Shown here piece by piece: positions 1-64,000 of a stretch of 64,000 nt of DNA. The stretch is from Flavipsychrobacter sp. (GTDB taxonomy: Bacteria > Bacteroidota > Bacteroidia > Chitinophagales > Chitinophagaceae): positions 1 through 64,000 of the forward strand of contig JAFIGV010000019.1 in assembly GCA_017849575.1 (NCBI GenBank), written 5' to 3'. The position numbers and the translations under genes were made by a program. The notes under the pieces were generated by a model that saw only the letters and a list, made by a program, of their open reading frames with translations, had not been told where the DNA came from and made no database searches. Position 1 is the first letter of the stretch; every line of letters starts with the position of its first letter.

Positions 1-1
1 C

Positions 2-289
2 AGCGGCGCCAACTTTATGGTGACTAACGGAAACAATACCTCTACTTCCAACATGCCTACATCGGCACTGGGCCTTGTTGTAACCGACAACAACACCGGT
101 GGTAATCTGGGACAGGGCTTTTCGGCTACTACCTACAAAGCACTTTCGAGCACAGCAGCCAACCTGATCACGGCAGCTACGTATGGCGGCAACCAAAACT
201 TTACGGTAAAGTATAAGGCTACGCCGGGCTTCGCATTCCCTGCCGGCACTTATTCTACCGATGTAGTTTATACCGCTACACAGCAATAA
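2..289 (+). CDS. C-terminal part of a small secreted protein (5' end outside window)
   Basis: The frame is open from the left edge of the window to a TAA at 287-289, so only the last 95 or so residues are present and the start lies upstream. The visible part is rich in Thr, Ser, Asn and Gly and looks like a beta-sandwich. It ends with a Pro-x-Gly-x-Tyr turn (PAGTYSTDVVYTAT), as in small pilin- or spore-coat-U-like domains. It is clearly related to the end of the secreted protein at 51113-51643: both have NNTGG, an NQ-F-V-Y segment, and a final P-G-Y-DV-TA pattern. The function is unknown. A signal peptide cannot be assessed because the N-terminus is missing. A rho-independent terminator follows. 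Confidence 0.8.
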   Translation, partial: SGANFMVTNGNNTSTSNMPTSALGLVVTDNNTGGNLGQGFSATTYKALSSTAANLITAATYGGNQNFTVKYKATPGFAFPAGTYSTDVVYTATQQ

Positions 290-312
290 AACTCAAGAGA
301 AAACAGCATTCG

Positions 313-338
313 AAAGCTCCGGAAACGGGGCTTTTTTT
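313..338. terminator. Rho-independent terminator between convergent genes
   Basis: An 8-bp stem AAAGCTCC/GGGGCTTT (one G-T wobble) with a six-base loop is followed by a T-run. It lies 24 bases after the stop of the upstream plus-strand gene, overlaps the end of the facing minus-strand gene, and so separates the two. Confidence 0.8.
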
Positions 339-1044
339 AGCTCAATCCTGCTGCCAGACCCGCAAGTGCCGCGGCCGAAAGGGTATTCAAAAAATTGACG
401 AGTTCATTGTTCATCAGGCCCCTTCGTTCGAATGCGGCTCCCAACAAGGAGTCAACAAAATTTCCAAAAATACCTGCCCCTGCTATCAGCAAACCATCGC
501 TCATATGGCCTGTTGCCACCGCGCAGCCCATGCCCATCATCAGGCTGGCACCTGCGCCCCAGAGCGTTCCCTCCAGGCTAATGACGCCATCGCGTCCGCA
601 TTGGTCGGGTTTGCCACTCAGGATATTGATAAATCGACGCCCATAAATAACGCCTAACTCGGAGGAAACCGTATCGGCAGCGGCGGAGGAAAGGCTACCC
701 GCCAGCGCAAGAAAAAATATTGTACCCTGCATTGGAAACAAGCATGCGGCAAATGCGCAAATCATAGCCACGCCGCCATTGGCCCATACCTGAGCCAACC
801 CACGCTGCTCGCTTTCTGTGGCCTGTCCCCGCCGAAGTTTTTCAAAGCGCCTGAGTCTTGTGGCCGCTACGCCCAGGGTAAAGAAAAGGCCGAGCAAGGC
901 TACCGCCGAAAATCCTATACAGAGCTGCAAAACTATAGCCAGTGCTGCTCCCGAAATACCCGCCGCAGGCGTGAGCTTTTTTCCCCGCACACTCAGCAGG
1001 GCCAGGAGCAGAATGCCTCCAACGATCGCTAAGGAATCATTCAT
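337..1044 (-). CDS. DUF92 family integral membrane protein (TMEM19/VTE6-like)
   Basis: A 235-residue polytopic membrane protein of the DUF92 (TIGR00297) family. Family hallmarks are visible: ADTVSSELG in the middle, the loop SLEGTLWGAGAS, and near the C-terminus GNFVDSLLGA followed by ERRG and NFLNT. The plant relative VTE6 is a phytyl-phosphate kinase, so an isoprenyl-phosphate kinase role is possible, but that is inference. I chose the ATG at 1044 because family members begin directly with the first membrane segment. A GTG at 1080 would add 12 residues. It lies just downstream of the cytochrome c gene and probably shares its transcript. Confidence 0.88.
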   Translation of the reverse strand: MNDSLAIVGGILLLALLSVRGKKLTPAAGISGAALAIVLQLCIGFSAVALLGLFFTLGVAATRLRRFEKLRRGQATESEQRGLAQVWANGGVAMICAFAACLFPMQGTIFFLALAGSLSSAAADTVSSELGVIYGRRFINILSGKPDQCGRDGVISLEGTLWGAGASLMMGMGCAVATGHMSDGLLIAGAGIFGNFVDSLLGAAFERRGLMNNELVNFLNTLSAAALAGLAAGLS

Positions 1045-1086
1045 ACCGCGTTCAAAATTGCGGTATTCTTTTCGTGCCACGCAACT

Positions 1087-1980
1087 TTACTGACCTTTCA
1101 CGTGGTTCGTCTTCGGTTCCAGGGTTTGGATGTACGCAAGTATAGCATCGCACTGCGCATCGGTAAGATGTCTGAACCGAGGCATGGGATAGTGCAGTTC
1201 CCGCCCGTCGAGCGCAATGCCCTCCTGCAATGCCCTGCGGAAGGACTCAGTGCCATAGCGGCCAATGCCCGTTTCCTTATCCGGCGTAAGGTTGGACGCA
1301 TAGACCTTATCTCCGTCCACTTTGAATTTCATGCCGCCTGCCATATATCCTTTCGAATCTTCCGGATTATTATAGTTGAGGCTAATGATGCTTTTTGAGT
1401 GACAATGATAGCAACCTACTATGTCCACAAGATACCGGCCTTCTTTAACCGGAGCATCGGGCGGCGGCGGCGTGTCGTAGTGGTAGTCGAGGGGGCTGCC
1501 CCCGATCTTGCCGGCTATTTTACCCAGAAAGGAAACATGGGTTTCTCCGGCACTGGCATTGTTTTCCTGCAGGGGCTCGTCGTTGCTGCGCAGATAGGCA
1601 ATGATATCTCTGAGGTCTTCATCCGCAATTGTAGGTCTGATCATATACGGAATGAACCGGCCGTCTTTTCCAACTCCGGTTTTGATAAGATAAAAAAGTT
1701 CTTTGTCGGTATATTGGTCAGCTATGTGTCCGTGAGTCAGGTTGGCCGAATATATCGTTCCCATAAAGCCCGGAAGCTCCCGCATCTCCTCACCTACAAA
1801 ACTGTTTTTCTTGTGGTTGTAATGACACTGTCCGCAAACGTTGAACGCAAGGTTTTTACCGCGCTCCATATCAGGCTTTCCTGCAGGCATCGAAAACGAA
1901 GAAGTGGCTACAGGATAATGTGTTTTACAACCCGGCGCAGCGGCAGCAATAAGCAGGCCGACAACAATTATTTTTTTCAT
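1087..1980 (-). CDS. Dihaem c-type cytochrome lipoprotein
   Basis: A 297-residue exported electron-transfer protein. The N-terminus is a lipoprotein signal (hydrophobic stretch to AAPGC, Cys18), so the protein should be membrane-anchored in the periplasm or at the outer membrane. Two CxxCH haem-attachment motifs are present, C49-GQ-C52-H53 and C190-YH-C193-H194. Each is followed by a possible distal Met ligand (Met113 and a Met in YPMPRF near the C-terminus), giving two tandem class I cytochrome c domains. Partners and redox substrate cannot be read from the sequence. It is preceded by a 55-residue membrane protein with a 12-base gap and followed by the DUF92 gene, all on one strand. Confidence 0.9.
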   Translation of the reverse strand: MKKIIVVGLLIAAAAPGCKTHYPVATSSFSMPAGKPDMERGKNLAFNVCGQCHYNHKKNSFVGEEMRELPGFMGTIYSANLTHGHIADQYTDKELFYLIKTGVGKDGRFIPYMIRPTIADEDLRDIIAYLRSNDEPLQENNASAGETHVSFLGKIAGKIGGSPLDYHYDTPPPPDAPVKEGRYLVDIVGCYHCHSKSIISLNYNNPEDSKGYMAGGMKFKVDGDKVYASNLTPDKETGIGRYGTESFRRALQEGIALDGRELHYPMPRFRHLTDAQCDAILAYIQTLEPKTNHVKGQ

Positions 1981-1992
1981 GAACCCTGGATT

Positions 1993-2160
1993 TTACTTGT
2001 GAAATTGATGTTTCAGTCGCTGAGCCGTTGTGGCCACATTCTTTTTCACTTTTTCGCCGGTTTTTATTGCCTTTGCCTTCGCCCGCATCGTTTCGTTTTC
2101 AATCCATAGCCCTGCAATAATGCCGGCTGCGGCATAGATCAGCAATTTTTGAACGCTCAT
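1993..2160 (-). CDS. 55-residue small membrane-anchored protein
   Basis: A short reading frame from an ATG at 2160 to a TAA at 1993. The product starts MSVQKLLIYAAAGIIAGLW, a single N-terminal membrane helix, followed by a very basic Lys/Arg/Ala helical tail (KAKAIKTGEKVKKN). This resembles small YtxH-like proteins in layout, though no family is securely recognised. It ends 12 bases upstream of the cytochrome c lipoprotein gene on the same strand, which supports co-transcription and argues that it is a real gene. The function is unknown. Confidence 0.65.
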   Translation of the reverse strand: MSVQKLLIYAAAGIIAGLWIENETMRAKAKAIKTGEKVKKNVATTAQRLKHQFHK

Positions 2161-2357
2161 AACAACTGCTTTTTTAGAAAGGCTACATGATAACCATGCC
2201 AGGCAGGTTGTGTGATAATCGCGTTTTTCGGGGGCTCATGTTCGTTATTTTCCTGCAGATCAGAATGATAGGCCGAAGTGTCCGGAATGGCTCGCCACGG
2301 GAGGGCGGGAGCCGACCGGCTGTCCTGACCGGTAGTCCTGAGTTTATATACACAGCA

Positions 2358-2495
2358 TTAGCCGGCTGTAGCTAAATAGCCGATAGCCAGCCATACTAAA
2401 CCTTTGGTTAGAAAAAACAAGAATCCCCAGATTCCGATCTTCCGCACCCACTTGCCGAGGCGACTGCGCCGGAAAAAATCCAAGTTTCTGAACAT
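2358..2495 (-). CDS. 45-residue small membrane protein overlapping the ABM gene
   Basis: The frame runs from an ATG at 2495 to a TAA at 2358. The product has a basic N-terminus (MFRNLDFFRRSRLGKW), then KIGIWGFLFFLTKGLVWLAI, which forms a single membrane helix. Tiny proteins with a similar W-G-F-F-F-KG-W pattern are common in Bacteroidota, but no function is known to me. Its ATG overlaps the stop of the upstream monooxygenase-like gene by one base (TAATG), a classic translational-coupling arrangement that strongly supports the call despite its length. Confidence 0.7.
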   Translation of the reverse strand: MFRNLDFFRRSRLGKWVRKIGIWGFLFFLTKGLVWLAIGYLATAG

Positions 2496-2824
2496 TAATG
2501 GGCTATGATCTGATACGTTTTAAAATCGCTGCTCATGGGGCTGGGTTTTCCTTCGGCCTTCGCTTGGGCTATATCTTCAAAGCCACGTTTGTGTCCTTCC
2601 AGAAAGGCTTCACTTTTGGTCCAGGCGCTAAAGGCTTCTTCACTTTCCCAGTAGCTTACGATCAGGTATTCTTCATCATCTTTGCGGGGCTTCAGCACAT
2701 GCATATTCTGAAATCCGGGCAGGGTATCGATGGCTTTCGCACGCGTAGAAAAGAGTTCCTCAAAACGTGGTCTGTATTCCGGCCTGCAGCGGATGTAATT
2801 TACGGCTACAAATGATGGTTGCAT
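2495..2824 (-). CDS. Antibiotic biosynthesis monooxygenase (ABM) domain protein, HmoA-like
   Basis: A 109-residue single-domain protein with the ferredoxin-like ABM fold: an N-terminal strand FVAVNYIRC, the helix PRFEELFSTRAKAI, then GFQNMHVLKP and YLIVSYWESEEAFSAW, followed by the WTKSEAF helix. This layout matches the HmoA/IsdG-like group, in which some members degrade haem and others are quinol monooxygenases. The exact substrate cannot be deduced here. Cytoplasmic, with no signal peptide. Translationally coupled (TAATG) to the small membrane protein that follows. Confidence 0.85.
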   Translation of the reverse strand: MQPSFVAVNYIRCRPEYRPRFEELFSTRAKAIDTLPGFQNMHVLKPRKDDEEYLIVSYWESEEAFSAWTKSEAFLEGHKRGFEDIAQAKAEGKPSPMSSDFKTYQIIAH

Positions 2825-3135
2825 AACAGTGGGTGTTTTTAAAAGACAAACCTAAGGGGCTCACGCTCCTCAGGTTTTAAAAACCGGGAAAGACAGTTTT
2901 ATTTTTTGGAAAAGCGCAAGTGGTTGCTGGCATGGAATTGATAAGTAGGTAAGAGAAGGGCTGGAATGATGGAGCGGCTTGCAGGATGGACAGATGATAT
3001 TATGATGATTAGAAGAGCCGCTGCAAATATGAAAGCCCTGAGAAAAGAAGGATGAGCAGAACGTTCATCCTTCTTTGTTATAAAAGAAATTGCCCCTCGG
3101 AAGGGGCAATTCAGTTTGTAGAAAGCAGGAAATAG
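2825..3135. other. Intergenic region with a minus-strand terminator
   Basis: About 310 bases between two minus-strand genes. The only convincing element is the terminator at 3088-3111. A plus-strand frame of about 29 codons (ATG near 2966) lacks any supporting context and I did not call it. The region should also contain the promoter of the monooxygenase-like gene, but no clear TAnnTTTG box is visible. Confidence 0.5.
3082..3111 (-). terminator. Rho-independent terminator of the T9SS cargo gene
   Basis: A perfect 10-bp inverted repeat AATTGCCCCT/AGGGGCAATT with a four-base loop (3088-3111). Read on the minus strand it is followed by TCTTTTA, and it lies 25 bases past the stop of the minus-strand gene at 3136-4389. 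Confidence 0.8.
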
Positions 3136-4389
3136 TTATTGAGTAACGACAATTTTTTCGGTATGCTGTGCGGCTCCGGCGACGATCTTTACGAAGTAGA
3201 TGCCTTGCTGAAGATGCGTAGCATTAAGCTGACGAGTCTGGTTCATAGAAGCCTGTGTACGGAGTACGGTTCTGCCGCTCATGTCGGTCACGGTGATCTC
3301 AGCTATACCTTGTGCGCCGTTTTTCCAGTTGATGTTGATGACGCCGTTAGAGGGGTTGGGGTAGATAGCAAACAGATCGCTGCCAGCTACCTTGCCCACT
3401 GAAAGTGATTTGGGCTGAATGGTCATATTGCTCAGTGAGCGCTCAAAATCTACCGCATTCACACTGGTTTGTCCGCTGGTAAGGGTCAGTGCTGTTGACG
3501 GTGTAGTGGCATAATTGATTGCTTCCGGATAAACGTTGTAAGCACCGAGGGGCAGATTGCTGAAGGAATAATCTCCGTTGGCATCCGTATAAGTGGCTGC
3601 TACTACAGCGTTAGCGCCGTCTCTCAGAAACACCAGCATGTTAGGAATGCCGCCTGTGGTGCCTTTGTTGGCGCCCTGGGCTATGTTCCCGCCTACAAAG
3701 CCAGGTCCGCTGCCGGGGTTGCCTGCAGTCAGATAAATATCTTTGCCCGAAGTGGTGCCACCGGCATGGGTGATCTGCTGCGCCTGGCTCCAGTAGAGAG
3801 AAGTCTGATGATAGGTAGGCATAAGCTGGCTTGCACCGGTCTGTGCAGCCTTGGTGCGATATACGCCCGGCGCTACATTGCTAAAGGAATAATTGGCATA
3901 GAGCACACCACCGGTATTTACCGAATCTATTGCATGCAGTATGTTGGTAGAAGAGTCTAATACAATGAGCCATACCTTAAAGGCAGATTGCAGGAGATTG
4001 CCGGTAGTGTCCCAGCTAATAGTACCGCTGATCACATTGTTGGCAGGATTTCCGCCGGGAACCGTTACCGTGGTGTAGGCTGTATCAATACAAATAGTGG
4101 CATTGTTGAAAGTATCGAGCCAGGTGTTAATCATCATCACATTGTAGGTGCCGGCAGTGGCATAGGTATGCATGGGAAAGAGCGCCATGCCTGAAGTTCC
4201 GTCGCCGAAAGTCCATGTGGAGAGTTTAACTGAAGAAGCCACGTTGGCGTTGTTGGAAGTGTTGCTGAACTGAACGGACAACCCGTTGATGTTGGTGCCG
4301 ATGCTGGCGTTGAGGCCAGCACAGTTCCATTGCGCAAAGACGAATTGAGTGCAGAGCATCAGGCTCAGCAGGGTAAAGATCTTTTTCAT
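3136..4389 (-). CDS. T9SS-secreted protein with PKD-like and Cna-B-like domains (type A sorting domain)
   Basis: A 417-residue secreted protein. A Sec signal peptide (MKKIFTLLSLMLCTQFVFAQ) is followed by a PKD-like domain at about 30-110, with the hallmark STWTFGDGTSG and HTYATAGTYNV. A carboxypeptidase-regulatory/SdrD-B-like fold follows at about 228-315 (TDANGDYSFSNLPLGAYNV). The C-terminal 80 residues, from LFAIYPNPSNGV to EKIVVTQ, form a T9SS type A sorting domain, so the mature protein should reach the cell surface or medium. No catalytic motif is seen, which suggests an adhesive or structural role. Transcribed alone, with its own terminator. Confidence 0.9.
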   Translation of the reverse strand: MKKIFTLLSLMLCTQFVFAQWNCAGLNASIGTNINGLSVQFSNTSNNANVASSVKLSTWTFGDGTSGMALFPMHTYATAGTYNVMMINTWLDTFNNATICIDTAYTTVTVPGGNPANNVISGTISWDTTGNLLQSAFKVWLIVLDSSTNILHAIDSVNTGGVLYANYSFSNVAPGVYRTKAAQTGASQLMPTYHQTSLYWSQAQQITHAGGTTSGKDIYLTAGNPGSGPGFVGGNIAQGANKGTTGGIPNMLVFLRDGANAVVAATYTDANGDYSFSNLPLGAYNVYPEAINYATTPSTALTLTSGQTSVNAVDFERSLSNMTIQPKSLSVGKVAGSDLFAIYPNPSNGVININWKNGAQGIAEITVTDMSGRTVLRTQASMNQTRQLNATHLQQGIYFVKIVAGAAQHTEKIVVTQ

Positions 4390-4540
4390 AATTTTTTACT
4401 TTTTTGATGGTTTACTTTTTAGACGCAAGCCCTGCTTCGAACGTTAGCACGAGCGGTACAATAATTTTTACTCTGCTCTATTTTCTGTTCTATCGAAGCA
4501 GGATCCTGCATTGGATAAGGGGCCGGAGATGAAATTTTTA

Positions 4541-4561
4541 CAATAAGATTTTATCTTGTTG
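4541..4561. promoter_or_regulatory. Hairpin upstream of the polysaccharide operon
   Basis: A 9-bp stem CAATAAGAT/ATCTTGTTG (one G-T pair) with a TTT loop sits about 40 bases before the first gene of the polysaccharide operon. It has no T-run, so it is not a standard terminator. It could be a leader structure or a protein-binding site; this is inference only. Confidence 0.35.
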
Positions 4562-4600
4562 AGAAACTCCCGGAAAAATAAATTGCGGTAGAGCGATGAT

Positions 4601-5485
4601 ATGCCCCACACAGAACAATATACAGCGGTAAGCAGCGCCGAAGTCGGCAGGTCTGTTGTGCATTTTATAGCGTTTATGGCCAGAGCCGCCGCTTTTTGCC
4701 TGCGCGCGCTGAAAGGCGGCATAGTGTTCGCCTTTTCGGTTTTTATTCTTCTGTCCTTTTTCTTCTGGTTTTGGAACAGAGGCGGTCAGGGATACTACGA
4801 GTCGGAAATGGTTTGCGCTTATAATAGTCTGCACAAAAAAACTTTTGGAGAAATGGTGCACCGGCTCGATTTGTTGGCGCGATCGGGTTCTGCAGGTCAA
4901 TTGGCCCGGGAGCTGCAAATGAAGCCAGAGGATACGCGGAAAATCGTAGCCCTGGATGCAAGGAATGTGGCGGGAAGCCCTTTGTGGGAGGATATCAACT
5001 CCGAACGGTCGCCCATGTATTTTGTTGCTACAACTACCGACAGGTCTATCTTTCCGGAACTTCAGGAAAAGCTACTGAACTATTTGAATCAAACGCCGTA
5101 TGAAGGCAAACGTATCGCTTTTGAGCAACAGAAAGCTGCTGCGAAAATTGCTGCGTACCGCGACTCAAGGTCACAGATCGATGCTTTGATTTCCGACTTT
5201 GGAGCATCGATAGGCCGTGTAAGGGTCTCTGCCGATTCGAGCTCCGGTTTTGCCAATATCGCCGCGCTTTTTCGCTACAAAGACGAATTGCTCGATAAGA
5301 TGCTGGAAGCCCAGCGTAGCACACTTTACCTGCAGCCGGTTGAAATGATTTACGGATTTGCACCCGCTGATAAGCCTGCGGTGAAGGGAAGGTTGCAGAT
5401 GGTGAAAGGGTTTGCTATCGCCCTGGTGATTGCATGGGGTCTTACGGTGCTCAGGGCGCTTTATCAGTATGGCAGGCAGCATTAA
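4601..5485 (+). CDS. Wzz-like polysaccharide chain-length/co-polymerase membrane protein
   Basis: A 294-residue protein with the layout of Wzz-type co-polymerases: one membrane helix near the N-terminus (about 39-58), a large helical periplasmic domain, and a second helix near the C-terminus (about 269-288). Just before the second helix is a proline-containing segment (APADKPAVKGR), a position that is proline-rich in Wzz proteins. There is no tyrosine kinase domain. It is the first gene of the 4601-16056 operon, fitting a role in setting glycan chain length. Overall sequence resemblance to Wzz is weak, so the assignment rests on topology and context. An internal ATG at codon 26 is an alternative start. 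Confidence 0.6.
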   Translation: MPHTEQYTAVSSAEVGRSVVHFIAFMARAAAFCLRALKGGIVFAFSVFILLSFFFWFWNRGGQGYYESEMVCAYNSLHKKTFGEMVHRLDLLARSGSAGQLARELQMKPEDTRKIVALDARNVAGSPLWEDINSERSPMYFVATTTDRSIFPELQEKLLNYLNQTPYEGKRIAFEQQKAAAKIAAYRDSRSQIDALISDFGASIGRVRVSADSSSGFANIAALFRYKDELLDKMLEAQRSTLYLQPVEMIYGFAPADKPAVKGRLQMVKGFAIALVIAWGLTVLRALYQYGRQH

Positions 5486-6938
5486 GTTACCCCGTGGTCT
5501 GAAACACTCCTTTTGGGGTGTGCTGGATGCAAGTCTGTATCCTGCTATTTACCTCGCGACGATGCCCGCGCTGGTTTCAGGTCTCGGCGCCGTTGCTTTT
5601 GGTTTGTGGATGCTGGTCAATAGTATCGTGGTCACACTGCAATTGTTCAATCTTAATATCGGCGTCACCACGATCAGGTATGTGTCGCAAAGTATGGCTT
5701 CCGCAAAAGACGAAGACACCAATGTGCTGATCAATGCTATTTTTCAAGTCATTACTTTTTTACTTTTCGCAGTGCTGGTAGTAGGGGTGCTGATGGCCTG
5801 GCTGATACCGCAGTTTCATGCGTTGCAGCTAAGCGACGCGCCAGTGCAAAATATCTCGCTGCTTCTTTTTTTATCCGCTGCTTTTGCGGGTTTGAAGTTT
5901 TTCGATCTAGTCTGTAACAGTCTGCTCAAAGCCGCAGAACATTTTCGTGCTGCAGCGATACTGAACACCACCAACCGGTCCGCGCTATTGCTGATCAATG
6001 TCACCATGGCCCGGGCCGGAGCTTCTGTGCAGGACCTCTTGCTGGCGAATCTTGTCTTCGCGGTGGTTTTCATCCTGCTCCAGCTTTATGTACTCAGCCG
6101 AAAGTTCCCGTTCTTCAGTCTGCTTTTTCATCGACAGGTGCATTGGTACCAGCCGCTGATCCGTTTTAGTTTTTTTCCCTGGCTTCAGTTTCTGCTGGTC
6201 ATTCTGGCCTTTCAGACCGACCGCTTGTGGGTAGCACATTATGCCGGTCTTAAAGAACTTTCATCCTACAGTCTTGTGGCTACCATCTTCAACCATGTGC
6301 ACATGATCTTTATTGCCATTGCGGGGTGGATGCTTCCACGGCTGTCGGCTATGACGGCCAGAGGCGAAGACCCTATGCCGCTGTATCAGAATGTTCGGGC
6401 CATGCTCTTATTGCTCAGTACCGGTGCTTTGCTCTGTTTTTTTGCGCTTTATCCCTGTCTGTTGCCGATGTGGATCGGTGCCGGCGTCTTTTCCGGTATT
6501 GCGCCGTATGTCCGGGCTTTTATTGGTTTTGAGCTCGTCTTTATCCATACCATCATGCCCTTCTTTTACCTCAATGCTACCGGTAAGGAACGTCTGGCCA
6601 CCGCTACCACTGCGCTATACGCTGTACCGGCCTATCTGCTCATGGTTGGGGCGATTTATTGGTACCACTCACCTTTGGTCATGGTGCGGGCCATGACGGG
6701 GGGCATTGCAGTCGCGGCACCGATACTTAATTTTATTGTGGATCGGCGCAGCGGAAAGCGTACACAGCTTGTGATGGCTTATTTCGAGCTTCTTCCGTTT
6801 TATCTTGCCATTACAATGCTGTATGTTCCGGGTATATGGCCTAAGGTATTGCTGCTCGTTATCATTGCAGGATTGTTGCTTCAAAACTATCTGCCCGACA
6901 TTCGAAAAACCAAAACATGGAGACAGCAGATAACATAA
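5469..6938 (+). CDS. Polysaccharide flippase, Wzx-like (MOP superfamily)
   Basis: A 489-residue protein with about 12-14 membrane segments. It begins GSIKLPRGLKHSFWGVLDASL, as in O-unit flippases, which start with an amphipathic stretch before the first helix. It should move undecaprenyl-linked repeat units across the inner membrane. I chose the ATG at 5469, which overlaps the preceding gene by 17 bases; an in-frame ATG at 5430 would add 13 residues with no membrane or motif content. Its position between the Wzz-like and Wzy-like genes supports the role. It is distinct from the second flippase at 23831-25330. Confidence 0.85.
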   Translation: MAGSIKLPRGLKHSFWGVLDASLYPAIYLATMPALVSGLGAVAFGLWMLVNSIVVTLQLFNLNIGVTTIRYVSQSMASAKDEDTNVLINAIFQVITFLLFAVLVVGVLMAWLIPQFHALQLSDAPVQNISLLLFLSAAFAGLKFFDLVCNSLLKAAEHFRAAAILNTTNRSALLLINVTMARAGASVQDLLLANLVFAVVFILLQLYVLSRKFPFFSLLFHRQVHWYQPLIRFSFFPWLQFLLVILAFQTDRLWVAHYAGLKELSSYSLVATIFNHVHMIFIAIAGWMLPRLSAMTARGEDPMPLYQNVRAMLLLLSTGALLCFFALYPCLLPMWIGAGVFSGIAPYVRAFIGFELVFIHTIMPFFYLNATGKERLATATTALYAVPAYLLMVGAIYWYHSPLVMVRAMTGGIAVAAPILNFIVDRRSGKRTQLVMAYFELLPFYLAITMLYVPGIWPKVLLLVIIAGLLLQNYLPDIRKTKTWRQQIT

Positions 6939-8170
6939 GACTAAGCTTTTGGCCCGGTGTCTTCACCGTTCTGATGTTTTTCTTCAACCACTTCACCGGT
7001 TTCGAAGGACTAACGTTCAGTTTGTTGCTGTTGCCCGTTTGGGTGTACGTTTGGTACAGAAGTGGATGTTTTCATTGGAGAGCATGGTCGGTTGTAGTGT
7101 TGTTTTTGTCGGGTTATGCGGTCATTCATTTACTTCACGGCATTCACGGCTGGTATTATTTTCGCTCGTCGTTGCTCTTATTGTCCACCTTGCTGTTTGT
7201 CGCTGCAGTGTGTGCGGCTTTCCGCGTCCCATCTTTTCCGGTAGATGCCCTCTTCCGTCAGCTATTGATCCTCAATTTTCTTCTGGTATTGTTTGCGCTC
7301 ATAGCATTGTTGATCCCCTCCCTGAAAAATGTTGTTTGGTACACCATTTCTATTTCAAAGAATATTGAACCTTTTCCTCGTCTGAAAATGTTTACCGAAG
7401 AAGCCTCCCACTACAGTTTTTTGTGGGCCCTCCCGGCTATTTACTTCCTTTCCAAGCTTGCCGTGTTCAAGGTTCGCCGTCCGGCACTTTTATTCGTGAT
7501 GATTCTGCTTCCGTTGTTGCTTTCGTTTTCGCTGGGTGTGCTTACAGTATTGGGTTTTTCCGCTCTTGTGGCAACTTTGCAATTCAGACGTCAGATATTC
7601 CGAACCTCCCATTCGTTGAAAATGCTGCTGCTGTTGGTATCGGCCTGCGTGCTGTTCCTGTTCGTCATTTATCTCGTCTATCCCGGAAATCCCCTGTTTG
7701 TTCGCCTGCATAATGTATTCGCCGGACATGATACCTCTGCCAATGGTCGCACCTATCAGTCGTTTTTACTTGCGCACAAGATCATCGCCCAAAAAAGTCT
7801 GCTGTTTGGTATTGGGCCCGGGCAGCTTAAAGTAGATGGCAGAAATATTATCATTCAATACTACGCCTATACGCACATGCCCGAGGTGGTGCGCATTCCC
7901 AATGCCTGTGCCGACACTATGGTTTGTTTCGGATACACGGGCCTTGTGCTAAGGATCGCCCTGCAGATTGTACTGTTTTTTACAAGTCGTGTTCCCGGCA
8001 GTATCTTTCGGTTTTGGCTGTTTGTTTTTTTGTTCATTTATCAATTTACGGGCAGTTATCTCGGGAATGTAGATGAATATCTGTTGTGGGCGATTTGCTT
8101 TTCACCCATGTTTGATCAGGAGTTTTTGTATCAGGCAACTGTCCGGAAGAAAATACAATCAGGCCCATGA
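6917..8170 (+). CDS. Polytopic membrane protein, probable O-antigen/capsule polymerase (Wzy-like)
   Basis: A 417-residue hydrophobic protein with about ten to twelve predicted membrane helices and a larger outward loop after the middle. That loop includes GHDTSANGRTYQSF and LFGIGPGQLK, typical of the Wzy/WaaL fold, where conserved Arg residues in periplasmic loops act in glycan transfer. Wzy proteins have little sequence conservation, so the call relies on topology, the R-G-G loop and operon position. The start overlaps the flippase gene by 22 bases and the end overlaps the next glycosyltransferase by four (ATGA). Another WaaL/Wzy-like protein lies at 10381-11664; which one polymerises and which ligates cannot be decided from sequence. 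Confidence 0.65.
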   Translation: METADNIRLSFWPGVFTVLMFFFNHFTGFEGLTFSLLLLPVWVYVWYRSGCFHWRAWSVVVLFLSGYAVIHLLHGIHGWYYFRSSLLLLSTLLFVAAVCAAFRVPSFPVDALFRQLLILNFLLVLFALIALLIPSLKNVVWYTISISKNIEPFPRLKMFTEEASHYSFLWALPAIYFLSKLAVFKVRRPALLFVMILLPLLLSFSLGVLTVLGFSALVATLQFRRQIFRTSHSLKMLLLLVSACVLFLFVIYLVYPGNPLFVRLHNVFAGHDTSANGRTYQSFLLAHKIIAQKSLLFGIGPGQLKVDGRNIIIQYYAYTHMPEVVRIPNACADTMVCFGYTGLVLRIALQIVLFFTSRVPGSIFRFWLFVFLFIYQFTGSYLGNVDEYLLWAICFSPMFDQEFLYQATVRKKIQSGP

Positions 8171-9270
8171 AAGTACTGTTCATAGCACGTTCCACACTTT
8201 ACACAGTTTATGGCGGTGATACCGTACAGGTTGAGAATACGGCTGCTGGTCTTCGGGCACTCGGTGTGGAGGTGGACATAAAGCTCACGCATGAGCCGAT
8301 GGATTACGGGCCCTACCAACTGCTTCATTTTTTCAACATTATAAGGCCGGCGGACATTCTGGTGCATGCACAGCGCAGCCAAAAGCCCTATGTGGTGTCA
8401 ACGATCTACGTGGACTTTAGCGAGTATGAACGAACGGAACGCAGAGGGTTTGCAAGGCTGGTCACGAACTTGCTGTCCCGCGATGCGGTAGAGTATCTGA
8501 AGTCGCTGGCGCGCTGGATAAGGAATGGTGAACGGATTCAAAGCGCTACTTATTTGCTCTGGGGACATCGGGCCGCCGTAAGGAAAGTAGCCCGCCACGC
8601 CGCCCTGCTACTTCCGAATTCTCATAGTGAATATCACAGATTGCAGCAGGACTATGGCATAGACACCAGCTACCATGTGGTGTATAACGGTATTGATACC
8701 AGACTGTTTGGGCGAGAGGACGTGTCGGTGGAAAGAAACCCCTTGCTGGTGCTGTGTGTAGCCCGGATTGAGGGGAAGAAAAACCAGCTCAATCTCATCC
8801 GCGCCCTGAACAACACTCGTTTTCAGTTGATGATCGTTGGTAAACCCGCGCCCAATCATCTTTCGTATAATGAAGCCTGCAGGCGTGAAGCAGCCGCCAA
8901 TATCCGGTTTGTAGATTTTGTAGCGCAAGAGCATTTGGTACGTTATTATCAACAGGCGGCGGTACATGTGCTGGCAAGCTGGAACGAAACCTGCGGATTA
9001 AGCAGTCTTGAGGCCGCCTATAATGGTTGTAACCTGGTGATCACCGACAAAGGCGATACCCGCGAATACTTTGAAGACGATGCCTGGTATTGCGATCCAT
9101 CAGACCCCGACTCCATCCGTAAGGCTGTGGAAAGCGCGGCGGCAGCACCTTTTTGTGAGCGCATTAGGCAAAGGGTGCAGGAAAAGTTTAACTGGCCTCA
9201 TGCTGCGGAAGAAACGTGGAAAGCCTACAAAAGGGTTTGCGGCAACTCGGGAGAAAAAACATCAGGATGA
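8167..9270 (+). CDS. Family 4 glycosyltransferase (GT-B fold)
   Basis: A 367-residue cytoplasmic or peripheral-membrane enzyme. The N-terminal Rossmann half starts MKVLFIARSTLYTVYGGDTVQ, containing the acceptor-side GG loop. The C-terminal half carries VVYNGIDTRLF, the strand LVLCVARIEGKKNQ, and the EX7E-type donor motif E274-TCGLSSL-E282. This places it in the retaining GT4 group. The sugar donor and acceptor are not predictable. The start is an ATGA overlap with the preceding gene, as is the end with the next, so tight translational coupling is likely. Confidence 0.9.
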   Translation: MKVLFIARSTLYTVYGGDTVQVENTAAGLRALGVEVDIKLTHEPMDYGPYQLLHFFNIIRPADILVHAQRSQKPYVVSTIYVDFSEYERTERRGFARLVTNLLSRDAVEYLKSLARWIRNGERIQSATYLLWGHRAAVRKVARHAALLLPNSHSEYHRLQQDYGIDTSYHVVYNGIDTRLFGREDVSVERNPLLVLCVARIEGKKNQLNLIRALNNTRFQLMIVGKPAPNHLSYNEACRREAAANIRFVDFVAQEHLVRYYQQAAVHVLASWNETCGLSSLEAAYNGCNLVITDKGDTREYFEDDAWYCDPSDPDSIRKAVESAAAAPFCERIRQRVQEKFNWPHAAEETWKAYKRVCGNSGEKTSG

Positions 9271-10391
9271 ACCGAAGCAGAAAACTGAATATTGGTTTGT
9301 TTGGCACCCGGGGTATTCCCAACCATTACGGAGGCTTCGAGCAGTTTGCCCAGCAGTTTGGCTTGCGCATGGCAGAACGCGGACATACCGTCTCCGTCTA
9401 TTCCTCGTCCACACATCCCTACCAGAAGTCCGAGTATCGCGGCGTGCGGATTCTTCGATGTGAAGACCCCGAACGCTATCTTGGCACCGCCGGTCAGTTT
9501 ATTTACGATCTCAATTGTATCCGGGATGCACGACGCCGCAATTTTGATGTACTCATGCAACTGGGATATACCAGCAGCAGCATCTGGAGCAGATGGTTCC
9601 CCAAAGCTGCCTGCCTGGTCACCAATATGGATGGCCTCGAATGGAAGCGCAGCAAGTATGGGACATTCACCCGGCAATTCCTGCGCAAAGCAGAAGCCTG
9701 GGCCGTGCGTCATAGCGATGTACTTATAGCTGATTCGCGCGCCATTGCCCTGTATCTGCAAAGGCGATATGGTGTCTCGGCACACTTCATACCCTATGGT
9801 GCAGAACTTGTAAACCCCGGCAATACCGCCGCTCATTTACCGCAGGAATTTGGACTTGAATCGGGTTGTTATGATCTGGCTGTCGCGCGATTCGAACCGG
9901 AAAATAATATCGAAGCGATGCTGAAAGCCTATACCGCGGCAGGCCATCAGACACTGGCTTTGGTGGGCGACTATCAGCGGACATCTTTTGGCCGCAGTAT
10001 GTACCGTCAATATGGGATGCAAAAAAGCATTCGCTTTCTCCAGGCTGTTTTTGACCCGTCCATCTTAAACAGGCTCCGGTGTTCTGCGCGACTGTATGTT
10101 CATGGTCATTCCGTAGGCGGCACTAATCCTTCACTGCTTGAGGCCATGGCATGCCGGGTACCGATCGCTGCACACGACAACGAGTTTAACCGGGATGTAC
10201 TGGGGCTAGATGCTTTTTATTTCAGCACAGCAGAGGAACTGAGGACAGTGCTATCCCACGACTTACAACAGGCACAGACCAACGGCTGGGTGGAGCGTTA
10301 TCAGAAAAGGCTGGAAGAACTTTATCATTGGGACCGGATTACGGAGCAACTGGAAACCTTGTTTTACCAAAACCTAAACTATGGCCGGTAA
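9267..10391 (+). CDS. DUF1972-type glycosyltransferase (rhamnosyltransferase-like)
   Basis: A 374-residue GT-B enzyme. The N-terminal half, IGLFGTRGIPNHYGGFEQFA, is the signature of DUF1972, the acceptor domain of bacterial GT4 enzymes such as rhamnosyltransferases. The C-terminal half has the segment HSVGGTNPSLLEAMACRVPI, where the usual first Glu of EX7E is replaced but the second is kept. Start chosen at the ATG at 9267, which overlaps the previous stop as ATGA and directly precedes the conserved N-terminus; an in-frame ATG at 9216 lies inside the upstream gene. It likely adds one sugar of the repeat unit; substrate unknown. Confidence 0.88.
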   Translation: MNRSRKLNIGLFGTRGIPNHYGGFEQFAQQFGLRMAERGHTVSVYSSSTHPYQKSEYRGVRILRCEDPERYLGTAGQFIYDLNCIRDARRRNFDVLMQLGYTSSSIWSRWFPKAACLVTNMDGLEWKRSKYGTFTRQFLRKAEAWAVRHSDVLIADSRAIALYLQRRYGVSAHFIPYGAELVNPGNTAAHLPQEFGLESGCYDLAVARFEPENNIEAMLKAYTAAGHQTLALVGDYQRTSFGRSMYRQYGMQKSIRFLQAVFDPSILNRLRCSARLYVHGHSVGGTNPSLLEAMACRVPIAAHDNEFNRDVLGLDAFYFSTAEELRTVLSHDLQQAQTNGWVERYQKRLEELYHWDRITEQLETLFYQNLNYGR

Positions 10392-11664
10392 CAAGACTAT
10401 GCTTTCCACCATCGTTCGTGGGCTATATGTAGTGGCTATGGCAGGACTTCCCTTTCTGGAGTTGTGTCCGTTGAGTACATACAGCTTTATGGTTTTGGGT
10501 GTGGTTTTATTGTTCACCAGAAAGCTTTCGTGGCGCCGGAAAGCGTACCCTGCCGTTTGCTGGTTGCTATTCGCTTATTATCTGCTTCAGGTGGCGGGAT
10601 ATCTGTTTCATCCGTCCGTGGCTACCGGTTTTGCGCTGGAACAGAAGGCAGGCTTATTGTTTTTGCCCCTGCTCATCATTTCTGTGTTTGACTACTCCGA
10701 AGACACTGCGCTATGGGGTTGGAGCGCACTCATAGCAGGAACTGGTGTAGCGGTAGTGGTTTGTTTCCTTTTTGCCGTATTTCATTTCTTCCAGTCGGGG
10801 CTGACCTCGGTGTTTTTTTATCACTCGTTTTCTGCACCCTTGCGCATCAATGCGATTTATCTTTCCCTGTATGTTTTGATCGCACTGCTGGCAACAGGCT
10901 GGTGGTGGCAAAGATGTCGGCCCCGGTATCGAGGCGTCCTCGCTATTATGAGCTTGCTGCTGGGTGCGGCACTGCTGTTGCTGAGTTCCAAGATGATTAT
11001 AGCCGGCGCTGTGGTTGCTGCATTGGGTATTGCTGTATGCACCATGAGTGGCTGGAAAAAGATTGCCCTTTTCGTCTTGACGCTTATCGTGGTTCTCCTG
11101 ACCTTTCTTACTTCCAATCCCCTGCGGCAACGGTATGAGCAAATGAACATACAGCAGGCCCGGGCCGCCTGGCACAGCAGCGACTTCACCAACTTTCCCT
11201 TCGACGACCTGAGCCTGCGTGTAGCTTTGATACGGGTGGGGCTTGAGGTAATGAATTCGGAAAAATCATGGGTAATGGGAAATGGCGGAAGCGACTACCA
11301 CCGGCTGGTTAATGAACGCATGAAGTGCTATGGCTTTTTCGGAGGTAATGCACAAACCGGCGACACAGGTTACATCAATTATGATATGCATAATCAATAT
11401 TTTGAGAGCCTCATACAGTACGGCGTCATTGGATTTGTGTTATTATTTACTATATTAGCTACAAGCCTTTTGGTTGCGTATATCAACCCTACTAACCTGC
11501 TTTTTTTAAGCACCCTTGTCTTTTCCTTCCTGTCGCTATCGGAATCCTTGCTTGAAACGCAATCGGGCCTTTTATTATTCACCTTAACGCTGGTCTATGG
11601 ATGGAAATTTACACGACTGAAGCACTTGCAGAAAGGGGCATCTCTGCTCCGGTGGCAAGCGTAA
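10381..11664 (+). CDS. O-antigen ligase/polymerase family membrane protein (WaaL/Wzy)
   Basis: A 427-residue polytopic membrane protein with about 11-12 helices. The long periplasmic loop after the central helices contains an HNQYFESLIQYGVIGF segment, the characteristic H-N-x-x-x-x-x-x-x-x-G of the Wzy_C/WaaL family, preceded by a GNGGSDY loop. It should join or polymerise lipid-linked glycan on the periplasmic side. An in-frame ATG at 10399 is an alternative start that would remove the 11-base overlap with the previous gene. It is the second protein of this class in the operon (see 6917-8170); this one has the clearer family signature. Confidence 0.82.
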   Translation: MAGNKTMLSTIVRGLYVVAMAGLPFLELCPLSTYSFMVLGVVLLFTRKLSWRRKAYPAVCWLLFAYYLLQVAGYLFHPSVATGFALEQKAGLLFLPLLIISVFDYSEDTALWGWSALIAGTGVAVVVCFLFAVFHFFQSGLTSVFFYHSFSAPLRINAIYLSLYVLIALLATGWWWQRCRPRYRGVLAIMSLLLGAALLLLSSKMIIAGAVVAALGIAVCTMSGWKKIALFVLTLIVVLLTFLTSNPLRQRYEQMNIQQARAAWHSSDFTNFPFDDLSLRVALIRVGLEVMNSEKSWVMGNGGSDYHRLVNERMKCYGFFGGNAQTGDTGYINYDMHNQYFESLIQYGVIGFVLLFTILATSLLVAYINPTNLLFLSTLVFSFLSLSESLLETQSGLLLFTLTLVYGWKFTRLKHLQKGASLLRWQA

Positions 11665-12305
11665 AGCCTGAATTTGTACACAAAAAAAATATCATCCCTT
11701 CCGACTGGCTGTTTTGTTGCTGGAAAAGAGCACTGGACCTGAGCCTTGCCGCGATATTGCTTGTGGGTGTGTGTACATGGCTTATGCCGCTTACCGCTTT
11801 GGCTATCCGAATAGGTTCGCCAGGGCCGGTCTTTTTTATGCAAAAAAGAGTGGGGCGGTATGGGCGAAACTTTATCTGTTATAAGTTTCGCAGCATGTAT
11901 GTCAATGCCGAATCCGACATCAAACAGGCTGCTGCCGATGATGCCCGTATTACGGGACTTGGTGCCCTGCTGCGCCGTACGCATATCGACGAGTTACCCC
12001 AACTGTTTAACATACTGCTGGGCCACATGAGCTTCATCGGACCGCGGCCGCATATGCTGCAGGAAGACAAAGCGTTTGACGCATGCGTTACCGGCTATCA
12101 TCTGCGGCGTCTTGCAAGGCCCGGCCTCTCTGGCTTAGCGCAGGTAAAAGGATATCATGGCTACGCAAAGGATCTGAAAAGCATTGAGGATCGCACCCGG
12201 CTCGATCTTTTCTATCTGAACAAAGCCTCCTTCTTGCTCGACATCAGCATTCTCTTCCATACGCTTCGTAAACCTTTTAAAAAACGCAGCACATGGAGCC
12301 GCTAA
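11601..12305 (+). CDS. Priming sugar transferase (undecaprenyl-phosphate glycosyl-1-phosphate transferase)
   Basis: A 234-residue monotopic phosphoglycosyltransferase (PF02397). Motifs in order: KRALDLSLA and the re-entrant membrane helix, GSPGPVFFMQKRVGR, KFRSM (95-99), the catalytic-site segment RRTHIDELPQ (125-134, Asp-Glu pair), and GPRP (147-150). It transfers a sugar phosphate to undecaprenyl phosphate, the first step in building the repeat unit. It lacks the extra N-terminal membrane domain of WcaJ/WbaP, like minimal PglC-type enzymes. The ATG at 11601 overlaps the previous gene by 64 bases; a GTG at 11652 is a plausible alternative start with a shorter overlap. Confidence 0.93.
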   Translation: MEIYTTEALAERGISAPVASVKPEFVHKKNIIPSDWLFCCWKRALDLSLAAILLVGVCTWLMPLTALAIRIGSPGPVFFMQKRVGRYGRNFICYKFRSMYVNAESDIKQAAADDARITGLGALLRRTHIDELPQLFNILLGHMSFIGPRPHMLQEDKAFDACVTGYHLRRLARPGLSGLAQVKGYHGYAKDLKSIEDRTRLDLFYLNKASFLLDISILFHTLRKPFKKRSTWSR

Positions 12306-13219
12306 CCACAACCGTTGTATTGCACGAAAAGCTGCTTGACGTACTCCGCTACTTTGGCATTTTTCAGTATCCGCTTACACTATCTGAAATAGCCACGCAT
12401 TGCAGTGTGCCCGTGGCGCGGGAAGATGTTGCGGTAGCACTGCAATGGCTTTGTGAGCAGGAGCAGGTTTTCTCCTTCGGGGGATATTTCTCGCGCGATA
12501 AGAATATCGAAGCACAAGTGCACAGGCGGCAGGAAGGCAACAGACTTGCGGCGCAAAGAATCGACGCCGCTGCCCGGACGGGACGATTTCTTTATCAGTT
12601 TCCTTTTGTGCGTTTTGTAGGGATCTCAGGCTCTTTGTCGAAAGGCTTTTCTGTTCCGCGGGGCGATTTCGACTTCTTTATCATCACTGCACACCAAAGG
12701 CTTTGGGTATGCCGAACGTTGCTGCACCTCTTTAAAAAAGTCACCTTTCTGGTCGGCCGGCAACATTGCTTCTGTATGAACTATTTTGTGGACATTGGCC
12801 GTCTGCAACTTGGAGAACAAAATGTATTCACGGCTATTGAGCTTTCCAGCCTCATTCCCGTTGCAGGCTCCGATACCCACGAGTCTCTGTTGCAGGAAAA
12901 TGGCTGGGTAAAATCTTTTCTTCCCAATGAATATCTGCCTTTCTTGTCTGTGCCGGTAAACGACCGAAAGCTTCGCCTGGCCACGGCTTTAGAATTTCTG
13001 CTTTCCTGGTGCGGTGCGGGTATCAACAAAGCTTTGATGCACATGACGGATAAGCGCTGGCGACGCAAATGGAAGAGAAAAAATTATCCGCAGCAAGACT
13101 ACGACCTTGCCTTTAAGACAACCCTTTTTACTTCAAAAAATCACCCGGCCAACTATCAGAAAAAAATCCTTCAGACGCTCCGGCAAGATAGCGCCCGCAA
13201 TAAGAATTTGCCCTTATGA
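12293..13219 (+). CDS. Predicted minimal-nucleotidyltransferase-fold protein with N-terminal winged-helix-like region
   Basis: A 308-residue soluble protein. Residues 105-130 contain the nucleotidyltransferase signature: SGSLSKG (112-118) followed by D125-F-D127, with a third acidic residue in NYFVD (D167). This matches the hG[GS]..DxD..D triad of the pol-beta/MNT superfamily. Residues 15-65 look like a winged-helix domain. A Cys-rich segment (HCFCMNY) and a basic C-terminus follow. It should transfer a nucleotidyl group, but to what is unknown. It overlaps both neighbours (13 bases upstream, ATGA downstream), and together with the next three genes forms an atypical tail to a polysaccharide operon. 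Confidence 0.72.
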   Translation: MEPLTTTVVLHEKLLDVLRYFGIFQYPLTLSEIATHCSVPVAREDVAVALQWLCEQEQVFSFGGYFSRDKNIEAQVHRRQEGNRLAAQRIDAAARTGRFLYQFPFVRFVGISGSLSKGFSVPRGDFDFFIITAHQRLWVCRTLLHLFKKVTFLVGRQHCFCMNYFVDIGRLQLGEQNVFTAIELSSLIPVAGSDTHESLLQENGWVKSFLPNEYLPFLSVPVNDRKLRLATALEFLLSWCGAGINKALMHMTDKRWRRKWKRKNYPQQDYDLAFKTTLFTSKNHPANYQKKILQTLRQDSARNKNLPL

Positions 13220-14691
13220 AAATACTGCTCACGCATACCTGGTTCATGTGTTTCGACCCCAAGCAGCAAAGCATTATGGAGCCCTATGCTCCTTTGGCGA
13301 CCTTGCAGCTTGCGGCAGTGTTGCGGGAAGACGGCCACGAGGTAAAACTTCATGATGTAACCTTCGAGACTTCACCCCAGTCTATAGCGCCAGTGTTAGG
13401 GTTGTGGCAGCCCGAAGTGCTCATTGTTTGCGACGATGGCTTCAACTACCTCAGTAAAATGTGCCTTACCAACATGCGCGAGGCGGGATGGGCCATGTGT
13501 TCGCTGGCCAAAAAGCAGGGGTGTACCGTCGTAGTCTCCTCTTCCGATGCTACTGATCACATTCCGGATTATCTGGATCAGGATGTCGATTATATCGTGT
13601 GGGGCGAGGCCGAACAAACCTTCCGGGAGTTGGTGGCCGCGCTGGCTGTGGGTCAGCCCGATCCGGGGCAAATTGATGGACTGGCGTGGAAGCAGGGAGA
13701 TGGGGTGAAGCGGAGTAGGGCCAGAGCGCTGATGGCCCAACTCGATAGCCTTCCGATGCCCGCATGGGACCTTGCCGATCTGAAAAAATACCAACAGGCA
13801 TGGCGCAACAAGCATGGTTATTTCAGCGTCAACTGTTCTACCACACGCGGTTGCCCCTTCAAGTGTAACTGGTGTGCCAAGCCGATATACGGCAACCGGT
13901 ACCATGCCCGCAGTCCGGAGCATGTGGTGGCTGAGCTTCAGTATCTGATGGAGCAATATGGCTTTGATTATGTCTGGTTTTGCGATGATATTTTCGGTCT
14001 CAAGCCAGGATGGGTGAAACGTTTTGCGGAGCTGCTGCAGGAAAGGAATCTGCGCTTCCGGTTTAAGATACAATCGAGGGCTGACCTGCTGCTTAAGGAC
14101 GAACAGGTAGCGCCGCTTGCGGCTGCAGGCTGCGATATTGTGTGGATGGGTGCAGAAAGCGGTTCGCAAAAAATACTGGACGCGATGGACAAGGGCATTA
14201 CGCTTGAGGAAATCGAAAAGGCCACAAAAGCCCTGCGCGCCCACGGTATCAAGCCAGCATTTTTTCTACAGTTCGGCTATCCCGGCGAGCGGATGGAAGA
14301 TATTCGTGCCACGCTGAACCTGCTGAGCCAACTACAGCCCGAGGAGATCGGCATTTCCGTTTCCTATCCTTTGCCCGGCACACGGTTTTATGAGTCGGTC
14401 AGGGCAGGTATGGGAGAAAAAAGCAACTGGACGGATAGTGACGAATTGCAGTTAATGTTCAGGAACTACTACAGCCCGGCATTTTACAAACAATTACACC
14501 GGCATGTGCACAACCACTTCCGGGTATTACGCACACGGCGACGCCTTGCTGCATTCGGACCTGCAAGAAAAGGTCTGACTGTTTTCTGGCTAAGAAACCT
14601 GTTGCGCTTGCCCTACCATCAGTGGAAAGCTATGCGATCGGGCTGGAGACTTAAAAAACTGGAGCAGCAACATGAAGGATCAGGACAGTAA
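13216..14691 (+). CDS. B12-binding domain radical SAM protein (BchE-like class)
   Basis: A 491-residue enzyme. Residues 1-150 form a cobalamin-binding-like Rossmann domain (YAPLATLQLAAVLREDGHEV, then VDYIVWGEAEQTF). Residues 205-420 form the radical SAM barrel with the CxxxCxxC cluster motif C213-PFK-C217-NW-C220, and SAM-binding segments further on (WMGAESGSQKIL; FLQFGYPGE). Members of this class methylate unactivated carbons or rearrange rings on lipids, antibiotics and tetrapyrroles. The C-terminal 70 residues are basic and may contact the membrane. Substrate unknown. It is coupled to the upstream gene by an ATGA overlap. Confidence 0.92.
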   Translation: MKILLTHTWFMCFDPKQQSIMEPYAPLATLQLAAVLREDGHEVKLHDVTFETSPQSIAPVLGLWQPEVLIVCDDGFNYLSKMCLTNMREAGWAMCSLAKKQGCTVVVSSSDATDHIPDYLDQDVDYIVWGEAEQTFRELVAALAVGQPDPGQIDGLAWKQGDGVKRSRARALMAQLDSLPMPAWDLADLKKYQQAWRNKHGYFSVNCSTTRGCPFKCNWCAKPIYGNRYHARSPEHVVAELQYLMEQYGFDYVWFCDDIFGLKPGWVKRFAELLQERNLRFRFKIQSRADLLLKDEQVAPLAAAGCDIVWMGAESGSQKILDAMDKGITLEEIEKATKALRAHGIKPAFFLQFGYPGERMEDIRATLNLLSQLQPEEIGISVSYPLPGTRFYESVRAGMGEKSNWTDSDELQLMFRNYYSPAFYKQLHRHVHNHFRVLRTRRRLAAFGPARKGLTVFWLRNLLRLPYHQWKAMRSGWRLKKLEQQHEGSGQ

Positions 14692-15514
14692 AGAGCCCTT
14701 GCTGCAGGAAGGCCGTGTTGCTGACGCTTTCTCGCGGCAGTCGGTGATTTTCGACGAGCTCTATACGAACAATGCTATTGCCGCGTGGATGAGAGATAGA
14801 GCACGCGCGGAAGTGATGCGGCATATACAACCGGGCGATAGAATGCTGGAACTAAACTGCGGCACCGGTATGGATACAGTATGGTTTGCAGAGCGGGGTA
14901 TAAAGGTTGTGGCCATAGATAATGCTCCCGGTATGCTGCATCATCTGCAACAAAAACTGCTGGAGCGTCCGGAGCTTGATGTAACGCCAATCCTCTGTTC
15001 TTTCAACCAATTGGATCAACTCGGCGATCAGCAATTTGATTATATATTCTCCAATTTCGGAGGGCTGAATTGTACAGATACTCTGGATGATGTTCTAAAA
15101 CAAGCCGGAAAAATGCTCAGACCGGGAGGACGCATCACGCTGGTGATCATGCCCAAAATTTGTCCCTGGGAGCTCGCTATGGTCTTTAAAGGTTATTTCA
15201 AAACTGCCTTCCGGCGTTTCCGCCGCCACACCGATGCCCATCTGGAAGGCGTGCATTTTTCCTGCTACTATTATGCGCCTTCTTTTGTAAAAAAATCGCT
15301 TGGCCCTGCGTTTGAGCTGCTGACACAAAAAGGCATGGCTTTTTTGATGCCACCGCCCTTCATTGACGGCTTTAAGGAAAAATATCCGGCAAGCTTCCGG
15401 AGATTGCAGAAGGCGGAACTTGCACTCGAGCGCTACTTTCCTTTCAAAAGCTGTTGTGACCACTACCTGATCAGTTTTCAAAAAAAGCCCGCGCCATGCG
15501 CAAAAGACTTGTAA
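14672..15514 (+). CDS. Class I SAM-dependent methyltransferase
   Basis: A 280-residue cytoplasmic enzyme with the seven-strand methyltransferase fold. Motif I is MLELNCGTGMDT (58-69), an acidic residue ends strand 2 (VVAIDNAPGM, Asp83), and FDYIFSNFGGLNC followed by MLRPGGRITLVI match motifs II and III. Small-molecule or lipid methylation is likely; the acceptor is not evident. It overlaps the radical SAM gene by 20 bases and the deaminase gene by 19, so the products are probably made together. Confidence 0.9.
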   Translation: MKDQDSKEPLLQEGRVADAFSRQSVIFDELYTNNAIAAWMRDRARAEVMRHIQPGDRMLELNCGTGMDTVWFAERGIKVVAIDNAPGMLHHLQQKLLERPELDVTPILCSFNQLDQLGDQQFDYIFSNFGGLNCTDTLDDVLKQAGKMLRPGGRITLVIMPKICPWELAMVFKGYFKTAFRRFRRHTDAHLEGVHFSCYYYAPSFVKKSLGPAFELLTQKGMAFLMPPPFIDGFKEKYPASFRRLQKAELALERYFPFKSCCDHYLISFQKKPAPCAKDL

Positions 15515-16056
15515 GAATATGGCTCTGGAGCATGTTGGTGCTCGTGCTGATTGTGGCATCATTACCACTCTGGCACCAGCGGTGTGCCGGACCCCTTGCA
15601 CCCGCTTTGATGCAGCGTATTGAAAGGCTTGGCGACTCCGCGCTTCGGCAGGGCGATGTACCTGTCGCCGCGGTTCTGCTATACGATGGCCAGGTGGTCT
15701 CCGACGGATTCAATGCGGTGGTGGCAACAGGCAATATTGCGGCACATGCAGAGATCGTTGCCGTCAACAACTTCCTGGCAAGGGTTGGTGTGGACTCTTT
15801 TAGAAAATTGGATCATCAGCGCCTGGAATTGATCAGCAGTTGGGAGCCGTGCCCTATGTGTGCCGCTGCATTGGCCGGGCAGGGAATATTGCATGTAACT
15901 GTGTTGCGAAAGAAGCCCTTGCGTTTGCGCTGGCAACAGGAACTGGCGCGCTGGCAACTGCTCAGGAACATGAGATTTTTAAGAGAAGACACCCTACAAC
16001 TACAGCTTTTTCGAAGACACCCCGACTTTCGGAAACAGGATACGGGCCTGTATTGA
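15496..16056 (+). CDS. Membrane-anchored nucleoside deaminase-like protein (TadA/cytidine deaminase fold)
   Basis: A 186-residue protein with two parts. Residues 1-26 (basic MRKRLVR, then IWLWSMLVLVLIVASLPLW) form a signal anchor; by the positive-inside rule the rest would face the periplasm. Residues 36-150 are a zinc deaminase domain: DVPVAAVLL, the HAE motif H84-A-E86, and P118-C119-PM-C122. All zinc ligands and the catalytic Glu are kept. TadA/guanine deaminases are normally cytoplasmic and soluble, so the anchor is odd. It is the last gene of the operon; the function is unknown. Confidence 0.83.
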   Translation: MRKRLVRIWLWSMLVLVLIVASLPLWHQRCAGPLAPALMQRIERLGDSALRQGDVPVAAVLLYDGQVVSDGFNAVVATGNIAAHAEIVAVNNFLARVGVDSFRKLDHQRLELISSWEPCPMCAAALAGQGILHVTVLRKKPLRLRWQQELARWQLLRNMRFLREDTLQLQLFRRHPDFRKQDTGLY

Positions 16057-16064
16057 TAACATGA

Positions 16065-16799
16065 TCAGGGCACAGGCTGGCGAAGATCAAAGCCCGCTTG
16101 TAGCAGACCTTGATACAACCATGGATAATGATCATCACCGGTAAGGATGACTACGCGTTTTCCAATATTATTGCGAAGTACAAGGCTCAGACGATCTAAC
16201 ATTCTTTCATTGCGACGCCTGTAGAAGGTAGTAAGCACGGCATATTCCGTTCCGGCAAAGGCCTTTTCCATGCAATCGTAATACGCACGAACCCATTCAT
16301 GATCTTTGCCCTGAAGTATCATGCGCAAGGAATTGCTGATTAAAAGCTGAAAGCGGATACTGTCCATTACCGAACATGCGCCTAATCGCTTTTGCATCTT
16401 GCTATCGGTGGATAATTTCCTTTGCAGCAGCTTTACAACCGAGCTATCGCGCCAGTAGCCTTTGGGAATCGCTCTTCCTTCCAGCTCTGCCCCAAGCCAG
16501 TCGAAACCCTCAACGCGTACCCCCGGGAGCCAGTATCGTACACTGCGCATCTCAAGCGGATAGTTTGCCGCCAGATAATTACTATCGGCGTTGATGTCTT
16601 CGTTTCTGATTTCTACCAATACAAGATCGGGTTGCAGCCGGTGCAGGCAGGTCTTTAAGCTATCGTAGCTATAAGCACTGTTGGTCTGGTGCAGTGCATG
16701 CAGGGTGGGCAACAGAAAAACCTGACTACGGGCAGAGATGCTGTGCACGAGCAGGAACAACAGCGCCAGCATGCAGCCTCGATATTGTCCGGATAACAT
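16065..16799 (-). CDS. Secreted TraB/GumN-like (TIKI superfamily) protein
   Basis: A 244-residue exported protein with an N-terminal hydrophobic signal (about 10-25). The mature part begins with VFLLPTLHALHQTN (His34), continues with LVLVEIR, and ends with VVILTGDDHYPWLYQGL (His224). This G-x-x-H near the start and G-D-x-H near the end are typical of the TraB/GumN/ChaN-type fold, some of which are metal-dependent hydrolases. Similarity is moderate, so activity is uncertain. It faces the end of the polysaccharide operon, with nine bases between the stops. Confidence 0.6.
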   Translation of the reverse strand: MLSGQYRGCMLALLFLLVHSISARSQVFLLPTLHALHQTNSAYSYDSLKTCLHRLQPDLVLVEIRNEDINADSNYLAANYPLEMRSVRYWLPGVRVEGFDWLGAELEGRAIPKGYWRDSSVVKLLQRKLSTDSKMQKRLGACSVMDSIRFQLLISNSLRMILQGKDHEWVRAYYDCMEKAFAGTEYAVLTTFYRRRNERMLDRLSLVLRNNIGKRVVILTGDDHYPWLYQGLLQAGFDLRQPVP

Positions 16800-16925
16800 A
16801 GACTAAAGGTACATCAGGGCCCGGGCGGAGAAGAATTTATGTTGATGAAGGTCATGGAGCCCAACGGGCAATATCATTTCCCTGACCCCTTTTGTTTCGT
16901 CTATTTGCCACAGAAAACAAAGACA

Positions 16926-17987
16926 ATGGAGCATTCCAGGACAGCCGGAGGAAGTTTGTTGCAGATCATACTGTTGTTGCTGTGCATATCTCTGTTGCTT
17001 CATTTCGGTGCCGTGCTCTTTGTACCCCTTTCCTTTGGTTTGTTTATTGCCTTTGCCCTTTATCCCTTTTGTTCCTGGCTTGAGCGACGGGGCCTTAGCC
17101 GGTATTTGTCCATCAGCATCGGATTGGTGCTGGTGTTCAGTTTGTTTTTGGCTCTGACCCTCCTGTTGATTTTTCAGTTTCAGCAATTTCGCAACGATAT
17201 TCCCTCTATTCTCCAGAAAGCAAAACCCCTGCTGCAATCTTTTCGACAGTACCTGAATGCTGAATGGGGTATCACCACAGAAATGCTGGATGGCTGGATC
17301 TACCAGTCTGCGTTGAGTCTGTTCAACAAACTCGGTGTAGTGCTGCACAGTTTGCTACAGAGTACAATGAGCACCCTTGTAATGTTGCTGCTCATTCCGG
17401 TTCATGCCGCCTTGCTGCTCTACCACAGGGCGTCTTTTGCCGCCTTTGTCGTGGCCGTATTTGGCTGGGAGAGAAGCGCAAGGACCCGCTTGCTGCTTGC
17501 AGACACCGTCACTACCTATGCCGGCTTCATCAAAGGCATGGCTATGGTATATCTGCTGGTGGGTGTGCTCAATAGTGTAGGTTTGCTGGCATTGGGCATC
17601 CGCCACGCGGTGTTGTTTGGAATGGTTACTGCCATCATGACCATTATTCCCTATGTGGGTATCGTGGTAAGCGCGCTTCTGCCCATTACCGTGGCATTTA
17701 TCACTAAGGATTCTCTTCTTTATCCGCTGGGTGTTATTGCTGTGTTCAGCCTGGTTCAATATCTCGAAGCCAACATTATTTTTCCGGCGGTGGTAGGTAA
17801 GCAAATTAAGCTCAGTACCTGGGCTACCCTGATTGCTATTGTTGCAGGGGGCATTATCTGGGGCGTAGCGGGCATGGTGTTGTTTGTGCCCTTTGCCGCT
17901 ATTCTTAAAATCATAGCCAAAGAAATACCCGCCTGGCAGCCTTTGTACCTTTTGCTGAAACGGGAAGACGATCAAAGCCCTGATTGA
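16926..17987 (+). CDS. AI-2E family transporter (PerM/TqsA type permease)
   Basis: A 353-residue inner-membrane protein. The pattern is characteristic: two helices near the N-terminus with VPLSFGLFIAFALYPF, a helical hairpin with LLLIFQFQQF, and a conserved second half with MTIIPYVGI, VQYLEANIIFPAVVGKQI and GGIIWGVAGMVLFVPFAAI. Known members include TqsA and sodium/proton antiporters, so the substrate should not be assumed to be AI-2. I chose the ATG at 16926; ATGs from 16839 would add a 29-residue non-conserved, non-membrane extension. Confidence 0.9.
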   Translation: MEHSRTAGGSLLQIILLLLCISLLLHFGAVLFVPLSFGLFIAFALYPFCSWLERRGLSRYLSISIGLVLVFSLFLALTLLLIFQFQQFRNDIPSILQKAKPLLQSFRQYLNAEWGITTEMLDGWIYQSALSLFNKLGVVLHSLLQSTMSTLVMLLLIPVHAALLLYHRASFAAFVVAVFGWERSARTRLLLADTVTTYAGFIKGMAMVYLLVGVLNSVGLLALGIRHAVLFGMVTAIMTIIPYVGIVVSALLPITVAFITKDSLLYPLGVIAVFSLVQYLEANIIFPAVVGKQIKLSTWATLIAIVAGGIIWGVAGMVLFVPFAAILKIIAKEIPAWQPLYLLLKREDDQSPD

Positions 17988-18356
17988 GTTTTTTTCCTTA
18001 AACAAACATAGCGGCCGCAGTGTCTTTAATCCTTAGCCTTTGGTAGGCTGCCCTCCTTTCTCTAAAACTTTGCTTCTGATTTGTTGTGGCGGTCGCCGCC
18101 CGAACTCCGAGTTTGATCTGGTACAGTTCCAGCAGTGGTGCGGCTTACTGTGGAAAAAAATATGCGCTGAAAGCCATGATAATCAATCAGTGTTGAAAAA
18201 AATCGCTTGGAATTCCGGAAATAATTTCTAAAGACGCTGTAAATCACCTAAATGTGGATAATATTTCTATTTTAATAGTAATTTATTTCTTCATAGATAG
18301 CTGAATGGTAAAGGCTTTTAGCATTTATTTGCATTTTTTTAATCAAAAGCCTTTTT
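17988..18356. other. Intergenic leader region before the large T9SS gene
   Basis: About 370 bases without a convincing gene. It holds a short GGCGG/CCGCC hairpin (18088-18100), an AT-rich tract (18240-18300) likely to contain the promoter of the following gene, and the long hairpin at 18310-18356. A plus-strand frame of 63 codons at 18040-18231 has no start signal, family or composition to support it. Confidence 0.5.
18310..18356 (+). promoter_or_regulatory. Terminator-like hairpin directly abutting the start codon of the 1715-residue gene
   Basis: A perfect 10-bp stem AAAGGCTTTT (18310-18319) / AAAAGCCTTT (18345-18354), with a 25-base AT-rich loop, ends in a T-run that touches the ATG at 18357. 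The structure would occupy the ribosome-binding region and also resembles an intrinsic terminator. It could act as an attenuator or translation switch; this is inference. Confidence 0.5.
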
Positions 18357-21300
18357 ATGATTCAACAACTATCTGTGAAAGATTTTTGGAAATCGCCCTG
18401 GACACTACGACCGAAAATTTCCGTGCTGGGAACCGTCATTCTTTTGTGCTGTATGCTAACCGGCTTGCCGGTGTTGGCGCAGCAGCACACTGTAAGCGGT
18501 TTTTCACCAAGTGCGGGCTATGCGGGGGAGACCATTACGATTTCTGGCACCAACTTTAGTAGCATCACCGGGGTGAGCCTGGGTGGCGTGGCGGCGGCTT
18601 CCTACAGTGTGGTATCGCCGACAAAGATTACCGCAGTTATCGCGGCCGGCGCCTCAACGGGTCCGGTGTCTGTCACCAAGTCGGGCGTTTCGACGGCCAC
18701 AGTGAATGCATCAAGCAATCTAAACTATCTGTCGCTGCCTACGGTGACCAGCATTGTAACCGATCACGGAGGATTTTGGAATACCAATACTACAGTGAAC
18801 AATGCCGTTTATCCGGATAGTGCACACAATCTGCTTTCCTTCACCTACGGGGGCATTACCTATTCTACAGGGTTAAAAGACAATACCCTTGTCAATGGAG
18901 GGGTGAGTTACACCCCCGGCAACTGGAAGGCGCTGCCCGCTATACTGTCGGGCAATACCTCCGGCGCAAGCCTTTTTATTGCTACCGGCGCAAAGATGGA
19001 TGGAAACCTCTACAATGGTTTATACACCCATCCTGCCATCAAAGATCTTACGATTCAAAGTGTGCTTTCTGACGGACTTGGAGGTCTGAATCTTGGCTCC
19101 GGGTACACCAACCTTCCCGCCACGGCAACCTCTTCATTTAATATTTACAATGTGGTGCCGGGTAAGATAACGGACAATGAACCCGATATCCTGGTGACGC
19201 AGATTGCGGATCCGCCCTCCGGTACCATCGATATTTACCAGTTTGTAGATGCGAGCAACAATCCTGTGGGTAATTCTATAGCTCAGGACCTGAGTAAAGT
19301 GCCGCCGTTGGGTACATGGTACCTCGATCTGTTTTCGGTGCCCGCAGGTGTGCCTGTGGGTACAGCAAAGCCATCGGCGGTGAGCAGCTCTATGACTACC
19401 CGGAACATCCGGCTGGTTGCCTACCGGCTGTCTGACTTTGGAATTACGGCGTCCAACTATACGCAGATCAAACAGTTTAAGATCACTCCGTCCGGTACCA
19501 GCGATGTGGCATTTGTTGCCTACAATGCCAATGCGATCAATGTGCCTCCGTCTATAACCCAAAATACTACTGCAACCAGCAGTGTCATTTGTGCCTCAGG
19601 CGGTAATGCCTACCTTGCGGTAACTGCGATTTCGGCAGCCGGCGGAACCCTTAGTTATTCCTGGGAAGTATCAACCGACAATGGAAACTCCTGGTATGCA
19701 ATAAGCGATAACAGCACCTACTCAGGCAGTGCCACCGATGCACTTTCTATTACCAATGCTACCTCAGGGCGGCAATACCGGGCAACGGTAACAGAATCCA
19801 TCTCAAACTACAGCTCGAAAAGCTCAGTATTTACAATCACCACCGCAGCCGGATCGGCGCTGGGCGGAACCCTGAATCCCACGGCTACAGTTTCCAATTG
19901 CCTTAATGCAACTACGGGAACAACTTCACTCTCTGTATCACCCACCGGGGGTACAGGCAGCTATAGCTATCAGTGGTTGTCCAGTGCTACCTCCGGCGGC
20001 ACTTATGCGGCCATACCGGGTGCTATATACAGCAGCTATAGCTTTCCGCTGAGCACAGCAGGTACTACCTACTATAAAGTGCAAGTCCTGAGCGGGTGTT
20101 ACAGCAACACGTCTTCTGCCTCAGCAGTTACCCTCTCGGGAGAAAGTATCACGGGTGTCACCAATGGTGTTGTATGTGCTCCCGGGTCGGTTACACTGGG
20201 TGCTGCCGCCACGGGTGGAACGATCAACTGGTATGCTACCAACAACTCGGGCACGGTATTGCAAACTGGCAACAGCTATTCACCTACGGTTTCGGCTTCT
20301 ACCACCTATTTCGTAAGCGTCACTTCCGGGGGCTGTACCTCCGCGCGGGTGCCGGTAACTGCTACAGTGGCTAATAACATCACTATTGACAGCAGCAACA
20401 CGCGCATTACCTATGCCACCGATGTCTGCTCAGGCTCGGCATCAAATGTGGTAGTGGCCACTACTGCCCTTGCCAATGGAACCTATACCGTAACCTATGA
20501 TGTCAGTGGGGCCAATACGATTACGAACGGCACGGCAACCATGACCGTGAGTGGCGGAAACGGAAGCTTTTCCACCGCGGCACTCAATAACGTAGGCAGC
20601 AATTTGCTGAAGATTGTGTCGGTGACTTTAAATAGCTGTACGGTTACAGCATCGAATGCAAATAGTTATCCGGTGGTGGTAAACAGTGGTGCACCAGATG
20701 CCAGTAACTTTTCTATTTCGGTAGGCAATGGCTGCTCCAATGCCAATGCCACCGCTACGATTTCCAGCACGACACTCGCCTCCGGCAATTATACCGTCAA
20801 TTATTATGTAACCGGAGATAACTCGGTTGCTGTGACAAGTGCACCGGTGGTGTTCACGGCGGGAAACCCGGGTACAGGAACCTTTCAACTGCCACTACTG
20901 GGAAATGCGGGGAGCAATAACACGCTCACCATCACGACAGTGGCGCTGACCAGCTCGCCAGCCTGTGCCGCTACACTCAATCAAAGCAGCAATAGCTTTA
21001 CGAACAGCATCCTTCCTGTGGTGGACGCCGGATCGCCGCGCACCATGTGCGCCAGTGCTGTATCCATCACCCTCGGTCCTGGTGCCGATGCCAGCAATTA
21101 TGACGCGCTGACCTGGAGTACCAGCGATGGTACCGGAAGTTTTTCCAACAACACTACCGCTGACGCACTGACTACGGCAGCCTATACACCCAGCGCGGCG
21201 GATATCTCTGCCGGCAGCAGATTGTTGACCCTTACCGCAACAGGCAGTACAGGATGTGCCAATGTTGCGCAAACCGTATCCCTGACCATTAAGAGCGGAT

Positions 21301-23504
21301 ACATCTGGTACGGTACCACCAGCAGCAACTGGAATACCGCTTCCAACTGGCAGTGCAATGATGTGCCTACTCCTGGTGCTAACGTTACTATTGTAGCCAG
21401 CCCGCCCCATCAACCTCAGATACAGAATGATGTGGAGGTAGGCAATATCGTATTTGGCAGTAACAGCTATGTAGATCTGAACGGAAGCGAATTCAAAATC
21501 AGCGGCGCAATAACGGGTACCCCAACGTTCAAGTCCACGAGTACCTCGTCACTGGTATTTAGCGGTACCAACAACGCTACCTACTATTTTGCGAGTGGCA
21601 GTGGTAACAATAACATCGGCAACCTCACGGTAAACGCCCCGGGGGTAACCATCACTCAGGGCGCAGACACCATGATTGTGCATGGTACCGTGTCGGTAAC
21701 AGCCGGCGTGCTGAACCTGAGCGCCAAAAATGTACGCCTGAAATCGGTGGCCGCTTATACCGCACGAATAGCAAGGATAACAGGCGCAATTGTCAATGGA
21801 TCAAACCTCACGGTTGAGCGCTTTGTCCCCGCAAAGCCCGGACGCAGATGGAGCTCCATGGCTTGTCCGGTAAATGCTTTGCTGAGTACAAGCTGGCAAC
21901 AGGATATTCATATTACCGGTCCGGGAACCGGTGGAACAGCCTGCAACAGCTACGCAACCAATATGCAACCGGGCACGTACACCAATGGCTTTGATGCCAC
22001 GCAGACCAACGCCAATTCATTTTATTATTATGCCAACAATAGCTGGGTAGCGATACCGAACACCAACAGCACCAATCTGGCACCCGGTGTGGGATACTAT
22101 GTAAACGTGCGCGGTGACCGCAATACTTATGGCTGCCAGTTGCTGCAATACACCAATTCACAAACCGGAGGGGTGCCGACCTATGATGCTACAGTAAAAG
22201 CAACAGGAGCACTCACCAAGGGAAATGTGACCGTAAATGCCACCAATACAGGCTACTGGTTTTTAGGAAATCCTTATCCCTGCGAAATAGACTTCAATAG
22301 TTTTTATGCCGAGAACAGCGCCAACATTTCACAGATGTACTGGCTTTATGATCCGGCCAATATTAGCGGCAACTATATGACGTGGGACGGCACTAATTAT
22401 GCCGGAGCCGCTGCAGGATATACGAACCATGAGCTAATAGCTTCAGGTCAGGGATTCTTTGTAAATATCACCACCACGGGCAGCCTTACCTTCCGTGAGA
22501 GCCACAAGTCTTCTACGTATCAGTCGGGCGGGTTCAAAACGACTACCAGCAATGATAAAATCCGTATCAACATCTACAAAGCGGGAGATACGTTGAAACA
22601 GGATGATGCACTGGTGGTTTTCGACCGGGACAGCCTGAGCGCGAATACGGCATTGACCGCTTTCGATGCAAAAACACTGAATGCAGGCGATGTGTGGGTG
22701 GCTACGATGAAAGGCGCTGATAAACTGGCCATTCAAAAACGATATGAAAGTTATGCACACGATACGGTGGATGTATTTGCCTATGTAGCCAATGCGGGCA
22801 ATTACAGTTTTGACTTTACCGACATCAGTCTTGCAGGTACGGTTTATCTGCAGGATAATCTCACAAATACGATGCAGGACCTGGCTGTCAACCCTCAGTA
22901 TGCTTTTAGCGTAGCCGCAGCAGGAAATGTACAAAACCGTTTTCGTCTGCTTTTCGACAACAACAGTCCGCTGGCAAGAGAAGAAGTAGTACTTACAGGT
23001 TATAGCCACGATGCCCGCGCGCACCTCAACTGGCACCCTGCCACACCGGGCAACTACACACGCTATTCGGTACAGTCTTCAGATGATGGCACCGTATTCC
23101 AAAGCATAGAGACGATGGCTGCGCATAATGAGCAGGCCGACAATCAATACTACTATACCGATGCTACGGAGCTGACCGGTAAGACCCGCTTCTACCGTGT
23201 AAAGGCCATACGGCCCGACGGAAGTGCTGCCTATTCGCACGTGCTGGCTTTGGGAATTAACACCGCTCCGGTTGCTGCATTCAGGATGTATCCGAATCCG
23301 GTATCCGACGAACTGCATGTAAGTTTTTCCGGAGACGTGGGCCATGGATATATCCGGATCATTAGCTCTTCTGGCGTACAACTCGTGCGGGTTGCTCATT
23401 CCGGAGCAGACCTCAGTATCAACACGAAGCAGCTTCCGCGTGGAGCCTACATCGTAGAAGTGACCGGCGACGGATTTCGACAAACACAACCATTAATCAA
23501 ATAA
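18357..23504 (+). CDS. Giant T9SS-secreted adhesin-like protein (IPT/TIG and Ig-like domains)
   Basis: A 1715-residue surface protein. The long n-region is followed by a hydrophobic signal ending GLPVLAQQ (about 24-43). Residues 45-111 form an IPT/TIG domain (HTVSGFSPSAGYAGETITI). Several Ser/Thr/Asn-rich Ig-like modules follow (about 400-970), including two tandem copies of about 110 residues with the pattern LANGTYTVTYDVSG / LASGNYTVNYYVTG. From about 980 (IWYGTTSSNWNTASNW) there is a beta-helical section. The last 75 residues, from FRMYPNPVSDEL, form a T9SS type A sorting domain. No catalytic site is seen. The start codon sits against a hairpin, and the next gene is 21 bases downstream. 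Confidence 0.9.
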   Translation: MIQQLSVKDFWKSPWTLRPKISVLGTVILLCCMLTGLPVLAQQHTVSGFSPSAGYAGETITISGTNFSSITGVSLGGVAAASYSVVSPTKITAVIAAGASTGPVSVTKSGVSTATVNASSNLNYLSLPTVTSIVTDHGGFWNTNTTVNNAVYPDSAHNLLSFTYGGITYSTGLKDNTLVNGGVSYTPGNWKALPAILSGNTSGASLFIATGAKMDGNLYNGLYTHPAIKDLTIQSVLSDGLGGLNLGSGYTNLPATATSSFNIYNVVPGKITDNEPDILVTQIADPPSGTIDIYQFVDASNNPVGNSIAQDLSKVPPLGTWYLDLFSVPAGVPVGTAKPSAVSSSMTTRNIRLVAYRLSDFGITASNYTQIKQFKITPSGTSDVAFVAYNANAINVPPSITQNTTATSSVICASGGNAYLAVTAISAAGGTLSYSWEVSTDNGNSWYAISDNSTYSGSATDALSITNATSGRQYRATVTESISNYSSKSSVFTITTAAGSALGGTLNPTATVSNCLNATTGTTSLSVSPTGGTGSYSYQWLSSATSGGTYAAIPGAIYSSYSFPLSTAGTTYYKVQVLSGCYSNTSSASAVTLSGESITGVTNGVVCAPGSVTLGAAATGGTINWYATNNSGTVLQTGNSYSPTVSASTTYFVSVTSGGCTSARVPVTATVANNITIDSSNTRITYATDVCSGSASNVVVATTALANGTYTVTYDVSGANTITNGTATMTVSGGNGSFSTAALNNVGSNLLKIVSVTLNSCTVTASNANSYPVVVNSGAPDASNFSISVGNGCSNANATATISSTTLASGNYTVNYYVTGDNSVAVTSAPVVFTAGNPGTGTFQLPLLGNAGSNNTLTITTVALTSSPACAATLNQSSNSFTNSILPVVDAGSPRTMCASAVSITLGPGADASNYDALTWSTSDGTGSFSNNTTADALTTAAYTPSAADISAGSRLLTLTATGSTGCANVAQTVSLTIKSGYIWYGTTSSNWNTASNWQCNDVPTPGANVTIVASPPHQPQIQNDVEVGNIVFGSNSYVDLNGSEFKISGAITGTPTFKSTSTSSLVFSGTNNATYYFASGSGNNNIGNLTVNAPGVTITQGADTMIVHGTVSVTAGVLNLSAKNVRLKSVAAYTARIARITGAIVNGSNLTVERFVPAKPGRRWSSMACPVNALLSTSWQQDIHITGPGTGGTACNSYATNMQPGTYTNGFDATQTNANSFYYYANNSWVAIPNTNSTNLAPGVGYYVNVRGDRNTYGCQLLQYTNSQTGGVPTYDATVKATGALTKGNVTVNATNTGYWFLGNPYPCEIDFNSFYAENSANISQMYWLYDPANISGNYMTWDGTNYAGAAAGYTNHELIASGQGFFVNITTTGSLTFRESHKSSTYQSGGFKTTTSNDKIRINIYKAGDTLKQDDALVVFDRDSLSANTALTAFDAKTLNAGDVWVATMKGADKLAIQKRYESYAHDTVDVFAYVANAGNYSFDFTDISLAGTVYLQDNLTNTMQDLAVNPQYAFSVAAAGNVQNRFRLLFDNNSPLAREEVVLTGYSHDARAHLNWHPATPGNYTRYSVQSSDDGTVFQSIETMAAHNEQADNQYYYTDATELTGKTRFYRVKAIRPDGSAAYSHVLALGINTAPVAAFRMYPNPVSDELHVSFSGDVGHGYIRIISSSGVQLVRVAHSGADLSINTKQLPRGAYIVEVTGDGFRQTQPLIK

Positions 23505-23525
23505 TTAACTGATTACAGAAGTACT

Positions 23526-23723
23526 ATGAAAAGATATTTCCTGCTCCTCGGAGCGCTGCTCACCCTATCGTTCTATGCCGCAGCAGGCCCCGGTTTCCCC
23601 GGCGGCGGTGGTTCGGCACCCGACGGCGAAGTGCCGATAGACGGCGGTGCGAGCTTGCTTGTGGGTGCTGCGGCCCTATATGGTGTGCGGAAGCTTCGGG
23701 CCAAACAAAACAAAGACCAATAG
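23526..23723 (+). CDS. Small PID-CTERM-like exported protein
   Basis: A 65-residue protein with a cleavable signal (MKRYFLLLGALLTLSFYAAA), a short Gly/Pro linker (GPGFPGGGG), then APDGEVPIDGGASLLVGAAA and a basic tail (VRKLRAKQNK). The PIDGG motif, followed by a short hydrophobic helix and a basic cluster, matches the PID-CTERM sorting-signal family of Bacteroidota, a PEP-CTERM-like arrangement. Almost nothing remains besides the two signals. It lies 21 bases after the giant T9SS gene and before a terminator, so both are probably on one transcript. The processing enzyme is not in the window. Confidence 0.75.
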   Translation: MKRYFLLLGALLTLSFYAAAGPGFPGGGGSAPDGEVPIDGGASLLVGAAALYGVRKLRAKQNKDQ

Positions 23724-23733
23724 CATCAGAAGC

Positions 23734-23767
23734 GAGGCTGTCTCCAAAAAGGCAGCCTCCTTTTTTT
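23734..23767 (+). terminator. Rho-independent terminator
   Basis: A nine-pair stem GAGGCTGTC/GGCAGCCTC (one T-G wobble) with an eight-base loop is followed by seven Ts. It closes the transcript of the giant T9SS gene and the PID-CTERM-like gene. Confidence 0.85.
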
Positions 23768-23830
23768 GTGGGAAAAGTCATACAATGGATTTAATAGGTA
23801 GTTTTATCCGCAGGAAAAAATGCCGAATAA

Positions 23831-25330
23831 GTGTCGTTAAAGAAACTCGCAGGTCAGACCATGTGGTACGGATTAAGTTCCATCGCTGCCCGCTTCCTCA
23901 ATTACCTGCTCACACCCTATCTCGTTGGCAAACTCACCGCAGCAAACTATGGCGAAATGAGCCTTGTGTATGCCTGCATACCCTTTCTGAATGTGGTTTT
24001 CACCTACGGAATGGAGACAACCTATTTCCGATTCAACAACAACGGATCCGACCGGGCAAAAGTGTATAGTACCGGCAGCCTTTCCCTGATCATGACCACG
24101 AGCATCCTCACAACGGTGCTGCTGCTGGGGCGCGATTATTTTGCCGAAGCCCTGCGCTTGCAAAGTCACCCTGAGTTTATTACCTGGGCTGCGTGGATCA
24201 TCGCGCTCGATACGCTGACCACCCTGCCCTATGCTATGCTGCGCAACAACGGCCGGCCCAGGAAATATGCATTTATCCGCCTATCCGGCATTCTGATCAA
24301 CATTGGCTTCACCTTTTTCTTCTATTCCGTGCTGCCTGGCATTGCCCGTTCGCAACCCGATTCGATGCTTGCCGGCTGGTATGATCCTTCGCTCGGTGCC
24401 GGATATATCATCATTGCCAACCTCATACAGTCGGGTATTACTTTGCTGCTGTTGCTGCCGGAATTTTTGTCGGTCAAACTTGCCTGGGACAAGAAGCTTT
24501 GGAAACAAATGATGCTGTATTCGCTGCCCATCATGATTGCCGGCTTTGGTGGGATGATCAATGAAACCTTTGATCGTATCATGCTCAACTGGCTGGCGCC
24601 CGTGGGCAGTAAAGAAGAAGCAAAAGTGATGGTAGGAATTTATTCGGCATGCTATAAACTATCTATTCTGATTACGCTTTTCGTTCAGGCTTTTCGCTTG
24701 GGTGCCGAGCCGTTTTTCTTTCAGCAGGCGGCAGGCGAAGATGCACCGAAGACCTACGCCAGAGTAATGCGATATTTTGTGCTCACCGTGTGCACCATGT
24801 TTTTGGCCGTCACACTTTTTATGGATATATGGAAATGGTTTATCCCGAACAAGACCATGTGGCAGGGCCTTGGCGTAGTGCCTGTATTGTTGCTGGCCAA
24901 CATCTGTCTCGGTATCTACTACAATTTGTCCATCTGGTACAAGATTTCCGGCTCTACACGGCCTGGTGCCATCATCACATTTGTGGGGGCGGGTATTACC
25001 CTGCTCATCAATTTTATTTTCATTCCCTACTTTGGTTATGTAGCCTGTGCCTGGGCTACGCTGGTCTGCTACGGCAGCATGATGGTGATCTCTTACCTCT
25101 GGGGGCAAAAAGTATATGCCGTACCCTATGATCTTCGAAGTGCCGGGGGGATTTTTCTGGCTATGATGCTCGTGTTTTTTGCCTTCACAGGGTTATCGCA
25201 CTACCTGACACCTGTTTCCCTTCGGCTTGCCGCAGGTGCGCTGGGCTTTTTGTTATTCCTCGCTTTTATTTTGCGAAGCGAAAGAGAAAATCTCTCAAAG
25301 CTTCCCGGAGTAAGAAAATTTCTGCGCTAA
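23831..25330 (+). CDS. Oligosaccharide flippase / polysaccharide biosynthesis protein (MOP superfamily)
   Basis: A 499-residue protein with about 14 membrane helices. The N-terminus SLKKLAGQTMWYGLSSIAAR is strongly typical of Bacteroidota lipopolysaccharide flippases (KLAGQT-YGLSSI-R), which supports the GTG start at 23831. An in-frame TAA lies directly before it, so no upstream start is possible. It should translocate lipid-linked oligosaccharide or a related lipid. It is monocistronic and separated from the main polysaccharide operon, so it may serve another glycan, such as O-antigen or glycoprotein glycans. Confidence 0.88.
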   Translation: MSLKKLAGQTMWYGLSSIAARFLNYLLTPYLVGKLTAANYGEMSLVYACIPFLNVVFTYGMETTYFRFNNNGSDRAKVYSTGSLSLIMTTSILTTVLLLGRDYFAEALRLQSHPEFITWAAWIIALDTLTTLPYAMLRNNGRPRKYAFIRLSGILINIGFTFFFYSVLPGIARSQPDSMLAGWYDPSLGAGYIIIANLIQSGITLLLLLPEFLSVKLAWDKKLWKQMMLYSLPIMIAGFGGMINETFDRIMLNWLAPVGSKEEAKVMVGIYSACYKLSILITLFVQAFRLGAEPFFFQQAAGEDAPKTYARVMRYFVLTVCTMFLAVTLFMDIWKWFIPNKTMWQGLGVVPVLLLANICLGIYYNLSIWYKISGSTRPGAIITFVGAGITLLINFIFIPYFGYVACAWATLVCYGSMMVISYLWGQKVYAVPYDLRSAGGIFLAMMLVFFAFTGLSHYLTPVSLRLAAGALGFLLFLAFILRSERENLSKLPGVRKFLR

Positions 25331-25394
25331 GCTGCAATATTCTTCCTGGCTTGCGCTATTTTTAAAGAAATACATGAGGTATAATATGCTCCCT

Positions 25395-27329
25395 ATGAAG
25401 CCTTTTTCGAAAAAATATCTGCTATTGGCTGCGGGCTTTTTTTACTCGCTGCAATTATTTGCTCAGGAAGAAGATCGTCGCCTGGCCGAAAAATATAAAG
25501 ACGAGCATGCCGTAGTTGTGAGAAAGTCGGAGCATCTTGAGTTAAGCAGCCGAAAAGGAGAACTTCAGGCACACTCTTCCATTTCGAAAGAAATATTGCT
25601 CATTGATGACCAGGCATCCGGCTTATACAATACAGACTATGTTTACCACAATTCGTTCCGCAAGCTACACGATATAGAGGGACTTGTCTTTGTGCCCGAT
25701 GGAGATCGTTACCGGAAGATGAAAGTAGATGCCTTCAAAACGGTAAAATCTACCTCTGCCAATATATTTTACGACGACGATCATCAAACCATGATCACAT
25801 ATTCCGGCCTGGGAAAGGGTGCAAAAACGCAGCTCAGTTATGATGTAGAATTCACCAACCTCCATTTCCTCACGCCTTTTTATTTCCAGGAGCATATACC
25901 GGTAAGTCAATGTGTCTATGAAGTGAGCGTACCGAAGGGAATGAAGATAGGCTGGCAACTGAAGGGTAAAAACACAGACCTGATCAAGCAAACGGTAGAG
26001 GAAAAAAGACACGAAACTATTTATCGCTGGACGGCAGAAAACCTACCGGCTTACAAACTCTTCGACGATGCGCCTAGCGCATCCTATTACATTCCGCACC
26101 TCATCGTTTACCTGGCGAGCTACGAAAATGGTAAAGCTGAAGTGCCGTTTATGGGTACGCTGAAGGACCTCTATGGCTTTTATTATCCTTTTATTGCCAA
26201 TGTCAACAAAATCGATCAGGCGCCCCTGAAGAAGCTGGTGGCGGAGCTGACCGCAGGCGCCGGAAACGATGAGCAAAAGGCGGAGAAAATATATCAGTGG
26301 GTACAGGGCAATATCCGTTATGTGGCTTTTGAAGACGGCATGGGTGGCTTTATACCCCGCGATGCGACCTCTGTGTTGGAAAAAAAATATGGCGACTGCA
26401 AAGACATGGCTAACCTGCTGGTGACGATGTGCCGCGAAGCGGGTCTCCATGCCTACCATAGCTGGATTGGTACCCGCGACATTCCATATCACTATGAAGA
26501 AACTCCGTTGCCGATTGCGGACAATCACATGATCTGCACCATTGAAACGGGTGGAAAATATGTTTTTCTCGATGCAACACATGCCACCATGCCTTATGGG
26601 CTGGCACCCTATTCGCTACAGGGTAAGGAGGCGCTGCTCGGCATTTCCAAAGATCAGTATAAGATTGTGCCTATACCCATTACGAAGCCGGACATGAACC
26701 GGTTTTCTGATACTACCAACATTCGTATTTCCGGAAAAAATGTGGAGGGAAATCTGCGCCTGAACATTGGCGGATACACGGCCTGGTACATTGAGGATAT
26801 GATGCAATATCAAAACGAAAAGAACCGGGATGTAGCGGTGAAAGGCCTGCTGGCCCGGGGTTCTAACAAATACTTGCAAAAGAAATTCGACTTCAGGATA
26901 TTGCCGGGCACCGGAAAGGCTTTGATGATCACCGCCGACTTTGAAATTCCTGATTACGCACAACAATCGGGCAAGGAGTTATACATCAATCTGAATCTAC
27001 AACGCAGCTATGAGGATAACTACCTGAATGTGAAAGAGCGCAAAGTTGCCGTAGAGACCAGCTACAAAAAGCTGACAACCCAAGTAGTGAATCTGGAAAT
27101 TCCGAAGGGTTACCATCTCAGTTATCTGCCGCCCACTTCAGAAAAAAGCTGTGAAGGGCTCTGGAAGTACAAGATCTCATATGCCCATCAGGGTAACAAA
27201 GTGCAACTTGTCAAAGAATTCGAGTTCAACAATCTGATGCTCGAACCTGAGAAATTTGATGCGCATAATGAGCTCATTAAAGAACTGAGAAAGCAATACA
27301 AGGAATCGGTAGTGCTTGTTGCTGATTAA
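25395..27329 (+). CDS. DUF3857 and transglutaminase-like domain protein
   Basis: A 644-residue exported protein. A Sec signal (FSKKYLLLAAGFFYSLQLFA) is followed by a DUF3857 beta-sandwich (about 25-230) and a transglutaminase-like cysteine-peptidase fold with a full triad: C335 in KYGDCKDM, H378 in DNHMIC and D393 in VFLDAT. A C-terminal beta-sandwich of about 200 residues follows. Such proteins are frequent in Bacteroidota envelopes; their substrates are mostly unknown. The ATG at 25395 begins the signal peptide; an ATG at 25374 adds seven residues. Its stop is two bases from that of the facing AraC gene. Confidence 0.88.
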   Translation: MKPFSKKYLLLAAGFFYSLQLFAQEEDRRLAEKYKDEHAVVVRKSEHLELSSRKGELQAHSSISKEILLIDDQASGLYNTDYVYHNSFRKLHDIEGLVFVPDGDRYRKMKVDAFKTVKSTSANIFYDDDHQTMITYSGLGKGAKTQLSYDVEFTNLHFLTPFYFQEHIPVSQCVYEVSVPKGMKIGWQLKGKNTDLIKQTVEEKRHETIYRWTAENLPAYKLFDDAPSASYYIPHLIVYLASYENGKAEVPFMGTLKDLYGFYYPFIANVNKIDQAPLKKLVAELTAGAGNDEQKAEKIYQWVQGNIRYVAFEDGMGGFIPRDATSVLEKKYGDCKDMANLLVTMCREAGLHAYHSWIGTRDIPYHYEETPLPIADNHMICTIETGGKYVFLDATHATMPYGLAPYSLQGKEALLGISKDQYKIVPIPITKPDMNRFSDTTNIRISGKNVEGNLRLNIGGYTAWYIEDMMQYQNEKNRDVAVKGLLARGSNKYLQKKFDFRILPGTGKALMITADFEIPDYAQQSGKELYINLNLQRSYEDNYLNVKERKVAVETSYKKLTTQVVNLEIPKGYHLSYLPPTSEKSCEGLWKYKISYAHQGNKVQLVKEFEFNNLMLEPEKFDAHNELIKELRKQYKESVVLVAD

Positions 27330-27331
27330 GC

Positions 27332-28180
27332 TTACCCCAGCAACTCGCAGGGCTTCATGCCTGTAGCTTTTTTAAAGGCGGTGCTGAAATGCGAAATGGA
27401 GCTATAACCGAGCGTGCTGGCAACCTCCGATACGGTTTGTCCTTGTTGCTGCAATAAGGTTTTTGCCTTACTGATGCGGAGCTCCTGCTGATATTCGTTG
27501 ATGGTTTTTCCAGTAAGGGTTTTAAATCCTTTTTTCAGATAGCATTCATTCATCGCCACTTTGCGCGAAAGCTCGCGGATGGTGAGCGGCTTGTCCATGC
27601 TTTCTTCCACGATGCGCCTTGCCTCCATTATTTTTTCGCGTTCACTTTCGTAAGCCAGAAAACGGCAGGCGGGTACCGGACACACTGTGAAGGGCAGCGT
27701 TACATTTTCTATAGCGCGGCGCAGCAGATGGATAGCGGTTTCACTGAGTTGCAGCGATTGCAGCAGGGGAGTGAGTGCAGTAATGTTTCGTAGTGCTACG
27801 ATCAGCGATTTGGTTTGCTGGCAGAGATTGAATTGTTGCTCGGTAGTCTGGTCAAAACGGAAGGGCGTATTGTCCATCAGCGCCGAAGCCTCAAACATGT
27901 TGAAAAACTCTGGCAGGAATTGCAACCAGCAAATTTCTGTTTGTCCTGCTGACTGATCCGTAAGGTAGAGCAGATGCAGGCAAAACTGTCCATCTTCGAT
28001 AGGGTAGAGAAAGAGACGACCACCATCATCCGGAAAAAGCGCCGTGTTATTGAGTTGCAGAAATTCGGCACGGATCACGCGGTTGACGAGCACAGGCGCG
28101 CGACTGATGATGCGGGCTTCTTCGCCAAGCAATCTGTCAAGTGTAGTAGTGGGTGTGTTTTCTTCCTTAACCTGCAGCAC
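27332..28180 (-). CDS. AraC family transcriptional regulator
   Basis: A 282-residue DNA-binding regulator. The C-terminal 100 residues hold two helix-turn-helix motifs: MDKPLTIRELSRKVAMNE with CYLKKGFKTLTGKTI, then QTVSEVASTLGYSSISHFS and FKKATGMKPCELLG. The N-terminal 180 residues form an effector-sensing domain of no recognised type. Start is a GTG at 28180; no ATG lies near the N-terminus. Its stop nearly touches the DUF3857 gene on the other strand. No operator site could be identified, so targets are unknown. Confidence 0.9.
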   Translation of the reverse strand: MLQVKEENTPTTTLDRLLGEEARIISRAPVLVNRVIRAEFLQLNNTALFPDDGGRLFLYPIEDGQFCLHLLYLTDQSAGQTEICWLQFLPEFFNMFEASALMDNTPFRFDQTTEQQFNLCQQTKSLIVALRNITALTPLLQSLQLSETAIHLLRRAIENVTLPFTVCPVPACRFLAYESEREKIMEARRIVEESMDKPLTIRELSRKVAMNECYLKKGFKTLTGKTINEYQQELRISKAKTLLQQQGQTVSEVASTLGYSSISHFSTAFKKATGMKPCELLG

Positions 28181-28226
28181 GCGGCAAAGTTAAGGAAATG
28201 CGTTTAGGACTAGCCCAATCGCTGCA

Positions 28227-28727
28227 TTACCATTCATAGTCCCGTTCCACTTTTTGCATCAGCTTGCTTACCAAGATGAAAGTAGCCGGGCATTTATCGA
28301 GGTTGTTGGAAAAAGTATCATTATACGCATCGAATGGCTTTTTGTTGTGATGGGGAAACTCGGCACAGTCTTTCGGACGCACTTCATAGATAGAGCATTT
28401 GTTGTCTATAAGAAATTGGCAGGGCTGAACCTTGTTTACCCAATCGCCGGTATCTTCCTCCTTATACAACCATTTGTCGGCAAAGGCTTTCGGCGTCATG
28501 TTGAGGTGCGCGGCAATTCTTAAAATGTCGGCTTTCCGAAAGGTTGGCGTCATAGTCTTGCAGCAATTCGCACATTCCATACAGTGCACTTCCTGCCACA
28601 TGGCTGCATCGGCTTCCTTCACCAATACCGGCAGGTCTTCCGGGATGATGTCGTCGAGTTTTTTCAAAAAAGCTTCAAGTTTTCCCTTCCTGCGGGCTGC
28701 GCTTCTCCGGAATTTTTTCAAGTCCAT
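28227..28727 (-). CDS. YkgJ family cysteine-cluster protein
   Basis: A 166-residue cytoplasmic protein with the CxxCxxCC-type cluster (HCMECANCCKTM) followed by CQFLIDNKCSIYEVRPKDC and a final Cys, the typical metal-chelating layout of the YkgJ (PF03692) family. It probably binds zinc or an iron-sulfur cluster; the biological role is unknown. It is transcribed alone. The start ATG at 28727 leads a basic helix (DLKKFRRSAARRKGKL). Confidence 0.9.
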   Translation of the reverse strand: MDLKKFRRSAARRKGKLEAFLKKLDDIIPEDLPVLVKEADAAMWQEVHCMECANCCKTMTPTFRKADILRIAAHLNMTPKAFADKWLYKEEDTGDWVNKVQPCQFLIDNKCSIYEVRPKDCAEFPHHNKKPFDAYNDTFSNNLDKCPATFILVSKLMQKVERDYEW

Positions 28728-28888
28728 GTAGCTGTAAATATAGCAGAAAGCATTTCACCATTGGCGGAACACAGCCCCCAATTTTTTCGCTTTGTTTTTT
28801 GGAACGATATATGCTTAGCTACACTATCACAAGCATTGTACCTTAGAGCACTGATTATTGCCATATCTTGTATCTGGTTTTGCCCCTT

Positions 28889-31591
28889 ATGAAGCGTAGA
28901 AGAATTATAGCCTTTTGGATCGCGATGTTTGCCTGCAGCTTTGCCGCCAACGCCCAGGTAGCTGACACCAATGTTCTTACTGCCGATTCCTTGTTGCCGT
29001 TTATTGACTCCCTCGCTGTTTTTCAGGATATTTCAGTAACTCAGGACACTTCCGTCGTAGCGGATACTTCCGCCGCGCGGGATACCATTGCCGCAGAAAG
29101 AATTGTTACCGATACTGTGCGCAGAGAAACTGCCGCTTCCACACGCAAGCAAGGATATGAAATAGCTGGTGTGGTAAAAGACAAAAACACGGGTGAAGGT
29201 GTACCCTTTGCCACCGTTTTTCTTGCGGGCACAGGCATAGGCTCGGCGGCAGACCTCGACGGAAATTTTTTACTCAAAATCCCTGACCTGCCAAAAGACA
29301 CGCTGCGCATACAGGCAGTTGGCTACAATACCGTCAATCGCAAACTCGATCGGCAAAAAAATAGTTACAGCTTTTTTATTGAGCTGGAGCGCGCCGACAA
29401 TGTGCTGGAAGAATTTGTGGTTCATCCCGGTGAAGACCCCGCCGTGACCTTGCTCAAGCTGATCATTGAACACAAACCCGAAAATAATCCTGACCGCACT
29501 GAGAACTATAAATACGAAGTGTATAACAAACTGGAAGTGGACCTGCAGCGGCTGTCGAAAGAACAGTTTGAAAAATTGCCGGTGCCGTACATGAAAAAGT
29601 TCAGCTTCATTTACAACAATCTCGATTCTACTTCCGAACAAACACCCTTTCTGCCTTTCTACCTCACTGAAACGCTTTCTGACTATTACTTTCAGCGCAA
29701 TCCGAAAAAGGCAAGAGAATTTATCCATGCCAGCCAGATCAAAGGTTTTAAGAATGAGAGCATCACCAAGTTTATGGGGAGCATGTACCAAAACATCAAC
29801 TCCTACGACAACTTCATTCCCGTTTTCGACAAGCAGTTTGTGAGCCCGATTTCCAATCAGGGTTTGTTTTACTACAAGTACAAGATCAAAGACACACAGC
29901 AGGCTTATGGGCACGATATAGTGCTGGTGCAGTTTGTGCCGCGGCGCAATGGGGAGAATTGTTTCTATGGAGATTTTTGGGTGGTAGATAGTGTGTATGC
30001 TTTGCAGCGCATCAGCATGGAAGTGCCCAAAGACGCTAACATCAACTGGGTAAGCCGGGTAAGTCTGTATCAGGAATTTGCGCCGGTGAAAGACTCACTT
30101 TGGTTTTGTGTAAAGGATAAATTCATTGCTGATTTTGCAGCGCCTTATGGCGCCAAACTGCCGGGTTTCATTGGCAGAAAAACAACATCCTACGAAGATA
30201 TTGTAGTCAATGATCCTTCAATAGAAGAAGTGGTCAACAATCCGCAGTATAAGGAAGACGTAATAGTTGCAGATACGGCAAGGCACGCCAGCGAAGCTTT
30301 TTGGGAATCGGCACGTCATGATTCACTGAGCAAGAATGAAAAAGCGATCTACCACATGATCGATACGCTGGAGAGTCTCCCCTTGTTTATCCGGTATAAG
30401 AACATGATCAAATTTATTGCTACGGGTGTGAAAGAATTTGGTCCGATAGAATTGGGTCCCTACTGGAACGTGTATAGCAGCAATCCCGTGGAAGGACAAC
30501 GTTTTCGTTTTTCAATGGGTACAACGCCCAAATTGTTCAAAGACATTTACCTGAATGGCTACGCTGCTTATGGTACCAAAGACGAAGAGTTCAAGTACAA
30601 GCTGGCAGGGCTTTGGCTGCTCAACCGCCACCCGCGGATGTATCTCTATGGCTCCTACGTTCACGATATAGATCGCAGCACCAGTTATTATGATGCGGTG
30701 AGTAATGACAATCTTTTTTCCAACTGGTTTCGTAAAGCGGGCATACCCTGGAAACTGGCAATGGTGGACGAAGCCAGACTGGAATGGTACAAAGAATACT
30801 TCAGTGGTTTCAGCCACATGTTCATGTTCCTTCACCGCGATTTTGATCCCTATGCCCCTTTGCCGCATGCGGGTATTTTTACAGACGGGCAAGGCGATCC
30901 TACAGATCATATAGCCAACAGCGAAGTGGCGGTGCGGCTAAGGTTTGCGTATAAAGAACGTTTTCTGGAAGGCAACTACTATCGCGTAAGTCTCGGTAGT
31001 AAATATCCTATTGTAGAAGCTCGTTATGGTATGGGCATCAAAAACTTTTGGAACAGCGGTTATGAATACCAGAAGGTGTCGCTCAGCATATCCGATGAGG
31101 TGAAGATTGCGCCTCTGGGAAGCCTTTACTACAACCTCTTTGCCGGCAAGTATTTTGGAACACTTCCTTACCCCTTGCTTGAAGTGCATCCGGGCAATGA
31201 ATTTTTGTACTACAACAAGTATGCGTTTAACATGATGAACCGCTACGAGTTTATCAGCGATCAGTATGCCGGGGTAAATATTGAGCACAACATTGGCGGT
31301 GGCGTATTCAATTATATTCCTTATCTCAAAAAGCTAAAGATGCGTCAGTTCTGGACGGCAAAGGTGTTGTATGGAAGTCTGAGTGATGCCAACAAAAACC
31401 TGAATCTGGACAAAGGGTATCCGTTCCGTACGCTTTCTGATAAACCTTATATCGAACTGGGTACGGGTATCTCCAACATACTTCAGTTGTTTCGTTTAGA
31501 CTTTGTATGGCGTGTGTCGCCCGATCTTTTACCCGGTGAGAGCAACGATCGCTACTTCGGCATCTTCGGCAGCGTGCGATTTAATTTTTAG
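28889..31591 (+). CDS. DUF5686 family outer-membrane protein with carboxypeptidase-regulatory-like domain
   Basis: A 900-residue outer-membrane protein. A Sec signal (RRIIAFWIAMFACSFAANAQ) is followed by a Thr/Asp-rich linker, then a carboxypeptidase-regulatory-like domain (about 90-170: YEIAGVVKDKNTGEGVPFAT). DUF5686 follows with a long C-terminal beta-barrel of alternating aromatic residues that ends in FGSVRFNF, a typical barrel terminus. The ATG at 28889 begins the signal; an ATG at 28868 adds seven residues. Role unknown; these proteins resemble TonB-receptor relatives without a plug. Its stop is four bases from that of the OmpA gene facing it. Confidence 0.87.
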   Translation: MKRRRIIAFWIAMFACSFAANAQVADTNVLTADSLLPFIDSLAVFQDISVTQDTSVVADTSAARDTIAAERIVTDTVRRETAASTRKQGYEIAGVVKDKNTGEGVPFATVFLAGTGIGSAADLDGNFLLKIPDLPKDTLRIQAVGYNTVNRKLDRQKNSYSFFIELERADNVLEEFVVHPGEDPAVTLLKLIIEHKPENNPDRTENYKYEVYNKLEVDLQRLSKEQFEKLPVPYMKKFSFIYNNLDSTSEQTPFLPFYLTETLSDYYFQRNPKKAREFIHASQIKGFKNESITKFMGSMYQNINSYDNFIPVFDKQFVSPISNQGLFYYKYKIKDTQQAYGHDIVLVQFVPRRNGENCFYGDFWVVDSVYALQRISMEVPKDANINWVSRVSLYQEFAPVKDSLWFCVKDKFIADFAAPYGAKLPGFIGRKTTSYEDIVVNDPSIEEVVNNPQYKEDVIVADTARHASEAFWESARHDSLSKNEKAIYHMIDTLESLPLFIRYKNMIKFIATGVKEFGPIELGPYWNVYSSNPVEGQRFRFSMGTTPKLFKDIYLNGYAAYGTKDEEFKYKLAGLWLLNRHPRMYLYGSYVHDIDRSTSYYDAVSNDNLFSNWFRKAGIPWKLAMVDEARLEWYKEYFSGFSHMFMFLHRDFDPYAPLPHAGIFTDGQGDPTDHIANSEVAVRLRFAYKERFLEGNYYRVSLGSKYPIVEARYGMGIKNFWNSGYEYQKVSLSISDEVKIAPLGSLYYNLFAGKYFGTLPYPLLEVHPGNEFLYYNKYAFNMMNRYEFISDQYAGVNIEHNIGGGVFNYIPYLKKLKMRQFWTAKVLYGSLSDANKNLNLDKGYPFRTLSDKPYIELGTGISNILQLFRLDFVWRVSPDLLPGESNDRYFGIFGSVRFNF

Positions 31592-31594
31592 CGA

Positions 31595-33484
31595 TTATCG
31601 CCGGATGATCAGTTCTACCCTGCGGTTGCGGTTTTTACCTTCTTCGCTATCATTGTCGGTAATGGGGTTTGCCTCGCCCCAGCCCTTGGTGTGGATGTTC
31701 ATTTCATTGATGCCCATGTACAGCAGCATAGAAGAAACCAGATGTGCACGCAGATAAGAGAGTTCTTCATTGATCATAGGTGTCCCTGAATTGTCCGTAT
31801 AGCCATTTACATAAAAAACATATCCACCAACATGATCGAGCCAGGGCTCGAGCGCTGTGCTGATGATGTACTTGTCGCTGTCGCTGAGCTTTTGACTGTT
31901 GATGGGAAAGTAGATTGTCGCAATGAGGCTATCATTAACCGGCGCTATATAATCCGAAGGCAGCAGTGCAATATTTTTCCGGATCTCTGTACCGGGCGGA
32001 AGGCTTGCGAGGTCCAGCGTATCTTCTCCGTCGAGATAGGAAACCCTGTCTGTATGCAAGGCATATTTTTTACCGGCTATCAGCGTCATCGTAAAGCTGC
32101 CATCTCCGCGGTTGCTGTTGAAATGATAGATGTCTTGTCCTGTGGCTGCATCGCGCACAAAAACGCTGGCATAGTTCAGCCTTTCTCTACTCAGACTGTC
32201 GTAGGTATAGCCTTTCACGACTTGCACGGGCACAGGTTGCAATGGCTCGGGCAGATTCGTTTTATAAATATCAAAATCGCCGGTGGCTTTATCACGGTCG
32301 GACGAAAAATAAAGATGCTTGCCGTCAATGCTTACACAAAGACTGCTCTCGTCGGCTGCAGAATTGATTGGCATACCCATATTGGTCGCCACCGCCCAGG
32401 TGCTATCCGTCACCTTTTGCGAAAAGAAAAGATCGGCACCACCAAAACCCGTTCTGCCATCGCTTGAAAAGTACAACGTGTTGTTGTCTATATGCAGAAA
32501 GGGAGAGGTTTCATTGCCCGCGGTATTGATGTTGGGTCCGAGATTGCGCGGCGCCTGCCAGAGCCCGTTTTCAAAGCGGCTTACCCAAATGTCCATGCCG
32601 CCGTATCCACCCTCTCGGTTGCTCACAAAATATAGCTCGCGATTGTCCGGCGAAAGACAGGGCATTCCCTCGTAGGCAGGTGTGTTGATGGTAGCGCCAA
32701 AACTCTGCGGTACCGACCAGTTGCTGTCGGCTGTGTACGCCATATAAAGATCGCAGCCACCCTGCGCCCAGCCATTGAGGCTTCTGTTTTCGCAGCGCAT
32801 AAAAAACAAGTAGTGCCCATCTGCCGATATCATCTGTGCCGCTTCCTGATCGGCGGTATTAGGTGGACTGCCCATATTGCGTGCGGAGTACCATTCGCCG
32901 CAGGTATCCATTTCTGCTACATAAAAGTCCTCATCCGAATTATTTCTTCGCCGTGTGAGGTACAATTGTTTTTCGTCGGTGCTGATCCAGGGAAACATTT
33001 CTGCATCGCTGGTATTGATGGCAAAGCCCATGTTCGTAACGGTGTCTTTCCATTTGCGATTCATCTCCCGCTGCACAAAAAAGGCTTGCTCTTTCAATGC
33101 CATCCATTCCTTACCGTTCGAGGCGGCATTGTTGATCACCGACAAAGCTTCTGCAGGTTCACCGTTCGCAATAAGGCTTTTCGCCAGCGGATAGGCAAAG
33201 AGTGCATAGCCGCGAGGAGTGGTGGTATAAGCTTTTCGGAAAACTGCGACCGCTTTTGAAAAGCGATGATCATGAAAATACCAGTTGCCCAATATGCTGT
33301 AAGCATCGGCGAAGTTGCGGTCTTCTTCCAGGGCATGCTCCATTGTGTTGCGCGCTTCCTCATGTTCTTTTTTCATTTCCTGCTGCAATGCCTTGTTGTA
33401 AAGCTTTTGCGCACGGCTTTCCGTTTGTGCAAGGGCACTGTTATAAAGCAAAAGGAAAAAAAGAATGGCTGTAAGTCCGCGCAT
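31595..33484 (-). CDS. OmpA family protein with TPR and PD40 propeller repeats (PorE-like architecture)
   Basis: A 629-residue exported protein. Signal peptide LTAILFFLLLYNSALAQ, then a TPR region (about 20-110), a beta-propeller of PD40/WD40-like repeats (about 150-420; e.g. LYFVSNREGGYGGMDIWVS and LYFSSDGRTGFGGADLFFS), a regulatory-like domain (about 430-510), and a C-terminal OmpA peptidoglycan-binding domain (IYFPINSQKLSD, FYVNGYTDNSG, NRRVELII). This order of domains is that of PorE, the T9SS-associated protein linking the outer membrane to peptidoglycan, but many Bacteroidota paralogues share it. Start chosen at 33484; an ATG at 33508 precedes the signal. Confidence 0.85.
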   Translation of the reverse strand: MRGLTAILFFLLLYNSALAQTESRAQKLYNKALQQEMKKEHEEARNTMEHALEEDRNFADAYSILGNWYFHDHRFSKAVAVFRKAYTTTPRGYALFAYPLAKSLIANGEPAEALSVINNAASNGKEWMALKEQAFFVQREMNRKWKDTVTNMGFAINTSDAEMFPWISTDEKQLYLTRRRNNSDEDFYVAEMDTCGEWYSARNMGSPPNTADQEAAQMISADGHYLFFMRCENRSLNGWAQGGCDLYMAYTADSNWSVPQSFGATINTPAYEGMPCLSPDNRELYFVSNREGGYGGMDIWVSRFENGLWQAPRNLGPNINTAGNETSPFLHIDNNTLYFSSDGRTGFGGADLFFSQKVTDSTWAVATNMGMPINSAADESSLCVSIDGKHLYFSSDRDKATGDFDIYKTNLPEPLQPVPVQVVKGYTYDSLSRERLNYASVFVRDAATGQDIYHFNSNRGDGSFTMTLIAGKKYALHTDRVSYLDGEDTLDLASLPPGTEIRKNIALLPSDYIAPVNDSLIATIYFPINSQKLSDSDKYIISTALEPWLDHVGGYVFYVNGYTDNSGTPMINEELSYLRAHLVSSMLLYMGINEMNIHTKGWGEANPITDNDSEEGKNRNRRVELIIRR

Positions 33485-33566
33485 GAACGGCTCAAAAATA
33501 ATAACCACGGGCGTTAAACGGTAAACCTGAACTTTGTAACTTCCTTTTCAGCACACGATTGCCGTT

Positions 33567-34832
33567 ATGTCCACAAAAATTACCTGTCCGAATTGCAACC
33601 ATCAGTTTGAACCTACAGACGCCCTGCGCGAAGAAGTACAGCGCGAGCTACGCAATAAAATGGTGGAATGGCAAAAAAAGAAGGACGAAGAATATGCCCA
33701 AAAAGAGGCGCAGCATCAGCAACAGCTAAGCCAGGTAAAACAAGAACAGGAAAAAGCCTTTCGCGCGCAGATGGAAGCCGAGCGGCAGAAGCTGGCTACC
33801 GACCTGCGCGATGAAATTGGCAAAAAGTTCAGCTTTGACTATGACACCAAACTGAAACATCTTGAAGACGCCAACAAAGAACGCGAAGAACAGTTGAGAA
33901 TAGCCCGTGAAAAAGAACTTGCCTTTTTGAAGAAAGAGGAAATGCTGATGCGCCGGGAACAGGAAATGGAACTGCAGCAGCAGCGCCTGTTGCGCGAAGA
34001 ACGGGTTCGTATTGCAGAAGAGCTGAAGAAGCAAACTGAAGAAAAAGAAAAACAGATGTTGGGTGAGTTTCAGCTAAGGCAGAAGGAATGGGAAATGAAA
34101 TTTGAGCAGCAACAGAAAGCCCTGGAAGAAGCCCGCAAGAAAGCGCAGCAGGGCTCTATGCAACTGCAGGGCGAAGTGCAGGAACTGGCACTGGAAGCTC
34201 TGTTGCGCAGCAGCTTTCCTTTTGATGTGGTGAGCGAAGTGGGCAAAGGTGTTCGTGGCGCCGACTGCATACAGAAAGTGCGCAACAACTTCGGACAGGA
34301 ATGCGGCAGCATTATCTTCGAAAGCAAACGCACGAAAGATTTTAGTGCCGACTGGATCGAAAAACTAAAGGCGGATGCCCGTGTTATGGGTGCGGATGTG
34401 GCGGTGATTGTTACTCAGGCTATGCCCAAAGACATGGATTGCTTTGGCGAGAAAGACGGCGTGTGGATCTGCAGTTTTGCAGAAGTGAGGGCACTGGCAA
34501 CCGTCCTCCGCGATCTGATCATGAAAGTGTATAACGCGGCTAAAAGCCAGGAAAATAAGGGCGATAAAATGCAGATGCTGTACACCTATCTTACCAGCAA
34601 TGAGTTTTCAGAACAGTGGAAAGCCATTCGCGAAGGATTTATGACCATGCGTATTTCCATACAAAAAGAGCGCGACCAGATGGAAAAACTCTGGAAGGCG
34701 AGAGAAAAGCAATTGGAAAAAGTATTGCTCAATGCCGCTCATATCCGGGGATCTATAGAAGGAATTGCAGGTATGGAGCATGTAGATCTCAACCTAACCT
34801 CTGGTGATGACGGTTTTTTGCTGGAAGGGTGA
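33567..34832 (+). CDS. DUF2130 protein (coiled coil plus predicted PD-(D/E)XK nuclease domain)
   Basis: A 421-residue cytoplasmic protein. It starts with a small zinc-ribbon-like CPNCNHQF. Residues 20-210 form a long charged coiled coil. The DUF2130 domain follows with D233 in GADCIQKV and the E252-S-K254 triplet in IIFESKR, an arrangement that resembles a PD-(D/E)XK nuclease core. The family is widespread and poorly characterised; a DNA role is inference. The start ATG follows the divergent OmpA gene by about 80 bases. Confidence 0.9.
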   Translation: MSTKITCPNCNHQFEPTDALREEVQRELRNKMVEWQKKKDEEYAQKEAQHQQQLSQVKQEQEKAFRAQMEAERQKLATDLRDEIGKKFSFDYDTKLKHLEDANKEREEQLRIAREKELAFLKKEEMLMRREQEMELQQQRLLREERVRIAEELKKQTEEKEKQMLGEFQLRQKEWEMKFEQQQKALEEARKKAQQGSMQLQGEVQELALEALLRSSFPFDVVSEVGKGVRGADCIQKVRNNFGQECGSIIFESKRTKDFSADWIEKLKADARVMGADVAVIVTQAMPKDMDCFGEKDGVWICSFAEVRALATVLRDLIMKVYNAAKSQENKGDKMQMLYTYLTSNEFSEQWKAIREGFMTMRISIQKERDQMEKLWKAREKQLEKVLLNAAHIRGSIEGIAGMEHVDLNLTSGDDGFLLEG

Positions 34833-34867
34833 GAAAGAAAACAAGATGATTTTGTGATGTCGTCGAA

Positions 34868-35668
34868 ATGATAAAAAAGCAATTTAAAATATTACCCACC
34901 GGGCTTTTCCGGGCTTACTGCGAGCAGGTGACGGAGGCTTTTCTCCTGCGCATGCAACAGTTGCAGGAAAGCGAATTGACAATTGATAGCTTCAGCTTTT
35001 ACACTTCGGTATCTGCTGTTTTTTCATCCAGAATAGAAGGCGAGGAAATTGAGCTGGATTCCTACATCAAGCATAAGCGCTTCGGAATACCTTTTTTGCC
35101 GGATTATACGCAGAAGACGGACGATTTATACAATGCCTATCTTTTTTCGCAAAAAACGAAGTTGAATTCGGTCAACGTTTCCGCCGCGCATAAAATATTG
35201 AGCGGGCATTTACTTCCTACAAGCAGACAAGGAGCGCTGAGGGTGGGAAACATGTATGTGACCACACCGGAGGGGCGAATTGAGTATGTAGCAGCCGTTC
35301 CTGCCATAGTGCACCAGGAACTGGAAAAATTTTATACAGACGTTGAACTGCTTCTAAATTCGGATTTAACAACTCAGGAAATATTTTTTTACGCCTCTTT
35401 GCTGCATCTGGTATTTGTCAAGATTCACCCTTTTGAAGATGGCAATGGAAGAACTGCAAGACTGATAGAAAAATGGTTCCTGGCTGAGAAGTTGGGCGAA
35501 AAAGCATGGCTGCTTCAATCGGAGAAAACCTATTACCAACTACACGATGCATATTATCATTCTATCCGTTTGCTAGGATTGGAATATCAAGAACTGGACT
35601 ATACCAAAGCCCTTCCGTTTTTGCTCATTTTGCCCAAGGCGCTTGAAACCGGCGAGTCCGGTACGTAG
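34868..35668 (+). CDS. Fic family protein, class II (N-terminal inhibitory motif)
   Basis: A 266-residue protein with the Fic motif HPFEDGNGRTAR starting at H187, which holds the catalytic His, the anion-binding Gly-Asn-Gly and the Arg. These enzymes usually transfer AMP from ATP to target hydroxyls. Residues 53-58 (SSRIEG) match the inhibitory [S/T]xxxE[G/N] helix motif, which places it in the autoinhibited class II. It is encoded alone, 35 bases after the DUF2130 gene, with no antitoxin gene next to it. Targets unknown. Confidence 0.92.
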   Translation: MIKKQFKILPTGLFRAYCEQVTEAFLLRMQQLQESELTIDSFSFYTSVSAVFSSRIEGEEIELDSYIKHKRFGIPFLPDYTQKTDDLYNAYLFSQKTKLNSVNVSAAHKILSGHLLPTSRQGALRVGNMYVTTPEGRIEYVAAVPAIVHQELEKFYTDVELLLNSDLTTQEIFFYASLLHLVFVKIHPFEDGNGRTARLIEKWFLAEKLGEKAWLLQSEKTYYQLHDAYYHSIRLLGLEYQELDYTKALPFLLILPKALETGESGT

Positions 35669-35694
35669 CACAATCAATAAAGGCAGGATTTTTT

Positions 35695-36675
35695 TTAACT
35701 GCCAAAGGGATTTTCTGCCGCTGTCTTGAATTCATTCCATACTTCTGCTACTATTTCTGCAGCGGGTTTTATTTCACTAATCATGCTGCTCACCTGCCCA
35801 ATTTCCAGTTCGCCCTCGTTCAGGTCGCCTTCAAACATGCCTCTTTTTGCGCGGGCGCGTCCCAGTAGATCGGTGAGTTCATCGACCGTTGCACAACTAT
35901 CTTCTGCCTGCTGCACTTGTTCGTAAAAATGATTTTTGATCAGCCGCACTGGGGTAAGCTTTTTGAGTGCGAGCTGCGTAGCGCCTTCCTGTGCGGCAAC
36001 TACCGCTTCTTTAAAATTCTGATGGCTTGATGCCTCGGGGCTACACACAAAGCGGCTGCCCATTTGTACGGCTTCGGCACCCAGCGCCATTATCGCAAAC
36101 ATAGCGCGACCGGTAGCAATGCCTCCTGCTGCAATCAGCGGAATGGAGATCGCCTTTCTTACAGAAGGTATCAGGCAAAGCGTAGTGGTTTCTTCACGAC
36201 CATTATGACCGCCCGCTTCAAAACCTTCGGCAACTACCGCATCTACGCCGGCATCTTCGCTCTTCTTTGCAAACTTTGCGCTGCTCACCACATGCACCAC
36301 TTTTATGCCTTCCGCTTTTAGCGTTGCGGTCCAGGTTTTCGGATTGCCCGCCGAGGTAAATACGATGGGAACTTTTTCTTCAATAATTACCTTCACGTGC
36401 TGCTCAATATCGGGGTAGAGCAGAGGAAGATTTACGCCAAAAGGTTTTTGTGTCGCACCCTTGCATTGTTGGATGTGTTCGCGCAGCACTTCCGGATACA
36501 TACTGCCCGCGCCAATTAATCCGAGTCCGCCGGCATTGCTCACCGCCGATGCCAGCTTCCAGCCCGATGCCCAGATCATGCCCGCCTGTATGATGGGCAA
36601 TTCAATGCCAAACAAGCGTGTGATGCGGTTGTCGAAACTATTTTGGTCAGCAGAAAATTTTCCCTGGAAAAGCAT
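35695..36675 (-). CDS. Nitronate monooxygenase family flavoprotein
   Basis: A 326-residue TIM-barrel FMN enzyme. Conserved segments: LPIIQAGMIWASGWKLASAV at the N-terminus, SNAGGLGLIGAG, EGFEAGGHNGREE (with the catalytic-site His of the family), and PLIAAGGIATG before the phosphate-binding EAVQMGSRF. It oxidises alkyl nitronates or may act as a FabK-like enoyl-ACP reductase; the two share this fold and I cannot separate them firmly. Start is the ATG at 36675; five bases further upstream begins an 8-bp tandem repeat tract. Confidence 0.88.
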   Translation of the reverse strand: MLFQGKFSADQNSFDNRITRLFGIELPIIQAGMIWASGWKLASAVSNAGGLGLIGAGSMYPEVLREHIQQCKGATQKPFGVNLPLLYPDIEQHVKVIIEEKVPIVFTSAGNPKTWTATLKAEGIKVVHVVSSAKFAKKSEDAGVDAVVAEGFEAGGHNGREETTTLCLIPSVRKAISIPLIAAGGIATGRAMFAIMALGAEAVQMGSRFVCSPEASSHQNFKEAVVAAQEGATQLALKKLTPVRLIKNHFYEQVQQAEDSCATVDELTDLLGRARAKRGMFEGDLNEGELEIGQVSSMISEIKPAAEIVAEVWNEFKTAAENPFGS

Positions 36676-36680
36676 ATTTT

Positions 36681-36734
36681 AATGTGCTAATGTGCTAATG
36701 TGCTAATTTGCTGATGTGCTAATGTGCTAATGTG
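36681..36734. repeat. 8-bp tandem repeat, unit AATGTGCT, about 6.75 copies
   Basis: Six full units and six bases of a seventh. Units four and five carry one substitution each (AATTTGCT, GATGTGCT); the others are identical. It lies five bases from the start codon of the nitronate monooxygenase gene, in the gap between two minus-strand genes. Confidence 0.9.
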
Positions 36735-36759
36735 TATAAGAAATCTCGCTTTCATTGGC

Positions 36760-36789
36760 TAATTATCAAATTAGCTAATTGTCAAATTA
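36760..36789. repeat. Two copies of a 14-bp direct repeat, TAATTRTCAAATTA
   Basis: Two copies at 36760-36773 and 36776-36789 (one base different), spaced 16 bases start to start. The second copy includes the TAA stop of the minus-strand nucleotidyltransferase gene. An AATTAGCTAATT palindrome bridges the two copies. Confidence 0.75.
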
Positions 36790-37785
36790 CCCTAAATCTA
36801 TTTCAGTATTGTCGCCGATATTGAGGCTTTGACTGAGTCCGCGCACAAAGGCATCGTTGCCGATGATGGAAGAATGTAAAACCACTTCATTCAGTTCTGC
36901 AAAAGAGCCAATGATCGAATCTTTCACGATGGAGGAGTTGATCGTCGTGTGCTCTCCAATAGATACATTGGGTCCGATAATGGAGTTGCGGATATTGCAG
37001 CCTTCGGCAATATTGACCGGAGGAATCACCACCGTATTATCGAATTTATAAGGTGCACTTTGTCCACCCTCCTCATCCATTTGTTTGAGTAAAATGGCAT
37101 TGGTGGAGAGCAACGTTTCTTTTTTGCCACAGTCGAACCAGTTGTTTACCCTAAAGGCTTTGAATTCGATACCGGCTTCTATCATCTGCTGCAAAGCATT
37201 GGTAAGATGGTATTCGCCGTCTTCGTCCACGCGATTGTACAAATGTTTGTCGAGCGCAGCATACAAGGCTTTTGTTTCTTTGATGTAATAAACGCCTACC
37301 ATCGCCATGTTCGACTTTGGAATGAGGGGTTTTTCCACCATGCGCAGCACTTTATCGTTATTGTCTATTTCTGCTACGCCAAAGCTCCGCGGATCATCCA
37401 CTTTGCGTACCCCAATCAGCGACACATTGCTGTTGAGCAGGTCTTTTACATTGTAGTCAAAAATGGTATCGCCCAATACGATCAACACTTCGTCGTCCTG
37501 CACGGCATCGCGGGTAAGCCAGATGGCATGACCCGTACCGCGCCGATCGTTTTGGGTAACCAACGTGTAAGAAAGATGAGGATAAGTCTTGGCTATGTAC
37601 CGTTGAATTTTTTCACCGAGATAACCGATAACAAATACAAATTCTGTGACGCCCGCATCGAGCAGTTGATCTATGATAACACCCAGAATGGTTTTGCCCG
37701 CTATGGGAATCAAAGCCTTGGGTTGCGTATAAGTGAGTGGTCGGAGTTTGGTGCCGGCACCAGCAACGGGTATGATGGCTTTCAC
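36787..37785 (-). CDS. NDP-sugar nucleotidyltransferase (glucose-1-phosphate thymidylyl/uridylyltransferase-like)
   Basis: A 332-residue enzyme that activates a sugar-1-phosphate with an NTP. The N-terminal Rossmann-like domain carries GAGTKLRPLTYTQPKALIPI (8-27), with the nucleotide-binding Gly-rich loop and the Lys of PKAL, and DTIFDYN for metal binding. Residues 250-332 form a hexapeptide-repeat beta-helix (IIGPNVSIGEHTTINSSIV), as in bifunctional uridylyl/acetyltransferases and related regulators. Start is a GTG at 37785. The sugar cannot be deduced. It may supply a nucleotide sugar to surface glycan synthesis. Confidence 0.9.
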   Translation of the reverse strand: MKAIIPVAGAGTKLRPLTYTQPKALIPIAGKTILGVIIDQLLDAGVTEFVFVIGYLGEKIQRYIAKTYPHLSYTLVTQNDRRGTGHAIWLTRDAVQDDEVLIVLGDTIFDYNVKDLLNSNVSLIGVRKVDDPRSFGVAEIDNNDKVLRMVEKPLIPKSNMAMVGVYYIKETKALYAALDKHLYNRVDEDGEYHLTNALQQMIEAGIEFKAFRVNNWFDCGKKETLLSTNAILLKQMDEEGGQSAPYKFDNTVVIPPVNIAEGCNIRNSIIGPNVSIGEHTTINSSIVKDSIIGSFAELNEVVLHSSIIGNDAFVRGLSQSLNIGDNTEIDLG

Positions 37786-37897
37786 AATCTTGGTTTTAGT
37801 TCAGAGAATGAAGTCGCCAGGCGGTGAGCTGCCTGCCGTTTCCGCGGTGAAAATACTAATAATGAAAGAACGAGGCAGTTATCTTAGCCTTAAATAG

Positions 37898-37905
37898 TAA
37901 ATTTG
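37898..37905 (+). promoter_or_regulatory. Possible -7 promoter box TAAATTTG
   Basis: The sequence fits the Bacteroidota TAnnTTTG element and lies 81 bases before the start of the T9SS type B gene. No clear TTTG -33 element is found at the usual spacing, so it is tentative. Confidence 0.35.
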
Positions 37906-37986
37906 GTCTGTCTCGCATTCTTGTTCCTGAAAAATCTCTAATTGAAACTGCAAGAACCCGTGTCTTGAAAAATAAGATTATATAGA

Positions 37987-40215
37987 ATGATGAAAAAGCT
38001 CAGTACACTGCTGATAGCTGTTGTTTTTTTTGCTGCAAACAGCATGGCGCAGAATTTACCGGAACAGGATTGCAGTGGTGCAATTCCGGTTTGTCAGCCT
38101 GTTTATACACAAGCTAATTCATATGTAGGATATGGACCTACAGATGAGTTGAATTCTGCGAATGAAGACTGTTTGCTAAGTGGTGAAAATAACACGGTAT
38201 GGTACATCATTAATATCTCGTCTTCAGGAACACTTGTGTTCGATATCACACCTAATAATCCTAACGACGATTATGATTTCGCTGTGTGGGATGCAACAGG
38301 AATTGGCTGTGCCGCTTTGAATAATCCTCCAACTAGATGTAATTACGCATCCAACGGGGCAAGTTTACCAGGAGGTCTAACAGGTCTTTCAACAACGGCG
38401 GCTTTGCCATCATATGGTGCAGGTGGTCCAAGTTACAGCTCTGCGATCAATGCCATTGCCGGGCAAACTTATATTTTAGTGGTTGACAATTTTTCTAACA
38501 CTCAGTTTGGTTATACGCTCGACTTTTCCGCATCAACAGCATCAATATTTGATACTTTAAGTCCTACATTCACTTATGCAGGCTCTCATTGTGGCACCAT
38601 TAGCAATCAGATCAATGTATCCATGTCGGAGCCGGTAAAATGTAACTCCATAGATGCCAACGGCTCTAATTTTTACATTACGCCCAATGTTCCGGGTGTG
38701 AGCAATGTAGTGGCTGCATCGAGCGCTACTTGCTCCGGTACCTCTTTGTTTACCAACAACTATGTGGTGCAGTTTGCCGGCACTTTGCCGCCGGGCACTT
38801 ACTGGCTGCATGCGCAGCAGGGCAACGACGCCAATTCTTTGCTCGACAACTGTGGCAATGAACAGAGCTACGATGATTCCATTCAGTTTATTATGGTTGC
38901 GGGCAATCCACCGCAGATGGTTCGTCTCGATACGCCGGCTTGTATTCGTGCAAGGGTTATTTTGGACCGGGCTATCAGTTGCGCCACGGTTGCCGCCAAT
39001 GGCAGCGATTTTACCATCAGCGGACCATCAACCGTCAATGTTGTCAATGCAGTTCCCATCGGTTGCAACGCAGTCAACATGACCGATACGATAGACCTTA
39101 CGTTCGACCGTTCCATTGTTGTTGCAGGTACTTACACCCTCGGTGTGCAAGTGGGTACCGATGGCAATTCTATTGTTGATACCTGCAATGTCTCTATTGC
39201 GGGAACCCTATCCTGGGAAGTATCCGACAAGGGAGTTGTTGCTTCTGTAAATCCTGATTTGCTTTGCGATCCCGGCTATGTGCAGCTTACGGCAAACACA
39301 ACACTGCAGCCGCTTACGCCCACATCCTTTGCCTGGCAGCCAGCGGCTTTCATTTCCGATACTACTGCTTCGTCCACACTGGCGTTTGTCAATCAAAGCG
39401 CTGACTATTATGTGCGAATGCTCGACCAAGATTATTGTTACCGGAGAGATACAACAAGCGTCATTCTTAGTGTACGCAATCCGGGAATGATACAGCCATT
39501 TGATACTGCAATCTGTATTGGTGATGCCGCACAGCTTACGGCTACCGGCGGACTGCAATATGCATGGTTTCCGGTGCAGGACTTAAGCTGCACTACTTGT
39601 CCTGATCCCATTGCTACGCCGCAGCAAACCACTACCTATTATGTATCTATAAGCGACCAGTACAACTGTGCCGATACGCTGGGGCAAACCATCATAGTAT
39701 TTCCGTTGCCGCAAGTGGATGCGGGCGATGATGTGACGATTTATTATGGTCAACAAACTGAGCTGCATGCCGGCGCTGAAGGCATTATTTACCTGTGGAC
39801 GCCAACCACCGGACTCAATTATTTCACAGAACCCAACCCTATTGCCTCGCCACAAACAACCACTACTTACACGATTAAAGTGATTGATGCTAACCAATGC
39901 AAAAATTCGGATTCAGTTACGGTATTTGTACGTGATGATATTCCGGTAATTATTCCGAGTGCTTTTTCACCCAACGGCGATGGAAGAAACGATGTATTCC
40001 GTATTGCCAATTCGAGCTTTCACCGACTGCAGGAGTTTCGCATTTTTAATCGCTGGGGACAGGAAGTATTTTCTACCACCGATATAAAGAAGGGCTGGGA
40101 CGGAACGTTCAACAATATTCCGCAGGAAGCTGGCGTGTACAACTATCTTATCCGCGTAGCGTATCCCGATGGTAAAGTGGAGCTATTTAAAGGAGATGTG
40201 ACGCTGGTACGTTAA
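37987..40215 (+). CDS. T9SS type B (gliding motility-associated C-terminal) secreted protein
   Basis: A 742-residue secreted protein. Signal peptide KKLSTLLIAVVFFAANSMAQ, then a pre-peptidase-like beta-sandwich (about 25-185) with paired Cys, several Ig-like domains (about 190-560), two PKD-like repeats with CADTLGQTIIVF, and a C-terminal T9SS type B sorting domain (IIPSAFSPNGDGRNDVFRI, then FNRWGQEVF and WDGTF) of the CHU_C kind. Type B cargo is often an adhesin or gliding protein. The start may be the first ATG (37987) or the next codon. The first 600 bases are visibly more AT-rich than the rest. Confidence 0.92.
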   Translation: MMKKLSTLLIAVVFFAANSMAQNLPEQDCSGAIPVCQPVYTQANSYVGYGPTDELNSANEDCLLSGENNTVWYIINISSSGTLVFDITPNNPNDDYDFAVWDATGIGCAALNNPPTRCNYASNGASLPGGLTGLSTTAALPSYGAGGPSYSSAINAIAGQTYILVVDNFSNTQFGYTLDFSASTASIFDTLSPTFTYAGSHCGTISNQINVSMSEPVKCNSIDANGSNFYITPNVPGVSNVVAASSATCSGTSLFTNNYVVQFAGTLPPGTYWLHAQQGNDANSLLDNCGNEQSYDDSIQFIMVAGNPPQMVRLDTPACIRARVILDRAISCATVAANGSDFTISGPSTVNVVNAVPIGCNAVNMTDTIDLTFDRSIVVAGTYTLGVQVGTDGNSIVDTCNVSIAGTLSWEVSDKGVVASVNPDLLCDPGYVQLTANTTLQPLTPTSFAWQPAAFISDTTASSTLAFVNQSADYYVRMLDQDYCYRRDTTSVILSVRNPGMIQPFDTAICIGDAAQLTATGGLQYAWFPVQDLSCTTCPDPIATPQQTTTYYVSISDQYNCADTLGQTIIVFPLPQVDAGDDVTIYYGQQTELHAGAEGIIYLWTPTTGLNYFTEPNPIASPQTTTTYTIKVIDANQCKNSDSVTVFVRDDIPVIIPSAFSPNGDGRNDVFRIANSSFHRLQEFRIFNRWGQEVFSTTDIKKGWDGTFNNIPQEAGVYNYLIRVAYPDGKVELFKGDVTLVR

Positions 40216-40234
40216 CACCACGATACAAAAAATT

Positions 40235-40263
40235 AAAGGGCATCTTTCGGTGCCCCTTTTTTT
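40235..40263 (+). terminator. Rho-independent terminator
   Basis: A GGGCA/TGCCC stem extended by A-T pairs (AAAGGGCA, TGCCCCTTT, with one bulged C) ends in seven Ts, 20 bases after the stop of the T9SS type B gene. Confidence 0.75.
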
Positions 40264-40277
40264 GTCGTCATGATCTG

Positions 40278-40670
40278 CTACAAAGTATTTTGAAAGGAAC
40301 GCAGCTTATCAACCAGTGCGGCGCTGTTGCCCATTACATCGCCGGTCATAGCCTTGATGCTGATGTACAGTTTTTCCTGAGTCTGATGAATTTTATTGAA
40401 GCCAGCTTTGTCGGCAGTGCCGGCGGCAGCAGCTTTTTCGGCGCTTGCTCTCATGCTCTGCTGTATCATATCAATCAATTCGTTCAGCGCCTGCGCGGCA
40501 AGCTTTGCAGACTGGCGTGAAGTATAGGCACTGAATTCGTTTATTTTAGATGCAAACTTTGCCTTTTCCGGCGCTGCCTGCACCGTCTTTTCAGTACGGC
40601 CTGCCTGCTGTGCGGCAACCGGCGCTGCCGCCATCATCAATAGTCCGCTGACAAGAATGAGTCTTTTCAT
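40278..40670 (-). CDS. Small exported helical protein of unknown function
   Basis: A 130-residue protein with a clear Sec signal (KRLILVSGLLMMAAAPVAAQ). The mature part is rich in Ala, Lys, Gln and Glu and strongly helical, without Cys or any recognised motif. It is likely periplasmic. It faces the T9SS type B gene across a terminator and is divergently arranged with the YiiX-like gene. I do not recognise a family. Confidence 0.75.
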   Translation of the reverse strand: MKRLILVSGLLMMAAAPVAAQQAGRTEKTVQAAPEKAKFASKINEFSAYTSRQSAKLAAQALNELIDMIQQSMRASAEKAAAAGTADKAGFNKIHQTQEKLYISIKAMTGDVMGNSAALVDKLRSFQNTL

Positions 40671-40765
40671 TTATTGGTCGGTTTTTGTAAAGTTAATGTT
40701 TGTGTCCTTTAAGACATACCCTTTGCTGTGGTAACGTTGGGTAGCGCCCGAAAATTACTTGTGCT

Positions 40766-40773
40766 TAGCTTTG
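40766..40773 (+). promoter_or_regulatory. -7 promoter box TAGCTTTG four bases before a start codon
   Basis: The TAnnTTTG element matches fully, and the ATG of the YiiX-like gene follows after four bases. Transcription from this box would begin close to the ATG and give a leaderless or very short leader. No -33 TTTG is found at 19-base spacing. Confidence 0.45.
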
Positions 40774-40777
40774 TGGC

Positions 40778-41458
40778 ATGGCAGCTTCAAGAATCGCCGG
40801 TGTGATCGTGCTCCTGATGGTGATTGCCGGTCTGCTGGGTTACCGGGTTTATCGAGACAAGCCTGAGGCGGCCAATAGTCTGGCAATTAGCTCAGGACAA
40901 GCACGCGCGGCCCAACCTGACAATCAACAAAAAATCGGGCAGGCTCTTGCGCTGTTACAAACCGGAGATGTGGTACTTCGTACCGGAGCCGATATGACCA
41001 GCTATATGTTTGCGCAGCTCAATCCCACCGACAAAACCTTTGCACACTGTGGCATTGTGTCGGTGGAAGGAGGGATGCCCTGGGTGTACCACAGTATTGG
41101 CGGCGCAGATAATCCCCATCAAACGGTGGTGCGCGAGCCGGCCCGTCGTTGGCTGGCCCCGGAGCGGGTATTGATTTTCGGGGCTATAAGGTTTCAGTTA
41201 GATAGTGCGGCACGTCAGTCTATTGCCGTAGTAGCGCGGAAATATTACCGGCAACACCGCAGTTTCGACCTCGACTTCGATCTTCGAACGGACGACAAGT
41301 TATATTGTGCCGAGTTTGTGTATAAAGCGATTTCGGAGGCTGTCCATCAAAAGGATTTTTTCAACATCACCCGGAAGATGGGCTATGCTTATGTCTCTGT
41401 CGATAATATCTTTCTCAATCCGCGGGCGCAGTTCATTTGCCGCATTCATTATAAGTAA
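40778..41458 (+). CDS. YiiX/YebB-like NlpC/P60-type cysteine amidase
   Basis: A 226-residue protein anchored by an N-terminal helix (about 6-24). The domain is a permuted papain-like fold: GDVVLRTG, then the catalytic-site FAHCGIV with His90, and KLYCAEFV with Cys177 and an adjacent Glu. In YiiX-like proteins (PF05708) these form the catalytic pair. It probably acts on peptide or lipid amide bonds in the envelope; the substrate is unknown. A lipoprotein gene follows 36 bases later with its own promoter, so the pair need not be an operon. Confidence 0.85.
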   Translation: MAASRIAGVIVLLMVIAGLLGYRVYRDKPEAANSLAISSGQARAAQPDNQQKIGQALALLQTGDVVLRTGADMTSYMFAQLNPTDKTFAHCGIVSVEGGMPWVYHSIGGADNPHQTVVREPARRWLAPERVLIFGAIRFQLDSAARQSIAVVARKYYRQHRSFDLDFDLRTDDKLYCAEFVYKAISEAVHQKDFFNITRKMGYAYVSVDNIFLNPRAQFICRIHYK

Positions 41459-41466
41459 TACCTTTG
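41436..41466 (+). promoter_or_regulatory. Bacteroidota-type promoter, TTTG-N19-TACCTTTG
   Basis: A TTTG (-33) at 41436-41439 and TACCTTTG (-7, TAnnTTTG) at 41459-41466 are separated by 19 bases, the consensus spacing of the Bacteroidota housekeeping sigma factor. It lies 28 bases before the ATG of the DUF4878-like lipoprotein gene and overlaps the end of the preceding gene. Confidence 0.75.
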
Positions 41467-41494
41467 CCCGACCATATTCATAAATAAAAATAAG

Positions 41495-41968
41495 ATGAAG
41501 CGGATATTATTTTACTCTCTTTCGGTTTTTGTCATGCTTGCAGCGCTTTCTTCCTGCAATAGAAATCCCGAAAAGGCCACCGCAGAAAAGTTTCTGAACG
41601 GCTTGTATCATTACAACTATGAGGATGCCAAAAGCGTTTCTACAGAGGAGACAAAACGAATGGTAGATCTAATGGCTCAGTTTTCTGCCATGATGCCCGA
41701 TTCGGTGAAGCAGGCCGCCAAGAAAGTGAAAATAGATGTAAAAGATGTGAAGGTAGATGGAGATAAAGCCGTGGCCACTTACACTACGTCTGACGATGCA
41801 CAGGAGAAGAAGCTGAACATGATTAAGAAGGATGATAAATGGCTGGTAGAATACAGCAAGATGGATTCTACTGAAGACGAGAATGCCACTCCGGAAACTG
41901 AAGAGCCCGCAGAACAGAATGGCGCTGAAACCGCCCCGGCAGAAGATGCTGATTCCACAGCACACTAA
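41495..41968 (+). CDS. DUF4878-like lipoprotein
   Basis: A 157-residue lipoprotein. The signal ends LAALSSC, with Cys21 as the lipidated residue. The mature part (about 25-120) resembles DUF4878/nuclear transport factor 2-like domains: KATAEKFLNGLYHYNYEDAK, a Val/Asp-rich beta region, then DKWLVEYSKMD. The last 30 residues are an acidic Glu/Pro/Ala tail. The function is unknown. Expected at the outer membrane or periplasmic face. The promoter is well defined upstream and a terminator follows. Confidence 0.8.
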   Translation: MKRILFYSLSVFVMLAALSSCNRNPEKATAEKFLNGLYHYNYEDAKSVSTEETKRMVDLMAQFSAMMPDSVKQAAKKVKIDVKDVKVDGDKAVATYTTSDDAQEKKLNMIKKDDKWLVEYSKMDSTEDENATPETEEPAEQNGAETAPAEDADSTAH

Positions 41969-41993
41969 ACCGCTCTGAAATTTTTTGTACAGG

Positions 41994-42023
41994 TCCCGGC
42001 GAGCAAATGCCGGGATTTTTTTT
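41994..42023 (+). terminator. Rho-independent terminator
   Basis: A 7-bp stem TCCCGGC/GCCGGGA with an eight-base loop is followed by eight Ts, 25 bases past the lipoprotein gene stop. Confidence 0.88.
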
Positions 42024-42089
42024 CAACGGATATCGCCGGTTAACGCCCGCTATTTTTTATGTTGCGTCAACGATCACTGTAGGAGTTTC

Positions 42090-43367
42090 ATGTCTGGCAC
42101 CCTTTTTAAGATTCGCGGCATTGCACTGTTTTTCGCTCAGGTGTTTCTCACACTGAAGGGGGCGGCTTATTTCGGGAAGTTTATCTCTCCCTTGCTGCTC
42201 TTCCTTGCCTTTATAGATCTGTTTTTCCTTTACCTCAGCTATCTTGTCCACTATGGAGTGCCGCCCGAAAGCAAAGTGACGCGTAGGCATGCAGTCGTTG
42301 GTTTTTTCATGGGTGCAGCAGCCGTGGCGTTGTGTATCCCCGCTTGTCGGCAATTGTTTCGGAGCGTACCGCATCCTGTAGATTTTTCGGACGTGTTGCC
42401 GCAGTTAGAATTTCAGTACGATAGCTTTTTGCAGGGGAAAATGCCCTACCGACCCATGGTGCTGCCGCACTCAAGGCCTTTTCCGGTCTATATGCCAATG
42501 CATTGGCTGCCTGTGTCGTTGTCGCGGCTGGCTCATGTAGATGTTCGGTGGTGCGGTCTTGCCGTGTTGGCTATCGTGAATGGTGTGTACGGTGCAAAGG
42601 TTTGGAGTACACGATCCGGCCTGTTTTTCAGAATGCTGGCCATTTCGTTGCCTCCGTTTGTTCTTTATGGCTTTGTGCAATGGGGCGAGCGAGAGATTGC
42701 CGTATCGCTGGAGACGGTTGTAGCCGGATATTATCTGCTGCTTGGCGCTGCACTCTGGCACCGGCGCTTAGTGCCGGTGGCCCTCGCCATAGGTTGCTGT
42801 CTGTTGTCGCGCTACACGCTTATTTTCTGGCTCCCCTTGTTTTTTCTCACGCTATGGTGGGCAAAGGGTCTCTTGAAAACCGCTCAGGCGGCGGTGATCG
42901 TACTGGTTATGCTTTTGGTGGGGTATATTCTTCCCTTTCTTCTGCGCGATCCTTCAATCTTTCTCACAGGTCTTGCTTATCACAACAGTGCTGCGGAGTA
43001 TGAATGGGAGTATGGCGCGTGGAGTTTCGAGACCGGTGTATATTTTGCGCCCCATATTCATGCTTTGCTCAGAGGCAGCTTTACTTATCAGGTTTTTGTA
43101 GCCCGCGCCCTGCAGGCCACGGCCATGTTGCTCATATTTTTTGCGGGTGCAGCCGGATATCGGCGCTGGCGCCGCGAAATGGACGTGTTTGATTTCGGTC
43201 TCGCTGCCTTATACCTTACTATTTTTTGCTTTTACATGATCGGGCCCCTTACCTACCGATATTATATGATCACGCCATTGGTGCTGGCATCGGTTCTCTG
43301 TGCACGAATGCTATGCGGCGGAAAGCCTGAGAAAACCGGATCTTTTGCCGGTCAGAAAAATAAGTAG
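42090..43367 (+). CDS. Polytopic membrane protein, GT-C glycosyltransferase-like
   Basis: A 425-residue hydrophobic protein with about ten to twelve helices. After the first helices, the outward loop FQYDSFLQGKMPYRPM resembles the acidic first loop of GT-C sugar transferases, which use lipid-linked sugars. Primary identity is weak, so the assignment is by topology. The start at 42090 is supported by an AGGAG ribosome-binding site at 42081-42085. Its 3' end overlaps the convergent SpmA-SpmB gene by 16 bases. Function uncertain. Confidence 0.6.
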   Translation: MSGTLFKIRGIALFFAQVFLTLKGAAYFGKFISPLLLFLAFIDLFFLYLSYLVHYGVPPESKVTRRHAVVGFFMGAAAVALCIPACRQLFRSVPHPVDFSDVLPQLEFQYDSFLQGKMPYRPMVLPHSRPFPVYMPMHWLPVSLSRLAHVDVRWCGLAVLAIVNGVYGAKVWSTRSGLFFRMLAISLPPFVLYGFVQWGEREIAVSLETVVAGYYLLLGAALWHRRLVPVALAIGCCLLSRYTLIFWLPLFFLTLWWAKGLLKTAQAAVIVLVMLLVGYILPFLLRDPSIFLTGLAYHNSAAEYEWEYGAWSFETGVYFAPHIHALLRGSFTYQVFVARALQATAMLLIFFAGAAGYRRWRREMDVFDFGLAALYLTIFCFYMIGPLTYRYYMITPLVLASVLCARMLCGGKPEKTGSFAGQKNK

Positions 43368-44830
43368 GTCAAAATGATCGAGCTGATGATACCCACGAGA
43401 TCGGCAAGCAGCATGGAGCCAATGGCGTACCGTGTGTTTTTTACGGACACGGCACCAAAGTACACCGCAATCACGTAAAAGGTAGTGTCTGAAGAGCCCT
43501 GCAATACACAGGATAGACGGCCGGCAAAGGAGTCGGGGCCGAAAGTCTTCATGGTGTCGATCATCATTCCCCGTGCACCGCTGCCGCTCAGCGGTTTAAT
43601 GAGCGCCGTAGGAATTCCGTCCACAAACTTTGTATCGGCACCGAGAGCAGCGAAAAAGTTTTTCATGCCCTGAATCACCACATCGAAGCTGCCACTGGTG
43701 CGAAGCATGCTGATGGCCACCAGCATACCCACAAGGTAGGGTATGATGCGTATGGCTGTCTCGAAACCACCCTTGGCACCGGATATGAAGGCATCGAAAA
43801 GGTCTATTTTTTTATAGAGTGCCCCGGCAATGATCAGCACAAAGATGGCAAGTATAAGGCAGTTGCTCAGCAGCGAAGAGAACGACTGTACCGATGAGGC
43901 ACTTAGGGTATGAAGGTAGAGCACCAGCGCCGCTATCAGCGCGGAAAGTCCGCCCACCCAAGCCAGAATAACTGGCTGAAACAGGTTGATTTTCTGGCGT
44001 GCAGCTACGATTGTCATGGCAGCCATGGTGGCAATAAACGTAGCAATCATGCAGGGCACAAAGATGTCGGTAGGGTTGGCCGCCTGCAGTGCCGACCGCG
44101 TGGCGATGATGCTGACCGGAATGAGGGTAAGCCCGGAGGCGTGGAGACACAGAAACATGATCTGTGCGTTGGAGGCCGTGTCTTTGTTGGGGTTTACTTC
44201 CTGCAGGCTTTCCATAGCCTTGATGCCAAACGGCGTTGCAGCGTTGTCCAGACCCAGCAGATTTGCGGAAAAATTCATCATCATATGCCCCATGGCCGGA
44301 TGCCCTCGTGGCAGGTCGGGAAACAGTCGGGAAAAGAACGGACCAATGATCCTTGAAAGCAGTCTGATGCCACCAGCACGTTCTGCAATGCTCATAAAAC
44401 CCATAAACAAGGCCATGATACCGACTAAAGCAATAGCAATATTTACGGCTACTTTACAGGTTTCAATAATGCCGTCTGCTTTCTTTACGAGTCTTTTTTC
44501 TATCTGCCGAAAGTTGTACACAGTAGCTGCCGGATAGCGCGACCGCCAGTAAGCAAACGAGTCGGGGCTGCCCACAATGATCTGAGCCGGATGCACACTA
44601 TCTGCGGCAAAAAGTCCGTAGTCCTGCAATCTTTTTTGAAAAGCATCTTTGTTGCCCATGCCCGCCTGCTGCGGATCGCCCGCAAGGACGTAGTACGCAG
44701 GATCGTAAGCATCATCAGATTTGCCGGTCACCATTCTGCTGAAGATATCCTGATCACCCGATAGGAAGTGAAAGCCCGCTACCGTTACAGCAATGAGAAT
44801 GAATGCAGCCCAGATTCTGCTTAATGCCAT
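43352..44830 (-). CDS. Nucleoside recognition (SpmA-SpmB fusion) membrane protein
   Basis: A 492-residue inner-membrane protein joining two halves: an SpmA-like part with NLLGLDNAATPFGIKAMESL and HASGLTLIP, and an SpmB-like part with IRIIPYLVGM, KPLSGSGARGMM and SSDTTFYVIAVYFGAV. In Bacillus these are separate spore-maturation proteins; in non-sporing Bacteroidota the fused form is common. It is probably a transporter of unknown substrate. The N-terminal 100 residues after the first helix form an extra soluble part (DPAYYVLAGDPQQAG). Confidence 0.88.
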   Translation of the reverse strand: MALSRIWAAFILIAVTVAGFHFLSGDQDIFSRMVTGKSDDAYDPAYYVLAGDPQQAGMGNKDAFQKRLQDYGLFAADSVHPAQIIVGSPDSFAYWRSRYPAATVYNFRQIEKRLVKKADGIIETCKVAVNIAIALVGIMALFMGFMSIAERAGGIRLLSRIIGPFFSRLFPDLPRGHPAMGHMMMNFSANLLGLDNAATPFGIKAMESLQEVNPNKDTASNAQIMFLCLHASGLTLIPVSIIATRSALQAANPTDIFVPCMIATFIATMAAMTIVAARQKINLFQPVILAWVGGLSALIAALVLYLHTLSASSVQSFSSLLSNCLILAIFVLIIAGALYKKIDLFDAFISGAKGGFETAIRIIPYLVGMLVAISMLRTSGSFDVVIQGMKNFFAALGADTKFVDGIPTALIKPLSGSGARGMMIDTMKTFGPDSFAGRLSCVLQGSSDTTFYVIAVYFGAVSVKNTRYAIGSMLLADLVGIISSIILTYLFF

Positions 44831-44907
44831 AGAAAATCGTTTTTGCCCGAAAACAAAATGAAGTTAGTCTTTCAGAGCAAACTTTTCAGGCGCTAAGAGC
44901 CATCTCC

Positions 44908-46611
44908 TCAGATGGGTTGGCGAGGCTGCGGCGTTGACGGATTCAGCATCATGGCATAGTTCATGAGCTGGAAGATGCTGTTTTCTTCATGGTTCATAAA
45001 GTTTACCGACATCTGGTAGTGAAATGCATCCGATTCATACGCGCCACCCGTCACGGTCATGTTATTCAGCAGTCTTTTGGTTTCGGCAAGCGCCCTGATC
45101 TGCGTGCTGTCCGTAAGCGCTGAAGGTTGCACCGCACCGAGCAGTTTCTGAAAGTCAACAAAGAAGCCTAAGGGCTGACCCTTCAGTTCATTGCCTACTA
45201 TTGCGGGCTTAGCCTCTTTTTTGTAACTGCCGGATAAAAAGCCCTGAGCGGTTTCCAAACGATTGGAGATGGCCAGGTATTGATCTCCTTTTACCAGAAA
45301 AACAGAGTCATTAAGGACGGCATACACGTTATTTCCTTTGGCGGTAATCAGTGATTTTCCTTCCAGCCATGTCATCAGTTTATCGAATTTTTCACGCTTG
45401 CCAATTTTCATGGCATAGAGCACATTCATGGAAGGGAAGGATCCTGTATAGTTGACCGTTGCGGAGTCTGAGGTGGTATAGGTCGTATTTTTATAGCTAA
45501 CGCTGAAGTCGTTGACAGCAAGGGCCATTTCACCATCGAAAGCCTGAAGGATATCGTCGGTAGTCAAACCCTGATCAGCAAGTGCTAGGTTGACAAAGCC
45601 TAGTACGCCCAGTTTTTCCAGCATGGCTCGCGTGCCCTCCGGCGACATGCCAAAGGCCAGCAGCATGTCCAGATCGTGTGCGGGCAACCGTTCCATTGTC
45701 TCAGCACTTACCCTTGCGGCGCCGAATTTTTTGGCAATATCTTTTATCGCATCAGAAATATAGTATTCCATATCGCCGGTGATTTTGCCCTTTTCAAAAT
45801 CAAAGCCTGCGGCAAAGGCAGAACCTGCCCAGAGCGTGCCGGAAAGCGCCAGCTCAGACGGCATTCCCATTTTTGCTGCGTTTTGATTCATCAGCGATTC
45901 ATAGTTGATCCAAAGCGTCATGTCGTGGCCCTTCGATTCGAGCTTTTTAAAACGTTTGTCATCGGTCAACGTATTCGTTTTTTCCACCGAAAAAGCCTGT
46001 TGCATTTCTGCCGCCAGCGTTGCCTCATCTACTTCCCGGGGTGCGGCTGCCGGTGGCATAACGGTTGCTCTATCCGCGTCTGCAGACATATCTTCAAGAT
46101 TGATCGTGTCCACCGGAAGTAGTTCTGGTTCACTTCTGTCCAGCAGGTTCATCACAATCAGTACATCTTTCGTCCATCCGGCATACATACCGTTCACCAG
46201 TTTAGCCTCTTTCCTATCTCCAGCCGAAGTGATTGTTGCAGCCGTGAAGGTCTTTTGAACATAGGCTTCCCATTTTGTTTCGTCTTCCAGCGGTATAATG
46301 GCGGTGATGCGTACACGGCTGTCTGCCTGGCTGTTGCGCACATAGAGGTAAGAGGTGCTCATGTGGCGGATGCCAGCGTTGCCGAGGTCTTCCATTGCTG
46401 TGTGCTGGGGCAGCCTGGCCTTCATTTGTTCGAAAAGCTTGCTGCCTACAAGGGCGCTCCATGCTATTTCTTTTCCAATTTCTTTGGTATTGAGACCGGC
46501 TACCACCACTGCATCCTTTGGGATGTACCTGGCATGATCGGGCATATTGTGGCATGAGCTCAGGAAGATAACAGCAAGGCCGAATAGGAGTGTGCGCAAC
46601 TGTAAAGGCAT
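44908..46611 (-). CDS. DUF4836 family lipoprotein
   Basis: A 567-residue lipoprotein with a lipobox at LSSC (Cys20). The start of the mature part, HARYIPKDAVVVAGLNTKEI, is the typical beginning of DUF4836 (PF16120) proteins. The remainder is a mixed alpha/beta periplasmic protein without catalytic motif, containing WAGSAFAAGFDFEKGKI and a C-terminal SVNFMNHEENSIFQL. Function unknown. It lies 88 bases downstream of the DUF3127 gene, with a terminator between them, so it is probably transcribed separately. Confidence 0.87.
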   Translation of the reverse strand: MPLQLRTLLFGLAVIFLSSCHNMPDHARYIPKDAVVVAGLNTKEIGKEIAWSALVGSKLFEQMKARLPQHTAMEDLGNAGIRHMSTSYLYVRNSQADSRVRITAIIPLEDETKWEAYVQKTFTAATITSAGDRKEAKLVNGMYAGWTKDVLIVMNLLDRSEPELLPVDTINLEDMSADADRATVMPPAAAPREVDEATLAAEMQQAFSVEKTNTLTDDKRFKKLESKGHDMTLWINYESLMNQNAAKMGMPSELALSGTLWAGSAFAAGFDFEKGKITGDMEYYISDAIKDIAKKFGAARVSAETMERLPAHDLDMLLAFGMSPEGTRAMLEKLGVLGFVNLALADQGLTTDDILQAFDGEMALAVNDFSVSYKNTTYTTSDSATVNYTGSFPSMNVLYAMKIGKREKFDKLMTWLEGKSLITAKGNNVYAVLNDSVFLVKGDQYLAISNRLETAQGFLSGSYKKEAKPAIVGNELKGQPLGFFVDFQKLLGAVQPSALTDSTQIRALAETKRLLNNMTVTGGAYESDAFHYQMSVNFMNHEENSIFQLMNYAMMLNPSTPQPRQPI

Positions 46612-46633
46612 AAAATCGTTTTTATGATTTGGT

Positions 46634-46668
46634 AAAAATTATCCCATACCGGGAAGGTATGGGATAAT
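46634..46668 (-). terminator. Strong rho-independent terminator
   Basis: A perfect 13-bp stem (ATTATCCCATACC/GGTATGGGATAAT, 46638-46668) with a five-base loop is followed, on the minus strand, by a T-run. It lies 31 bases past the stop of the DUF3127 gene and before the start of the DUF4836 gene. Confidence 0.85.
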
Positions 46669-46699
46669 AAATCGTAGCAAAATTATAAATGTTACAGCA

Positions 46700-47119
46700 C
46701 TAAAACGGAAGATCGTCTGCACTTTCGGGCGACGGATTATAAAAATTGCCGGTGTTGGCAGGGGGCACATTGCCGGCGGGCATGTTGGTGTAAGACGGCA
46801 TAGCCTGAGCATTAGCCGGTGCGCCCGTACTCGCTGCTTCTATCCTCCACGCATCCAGATTAGTGATATAGCTCACTTTTCCGTCTTTTTCCCAACGGTT
46901 TCCTTTCAGATTAAATGACACTTTGATCATGTCGCCCACGTTAAAGCGGTCGAGTATATCACATTTGTTTTGCACCAACTGCATTTTTGCATAGTTGGTA
47001 TATACATTCCCATTGATCTCCTCGGATATTTCCATTACAAACTCCCGCTTTCTGAAGCTCTCCTTCACTTGTTGCGTATCATACTTAACGGCCAGCTTTC
47101 CTGTTACTTCTAAACTCAT
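46700..47119 (-). CDS. DUF3127 protein, OB-fold-like with SSB-like C-terminal tip
   Basis: A 139-residue cytoplasmic protein. Residues 1-95 match DUF3127 (LEVTGKLAVKYDTQQVKESF, KREFVMEI, FNVGDMIKVSFNLKGN), a small beta-barrel of OB-like character. Residues 96-132 are a low-complexity Ala/Pro/Asn linker, and the chain ends in SADDLPF. This layout parallels single-stranded DNA-binding protein, whose acidic DDIPF tip recruits repair proteins. A role at single-stranded DNA is inference. The gene lies downstream of tRNA-His and ends at a strong hairpin. Confidence 0.85.
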   Translation of the reverse strand: MSLEVTGKLAVKYDTQQVKESFRKREFVMEISEEINGNVYTNYAKMQLVQNKCDILDRFNVGDMIKVSFNLKGNRWEKDGKVSYITNLDAWRIEAASTGAPANAQAMPSYTNMPAGNVPPANTGNFYNPSPESADDLPF

Positions 47120-47203
47120 GGTACTTTAATTAAAATATGAACAATTGATTGATTACGATAATTATATACCCGCAAAAAATACCTGCGGAGAAAGTAAATT
47201 TAA

Positions 47204-47231
47204 TAAAAAAGTGCCTTATAAAAAGGCACTT
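47204..47231 (-). terminator. Rho-independent terminator of tRNA-His
   Basis: Read on the minus strand, the 9-bp stem AAGTGCCTT/AAGGCACTT is followed by TTTTTT. It begins five bases past the 3' end of the tRNA. Confidence 0.88.
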
Positions 47232-47235
47232 GCCG

Positions 47236-47310
<75 letters not shown>

Positions 47311-47459
47311 ATCAAAGATTGGGAGTGCAAAGATAATGGGAAATTCGGGAATAAATCAACTCCATATTGTAACATGCCGGCTGCAAAAACGATACAGGAC
47401 TAAAGGCTGCAACACTCAATAATTCTTTGCTTTAACAGTTTTTCCATTGAGAAGCCTAT

Positions 47460-47467
47460 TATATTTG
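47460..47467 (+). promoter_or_regulatory. Probable -7 promoter box TATATTTG
   Basis: It matches TAnnTTTG exactly and lies 18 bases before the ATG of the porin gene at 47486. The -33 region has only a T-rich tract, not a clear TTTG, so confidence is moderate. Confidence 0.5.
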
Positions 47468-47485
47468 CGCACTTAATTTTCGCTT

Positions 47486-48190
47486 ATGAAGCTACGCCTG
47501 ATTTTGTTCCTTTCCTTATTCATCACCGCAGTCACGGGATATGCCCAGGACGTGGAAAAGTCAGGGTCGGGAAAATCTATTCTCGAAAAGCCTTCCCGCG
47601 ATTTTGTGATGCTTCAATTCACGTACGACAACTGGGTAAGGCCCGACTCTATACGCACCACTGGCTTTGGCCGGGGATTTAATGCCTATATCTGTTACGA
47701 TTTTCCTATTGCAAAGTCTAACTTCAGTTTTGCGGCGGGCATTGGCATTGGTACCTCTAATATCTACCTCGACAACCAGCAGATCATAAACACCGACACC
47801 GGCGCATCGGCTCAGGTGCGTTTTGTCAACGAAACAACCGATTATAAAAAGTACAAGCTTACAACTGCCTATCTTGAGGCTCCCTTCGAACTTCGTTTTT
47901 TCGCCAATAAAGAAAATCGAAACAAAGGCTTTAAAATGTCTGTAGGCCTGCGAATTGGTACACTTGTAGGAGCGCATACCAAAGGACGTCGCTCGGTAGA
48001 TGGAACAAAATATATAGACAAAGAAACCAGCCGGCGGTTTATGGAGACCTGGCGTTTTTCGGGCATGGCACGTATTGGCTATGGTAATTTTTCCCTGATG
48101 GGAACTTACAATCTGAACAATCTGTATAAATCGGGTCTGGGTCCTGAGCTTACCCCTTACTCGATTGGTATTTGCATCAGCGGACTTTAA
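47486..48190 (+). CDS. Outer-membrane beta-barrel porin family protein
   Basis: A 234-residue outer-membrane protein with a Sec signal (KLRLILFLSLFITAVTGYAQ). The mature part alternates polar and hydrophobic residues in about eight strands (NAYICYDFPI, FSFAAGIGIG, YLEAPFELRFFANKE, FKMSVGLRIGTLVG) and ends YSIGICISGL. This is the small 8-strand porin class (outer-membrane beta-barrel domain). Role unknown. It is flanked by tRNA-His and its own terminator. Confidence 0.88.
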   Translation: MKLRLILFLSLFITAVTGYAQDVEKSGSGKSILEKPSRDFVMLQFTYDNWVRPDSIRTTGFGRGFNAYICYDFPIAKSNFSFAAGIGIGTSNIYLDNQQIINTDTGASAQVRFVNETTDYKKYKLTTAYLEAPFELRFFANKENRNKGFKMSVGLRIGTLVGAHTKGRRSVDGTKYIDKETSRRFMETWRFSGMARIGYGNFSLMGTYNLNNLYKSGLGPELTPYSIGICISGL

Positions 48191-48219
48191 CTGACTCGTT
48201 CATTTTCGACACCTATTTT

Positions 48220-48253
48220 AAAATCGTCTGCACACAAAGCAGGCGATTTTGGT
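48220..48253 (+). terminator. Rho-independent terminator
   Basis: An 11-bp stem AAAATCGTCTG/CAGGCGATTTT (one T-G pair) with a short loop (CACACAAAG) lies 30 bases after the porin stop. Confidence 0.8.
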
Positions 48254-48339
48254 TTATGCTTATACGACTATCGGCAAAGCAAAAGTATTAAAGTGGTAAG
48301 TTGCCCTAACTTTATTCCTACAAAAGCGGAAGATGAACT

Positions 48340-49866
48340 ATGGGATCACCAACGATTGAAACGCTCGGTGCTTTAAAGGCATCTGGCTACAAAAGCAGAT
48401 CGGTAAAACAGGAAGTGAGGGAAAATCTCATTGCCGGATACAAAACAAATCAAACACCTTTTGAAGGCATTCTGGGCTATGAAGACACCGTAATCCCCGA
48501 TGTGGAAAGAGCCTTGTTGTCGCGGCACAACATTCTTTTTCTGGGCTTGCGCGGGCAGGCGAAAACGCGAATGGCAAGAGCGGTGGTAAACCTGCTCGAT
48601 GAATGGATACCGGTGGTAGAGGGCAGCGAGATCAATGATGATCCGCTGGCACCGATATCGCTTTATGCACGACAGCTTATTGAAGAAAAAGGCGACGAGA
48701 CACCCATTGCCTGGCTGCATCGCAGCGATCGCTATGGCGAAAAACTGGCAACACCTGACGTTTCTGTTGCGGACCTTATTGGTGATGTGGACCCTATAAA
48801 GGCCGCTAATCTCAGGCTCAGCTTTGCAGACGAACGTGTGATACACTATGGCATCATTCCTAGGTCGCATCGCGGCATATTTGTGATCAACGAGCTGCCC
48901 GATCTTCAGGCGCGCATTCAGGTTTCCTTGTTTAATATCCTTCAGGAAGGCGATATACAGATACGAGGTTTTAAACTGCGCCTGCCGCTCGATATTCTTT
49001 TTGTATTCACTGCCAACCCCGAAGACTATACCAATCGCGGCAGCATCGTAACGCCATTGAAAGACCGCATCGAAAGTCAGATCGTTACGCACTATCCTAA
49101 ATCTGTTGAACTTTCTAAAGCCATCACAGAGCAGGAAGCCGATGTGTTGCCCGAGCAAATGGGAAGGGTGGAAGTGCCGGATATGTGCCGGATGCTGGTG
49201 GAGCAGATAGCTATGGAGGCTCGTAAAAGCGAGTATGTGGATCAGAAAAGTGGTGTATCCGCGCGACTGACCATCAGCGCTTATGAAAACCTGGTGAGCA
49301 CGGCAGAGCGCAGGGCGCTAAAAGAAGGAAGCTCGAGAACGATGGTACGAATAGCCGATTTTGTTGGCGTGATGCCAGCCATTACCGGTAAGATAGAACT
49401 GGTGTATGAAGGCGAACAGGAAGGTCCGGCAAATGTGGCGATGCGACTTATCGGACAAGCGATTCGCACGTTGTTCACCCAATATTTCCCCGATCCGCAA
49501 AGTTTTAAAAGGACGGCGAAGGAACCGCAAAACAGAAAGCAAAAATCGAATCCTTATCAACCGGTGATTGACTGGTTTGGCAGCGGACACGAGCTGATGT
49601 TAATGCAGGACGCTACTGATGAAATGTACCGGCAAAAACTTTATCAGGTCGATGGATTGTACTCCGCGGTAAAACAATTTTATAAGCAGGCTGATGAACA
49701 ACAAATGGCACTGCTCATGGAGTTTTTGCTACACGGGCTTTCCGAATTTTCGCTGATCAGTAAAAAAGGTCTGGAATCCGGCGGTTATAGCTTTGGTGAT
49801 ATTCTCGGCAGCATGCTGAACATGAACTTTGGAGAGACGGAAGATGATGAGGAAGAAAATTTCTAA
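48340..49866 (+). CDS. AAA+ protein of the MoxR/magnesium-chelatase ChlI class with altered Walker motifs
   Basis: A 508-residue protein with an AAA+ core (about 40-270) similar to ChlI/MoxR. Two key motifs differ from consensus. The P-loop is GLRGQAKT (69-76), with Ala in place of the Gly before Lys-Thr. The Walker B is GIFVINELP, with Asn184 replacing the usual Asp before Glu185. Sensor 1 (FTANPEDYTNRG, Asn226) and the Arg finger (KDRIES, Arg243) are present. The C-terminal 230 residues are helical, with an acidic tail. No VWA partner gene is adjacent. Function unknown. Confidence 0.85.
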   Translation: MGSPTIETLGALKASGYKSRSVKQEVRENLIAGYKTNQTPFEGILGYEDTVIPDVERALLSRHNILFLGLRGQAKTRMARAVVNLLDEWIPVVEGSEINDDPLAPISLYARQLIEEKGDETPIAWLHRSDRYGEKLATPDVSVADLIGDVDPIKAANLRLSFADERVIHYGIIPRSHRGIFVINELPDLQARIQVSLFNILQEGDIQIRGFKLRLPLDILFVFTANPEDYTNRGSIVTPLKDRIESQIVTHYPKSVELSKAITEQEADVLPEQMGRVEVPDMCRMLVEQIAMEARKSEYVDQKSGVSARLTISAYENLVSTAERRALKEGSSRTMVRIADFVGVMPAITGKIELVYEGEQEGPANVAMRLIGQAIRTLFTQYFPDPQSFKRTAKEPQNRKQKSNPYQPVIDWFGSGHELMLMQDATDEMYRQKLYQVDGLYSAVKQFYKQADEQQMALLMEFLLHGLSEFSLISKKGLESGGYSFGDILGSMLNMNFGETEDDEEENF

Positions 49867-49870
49867 AAAG

Positions 49871-49898
49871 AAAAGAGCGGCATTGAGGCCGCTCTTTT
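49871..49898. terminator. Bidirectional rho-independent terminator
   Basis: A perfect 11-bp stem AAAAGAGCGGC/GCCGCTCTTTT with a six-base loop and T-runs on both sides lies between two convergent genes (48340-49866 and 49904-51058). Confidence 0.92.
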
Positions 49899-49903
49899 TG
49901 TAA

Positions 49904-51058
49904 TTATCCTATTGCCTGCTTTAAGTCGGCGATAAGATCATCGATATCTTCAATGCCTACACTCAGCCTGATCAGTGAATCCGAAAGTCCGTTGGCAATT
50001 CTTTGTTCCCTTGGTATAGAGCCATGCGTCATCGTTGCCGGATGACCGATGAGCGATTCTACCCCACCGAGCGATTCTGCCAGTGAGAAAAGTTGAGTCT
50101 TGCGCAGCACATCATTGGCAGCGTCAATACTGTCATCTTTCAAGGTAAAGGATAGCATTCCACCGAAATCTCTCATTTGTTTTTTGGCTACCTGGTGGTT
50201 GGGATGATCTTCAAAACCAGTCCAGTAAACTTTGTCCACCTTTGGATGGGCGCGCAAAAATTCTGCTACTGTACGACCGTTTTCACAATGCCGCTGCATA
50301 CGAACATGCAGGGTTTTGATGCCACGCAACACCAGCCATACATCGTGCGGTCCTGGTACGGCACCACAACTGTTTTGTATAAAACGCAGCTTTTCTTCCA
50401 GCTCGGCGCTATTCATTATCAATGCGCCATGTACCACATCGGAGTGTCCACCAAGATATTTGGTAGCGGAATGCAAAACAATATCTGCACCCCAGTCGAG
50501 CGGATTTTGTAAATAAGGCGAAGCAAAAGTATTGTCCACCACCAGTATCAGTCCGTGCTCTTTTGCAATCGTCCCGCAGGCTTCAATATCTACAATGTTG
50601 AGCAAAGGATTCGTTGGCGTTTCTGCCCAAATCATTTTTGTATGATCATTGATATATCCGCGGATATTTTCCGGGTTGCTCATATCAATGAAGTGAAACT
50701 TGATACCATAGTTGGCAAACACTTTTGTGAAGATGCGGTAAGTGCCTCCATACAGATCGTTGGCCACAATCACTTCATCGCCGGGCATGAGCAATTTCGC
50801 CACAGCATCAGTAGCCGCCATACCACTGCCAAAGCAAAGACCATATTTTCCGTTTTCGATATTTGCCAATGCATTTTGCAATACGGCTCTGGTAGGGTTT
50901 TGCGTCCGTGCGTACTCATAACCCTTATGCACACCCGGTGCTTCTTGCACATAAGTGGAAGTCTGATAAATCGGGGTCATGATCGCCCCTGTGGTAGGAT
51001 CCGGTTCCACACCGGCATGTATGAGTCTTGTTGCGAGTTTATGTTTCTGATTGTCCAT
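49904..51058 (-). CDS. Cystathionine gamma-synthase/beta-lyase family PLP enzyme
   Basis: A 384-residue pyridoxal-phosphate enzyme of the trans-sulfuration group. Family signatures: TPIYQTSTYV, the PLP-Lys region HSATKYLGG (Lys200), YEYARTQNPTR near the N-terminus, NTFASPYLQNP, and SLGGVESLIGHPATMTH near the C-terminus. It makes or splits cystathionine in methionine/cysteine metabolism; gamma-synthase, gamma-lyase and beta-lyase cannot be told apart by eye. ATG at 51058 chosen; an upstream start at 51097 would add 13 unconserved residues. Confidence 0.92.
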   Translation of the reverse strand: MDNQKHKLATRLIHAGVEPDPTTGAIMTPIYQTSTYVQEAPGVHKGYEYARTQNPTRAVLQNALANIENGKYGLCFGSGMAATDAVAKLLMPGDEVIVANDLYGGTYRIFTKVFANYGIKFHFIDMSNPENIRGYINDHTKMIWAETPTNPLLNIVDIEACGTIAKEHGLILVVDNTFASPYLQNPLDWGADIVLHSATKYLGGHSDVVHGALIMNSAELEEKLRFIQNSCGAVPGPHDVWLVLRGIKTLHVRMQRHCENGRTVAEFLRAHPKVDKVYWTGFEDHPNHQVAKKQMRDFGGMLSFTLKDDSIDAANDVLRKTQLFSLAESLGGVESLIGHPATMTHGSIPREQRIANGLSDSLIRLSVGIEDIDDLIADLKQAIG

Positions 51059-51112
51059 TGCGTTCAAAAAATTAATTGTGCGCAAAGGTAATGGCAATAT
51101 CTAAAACAGCAT

Positions 51113-51643
51113 TCAGTAGCGAGAAGCGGTAAAGATCACATCTACAGCATAGATACCCGGCGGCACCAGCATGCCTGGCTTTGCGAGATATTGTACGCTA
51201 AAGGTTTGGTTGTCGCCCTTCTGTGCCGCTTGCAGCAAAGGCTGATTGCCTGGGGAAAGCAATGCATAATTATTGTGATTGAACATGTTGGCAATGGTTC
51301 CGCCCGTGTTGTTCTCCTGTATTTTCAGATAGATGCGGGGAAGAAAATCAGAACTGATATGGTTTTTGTTTTGTGCCAAAGCATGTACGGTCACCGTAAA
51401 ATTTCTGTTGGTACTTACCCTTAGCATTTGCCTCGGCGTTTCTATGCCATTCAGATAATCTTCAGCAGCATCAAATACCAGATGAAGTTCTGGTCCAATG
51501 TTCAGTTTGTTTTCTACAAAGCGAATATCTATGATGTCGCTCAGTACAATCTGGAGCGTCTGGCTGGCAACGGCATGGGCTTGGGCATGCAAAAACTTTT
51601 GTAAGGAAAGCGAAATCAAAGTGGTCAGAAAAATTCGTTTCAT
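51113..51643 (-). CDS. Small secreted beta-sandwich protein, paralogue of the gene at the left window edge
   Basis: A 176-residue exported protein with a signal (RIFLTTLISLSLQKFLHAQA). The mature part is beta-rich. Its last 90 residues align with the partial protein at 2-289: NNTGG, Y-ALS, NQ-FSV-Y, and PPGIYAVDVIFTAS against PAGTYSTDVVYTAT. The fold resembles pilin-like or DUF4402/spore-coat-U domains, but this is tentative. Function unknown. It lies between the PLP enzyme and ruvB and appears to be transcribed on its own. Confidence 0.82.
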   Translation of the reverse strand: MKRIFLTTLISLSLQKFLHAQAHAVASQTLQIVLSDIIDIRFVENKLNIGPELHLVFDAAEDYLNGIETPRQMLRVSTNRNFTVTVHALAQNKNHISSDFLPRIYLKIQENNTGGTIANMFNHNNYALLSPGNQPLLQAAQKGDNQTFSVQYLAKPGMLVPPGIYAVDVIFTASRY

Positions 51644-51830
51644 TTTAGTCAGTTAGCTTGATCTTCTTACTGACTGAACCGATATTTTTTTCAATGGGCA
51701 GCAAAACTGCTTTCAATGATTTTGCCGGTGAAAAATGTTTTGGCGATTAACCATGCCTTTGCCATTCGTTAACCGAAATTTGGTTAAGCAGCGTTGTTGA
51801 CCAACCGCCCTGAAGCAATCGCTTAATAAG

Positions 51831-51838
51831 TATCTTTA
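51831..51838 (+). promoter_or_regulatory. Possible -7 promoter box TATCTTTA before ruvB
   Basis: It fits TAnnTTTG except for the last base and lies four bases before the ruvB ATG. Use of this box would give a leaderless transcript. A -33 TTTG at the usual distance is not visible. Confidence 0.35.
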
Positions 51839-51842
51839 GCCC

Positions 51843-52868
51843 ATGGAAAAGTCGCATGTGCGCCCCTCCGATGAATTGAATCCGCAGGAGAGAGAATACG
51901 AAAACAGTATCCGACCGCAAAGCATTGAAGAGTTTTCCGGTCAGCCACAACTGATCGAAAACCTGCGCATTTTTATCAAAGCTGCTAATCTGCGTGGCGA
52001 GCCGCTCGACCATATCTTATTTCATGGACCTCCGGGATTGGGTAAGACCACTTTGTCGAGAATTGTAGCCAACGAGCTCAGTGTATCTATCAAAGAGACC
52101 AGCGGACCGGTAATAGAAAAGCCAGCCGATCTTGCGGGTTTGCTTACTAGCCTGGAGCCGCGCGATGTGTTGTTTATTGACGAGATACACCGGCTGAGCA
52201 CCGTGGTAGAAGAATATCTCTATTCTGCCATGGAGGATTTTAAGATAGACATTATGATAGACAGCGGACCTGCGGCAAGATCTATAGCACTAAACATTAG
52301 TCCGTTTACGCTGGTAGGCGCCACTACAAGGTCGGGCTTACTCACTGCGCCGCTGCTTAGCCGTTTTGGAATAAAATCCCGACTTGACTACTATACTAAA
52401 GAAGTGCTGCAAAGAATAATTGTGCGGGCAGCGGGTTTGCTGAATGTGAAAGTGACATCTGATGCGGCTTTTGAGATAGCCGGGCGGAGCCGCGGCACAC
52501 CACGTATTGCCAATGGATTGTTGCGGCGTATGCGCGATTTTGCACAGGTGTTGGGCAATGGAGTCATAGATATGGCAATAGTAGAACACGGGCTGCGCGC
52601 GCTCCATGTGGATGAAAGCGGGCTCGACGAAATGGACAATAAAATTCTGGCAACGCTGATTGACAAGTTTAAGGGCGGACCGACTGGTATTAGCAATATT
52701 GCTACTGCCGTGGGCGAAGAGGCAGGTACCATTGAAGAAGTCTATGAGCCCTTTCTCATTCAGGAAGGGTATATCATTCGCACACCGCGGGGAAGAGAAG
52801 CCACCGAACGCGCTTACAAGCACCTCAACCGCAGCAAGCCGGCAACGGGTGGTAGTCTGTTTAGTTAA
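51843..52868 (+). CDS. ruvB: Holliday junction branch migration helicase RuvB
   Basis: A 341-residue AAA+ motor protein that drives branch migration with RuvA during recombinational repair. Diagnostic features: SIRPQSIEEFSGQ, Walker A GPPGLGKT (62-69), Walker B LFIDEIHRL, sensor-1/arginine segment GATTRSGLL, and the C-terminal winged helix (YIIRTPRGREATERAYKHL). Length matches the family exactly. ruvA and ruvC are not adjacent. It is convergent with the RhuM-Fic gene, 14 bases apart. Confidence 0.98.
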   Translation: MEKSHVRPSDELNPQEREYENSIRPQSIEEFSGQPQLIENLRIFIKAANLRGEPLDHILFHGPPGLGKTTLSRIVANELSVSIKETSGPVIEKPADLAGLLTSLEPRDVLFIDEIHRLSTVVEEYLYSAMEDFKIDIMIDSGPAARSIALNISPFTLVGATTRSGLLTAPLLSRFGIKSRLDYYTKEVLQRIIVRAAGLLNVKVTSDAAFEIAGRSRGTPRIANGLLRRMRDFAQVLGNGVIDMAIVEHGLRALHVDESGLDEMDNKILATLIDKFKGGPTGISNIATAVGEEAGTIEEVYEPFLIQEGYIIRTPRGREATERAYKHLNRSKPATGGSLFS

Positions 52869-52882
52869 GAGGGTTAGATGCT

Positions 52883-53848
52883 TTAATGATTGGGGTAGTT
52901 TTGTAAGAGAAGCATCACAATCCCTACCATCTTTTCTTTGGCTAACGGATCGGATTCCGCTATTAATAGGGTAAGGGTAGTCAACGTTTCGGGACTGATT
53001 TTTTTGATAAAGTCATGTCCGGATTTTTGTAACAGCCAGATGAAGGCGAAGGCGCCGCTTCTTTTGTTACCATCATTGAAGGGATGGTTTTTTATGATGA
53101 AGTACATTAAATGAGCTGCTTTCTCTTCTATGCTCGGATAGGCATCTTCACCAAAAACACTTTGAAAAACGTTTCCGAAAATTCCATCAAGGTTGCCAGA
53201 GCTTTTTTCCTGTGCAAACAACCGTGTAGCCTCGCCTTTTTTGATAAGTTCGCCTTTAAGTTGTTCCAGAGCTGTTCTAAGTTCAGCAGCGTTTGCTGTA
53301 ATTTCTTTTTGTGTGCCTTTTAAAGGAAATTCATTTTTGTCATAACGATCTAAAGCAAAAAAGGTTTCTGAAAAGGATTGTATAAGTGATAAAATATCTT
53401 TTGCCTCGATGCTGTTGTTATGAATTGAAAACAGTTTTAAATCTTCGAGAGTTTGTAAAAATTGCGTCTTGTTTTCTTCCAGTCTTTTAGCGTTGATCGC
53501 ATATCCTTTAACTAAATATTCCTTTAGTCGCTCCGTAGCCCATTGGCGAAACTGTACACCTCGTTTGGACTTTACTCGATACCCAACGGATATAATAACG
53601 TCAAGATTATAGTATTTAGTTTTGTATTTTTTTCCGTCTGCGGCAGTTGTCAAGGATTCCTTGACAACTGAATCTGAATCCAACTCCTCTTCTTTCAGAC
53701 AATTATTTATATGTAAGCTTATGTTCTGCTTTGTCTGGTTGAACAAATTTGCCAATTGGCTTTGACTTAACCAAACGGTATCTTTCTCAAAATGTACTTC
53801 AACAAAAACCTCGGAATTGGGCGCTCTGAATATTTCGATCCCACTCAT
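52883..53848 (-). CDS. RhuM family protein with C-terminal Fic/Doc domain
   Basis: A 321-residue fusion. Residues 1-150 are RhuM-like (VEVHFEKDTVWLSQSQLANL, NISLHINNCL, YNLDVIISVGYRVKS, FRQWATERLKEYLVKGY), a DNA-binding-type module common on islands and in phages. The C-terminal half carries a Fic/Doc motif HPFNDGNKR from H255. The catalytic loop has GNKR instead of GNGR, as in Doc-type proteins, some of which phosphorylate targets instead of AMPylating them. The gene is visibly AT-rich compared with neighbours, suggesting transfer. ATG at 53848; a GTG at 53866 is possible. Confidence 0.9.
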   Translation of the reverse strand: MSGIEIFRAPNSEVFVEVHFEKDTVWLSQSQLANLFNQTKQNISLHINNCLKEEELDSDSVVKESLTTAADGKKYKTKYYNLDVIISVGYRVKSKRGVQFRQWATERLKEYLVKGYAINAKRLEENKTQFLQTLEDLKLFSIHNNSIEAKDILSLIQSFSETFFALDRYDKNEFPLKGTQKEITANAAELRTALEQLKGELIKKGEATRLFAQEKSSGNLDGIFGNVFQSVFGEDAYPSIEEKAAHLMYFIIKNHPFNDGNKRSGAFAFIWLLQKSGHDFIKKISPETLTTLTLLIAESDPLAKEKMVGIVMLLLQNYPNH

Positions 53849-53916
53849 ATAACGCTGTTTTAGCACTCCCGTTTTGGGGTTGACTGGATTAAATTAGTCC
53901 AAAATACTGCAAATCA

Positions 53917-55056
53917 TTAGCCCCCCTTTGCCAAACTCCCCGCCTGCATCAGTACGTCTATAAACCTGTCCCAACTATATTTCTTCTTCTCTTCCAGAAG
54001 ATTTTGCTGCAAATGAGGAATGGGCTCTTCAAAAAAACGAACAATGCCCTCGGCAATAGCTGCAGGATCAGGGTCGGTCACAAAGCCGGTCTTACCATCC
54101 TGCACCACTTCGTGCAAGCCGCCCACACGGGTCACTAACATGGGCTTTTCAAAATGGTAGGCAACTTGTGTGATACCGCTTTGTGTAGCGCTTCTGTAAG
54201 GCTGCACTACAAGGTCGGCGGCACTGAAATAATTTTTTACTTCATCGTTGGGTATGAAGTCGGTAAACAATATCAGGCGATCTTTCAAGGCTTCGAGGTC
54301 GGCTTCGTAGCTGCTCCGATCATCATAAAATTCTCCGGCGATAATTAGTTTCAGGTTCAAAGCAGCTATACGTTCATCTTTGAGCGCCTGCAGTAAGAGA
54401 TCAAGCCCTTTGTACCGGCGGATGAAGCCAAAGAACAAAAGGTATTTTCCTGCAGGGTCTATGCCCAACGCCGCACAGGCTTGTTCCCTACTGATGCCCG
54501 CACCATAGTTATCGTAAAGCGGATGCGGAGTGAAAGTTGCCGGCTTGCGGGTAAAATGCTGAATGTCTTTGAGTACGTCTTTACTCATCGTCACAAAGGC
54601 ATCTACCGGTTTGATAAAATATTTGGTGAATTGACGGTCGCCGGGGCGATGTTCGTGCGGAATGACATTGTCGGCAATGCAAACAATGCGCGCATGTTTG
54701 CCGCTTTTGATGCGGCGAAGGATTGTGCCCAGGCTCGGACCCATGAAGGGCAGCCAGTAACGGACAATGACGAGATCGGGCTTCGACTTTTTGATTCTAT
54801 TACCGGCAACAATCCAATTAAGCGGATGAATAGAATTGATGATGGATTCGATGTGCAAACCCATGGGGGCAGGCTCGTTGGTAAATTGCGACTTGCCCGG
54901 GAAGAGAAACGAAGGATATTGAAGAGAAAAAGAATAGATAGTAACGCTGTGCCCTTGTTGCTGCAATGCCTCAGCCAGCCTTTCGTTGAAGGTAGAAATA
55001 CCTCCGCCCCTCAGCGGATGCGCCGGACCGATAATGGCTATTTTCAAAGGATTCAC
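53917..55056 (-). CDS. Family 4 glycosyltransferase of the heptose operon
   Basis: A 379-residue GT-B enzyme starting at a GTG. The N-terminal PAHPLRGGGISTFNERLAEA is the typical acceptor-side GG loop; the C-terminal half has YLLFFGFIRRYKGLDLLLQA and VVQPYRSATQSGITQVAYHF, the donor-side motif of a distinct GT4 group. It follows hddC by 17 bases on the same strand and should use the activated heptose that operon makes, though the acceptor is unknown. Probably peripheral to the inner membrane. Confidence 0.9.
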   Translation of the reverse strand: MNPLKIAIIGPAHPLRGGGISTFNERLAEALQQQGHSVTIYSFSLQYPSFLFPGKSQFTNEPAPMGLHIESIINSIHPLNWIVAGNRIKKSKPDLVIVRYWLPFMGPSLGTILRRIKSGKHARIVCIADNVIPHEHRPGDRQFTKYFIKPVDAFVTMSKDVLKDIQHFTRKPATFTPHPLYDNYGAGISREQACAALGIDPAGKYLLFFGFIRRYKGLDLLLQALKDERIAALNLKLIIAGEFYDDRSSYEADLEALKDRLILFTDFIPNDEVKNYFSAADLVVQPYRSATQSGITQVAYHFEKPMLVTRVGGLHEVVQDGKTGFVTDPDPAAIAEGIVRFFEEPIPHLQQNLLEEKKKYSWDRFIDVLMQAGSLAKGG

Positions 55057-55073
55057 GCCTGCAATATCGTTTA

Positions 55074-55775
55074 TCAGAAGGGAAAAATTACTTTGAAATC
55101 CTTTTGCGCTTTTTCATAGTCTTCGGGAATGCCAATGTCTATGAAATAGCCTTGTTGCAGGCTGCCGAAAAATTTCTTTTCTCCCACAAACTTTTCGAGG
55201 TAGTCTTTTTCAAAGGAGAATTTTGAGGGTAGTTGCCGTTTCAAAAAGCTTTCGCGATGCACAAGATACACACCCCCATTAATACAGCCCTTAGCAGTCG
55301 ATGCCTTCTCACGAAATGCCGTAATGCATTGCTCTTGGTCTGTTTCCACCACTCCATAGCGATCGAAGTCAAAGAGCTTTTTCAATGACAAGGTACACGC
55401 ACTCTGATGGGAAGAATGTAATGCCCAAAGCGAGTCGAAGTCCACATCGAAATAAGTATCGCCATTAAGTACAAATACATCCGGAACGGTGGCTTTGTTC
55501 ATTGCCAGCAAGATGCCGCCGCCCGTGCCCAATGCTTCTGTTTCTACAACGTAGTCGAGCCTGACTTGGGTGTCCAGTGTTTGTATCCAATCGGTCAGTA
55601 TCTCATGCTTATATCCCAGCGAAAGAATGACCCTGCTGCATCCTTTTTTCTCCAGATCGCGGATCAGATATTCAATAAAGGGTCGCCCGTTCACCTTTGC
55701 CATACACTTGGGATAGGCTCCTATCGTTTCGCGAAGCCTTGTGCCCAAACCGCCTGCCAGTATAATACATTCCAT
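55074..55775 (-). CDS. hddC: D-glycero-D-manno-heptose-1-phosphate guanylyltransferase-like (HddC)
   Basis: A 233-residue nucleotidyltransferase. The N-terminal LAGGLGTRLRETIGAYPKCM contains the Gly-rich NTP loop and a PKxM Lys; the metal site is FVLNGDTYFDVD. Length (single domain without a hexapeptide helix) and the neighbouring kinase HddA fit the GDP-D-glycero-alpha-D-manno-heptose pathway, in which HddC attaches GMP to heptose-1-phosphate. It starts three bases after the hddA stop. Other sugar-1-phosphate guanylyltransferases share this size, so the sugar is inferred from context. Confidence 0.85.
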   Translation of the reverse strand: MECIILAGGLGTRLRETIGAYPKCMAKVNGRPFIEYLIRDLEKKGCSRVILSLGYKHEILTDWIQTLDTQVRLDYVVETEALGTGGGILLAMNKATVPDVFVLNGDTYFDVDFDSLWALHSSHQSACTLSLKKLFDFDRYGVVETDQEQCITAFREKASTAKGCINGGVYLVHRESFLKRQLPSKFSFEKDYLEKFVGEKKFFGSLQQGYFIDIGIPEDYEKAQKDFKVIFPF

Positions 55776-55778
55776 GGG

Positions 55779-56801
55779 TCAGATCGTCCAGGTAAAGAGA
55801 CCGCGCTCCGTGAATTGATAAGGACGAACGCTGCCGCCAAATTGCTGCAATGCCTGGCGCACATGGTAACTGCTGTTGCCCGGGCAATAGAACATCATAA
55901 AGCCTCCGCCACCAGCGCCGGTTATTTTGCCACCCGTAGCACCGGCTTTCAGCGCGGCTTCATAAATATCATCCATAGAGGAGTTGCTGATACCTTGCGC
56001 CATCTGTTTCTTATAGCGAAAGCCATAGTCCAGTATCGGACCAATCTCATCGAGCGTTCCCTTCAGCAAGGCTTCCTTCATCATTCGCGCCTGCTCTTTA
56101 AGCTGGTGCATGGCTTCTATGGAAGTCTGTTTATTTTCCGTTACATTCTTTTGTTGCGCTTCTATAATGGTCGAAGAAAGCCGGCTGGTAGCGGTGAAAT
56201 ACAGCACCAGATTGTTTTCGAGCTCATTGAGATATTTGGGTTTGATGCGCAGCGGATTGACGATCACCTTATCGTCGGCATAAAACTCCATGAAGTTAAC
56301 ACCGCCAAAAGTGGCGGCATACTGATCCTGCTTTCCGCCCGCCATCTGCATTTCCAGCCGTTCAATTTCATAAGCCGTATGGGCAACATCATATTCACCA
56401 AGCGGCAAATTGAGCCATTCAGCAAATGCCCCGAGTATGGCTACCATCAGGGTGGAAGAACTTCCGAGCCCCGACCCTGCAGGTGCATCTACAAAGGTTG
56501 TGATCTTAAAGCCCGAGTCGGGGATACCATATTCGCCTGCAATGCGGTTGTACACTCCTTTGGCAAGATCGAGCCTGCCATCGAGCGGCAGGGATTGCTG
56601 CAAGGGATAAGTTGCAATTTCATCGCGGTCCACAGCTTCTATGATCACTTCAGGAATGTGCAACAACTCGATGCTGGCGTATGCATAAAGTGAGATCGTA
56701 GCGTTGAGGATTGCACCACCATAGATATCGCAGTAGGGGCTTACATCGGTGCCGCCGCCTGCAAGTCCTATTCTTAACGGTGCCTTACTTCTGTAAATCA
56801 T
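55779..56801 (-). CDS. hddA: D-glycero-alpha-D-manno-heptose-7-phosphate kinase-like GHMP kinase (HddA)
   Basis: A 340-residue GHMP kinase. The N-terminal APLRIGLAGGGTDVSPY (7-23) and the ATP-binding loop PAGSGLGSSSTLMVAI (about 111-126) are characteristic of the HddA branch, and KITGAGGGGFMMFYCPG forms motif 3. It would phosphorylate heptose-7-phosphate at the anomeric position, just before GmhB and HddC in the pathway. The related fucokinase/galactokinase branches differ in the first motif. gmhA and gmhB are not in this window. It is the first of three same-strand genes. Confidence 0.88.
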   Translation of the reverse strand: MIYRSKAPLRIGLAGGGTDVSPYCDIYGGAILNATISLYAYASIELLHIPEVIIEAVDRDEIATYPLQQSLPLDGRLDLAKGVYNRIAGEYGIPDSGFKITTFVDAPAGSGLGSSSTLMVAILGAFAEWLNLPLGEYDVAHTAYEIERLEMQMAGGKQDQYAATFGGVNFMEFYADDKVIVNPLRIKPKYLNELENNLVLYFTATSRLSSTIIEAQQKNVTENKQTSIEAMHQLKEQARMMKEALLKGTLDEIGPILDYGFRYKKQMAQGISNSSMDDIYEAALKAGATGGKITGAGGGGFMMFYCPGNSSYHVRQALQQFGGSVRPYQFTERGLFTWTI

Positions 56802-56846
56802 GTTCTGGAAAAATAATTGCCCGGCAAAAGTCGGTGAAAATGAGCC

Positions 56847-57242
56847 TTAGCGCGGCTTTCCCTTTTGCCGGATGATTAATGCAAAAACGGCAACACCCAG
56901 AAAGCCACCGATCGCATCAGCCACAATATCCATATTGTCCTGACTGCGACCCAAAAAACTGAGTGCTCCCTGCAGCACTTCTACCAGCCAGCCAACCAGT
57001 ACTGCGCTGATGAAAACGACAATCCAGCTTTTGGTCGAAGGTTGCTTTACCGAAAGTAGCCACAGAAATGCATAAGTGCCAAAAAGAATGAAATGCACCC
57101 ATTTATCAGCCAGGGGCACATCTACTTCCGGTATTTCGCGGGCAGGCAAAAAGCATACAATAAAAATGAGCAAGGTCCACAGGATTGCCAATAGCCTTGC
57201 TCGTTTTTTATATTTCATGCTGCCTGAATTTTTCAGGAGCAT
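56847..57242 (-). CDS. VanZ family membrane protein
   Basis: A 131-residue protein with four membrane helices. The pattern matches VanZ-like proteins: LLAILWTLLIFIVCFLPA, ADKWVHFILFGTYAF with the conserved His, EVLQGALSFLGRSQDNMDIV, and DAIGGFLGVAVF. Function unknown; VanZ itself gives low-level teicoplanin resistance. It begins three bases after the gcvH stop, so the two are translationally close. A Met at codon 9 (57218) is a possible alternative start. Confidence 0.85.
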   Translation of the reverse strand: MLLKNSGSMKYKKRARLLAILWTLLIFIVCFLPAREIPEVDVPLADKWVHFILFGTYAFLWLLSVKQPSTKSWIVVFISAVLVGWLVEVLQGALSFLGRSQDNMDIVADAIGGFLGVAVFALIIRQKGKPR

Positions 57243-57245
57243 TTT

Positions 57246-57623
57246 TTACCCTACGCTTTTCTCGTAAGCAGCAGCGTTCATCAGCGCATCGGCATCAGAA
57301 GGATTATCAAGCTCCATTTTGATCATCCATCCTTTGCCATAAGGATCTTGATTTACGTATTCAGGATTGCCTTCCAGCTCGCTGTTTACCTCGGTAATTT
57401 TTCCGCTCACCGGCAGGTAGAGGTCCGACACTGTTTTTACCGCTTCTACTGTTCCGAAGATTTCGTTTGCTTTCAGCGATTTGCCCACCGTGTTTACATC
57501 TACAAACACGATGTCGCCGAGCTCGCGCTGTGCAAAATCAGTGATGCCTACTGTGGCTGTATTGCCTTCCACCATAATCCATTCGTGGTCGCTTGTGTAC
57601 CTGAGATTTTCCGGGTATTGCAT
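57246..57623 (-). CDS. gcvH: Glycine cleavage system H protein
   Basis: A 125-residue lipoyl-carrier protein. The beta-hairpin around the lipoylated Lys63 is clear: [19 protein letters not shown]. Start [15 protein letters not shown] and the C-terminal KGWMIKMEL also match. It shuttles the aminomethyl group between the P, T and L proteins of glycine cleavage. The partner genes are not in the window. It lies immediately upstream of the VanZ gene on the same strand. Confidence 0.97.
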
Positions 57624-57684
57624 ATGCTTTATTTGCCGTAAAAATAGAGGAAAAATGGCGAATAAGAAATACGGTTTCCAGCGG

Positions 57685-58431
57685 CTAAAGTATGCTCCAC
57701 CAAATACTTCGCTGCGCCCAGTTGCCCCATTTGCTGATGCTTGCCATCAAAGTATCGTACATCTCTTTCTGATTTACTTTTTTGCCTTTTTCGGGGGCTT
57801 TCATCTCCTCTGTTTTGGGCTGTGCGATGTCCACTTTTGTTGCAATCCATGTGCTGTACAGGCGGGGAATGGCTAACTCAAGTATCATGCCGGGCAGGCC
57901 GGAAAACATTTCCGGTCCGCCACTCACCATGATGTCTTCGCTGTAAAACGCAACTACATATACCGTATCACAAATCTTTCCCACCGCTTTTCTGCACTTG
58001 TAGTTGGCAATGGTGCGCACTTCATCCATGATCTTCCATTCCATCTTTCGCATGGTATCTTCCACCAGAAATTTCTGTTCAAATACCTGTTTGGAGGCGG
58101 TTACTTTACTGGTTTTAAAATTGGTAAACACCGTATTGTCTGACGCGGGCGAGCTGCCAAACATCATTTTGGGTTGGTTCTCTACTTCGCGACCGGGCTT
58201 GTACAAAGCATTGTTGAGTGTAAACGAATAGTCGAAATAGCTGACAACAAATTTGGGTATCTGCGCCTTCATCCGGGCAAACCATTCGCCGCCGTCTTCC
58301 GAAGCCATGTCATCGAGTTGACGATGAATGTTCACTTTGCGTTCAAACTCTATGGTGCCCTGCGCGGTGTATTGTGCCACACTGTTGAGCGTGCCGATCA
58401 GCAAGGCTGCTGCGAAACATATCTTCTTCAT
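57685..58431 (-). CDS. GLPGLI family exported protein
   Basis: A 248-residue exported protein with a signal ([19 protein letters not shown]). The family-naming motif is [11 protein letters not shown] near residue 180, where a GLPGLI variant is seen. GLPGLI proteins are Bacteroidota-specific, often next to TonB-dependent receptors, and of unknown role. It follows the receptor-like gene with a three-base gap, so the two form a translationally linked pair. Expected in the periplasm. Confidence 0.92.
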
Positions 58432-58434
58432 AGG

Positions 58435-61254
58435 TTAGTTGTTAATGATTATTTGGGTAGAAGTTTCGGGCGGTGCCGTGGGCGAATGTGTAAAGTTCCA
58501 GATCAGGCTTAGCATGCCATAGCGGCGGATGGTATTGTAGTTCTGCTGCGTAACCATATTGCCGGTGGCAAAGCGCTGGAAGCCCAGGTTTTGATTGAGG
58601 ATGTCGTTCACGTAGGCGCGAAGTTCCAGTTCGTTGTTCTTTAAGAATTTCCGGCTCACATAGGCATTCCACAAAAACACATTGTTGTTATTGTCAAACT
58701 GCGCTACTTTTTCTCTGATATTCCAGTTAATGGTCGTGCCGATCTCGAATTTGTAGGGCAGCGTTACGTTTCCATCCAGATTATTTTCAAAAGACCAATA
58801 GCTCGTCACATTCTGGTTTAAGGCAGAAAGGTTTTGGTTGTAAGTGACGCCAGGTCGCCACGAAATATTGCAGACCTTTTCTTTGTCGTAGTCGAAGTTG
58901 AGGTCGAGTGTATAAGAGTTATTGTTGTTGGTATTTTCCTGTCCGTTAACGAAGTTTTTGATCTGCGAGAGATTGATATTTCCGCCAAAGCCTGCGCGAA
59001 GATTTAGCTTCTTAATATCTTTTCCATAACCAAACCACAACCAGCCCGTGTAGTTGCCATTGGTATTGATGTACTGCGATATGATTTGTCCGTTGCTGTT
59101 GATGTATTGTGCACGTGTGATGGCGTCGTTGGTAATAAAGCCGCCACCGCCGAGATAAGTATAAGTGCCTGTAAGAATTTTATAATTATTGTACCGGATG
59201 TTGAAACTGTGTTTGAATTCCTGCTTCAGATTTTCGTTGCCGATTACAAGCCGCGTAGGATCGCTGTTTTGCACCAGTGGCTGTATCTGCTCCATCTTTG
59301 GCTGATTGGTATAGCCATTGTAACGAATCGAAAAGCTTGACTGCTTTCCCGGAACCCGGTAGGTAAAAGATGCCTGCGGGAAGAAGTTGTTGTAGCTGCG
59401 CGTGAAGGAATAATTTTTCTTCAGTGCAAGGTTGTCGCGCTGAGTGAAGTAGGTGTTAGACACAGAGCCGCCGACGGAGAAGTTGAACTTTTTATACACA
59501 AAGCGCAGGTTGGTACCGCCAGTATTTACTAAAAAATTATAATCGTATTTGCTGCTGGTGGAATCGTTGAGCAGGTTGTAAACGCCCTCGGTAGTGTTCT
59601 TGTCAAAGGAAAGTTTTTCAGAATTATTGTTATTCACCGAGCTACGGTAATTCAGTTCTAAAAACAGCGTTTTCGAAAGCGGTTCTGTGTAAGAAATTTT
59701 CCCCGACAAGTAGAGGCTGTTGCTCTTGCTGGTCTTCAACTGGTCAATAATCTGAGTGCTATCCGGCTGATAAAAATGCGTTTGCGAATATAAGTTGCCC
59801 GTTCCATCCTGTTCCTTATAGTTTTCATCCAGCGTTATGGCAAGGCTTCTGCCACTCTTTTTGAATTTTTTCTGATAAGCAAGCGTGGCATTAAATGATT
59901 TTGAGTTTGCATCATTCGCAGTATTTACGGCATTGTCATTCAATGTGTCGCTCACGATAAAATTGCTGGTATGCGCTACCGAACCCGAACGTGTCTTGGC
60001 GTAGTTTCCATTGGCGGTGATCTTCAACTGCGAGGTAGAATCTATTTTCCATTCGTAGAGAAAATCGCCGCGGTGTCGCTCACCAAAGCTGTAGTTGTTT
60101 TGCCGCTGATCCTGATAAAGTTTTGCGTCCGACAAGGCAGTTTCCGTAATCGTATTGGATACTGTTTCTACATTCTGCTTGGAGTAACGATAGTTGCCGC
60201 TGAAGTGTAGCTTGTCTTGCAGCCATTTGTTGGAATAGTGAAAGCCACCCGTCCATACCGAAGGCAAACCCTGACCGTTGTATTTGCCGTTCCAGCTCTG
60301 AAATCCATCATTGTCGTCATCGCTGGAACTGTAGATCGTATAACCATCTTCGGAAAATTCTGCGTTGTTGCCACCGCCAAATTTGTCGCGATCTTCCCAG
60401 CCTAAACCTACCTTGCCGGTATTGGCAGCAATACCAAAGACAGACAATTTTCTTTTGGCTTTGAAGGCATTGAGCATACCCTGATTTTCGAAGAAGCCAT
60501 CGGTGCCACCGCCGGCATTGATCTTGCCAAAGTAGCCCTTCTTCATATTGTCTTTGAGCTGCAGGTTGATGGTTTTTTCGCGGGTGCCATCGTCAATACC
60601 CGTAAACTGCGACTGATCACTTTTCTTATCGAATACCTGCACTTTGTCCACTGTTTTTGCCTGCAGGCTTTTGGTAACTACAGCGGGATCGTCGGTGAAA
60701 AACTCTTCTCCATCCACCAGTATTTTTTGCACTTTTTCTCCTTGCGCCGTTACTTCCCCGTTTTTGTTCACCTGTATGCCCGGCAGTTTTTTCAGCAGTT
60801 CTTCTACAGTGGCACCTTCACGCACCGCAAAGCTATCGGCAACATACTCTGTGGTATCGCCCTTGATCTTTATGGCGCCAATCTGCTGCTTCAATACAAA
60901 CTCGGTGAGCAGATGTGTTTTTGAGATCATGGGGATCATACCCATATCCTGTGCAGGCTTAGACCCCGTTACAGATACTACATCCACATAATCGGCAAAG
61001 CCCGGAAAGGTGACCATCAGCAGGTAGCTGCCTTCCTTTGAGGGCTTCAAGATAAATTGACCATCTGCGGAAGATCGTGTAAAGGTTTCGAGTATGGAAT
61101 CGGCTGCGCGGAGTAGCGAAACTGATGCGTATTGCAGACGATTGTCGTTGAGTGTGTCGCTTACATAACCTTTTATCTGATAAGGCTGGGCATAGGTGTA
61201 TTGCAGCGAACACAACAACAGCAGCAATACGACGAAGTGCTGGCAAAGCTTCAT
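58435..61254 (-). CDS. TonB-dependent receptor-like outer-membrane beta-barrel protein
   Basis: A 939-residue outer-membrane protein. A signal (KLCQHFVVLLLLLCSLQYTYA) precedes a carboxypeptidase-regulatory-like domain (about 25-105: YQIKGYVSDTLNDNRLQYAS), a plug-like domain (EGATVEELLKKLPGIQV, VLVDGEEFFTDDP), and a long beta-barrel (about 230-939). It matches the Bacteroidota TonB-receptor/outer-membrane-barrel class; the ligand is unknown. The start ATG at 61254 begins the signal; an ATG at 61311 adds 19 residues. A GLPGLI gene follows directly. Confidence 0.9.
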   Translation of the reverse strand: MKLCQHFVVLLLLLCSLQYTYAQPYQIKGYVSDTLNDNRLQYASVSLLRAADSILETFTRSSADGQFILKPSKEGSYLLMVTFPGFADYVDVVSVTGSKPAQDMGMIPMISKTHLLTEFVLKQQIGAIKIKGDTTEYVADSFAVREGATVEELLKKLPGIQVNKNGEVTAQGEKVQKILVDGEEFFTDDPAVVTKSLQAKTVDKVQVFDKKSDQSQFTGIDDGTREKTINLQLKDNMKKGYFGKINAGGGTDGFFENQGMLNAFKAKRKLSVFGIAANTGKVGLGWEDRDKFGGGNNAEFSEDGYTIYSSSDDDNDGFQSWNGKYNGQGLPSVWTGGFHYSNKWLQDKLHFSGNYRYSKQNVETVSNTITETALSDAKLYQDQRQNNYSFGERHRGDFLYEWKIDSTSQLKITANGNYAKTRSGSVAHTSNFIVSDTLNDNAVNTANDANSKSFNATLAYQKKFKKSGRSLAITLDENYKEQDGTGNLYSQTHFYQPDSTQIIDQLKTSKSNSLYLSGKISYTEPLSKTLFLELNYRSSVNNNNSEKLSFDKNTTEGVYNLLNDSTSSKYDYNFLVNTGGTNLRFVYKKFNFSVGGSVSNTYFTQRDNLALKKNYSFTRSYNNFFPQASFTYRVPGKQSSFSIRYNGYTNQPKMEQIQPLVQNSDPTRLVIGNENLKQEFKHSFNIRYNNYKILTGTYTYLGGGGFITNDAITRAQYINSNGQIISQYINTNGNYTGWLWFGYGKDIKKLNLRAGFGGNINLSQIKNFVNGQENTNNNNSYTLDLNFDYDKEKVCNISWRPGVTYNQNLSALNQNVTSYWSFENNLDGNVTLPYKFEIGTTINWNIREKVAQFDNNNNVFLWNAYVSRKFLKNNELELRAYVNDILNQNLGFQRFATGNMVTQQNYNTIRRYGMLSLIWNFTHSPTAPPETSTQIIINN

Positions 61255-61613
61255 ATTGTGGGTGTGATGATGTGACATCAATTTCATAAAGATTAAAGCA
61301 AATATTGTCATGGCAAAGCAGGCGCTTGTTAAAATTTCTTAAAGGGATTAGCCGCTCCCACTTCTCGGTCAGAGGAACGCAGTTTTGATAAATGACATGG
61401 TTTTATTCAGTGTCAGAAAAGGGGAATATGCTAATCAACCCTTCCGCCCTTCGGGCACCTTCCCTTGCGAAGGGAAGGAGTTTCCCGGCTTCTGAACTTC
61501 GATTCTGCAACATCCGGAAAATGATGTTCGACGGTACCTTGCTTTGACTGAAAGCACAGCCCGTTCGCGCACATAAAAAGTCCGCTCGTTGAGTCGAGAC
61601 AAAGTAACTTTCC
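61255..61613. other. Intergenic region with a palindromic REP-like element
   Basis: About 360 bases between two minus-strand genes. It carries the promoter region of the receptor gene, not clearly recognised, and the repeat described at 61440-61485. No small gene or RNA is evident. Confidence 0.5.
61440..61485. repeat. REP-like intergenic element with two hairpins
   Basis: A GCCCTTCGGGC hairpin (61446-61456) is followed by a 9-bp perfect hairpin CCTTCCCTT-GCG-AAGGGAAGG (61458-61478). This resembles a C-rich/G-rich intergenic repeat common in Bacteroidota. It has no T-run, so it is not a simple terminator. Confidence 0.6.
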
Positions 61614-62294
61614 CTAATACCCCAGATTCAATGTAAAGCCGAGCAATACATAATAGCCTGAAGCATTCATCTTAGGACCATCAATAGCGTTGTCCTGAAT
61701 GTTCCATTGTCGGCTATTGAGCCCTATGCGGTAGCCAAACTTTACACCTACATATACGTTTTGTCTTTTGCCAAGAGCATAGTCGTAAGAGATGCGCGGA
61801 TTGATGTACCAGAGGTAAGAATTGGTATAAGTCTTCTCTGTTGCATTGCCCACCAAAGATTGCGCGAATGTGTTGGCAGAGGTACTGTACTTAAGATCGA
61901 GCTGATTGCCCTGCCAGCCAAAACCTATGGATGGATACAGAAAATGAGAATGGTAATGAAAGAGGGTGTAATTGATATTGAAGTCAATATTGTACTGACT
62001 GTTTTTGAGATTAATACCATTTTTGGAAGACTTCGACCGGATGCTGTTGAACGAAATGTCGTTAAAGATCATGTCATGAAGATCGAAAGCCAGTACCAGT
62101 CCTACATTGAATACCGCATCGGCAGGTATGGTGGGGAGGTTGGCTGCTTTAAGCTGATCGTTGGTTGCGCCGGCGTCAACATTACTCAATCCTCCAAAAC
62201 ACCCCAGCGATAAAAATGATTTTTTGGTGGCTTCGTCCTGTGCATGGGCACACACGGATGCGAAGATGGACAGCGCCAAAAGAAAACGTTTCAT
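61614..62294 (-). CDS. Probable outer-membrane beta-barrel protein
   Basis: A 226-residue protein with a Sec signal (KRFLLALSIFASVCAHAQ). The mature part alternates polar and aromatic residues in strand-sized blocks (YNIDFNINYTLFHYHSHF, YPSIGFGWQGNQL, YLWYINPRISYDY, VYVGVKFGYRIG), and ends YVLLGFTLNLGY, a typical barrel terminus. This fits a small outer-membrane barrel of about ten strands. No family name can be given with confidence. Confidence 0.75.
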   Translation of the reverse strand: MKRFLLALSIFASVCAHAQDEATKKSFLSLGCFGGLSNVDAGATNDQLKAANLPTIPADAVFNVGLVLAFDLHDMIFNDISFNSIRSKSSKNGINLKNSQYNIDFNINYTLFHYHSHFLYPSIGFGWQGNQLDLKYSTSANTFAQSLVGNATEKTYTNSYLWYINPRISYDYALGKRQNVYVGVKFGYRIGLNSRQWNIQDNAIDGPKMNASGYYVLLGFTLNLGY

Positions 62295-62442
62295 ATTACA
62301 GTGAATTTAGAATGCTTCGCTTTCAAAAATAGTCAATTACGAAAGCGCTGTTTCTTCACCCGGACAGAAGTTATTCACCTTCGTGCACCGAAATGTGAAT
62401 AAGCATTCTCTGCCACTCTTGGTACGCAGATTCCTGTTGCGC

Positions 62443-64000
62443 CTATTTTCCTGCTGTTTGCCGACGATGCAGCGTTGCTCGCGCATGGTTTTCGGGTATG
62501 CCGAGGGCCTCATAGATGTAGTCCTGTGCCACCGTACGAACACTTAGCCGGTTAATATTGTTGTTGTCTGCCGATGGATTGACCCTGTTCGACAAGAAGA
62601 TAAAGATCACACCGTTTGCCGGGTCGGCCCATCCGCAAGTGCCCGTAAATCCCTGATGTCCGAAGGCATAGCCACTTACGCGGTTGCCGGCAGGGCCCCC
62701 ATCATCAGTATCCGGGGCAGGCTTGTCAAAACCATATCCACGCCGGCTGATTTTCGATTGGTAAGCCGTAAACATTTTTACCGTTGCTTCGTTCAGATAC
62801 CGTTTGCCTTTGTAGGTGCCTCCGTTGAGCAGCATCTGAAAAATCACGGCAAGATCTCCTGCGGTAGCAAACACGCCCGCATGGCCCGCTACGCCTCCAA
62901 ACATAGCGGCGCCCGGATCGTGCACAAAGCCGCGCACAAGCTGGCGCCGGAACAAAAGATCGTTTTCGGTGGCGGCAATATCGTTGATGTTGAATCGTTT
63001 CAGCGGATTGTACGTGATGCGTTTAAGCCCCAGCGGCTTGTAAAAAGTGCTTTCCACATATTCATTCAACTGTTTGTTGGTGATCTGCTCTACGATAGCA
63101 GCCAGAAAGTAGAAATCAAGATCACTATATACATACCGACCCTTTGTGTCGAGCGGACTTTCCAAAATCTGATTCCAGATAGAATCGGCATAATCATTTC
63201 TCAGATACAGGTCTTTGGCTACGGGTATCTGATAGCCGTTTCTCCGCGTAGTACTGTACAGTTGTGGGTTTAGCGCTCCGCTTTCTGTAAGCGTTTGTTT
63301 GTAGAAAGGTATCCAGGCTTTGAGGCCGGCCTGATGGAGCAGAAGGTCGCGGACAACAATGTTTTCTTTGTTGGTGTTGTGGGTCCATCTGAGGTAATCT
63401 CCAAGTGTCTTGTTGAGGTTTATTTTTCCTTCGTCGTAGAGCTTCATAACCGCAAGTGTGGTTGCCGCTATTTTGGTCATTGAAGCTATATCGTACATAG
63501 TGAAGAGTTCTACGCCTTTCTGTTTTCCGTAGTCGTAATAGCCAAATGCCTCGTCATAAAATATCTTTCCGTCTTTGGCGGCAAGGATTCGACAGCCCGG
63601 AAAAGCGCTACCGGCAAGGCTTTGGGCAATAAACTTGTTCAGCTTCTCCAGCACGGCTTTGTCAGCTACTTTTTGATCGCGCAAAAAGTCAACCGGTTTC
63701 AATTCGAAGGCGGGCGTAGATTTCACCACTTCGGGTGCTACAGGCTCTGCTTCGGGCGCCGCCCGCATTTGCTCACATGGCGTTACCGGCAAGCGGGCCC
63801 GTGCGCTCATTTGCCTGAGCAACACCCTGGCCACTGTAGCTTCTGTTATACTGTCATCTTCATAGGCCACCATCAGGCTTTTTACCCCGCAGAAAAAGCG
63901 GGAGAGGTAGGGATTTCCCATCAGCACTACCATCACGTTCGGAGCGTCTTCCACGCTTTTCAAAAAGTTCATTTGCTGCTCATCCAGCCCGTAGTCGCCG
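62443..64000 (-). CDS. C-terminal part of a GH3-like and serine hydrolase (beta-lactamase family) fusion, truncated by the window edge
   Basis: The frame stays open to the right edge, so the N-terminus is missing. The first visible residues (LDEQQ, then VMVVLMGNPYLSRF and TEATVARVLLR) match the end of a family 3 glycosidase-type module. After a Pro/Glu-rich linker comes a class C beta-lactamase-like domain: SMTK (catalytic Ser and Lys), YSDLD (Y-x-D form of the second motif), and HQGFTG near the C-terminus. Fusions of an N-acetylhexosaminidase and a beta-lactamase-like domain occur in Bacteroidota and suggest cell-wall fragment processing. Start outside the window. Confidence 0.88.
   Translation of the reverse strand, partial: GDYGLDEQQMNFLKSVEDAPNVMVVLMGNPYLSRFFCGVKSLMVAYEDDSITEATVARVLLRQMSARARLPVTPCEQMRAAPEAEPVAPEVVKSTPAFELKPVDFLRDQKVADKAVLEKLNKFIAQSLAGSAFPGCRILAAKDGKIFYDEAFGYYDYGKQKGVELFTMYDIASMTKIAATTLAVMKLYDEGKINLNKTLGDYLRWTHNTNKENIVVRDLLLHQAGLKAWIPFYKQTLTESGALNPQLYSTTRRNGYQIPVAKDLYLRNDYADSIWNQILESPLDTKGRYVYSDLDFYFLAAIVEQITNKQLNEYVESTFYKPLGLKRITYNPLKRFNINDIAATENDLLFRRQLVRGFVHDPGAAMFGGVAGHAGVFATAGDLAVIFQMLLNGGTYKGKRYLNEATVKMFTAYQSKISRRGYGFDKPAPDTDDGGPAGNRVSGYAFGHQGFTGTCGWADPANGVIFIFLSNRVNPSADNNNINRLSVRTVAQDYIYEALGIPENHARATLHRRQTAGK

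Follow-up and report, generated by a model that had tools for sequence, protein, structure and literature searches.

A polysaccharide operon in Flavipsychrobacter sp. raises the question of what four genes behind its last classic gene contribute to the product. The window, which is the whole stretch of 64,000 nucleotides that was analysed, carries this operon on the + strand. Its last classic polysaccharide gene, PST (11601-12305), encodes a polyprenyl-phosphate sugar-phosphate (priming) transferase, the catalytic region of which scores 255.8 bits against TIGR03025, below the curated cut-off of 295.55. PST overlaps by 13 bases with NT (12293-13219, 308 aa), which encodes a winged-helix protein with an MNT/AadA-type nucleotidyltransferase core. 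This is followed by RS (13216-14691, 491 aa), encoding a cobalamin-dependent radical SAM enzyme, by MT (14672-15514, 280 aa), encoding a class I SAM methyltransferase, and by DA (15496-16056, 186 aa), an optional fourth gene encoding a membrane-anchored zinc deaminase of the TadA/CDA superfamily. The reading frames overlap by 4 (NT/RS), 20 (RS/MT) and 19 (MT/DA) bases, and the run of four overlapping frames behind a priming transferase described in the initial annotation is thereby confirmed. The next gene downstream (16065-16799) is convergent, so that the operon apparently ends at DA. Within the genus the operon is accessory, since neither NT nor the operon's flippase gene is present in six congeners. 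On hydrophobicity, a single N-terminal membrane helix is predicted in DA and none in NT, RS or MT.

The first of the four proteins belongs to a family that is unnamed in the profile libraries searched, as NT found no entry above cut-off in Pfam, NCBIfam, PHROGs or PADLOC. It also gave no match in a plasmid collection, and its sequence matched solved structures only at E 0.24 and worse. The AF2 model (pLDDT 91.5) is more informative. A winged-helix domain occupies residues 1-71 (12293-12505, +); in the VIA fold comparison approximately residues 4-72 match many winged-helix domains at Z about 9-10.7, and the IclR helix-turn-helix of Pfam is reached at 14.2 bits, under its cut-off of 22. These domains take up the VIA match list, which is uninformative on nucleotidyltransferase relatives. 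Foldseek places the core nearest, among nucleotidyltransferases, to MntA (7bxo, E 0.016), followed by weak matches to AadA and ANT(4'') (E 0.18-0.37). The core contains the motif G113-S114-x(10)-D125-x-D127 (12629-12673, +), and in an alignment of 45 homologues S112, G113, S114, D125 and D127 are invariant while a third aspartate, D167 (12791-12793, +), is kept in at least 90%. The protein thus displays the pol-beta-type (MNT/KNTase) signature hG[GS]-x(9-13)-Dx[DE] together with a third acidic residue. The original assignment to the MNT type is upheld by these residues and by the predicted fold, and the structural comparison that had been proposed for it yields a winged helix joined to a core that matches known nucleotidyltransferases weakly.

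The winged helix, at Z about 10, allows another view of NT, as an IclR-like regulator of the operon that takes no part in the pathway, with the chemistry left to RS and MT only. The finding that NT distances track those of polysaccharide genes more than those of RS and MT is in keeping with such a role. A pure regulator needs none of the catalytic residues, and the retention of the acidic residues and the GS motif in 45 diverse members argues against it; we give this view a slim chance. An MNT-HEPN toxin-antitoxin reading was also considered and dropped, as no HEPN partner gene lies beside NT. Its neighbours here are PST and RS; in related loci it is flanked by glycan genes or by RS.

The second protein, RS, matches Radical_SAM in Pfam at 83.8 bits. 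Its [4Fe-4S] motif CPFKCNWC (C213, C217 and C220; 13852-13875, +) has the CxxxCxxC spacing of class B radical SAM enzymes, and its three cysteines are invariant in 27 homologues, over which the mean column identity is 70%. The AF2 model (pLDDT 81.4) aligns almost throughout with cobalamin-dependent enzymes: residues 1-489 superimpose on residues 118-651 of OxsB with Z 25.3 over 443 residues, and residues 1-483 on AprD4 with Z 25.2. MgmA and TsrM come next (Z 23-25 across all four), and MiaB and RimO follow at Z about 19. The Pfam match to the B12-binding domain, at 22.7 bits, falls below the cut-off of 32.1, and we therefore infer the N-terminal Rossmann-like cobalamin-binding domain from the modelled fold. 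Taken together, the Radical_SAM match, the cluster cysteines and the full-length OxsB/AprD4 fold bear out the first description of RS as a B12 radical SAM enzyme.

The third protein, MT, matches Methyltransf_25 at 55.3 bits and also Methyltransf_11/12 and UbiE. Its glycine-rich motif I, ELNCGTGMD, is invariant at E60, N62, G64, T65, G66 and D68, and together with the Pfam matches this secures its place among the class I methyltransferases, as had been supposed. The tRNA cmo5U methyltransferase (8joz) is among its nearest solved relatives. A PADLOC mad2 match of MT (73 bits) spans the methyltransferase domain only.

Whether these genes form one system depends on how they are distributed. Among 299 genomes of the order, NT is found in 41, RS in 43 and MT in 39 (28, 30 and 26 of 140 when counted by genus), such that most sampled genomes are without the module. 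Where one gene is present, the others usually are too: NT and RS occur together in 40 genomes and RS and MT in 38 (Fisher 5.9e-45 and 1.9e-41, respectively, both with phylogeny ignored), the latter covering 38 of the 39 MT genomes. Pairs on the same contig lie within 10 kb of each other in 34 of 35 cases for NT-RS and in 35 of 35 for RS-MT. In four genomes (G236, G276, G284 and G301) NT is on another contig or more than 20 kb from RS, yet both genes are present, which argues for function over mere linkage. Across the phylum, 18 of 18 loci drawn by the NT profile also carry an RS relative, and of 80 loci found via RS alone, 76 have the MT cluster and 69 the NT cluster. In one genome RS and MT are naturally fused into a protein of 727 residues (L149).

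The module mostly sits among glycan genes. One or more glycosyltransferase-like clusters occur in 54 of 56 loci with full flanks; this is a raw count, for which Pfam was used to verify the main clusters, and the others were assigned by similarity or by eye. Genes for a priming transferase, a Wzy-like polymerase, GT4 and ABC flippase-like proteins recur around the module, and distant loci carry other glycan genes, including GT87, GT9, GT4 and, at L150, a fusion of MT with a weak GT29-like domain. The initial annotation had asked whether the set stays together when the glycan genes differ, and NT, RS and MT do so. Distances for NT correlate with those for Wzy and GT4b at r about 0.9, while those for RS and MT correlate at r 0.70 and those for NT and RS at r 0.46. 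The weakness of the last correlation indicates that the NT-RS pair has reassorted.

The surroundings can be read differently. The product could be a small diffusible specialised metabolite, such as a nucleoside, an aminoglycoside-like compound or a lipid, in which case the glycan genes would be merely adjacent or borrowed and all four proteins would be ordinary natural-product tailoring enzymes. The resemblance of RS to OxsB (oxetanocin) and AprD4 (apramycin) speaks for this. So do the many loci in which two or three radical SAM enzymes are accompanied by several methyltransferases and by an ABC exporter, and the distant loci L145 and L155, which show NT and RS only, with no neighbour resembling known glycan clusters. 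Set against these points are the recurrence of priming transferase, Wzy-like, GT4 and flippase genes near the module, the close tracking of Wzy and GT4b by NT, and the position of the four genes here in one operon that overlaps the priming transferase. We regard a metabolite product as possible, though on the unlikely side.

The fourth protein, DA, stands somewhat apart. It matches PF00383 (dCMP_cyt_deam_1) at 47.5 bits and, at 47.1 bits, remains under the cut-off of 150 for the TadA equivalog NF008113; TadA/Tad2 are nonetheless found among its best solved relatives. Both zinc motifs of the CDA superfamily, H[AC]E and PCxxC, are present, as HAE at residues 84-86 (15745-15753, +) and PCPMC at residues 118-122 (15847-15861, +), and H84, A85, E86, E117, P118, C119 and C122 are invariant in five aligned members. 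A conserved C-terminal Q-x(2)-LF-x(2)-HP motif sets it apart as a subfamily of its own. The hydrophobic N-terminal helix, at residues 5-23 (15508-15564, +; KD19 2.34), has a similar counterpart in 5 of 5 relatives checked. The protein is therefore a membrane-anchored zinc deaminase, as first proposed, and comparison with known families places it in the CDA superfamily. The further suggestion that it acts beyond the membrane fares less evenly: the charge bias around the helix points outward in the window protein and in G564 but inward in G431, with G070 ambiguous.

In distribution, DA is rare. A search with its own sequence found it in 3 of the order's 299 genomes, each time behind MT, and a family profile found it in 7 of 316 genomes across the phylum. 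The gene order NT-RS-MT-DA is seen in four lineages, namely this genome, G070/G265 (one genus), G564 and G431, two of these lineages being genera outside the class. In G560, DA is flanked by a double GT4 on one side and, on the other, by two radical SAM genes akin to those of larger clusters, with NT and RS on another contig. The member in G458 has HAV instead of HAE and is located apart from the module. A match in G583 was left out of the family evidence, being the TadA-like part of a 284-aa protein that otherwise looks NUDIX-like by eye. Of the 7 genomes in which a DA relative is convincing, 6 thus have it inside this system or in a related cluster, and neither of the last two genes occurs mainly on its own in unrelated loci, an outcome that had been named as fatal to the idea of one system. 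That idea, which originally took in all four genes, stands for NT, RS and MT on their near-perfect co-occurrence and proximity; DA is an optional part of the system and not a core member.

Larger clusters (e.g. L062) have a TRZ/ATZ-cytosine-deaminase-type amidohydrolase instead of DA. This amidohydrolase occurs in 35 of the 56 full-flank loci and was found in 0 of 6 DA genomes, a suggestive result from a search that had no positive control. It is possible that the amidohydrolase and DA replace each other functionally. The larger clusters also contain a second cobalamin radical SAM gene, for which this genome yielded no counterpart other than RS itself.

The make-up of the set also brings RNA modification to mind: tRNA or another RNA would be the common target of a winged-helix nucleotidyltransferase, a radical SAM enzyme like MiaB or RimO, a methyltransferase like CmoM and a deaminase like TadA. 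Each of the last three has a relative that would fit, in the alignment of RS with MiaB and RimO, in the closeness of MT to 8joz and in the kinship of DA with TadA/Tad2. RS is, though, closer to OxsB, AprD4, MgmA and TsrM, DA is anchored in the membrane, the neighbourhood is one of glycan synthesis, and the patchy distribution runs contrary to housekeeping tRNA modification. An RNA substrate therefore seems to us very improbable, even more so than a regulatory NT.

We consider it on balance probable that NT, RS and MT constitute a conserved module for the tailoring of surface glycans in Bacteroidota, to which DA is an occasional, late-acting addition. In such a scheme NT would take a nucleotidyl group from an NTP and place it on a hydroxyl or phosphate of an intermediate at the sugar or lipid-carrier stage. 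RS, with cobalamin and a 5'-deoxyadenosyl radical, would then C-methylate or otherwise remodel an unreactive carbon on this intermediate, and MT would add an ordinary methyl group. The product would pass into the polymer or the carrier of the polymer. At the membrane, DA may hydrolyse an exocyclic amine on a nucleobase-like or other amino-heterocyclic group of the product. As to what that product is, a modified lipid, a glycan carrier or an unusual nucleotide sugar had been put forward; the link to glycans has gained support, and the product itself remains an inference.

Transient nucleotidylation ahead of radical methylation, by analogy with fosfomycin biosynthesis, is plausible. A more specific version would make the nucleotidyl group a handle for surface glycans: NT would tag the sugar or carrier intermediate, RS would C-methylate it in the manner of Fom3, and a deaminase, TadA-like DA here and perhaps the unrelated TRZ/ATZ-type amidohydrolase in larger clusters, would then work on an amino-heterocycle carried by either the intermediate or the product. 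This version is speculative and we hold it to be quite unlikely. Whether the substrate of RS is nucleotidylated or not is the biochemical question that the module raises.

Cobalamin radical SAM enzymes are known mostly from the biosynthesis of antibiotics, hopanoids and chlorophyll. A search of open-licence papers for radical SAM enzymes in exopolysaccharide, capsule and Bacteroidetes contexts returned nothing relevant, and the module has the appearance of a cobalamin-radical tailoring set, belonging to surface-glycan clusters, that has yet to be described. A tightly linked set that is found phylum-wide beside surface polysaccharide genes suggests that radical chemistry is applied to bacterial glycans or their carriers.

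Each component has known counterparts from which it also differs. NT shares the GS...DxD...D motif and, by fold, its core with MntA, AadA and ANT, but is extended by a winged helix at the N-terminus and by a helical region at the C-terminus. DA matches the chains of TadA and of guanosine and cytosine deaminases and has their HAE and EPCxxC zinc motifs, whereas its membrane helix, its C-terminal motif and its score below the TadA cut-off distinguish it from them. Among the best NCBIfam matches of RS are BchE (137.7 bits against a cut-off of 481), HpnJ (120 against 577.6), TIGR04072 ('ladder'; 119 against 360) and HpnR (92.4 against 650); all of these curated cut-offs are missed by far, which led us to reject a role for RS in making hopanoids, chlorophyll or ladderanes.

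The Fom1 cytidylyltransferase of fosfomycin biosynthesis is not known to belong to the family of NT. In that pathway Fom3 methylates cytidylylated 2-hydroxyethylphosphonate, and FomD afterwards strips off CMP (PMC8158854). The present locus differs in its polysaccharide context, with no phosphonate context seen and no FomD-like gene identified; the likeness, which is functional and carries no claim of membership, lies in the pairing, within a single pathway, of nucleotidyl transfer with a cobalamin radical SAM methyltransferase. OxsB and AprD4 share only 17-21% identity with RS, which scores 81.5 against the AprD4 equivalog cut-off of 500, and we know of no case in which either is linked to a polysaccharide operon or to a nucleotidyltransferase of the MNT type. 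They are nevertheless the closest solved folds across almost the whole of RS, and they act on nucleotide and aminosugar substrates.

The polysaccharide operon of the window includes three further genes (4601-8170) that, when read by eye, encode Wzz-like, flippase-like and ligase/polymerase-like membrane proteins, and these have no match in Pfam. Their relatives accompany GT4 genes and genes for the nucleotidyltransferase (NT) in three related loci, L050, L124 and L125. Immediately after the gene for the membrane-anchored deaminase (DA) lies a convergent gene of 244 residues (16065-16799, minus strand), for which no Pfam family was found at E 1e-5. A very large, repeat-bearing protein of 1715 residues is encoded at 18357-23504, and its C-terminus looks like a sorting domain.

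In genome G458, the DA relative (L163, 8280-8837) probably lacks deaminase activity, because HAV replaces the expected HAE motif. A small gene pair, MNT/HEPN-like by eye, is found about 2 kb from it.

The cobalamin radical SAM enzyme (RS) and the methyltransferase (MT) also occur in other arrangements. In L042, L053, L117, L136 and L137, a second radical SAM gene directly follows MT; it resembles RS, with which it shares about 30-34% identity. Enlarged forms of the NT-RS-MT system are found in Mucilaginibacter and relatives, such as L062 (1488-13287), where RS-MT-NT is surrounded by a second cobalamin radical SAM enzyme (500 aa), a SPASM radical SAM enzyme, additional methyltransferases, a TRZ/ATZ-like amidohydrolase, two GT4 genes and a PglK/MsbA-like ABC transporter; we know of no product for these larger clusters. 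RS and MT are naturally fused in L149 (7740-9923) as a single protein of 727 residues, and in L150 (8749-10452) MT carries a C-terminal domain with a weak likeness to GT29 sialyltransferases (20.5 bits, below the cut-off of 23).

Follow-up and report, generated by a model that had tools for sequence, protein, structure and literature searches.

A PID-CTERM micro-protein encoded directly behind a giant T9SS cargo gene in Flavipsychrobacter sp.

The closest described counterpart of the gene analysed here is a set of NCBIfam models, NF046080 (PID_CTERM), NF046081 (exosortase X, XrtX) and NF046082 (XrtX-associated membrane protein), whose consecutive accessions suggest that the curators see one system. 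As PID-CTERM, XrtX, the XrtX-associated protein and exosortase Y (XrtY, NF046083) are all named there, the family, and probably its pairing with an enzyme, is known to the curators; nothing on T9SS neighbours or very short substrates was seen in the first three models. In the PEP-CTERM/exosortase (EpsH) system, a short motif, a hydrophobic segment and a basic tail also co-occur with an exosortase. Another exosortase of the same phylum is XrtF (Fjoh_1448) of F. johnsoniae. According to passages of PMC10936215, XrtF mutants lose sand colonisation, the XrtF substrates are unknown and it is an open question which substrates Bacteroidota exosortases have, the last being said of F. johnsoniae. A passage of PMC7468200 describes the compound onto which exosortases join their substrates as unidentified. 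MYXO-CTERM and GlyGly-CTERM/rhombosortase are described as combining a tripartite C-terminal tail with an intramembrane processing enzyme. For T9SS type B cargo, a passage of PMC12618676 describes a helper gene of its own, that of a PorP/SprF shuttle, directly downstream of the cargo gene. In the open-licence literature, no paper was found on PID-CTERM, on T9SS-exosortase gene pairing or on an exosortase in Hymenobacter, and the conserved pairing with T9SS cargo is here taken to be the new part.

The mini-gene studied lies in a window of 64,000 nucleotides, by which the whole stretch of DNA analysed is meant (positions 1 to 64,000 of contig JAFIGV010000019.1, assembly GCA_017849575.1). Its features are as follows.

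18357..23504, + strand: giant T9SS cargo gene, 1715 amino acids, with Ig-like (Ig_7) domains
23286..23486, + strand: C-terminal T9SS sorting domain (PF18962) of the giant gene, 40 bits, over cut-off
23526..23723, + strand: PID-CTERM mini-gene, 65 amino acids (ORF translation and NF046080 match)
23526..23585, + strand: predicted signal peptide, residues 1–20, with cleavage predicted between AAA and GPG (a simple rule of our own, not a trained predictor)
23586..23636, + strand: predicted mature stub, residues 21–37, up to the P of PID (placed by the cleavage rule)
23631..23705, + strand: PID_CTERM sorting tail with PIDGG motif, hydrophobic segment and basic residues (NF046080)
23734..23759, + strand: terminator-like hairpin with T run (1 found, shuffle mean 0.8)

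The upstream protein of 1715 residues ends in a T9SS sorting domain as T9SS cargo does, and a scan of the whole protein placed PF18962 over its cut-off of 27 at residues 1644–1710 (E 8.1e-8, 32.9 bits). The stop codon of its gene is separated from the start of the mini-gene by 21 bases. One sigma-70-like promoter match was found at 23477–23505 (shuffle mean 0.8); neither this match nor the hairpin is beyond chance. After the hairpin comes a polysaccharide flippase-like gene (PF01943, window 23831–25330, + strand).

The 65-residue protein begins with a signal peptide, continues with a stub of about 17 residues rich in Gly and Pro and the PIDGG motif, and ends in a hydrophobic segment and a basic tail. 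Its N-terminal signal peptide, MKRYFLLLGALLTLSFYAAA, was recognised by eye and with the simple rule rather than a trained predictor. The protein has two hydrophobic segments and no cysteine. NF046080 was its sole NCBIfam match at E up to 10, with 42.5 bits against a cut-off of 26 over all 25 model positions (residues 36–60 of 65). Judged from its sequence, the ORF at 23526–23723 is a real PID-CTERM protein. The first-pass annotation had read a PIDGG sorting-type tail behind a signal peptide and a short linker; the NF046080 score bore out the tail, and the signal peptide and linker were read again in the ORF by eye and with the simple rule. A chance origin of the tail was ruled out, as NF046080 had seven matches over its cut-off in this genome and none in 14 control genomes. 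Also ruled out were a lipoprotein (PF08139 LPAM_1, 16.4 bits, under the cut-off of 20; no cysteine) and a MYXO-CTERM protein, the motif of which is described as having an invariant cysteine. Different from both MYXO-CTERM and GlyGly-CTERM/rhombosortase, this system has an exosortase-family protein as its candidate enzyme. Compared with PEP-CTERM, PID replaces PEP and the stub is only about 17 residues long. The open frames among the NF046080 matches listed ranged from 22 to 144 amino acid residues in the order and from 29 to 183 in the phylum, with one of 995.

The genome of Flavipsychrobacter sp. (3.61 Mb, 32 contigs, 100% complete) contained an eighth NF046080 match below the cut-off. The first-pass annotation had proposed counting further PIDGG proteins in the genome, and the seven over the cut-off answer this in its favour. 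Five of them are intact and their surroundings can be read; of the other two, one is truncated at a contig end and the other sits in a frame interrupted by a stop. The broken one (contig C25, 159474–159542) resembles a decayed copy. The PID genes at C11:42364, C13:160572 and C29:59693 are near contig ends, and all 45 residues of the C29 piece are identical to the end of the C11 protein; thus, repeats around PID genes may break the assembly.

It had also been stated that no processing enzyme is visible nearby. This holds for the neighbourhood but not genome-wide, as two exosortase-family genes, one XrtX-like and one XrtY-like, were found elsewhere in the genome. The matching enzyme proposed for search therefore has candidates outside the window. 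The first protein (C1:198344–198742) scored 34 bits with PF09721, over the cut-off of 25.7, and the second (C8:146992–147378), encoded about 123 kb further along the contig that includes the window, scored 18.4 bits, below it. Both were over the cut-off of the general signature TIGR04178. The C1 enzyme was nearest to exosortase X (NF046081, 137 bits) and the C8 enzyme to exosortase Y (NF046083, 150.3 bits), and neither reached its curated cut-off (170 and 160, respectively). The C1 enzyme is called XrtX-like because it is under the NF046081 cut-off yet grouped with PID-adjacent enzymes in a quick tree; the C8 enzyme is called XrtY-like because it is under the NF046083 cut-off. Similar to the NF046080/NF046081/NF046082 set, this genome combines a protein over the NF046080 cut-off with an XrtX-like exosortase; it differs in that its enzyme is under the XrtX cut-off. 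Neither exosortase gene adjoins a PID gene, and by eye the XrtY-like gene sits amid glycosyltransferase-like genes. The protein of 131 residues encoded after the XrtX-like gene matched no NCBIfam model. In genome G006, the gene in the equivalent place matched NF046082 with 36.3 bits, below the cut-off of 75, and the four proteins aligned from that place were 14–30% identical to the 131-residue protein.

Co-occurrence of PID-CTERM and exosortases was assessed in 119 genomes of the order, searched with PID_CTERM at E 0.001 and with the XrtX model for exosortases, and in 247 genomes of the phylum, searched at E 1e-4; the two samples share genomes near that of Flavipsychrobacter sp. All 28 PID-positive genomes of the order and all 42 of the phylum carried an exosortase, against 50 and 77 exosortase-positive genomes, respectively. 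At genus level, such nesting under a random draw had a probability of 8e-8 in the order and 4e-15 in the phylum, relatedness being ignored. The order counts include one PID-positive genome under the NF046080 cut-off (G116) and one exosortase genome with a weak partial match of 22.4 bits (G083). The XrtX model also catches other exosortases, and only 1 of the 119 order genomes was over its cut-off. In the phylum, PID was present in 30 of the 31 genomes with XrtX over cut-off, the exception being G257, and in 12 of the remaining 46 exosortase genomes. Exosortase genomes without a PID match (22/50 in the order and 35/77 in the phylum) are explained partly by divergent tails that the model misses. 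G067 and G117, tallied as exosortase-only, do carry PID mini-genes, which score 16 bits and fall under the limit of the search; the genes there run T9SS-like gene, PID, protein of about 290 residues, exosortase. Thus, the exosortase-only tally is inflated and the tree of 72 exosortases carries two wrong labels. As to the comparison with XrtF, no PID match was found in the phylum genomes of group g71, the exosortases of which reach about 100 bits against the XrtX model.

In other genomes, the putative substrate and enzyme genes are also adjacent. At nine loci of the order (G008, G006, G064, G101, G116, G011, G022, G045, and G040), the exosortase gene starts less than 100 bases past the end of the PID gene or overlaps it. 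In a third set of 42 loci, named genomes that are mostly Hymenobacter plus Rufibacter, Pontibacter and MAGs and that were retrieved with three proteins of the Flavipsychrobacter genome, which favours similar tails, the exosortase gene is 77–285 bases downstream of PID at eight loci and 1042 bases at one more. The order T9SS cargo, PID mini-gene, exosortase occurs in some genomes. G040 (L072:5974–15195, − strand) has T9SS gene, PID, T9SS gene, PID and XrtY-like exosortase, all on one strand. Variants of the motif, PLNGG (L067:5562–5885) and PLNEG (L068:4866–5090), each adjoin an exosortase. One protein of 285–294 residues is encoded between PID and exosortase in G045 (second locus), G102, G067, and G117. 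Proteins of this length beside or between the two occur in one family of the order (L070:5720–6589, L073:5144–6001, L074:2333–3193, L111:3069–3953, and L119:2572–3438), and no NCBIfam model matched the two that were scanned (L070 and L111).

In the quick tree of 72 exosortases, which has several long branches, the XrtX-like enzyme of Flavipsychrobacter sp. fell into a starred set of 16 rows. This set consisted of 14 PID-adjacent rows, nine of which come from the named set and are PID-adjacent through their collection via PID, and of two rows from PID genomes. The XrtY-like enzyme grouped with three further enzymes of PID genomes, of which one is PID-adjacent. A second starred set had 19 rows, 18 of them from genomes in which PID had no match. 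All 72 aligned exosortases, including both enzymes of this genome, share one conserved C, N, R and H. Beside exosortases of the set without PID, proteins of about 272 residues are encoded (L112:2694–3512, + strand, and L130:2757–3578, − strand), which end in VPTMTQWG or VPTLGQWG plus a hydrophobic tail; the L130 protein had a weak IPTL-CTERM match (16.8 bits, cut-off 20.5) and the L112 protein matched no model. Another exosortase clade may carry another tail.

With a simple rule in which Gln at +1 gets a bonus, a plausible signal peptidase cleavage site was found in 113 of 118 mini-proteins. The resulting stubs, counted through the P of PID, had a median length of 18 residues, were at most 30 residues long in 103 of the 113 and contained 27% Pro and 22% Gly. 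Under this rule, the stub lengths fit the signal-only substrate that the first reading of the gene had envisaged. The first stub residue was Gln in 93/113, which is a favourable count because the rule rewards Gln at this position; the five stubs of the Flavipsychrobacter genome would start with Gly, Asp or Glu, and that of the window with Gly. According to a passage of PMC10653852, such N-terminal Gln is turned into pyroglutamate in this phylum. Within the mini-protein, conservation is highest in the tail; homologues lacking the C-terminal motif had been named as grounds for refutation, and relatives were found to retain it.

At four of the five intact PID loci of the genome (the window, C13 and two on C11), the immediate upstream neighbour is encoded in the same direction and has a C-terminal T9SS sorting domain over cut-off; the upstream gene of the fifth (C30) is on the opposite strand. 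PF18962 had 115 matches in this genome, 102 of them over cut-off, and the chance of four T9SS pairings in five is about 8e-6 if 3200 genes are assumed. No PID-like mini-gene was found downstream of 40 other T9SS genes examined among the 115.

For the larger samples, the gene immediately upstream of each PID was scanned over its last 110 residues, or whole if shorter. In the order, PF18962 was found upstream at 20 of 46 loci and TIGR04183 at 19 of 46 (four of 50 PID loci, whose contigs show no gene upstream of PID, were left out), and either domain occurred in 10 of 150 control genes of the same loci. In the phylum, with one locus per genome outside the order, PF18962 was upstream at 21 of the 27 scanned among the loci listed (30 listed, minus two from genomes of the order sample and one without an upstream gene). 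In the named set, the counts were 35/42 upstream and 7/150 in control genes of the same loci. The controls were drawn from 252 (order) and 233 (named) other genes, and the phylum set, having no controls of its own, was compared with the pooled controls (17/300). Fisher's p values, relatedness ignored, were 3e-8 for the order, 2e-24 for the named set and 9e-18 for the phylum; one phylum locus (L136) and one named locus (L186) hold an identical PID protein. The gene caller, our own, is crude and missed a T9SS gene upstream of L172, which is left out of the 35/42, as several T9SS-like ends recognised by eye are left out of the order count. The gaps between T9SS and PID genes were mostly shorter than 120 bases. 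Loci without an upstream Pfam T9SS match numbered 26/46 in the order, 6/27 in the phylum (among the loci listed) and 7/42 in the named set; thus, the pairing is common but not obligatory. By these sequence counts the gene order is conserved, and all three samples bear out the suggested association of T9SS genes with PID-CTERM genes. Given this recurring pairing and the matching exosortase in many Bacteroidota, the two surface-sorting systems look genetically coupled.

Seven presumed cargo proteins were scanned whole, and PF18962 was found in five; it was absent at E 0.001 from those of L069 and L085, which by eye had looked like T9SS proteins. Domains found across the seven were PATR, PKD, YDG, MBG, fn3, nidogen-like and CHRD, a repertoire in keeping with large surface proteins. 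At seven of the 46 order loci (assigned by eye as L076, L078, L079, L084, L089, L091, and L097), the upstream gene matches the DNA-binding domain of O6-methylguanine methyltransferases, and the PID stubs there are mostly Pro-rich.

All of this evidence consists of sequences and crude gene calls. We lean, with modest confidence, towards the mini-protein being an exosortase-processed micro-substrate that serves its T9SS cargo as a dedicated partner at the surface. Sequence comparisons support the sorting half of this reading well, and the gene order suggests the partner role. The mini-protein would be exported through Sec and lose its signal peptide to signal peptidase I, after which its hydrophobic segment and basic tail would retain it in the inner membrane. 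A cysteine-type exosortase, XrtX-like and perhaps also XrtY-like, would cut near PID/GG and hand the new C-terminus to a lipid or glycan acceptor in the envelope; what remains would be a peptide of about 17 residues rich in Gly and Pro. Together with the large T9SS cargo of the gene just upstream, this peptide would act in the matrix or at the surface; a subset of T9SS cargo would thus own an exosortase-sorted partner. A precedent for cargo followed by helper is the porP/sprF-like gene directly downstream of T9SS type B cargo (in a passage of PMC12618676). Different from type B, the cargo here is type A-like (PF18962, TIGR04183) and its neighbour is an exosortase-type substrate. Against the proposed partner role and processing stand the loci with no upstream Pfam T9SS match, the small part of T9SS genes involved, the exosortase genomes with no PID match, the position of both exosortase genes away from PID genes and the scores of both exosortases, which are under the curated cut-offs.

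Unlikely, but to be weighed seriously, is that the mini-protein is an exosortase substrate unrelated to the T9SS cargo, the gene order stemming from copying of a segment with T9SS tail and mini-gene or from co-regulation of surface genes. Many PID genes have no upstream T9SS gene, in agreement with the absence of a tie. The PID-linked T9SS tails on C13 and C11 are near-copies (score 360), and a third (C11b) scores 133 and 126 to them, the best scores against 40 other tails being 118, 117, and 116. However, the T9SS tail of the window scores 55, 51, and 72 with the other three PID-linked tails, compared with a median of 62.5 and a best of 98 with the 40 others, and the pairing extends across many families whose tails diverge. 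That segment copying alone produced the pairing is therefore unsupported for the window and partly supported for the three other loci. It is quite improbable that the protein is not cut at PID and stays a small inner-membrane protein, such as a chaperone or adaptor aiding the T9SS cargo or the exosortase: its shortness and two hydrophobic segments would suit this role, but the strict co-occurrence and adjacency with a processing-type enzyme and the conservation of the tail above all other parts argue against it. That the free stub N-terminus is the acceptor onto which the T9SS sortase PorU joins cargo, in the fashion of an oligoglycine acceptor, is very improbable and was disfavoured: passages of PMC7468200 describe T9SS cargo of P. 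gingivalis and T. forsythia as amide-bonded to a seryl or glycyl on the linking sugar, and the stub of the window would start with Gly, but most stubs would start with Gln, under a rule favouring it, and their amine would be blocked as pyroglutamate.

If the mini-protein is the exosortase-processed micro-substrate favoured above, it would be a natural one with a stub of about 17 residues, small enough for complete characterisation by mass spectrometry, the acceptor included, and its pairing with T9SS cargo would provide a direct, testable bridge linking two surface-sorting systems. More speculatively, and we are doubtful of it, both systems may share one anchor: PID stubs attached by the exosortase and cargo attached by the T9SS sortase would end up on one type of envelope glycan that bears an amino acid, and each stub would mark or prime the place for its own cargo. 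In that case, the PID mini-gene would be the coded half of a dedicated surface-attachment module that serves some of the giant T9SS adhesins, and it would offer a route to the unknown exosortase acceptor.
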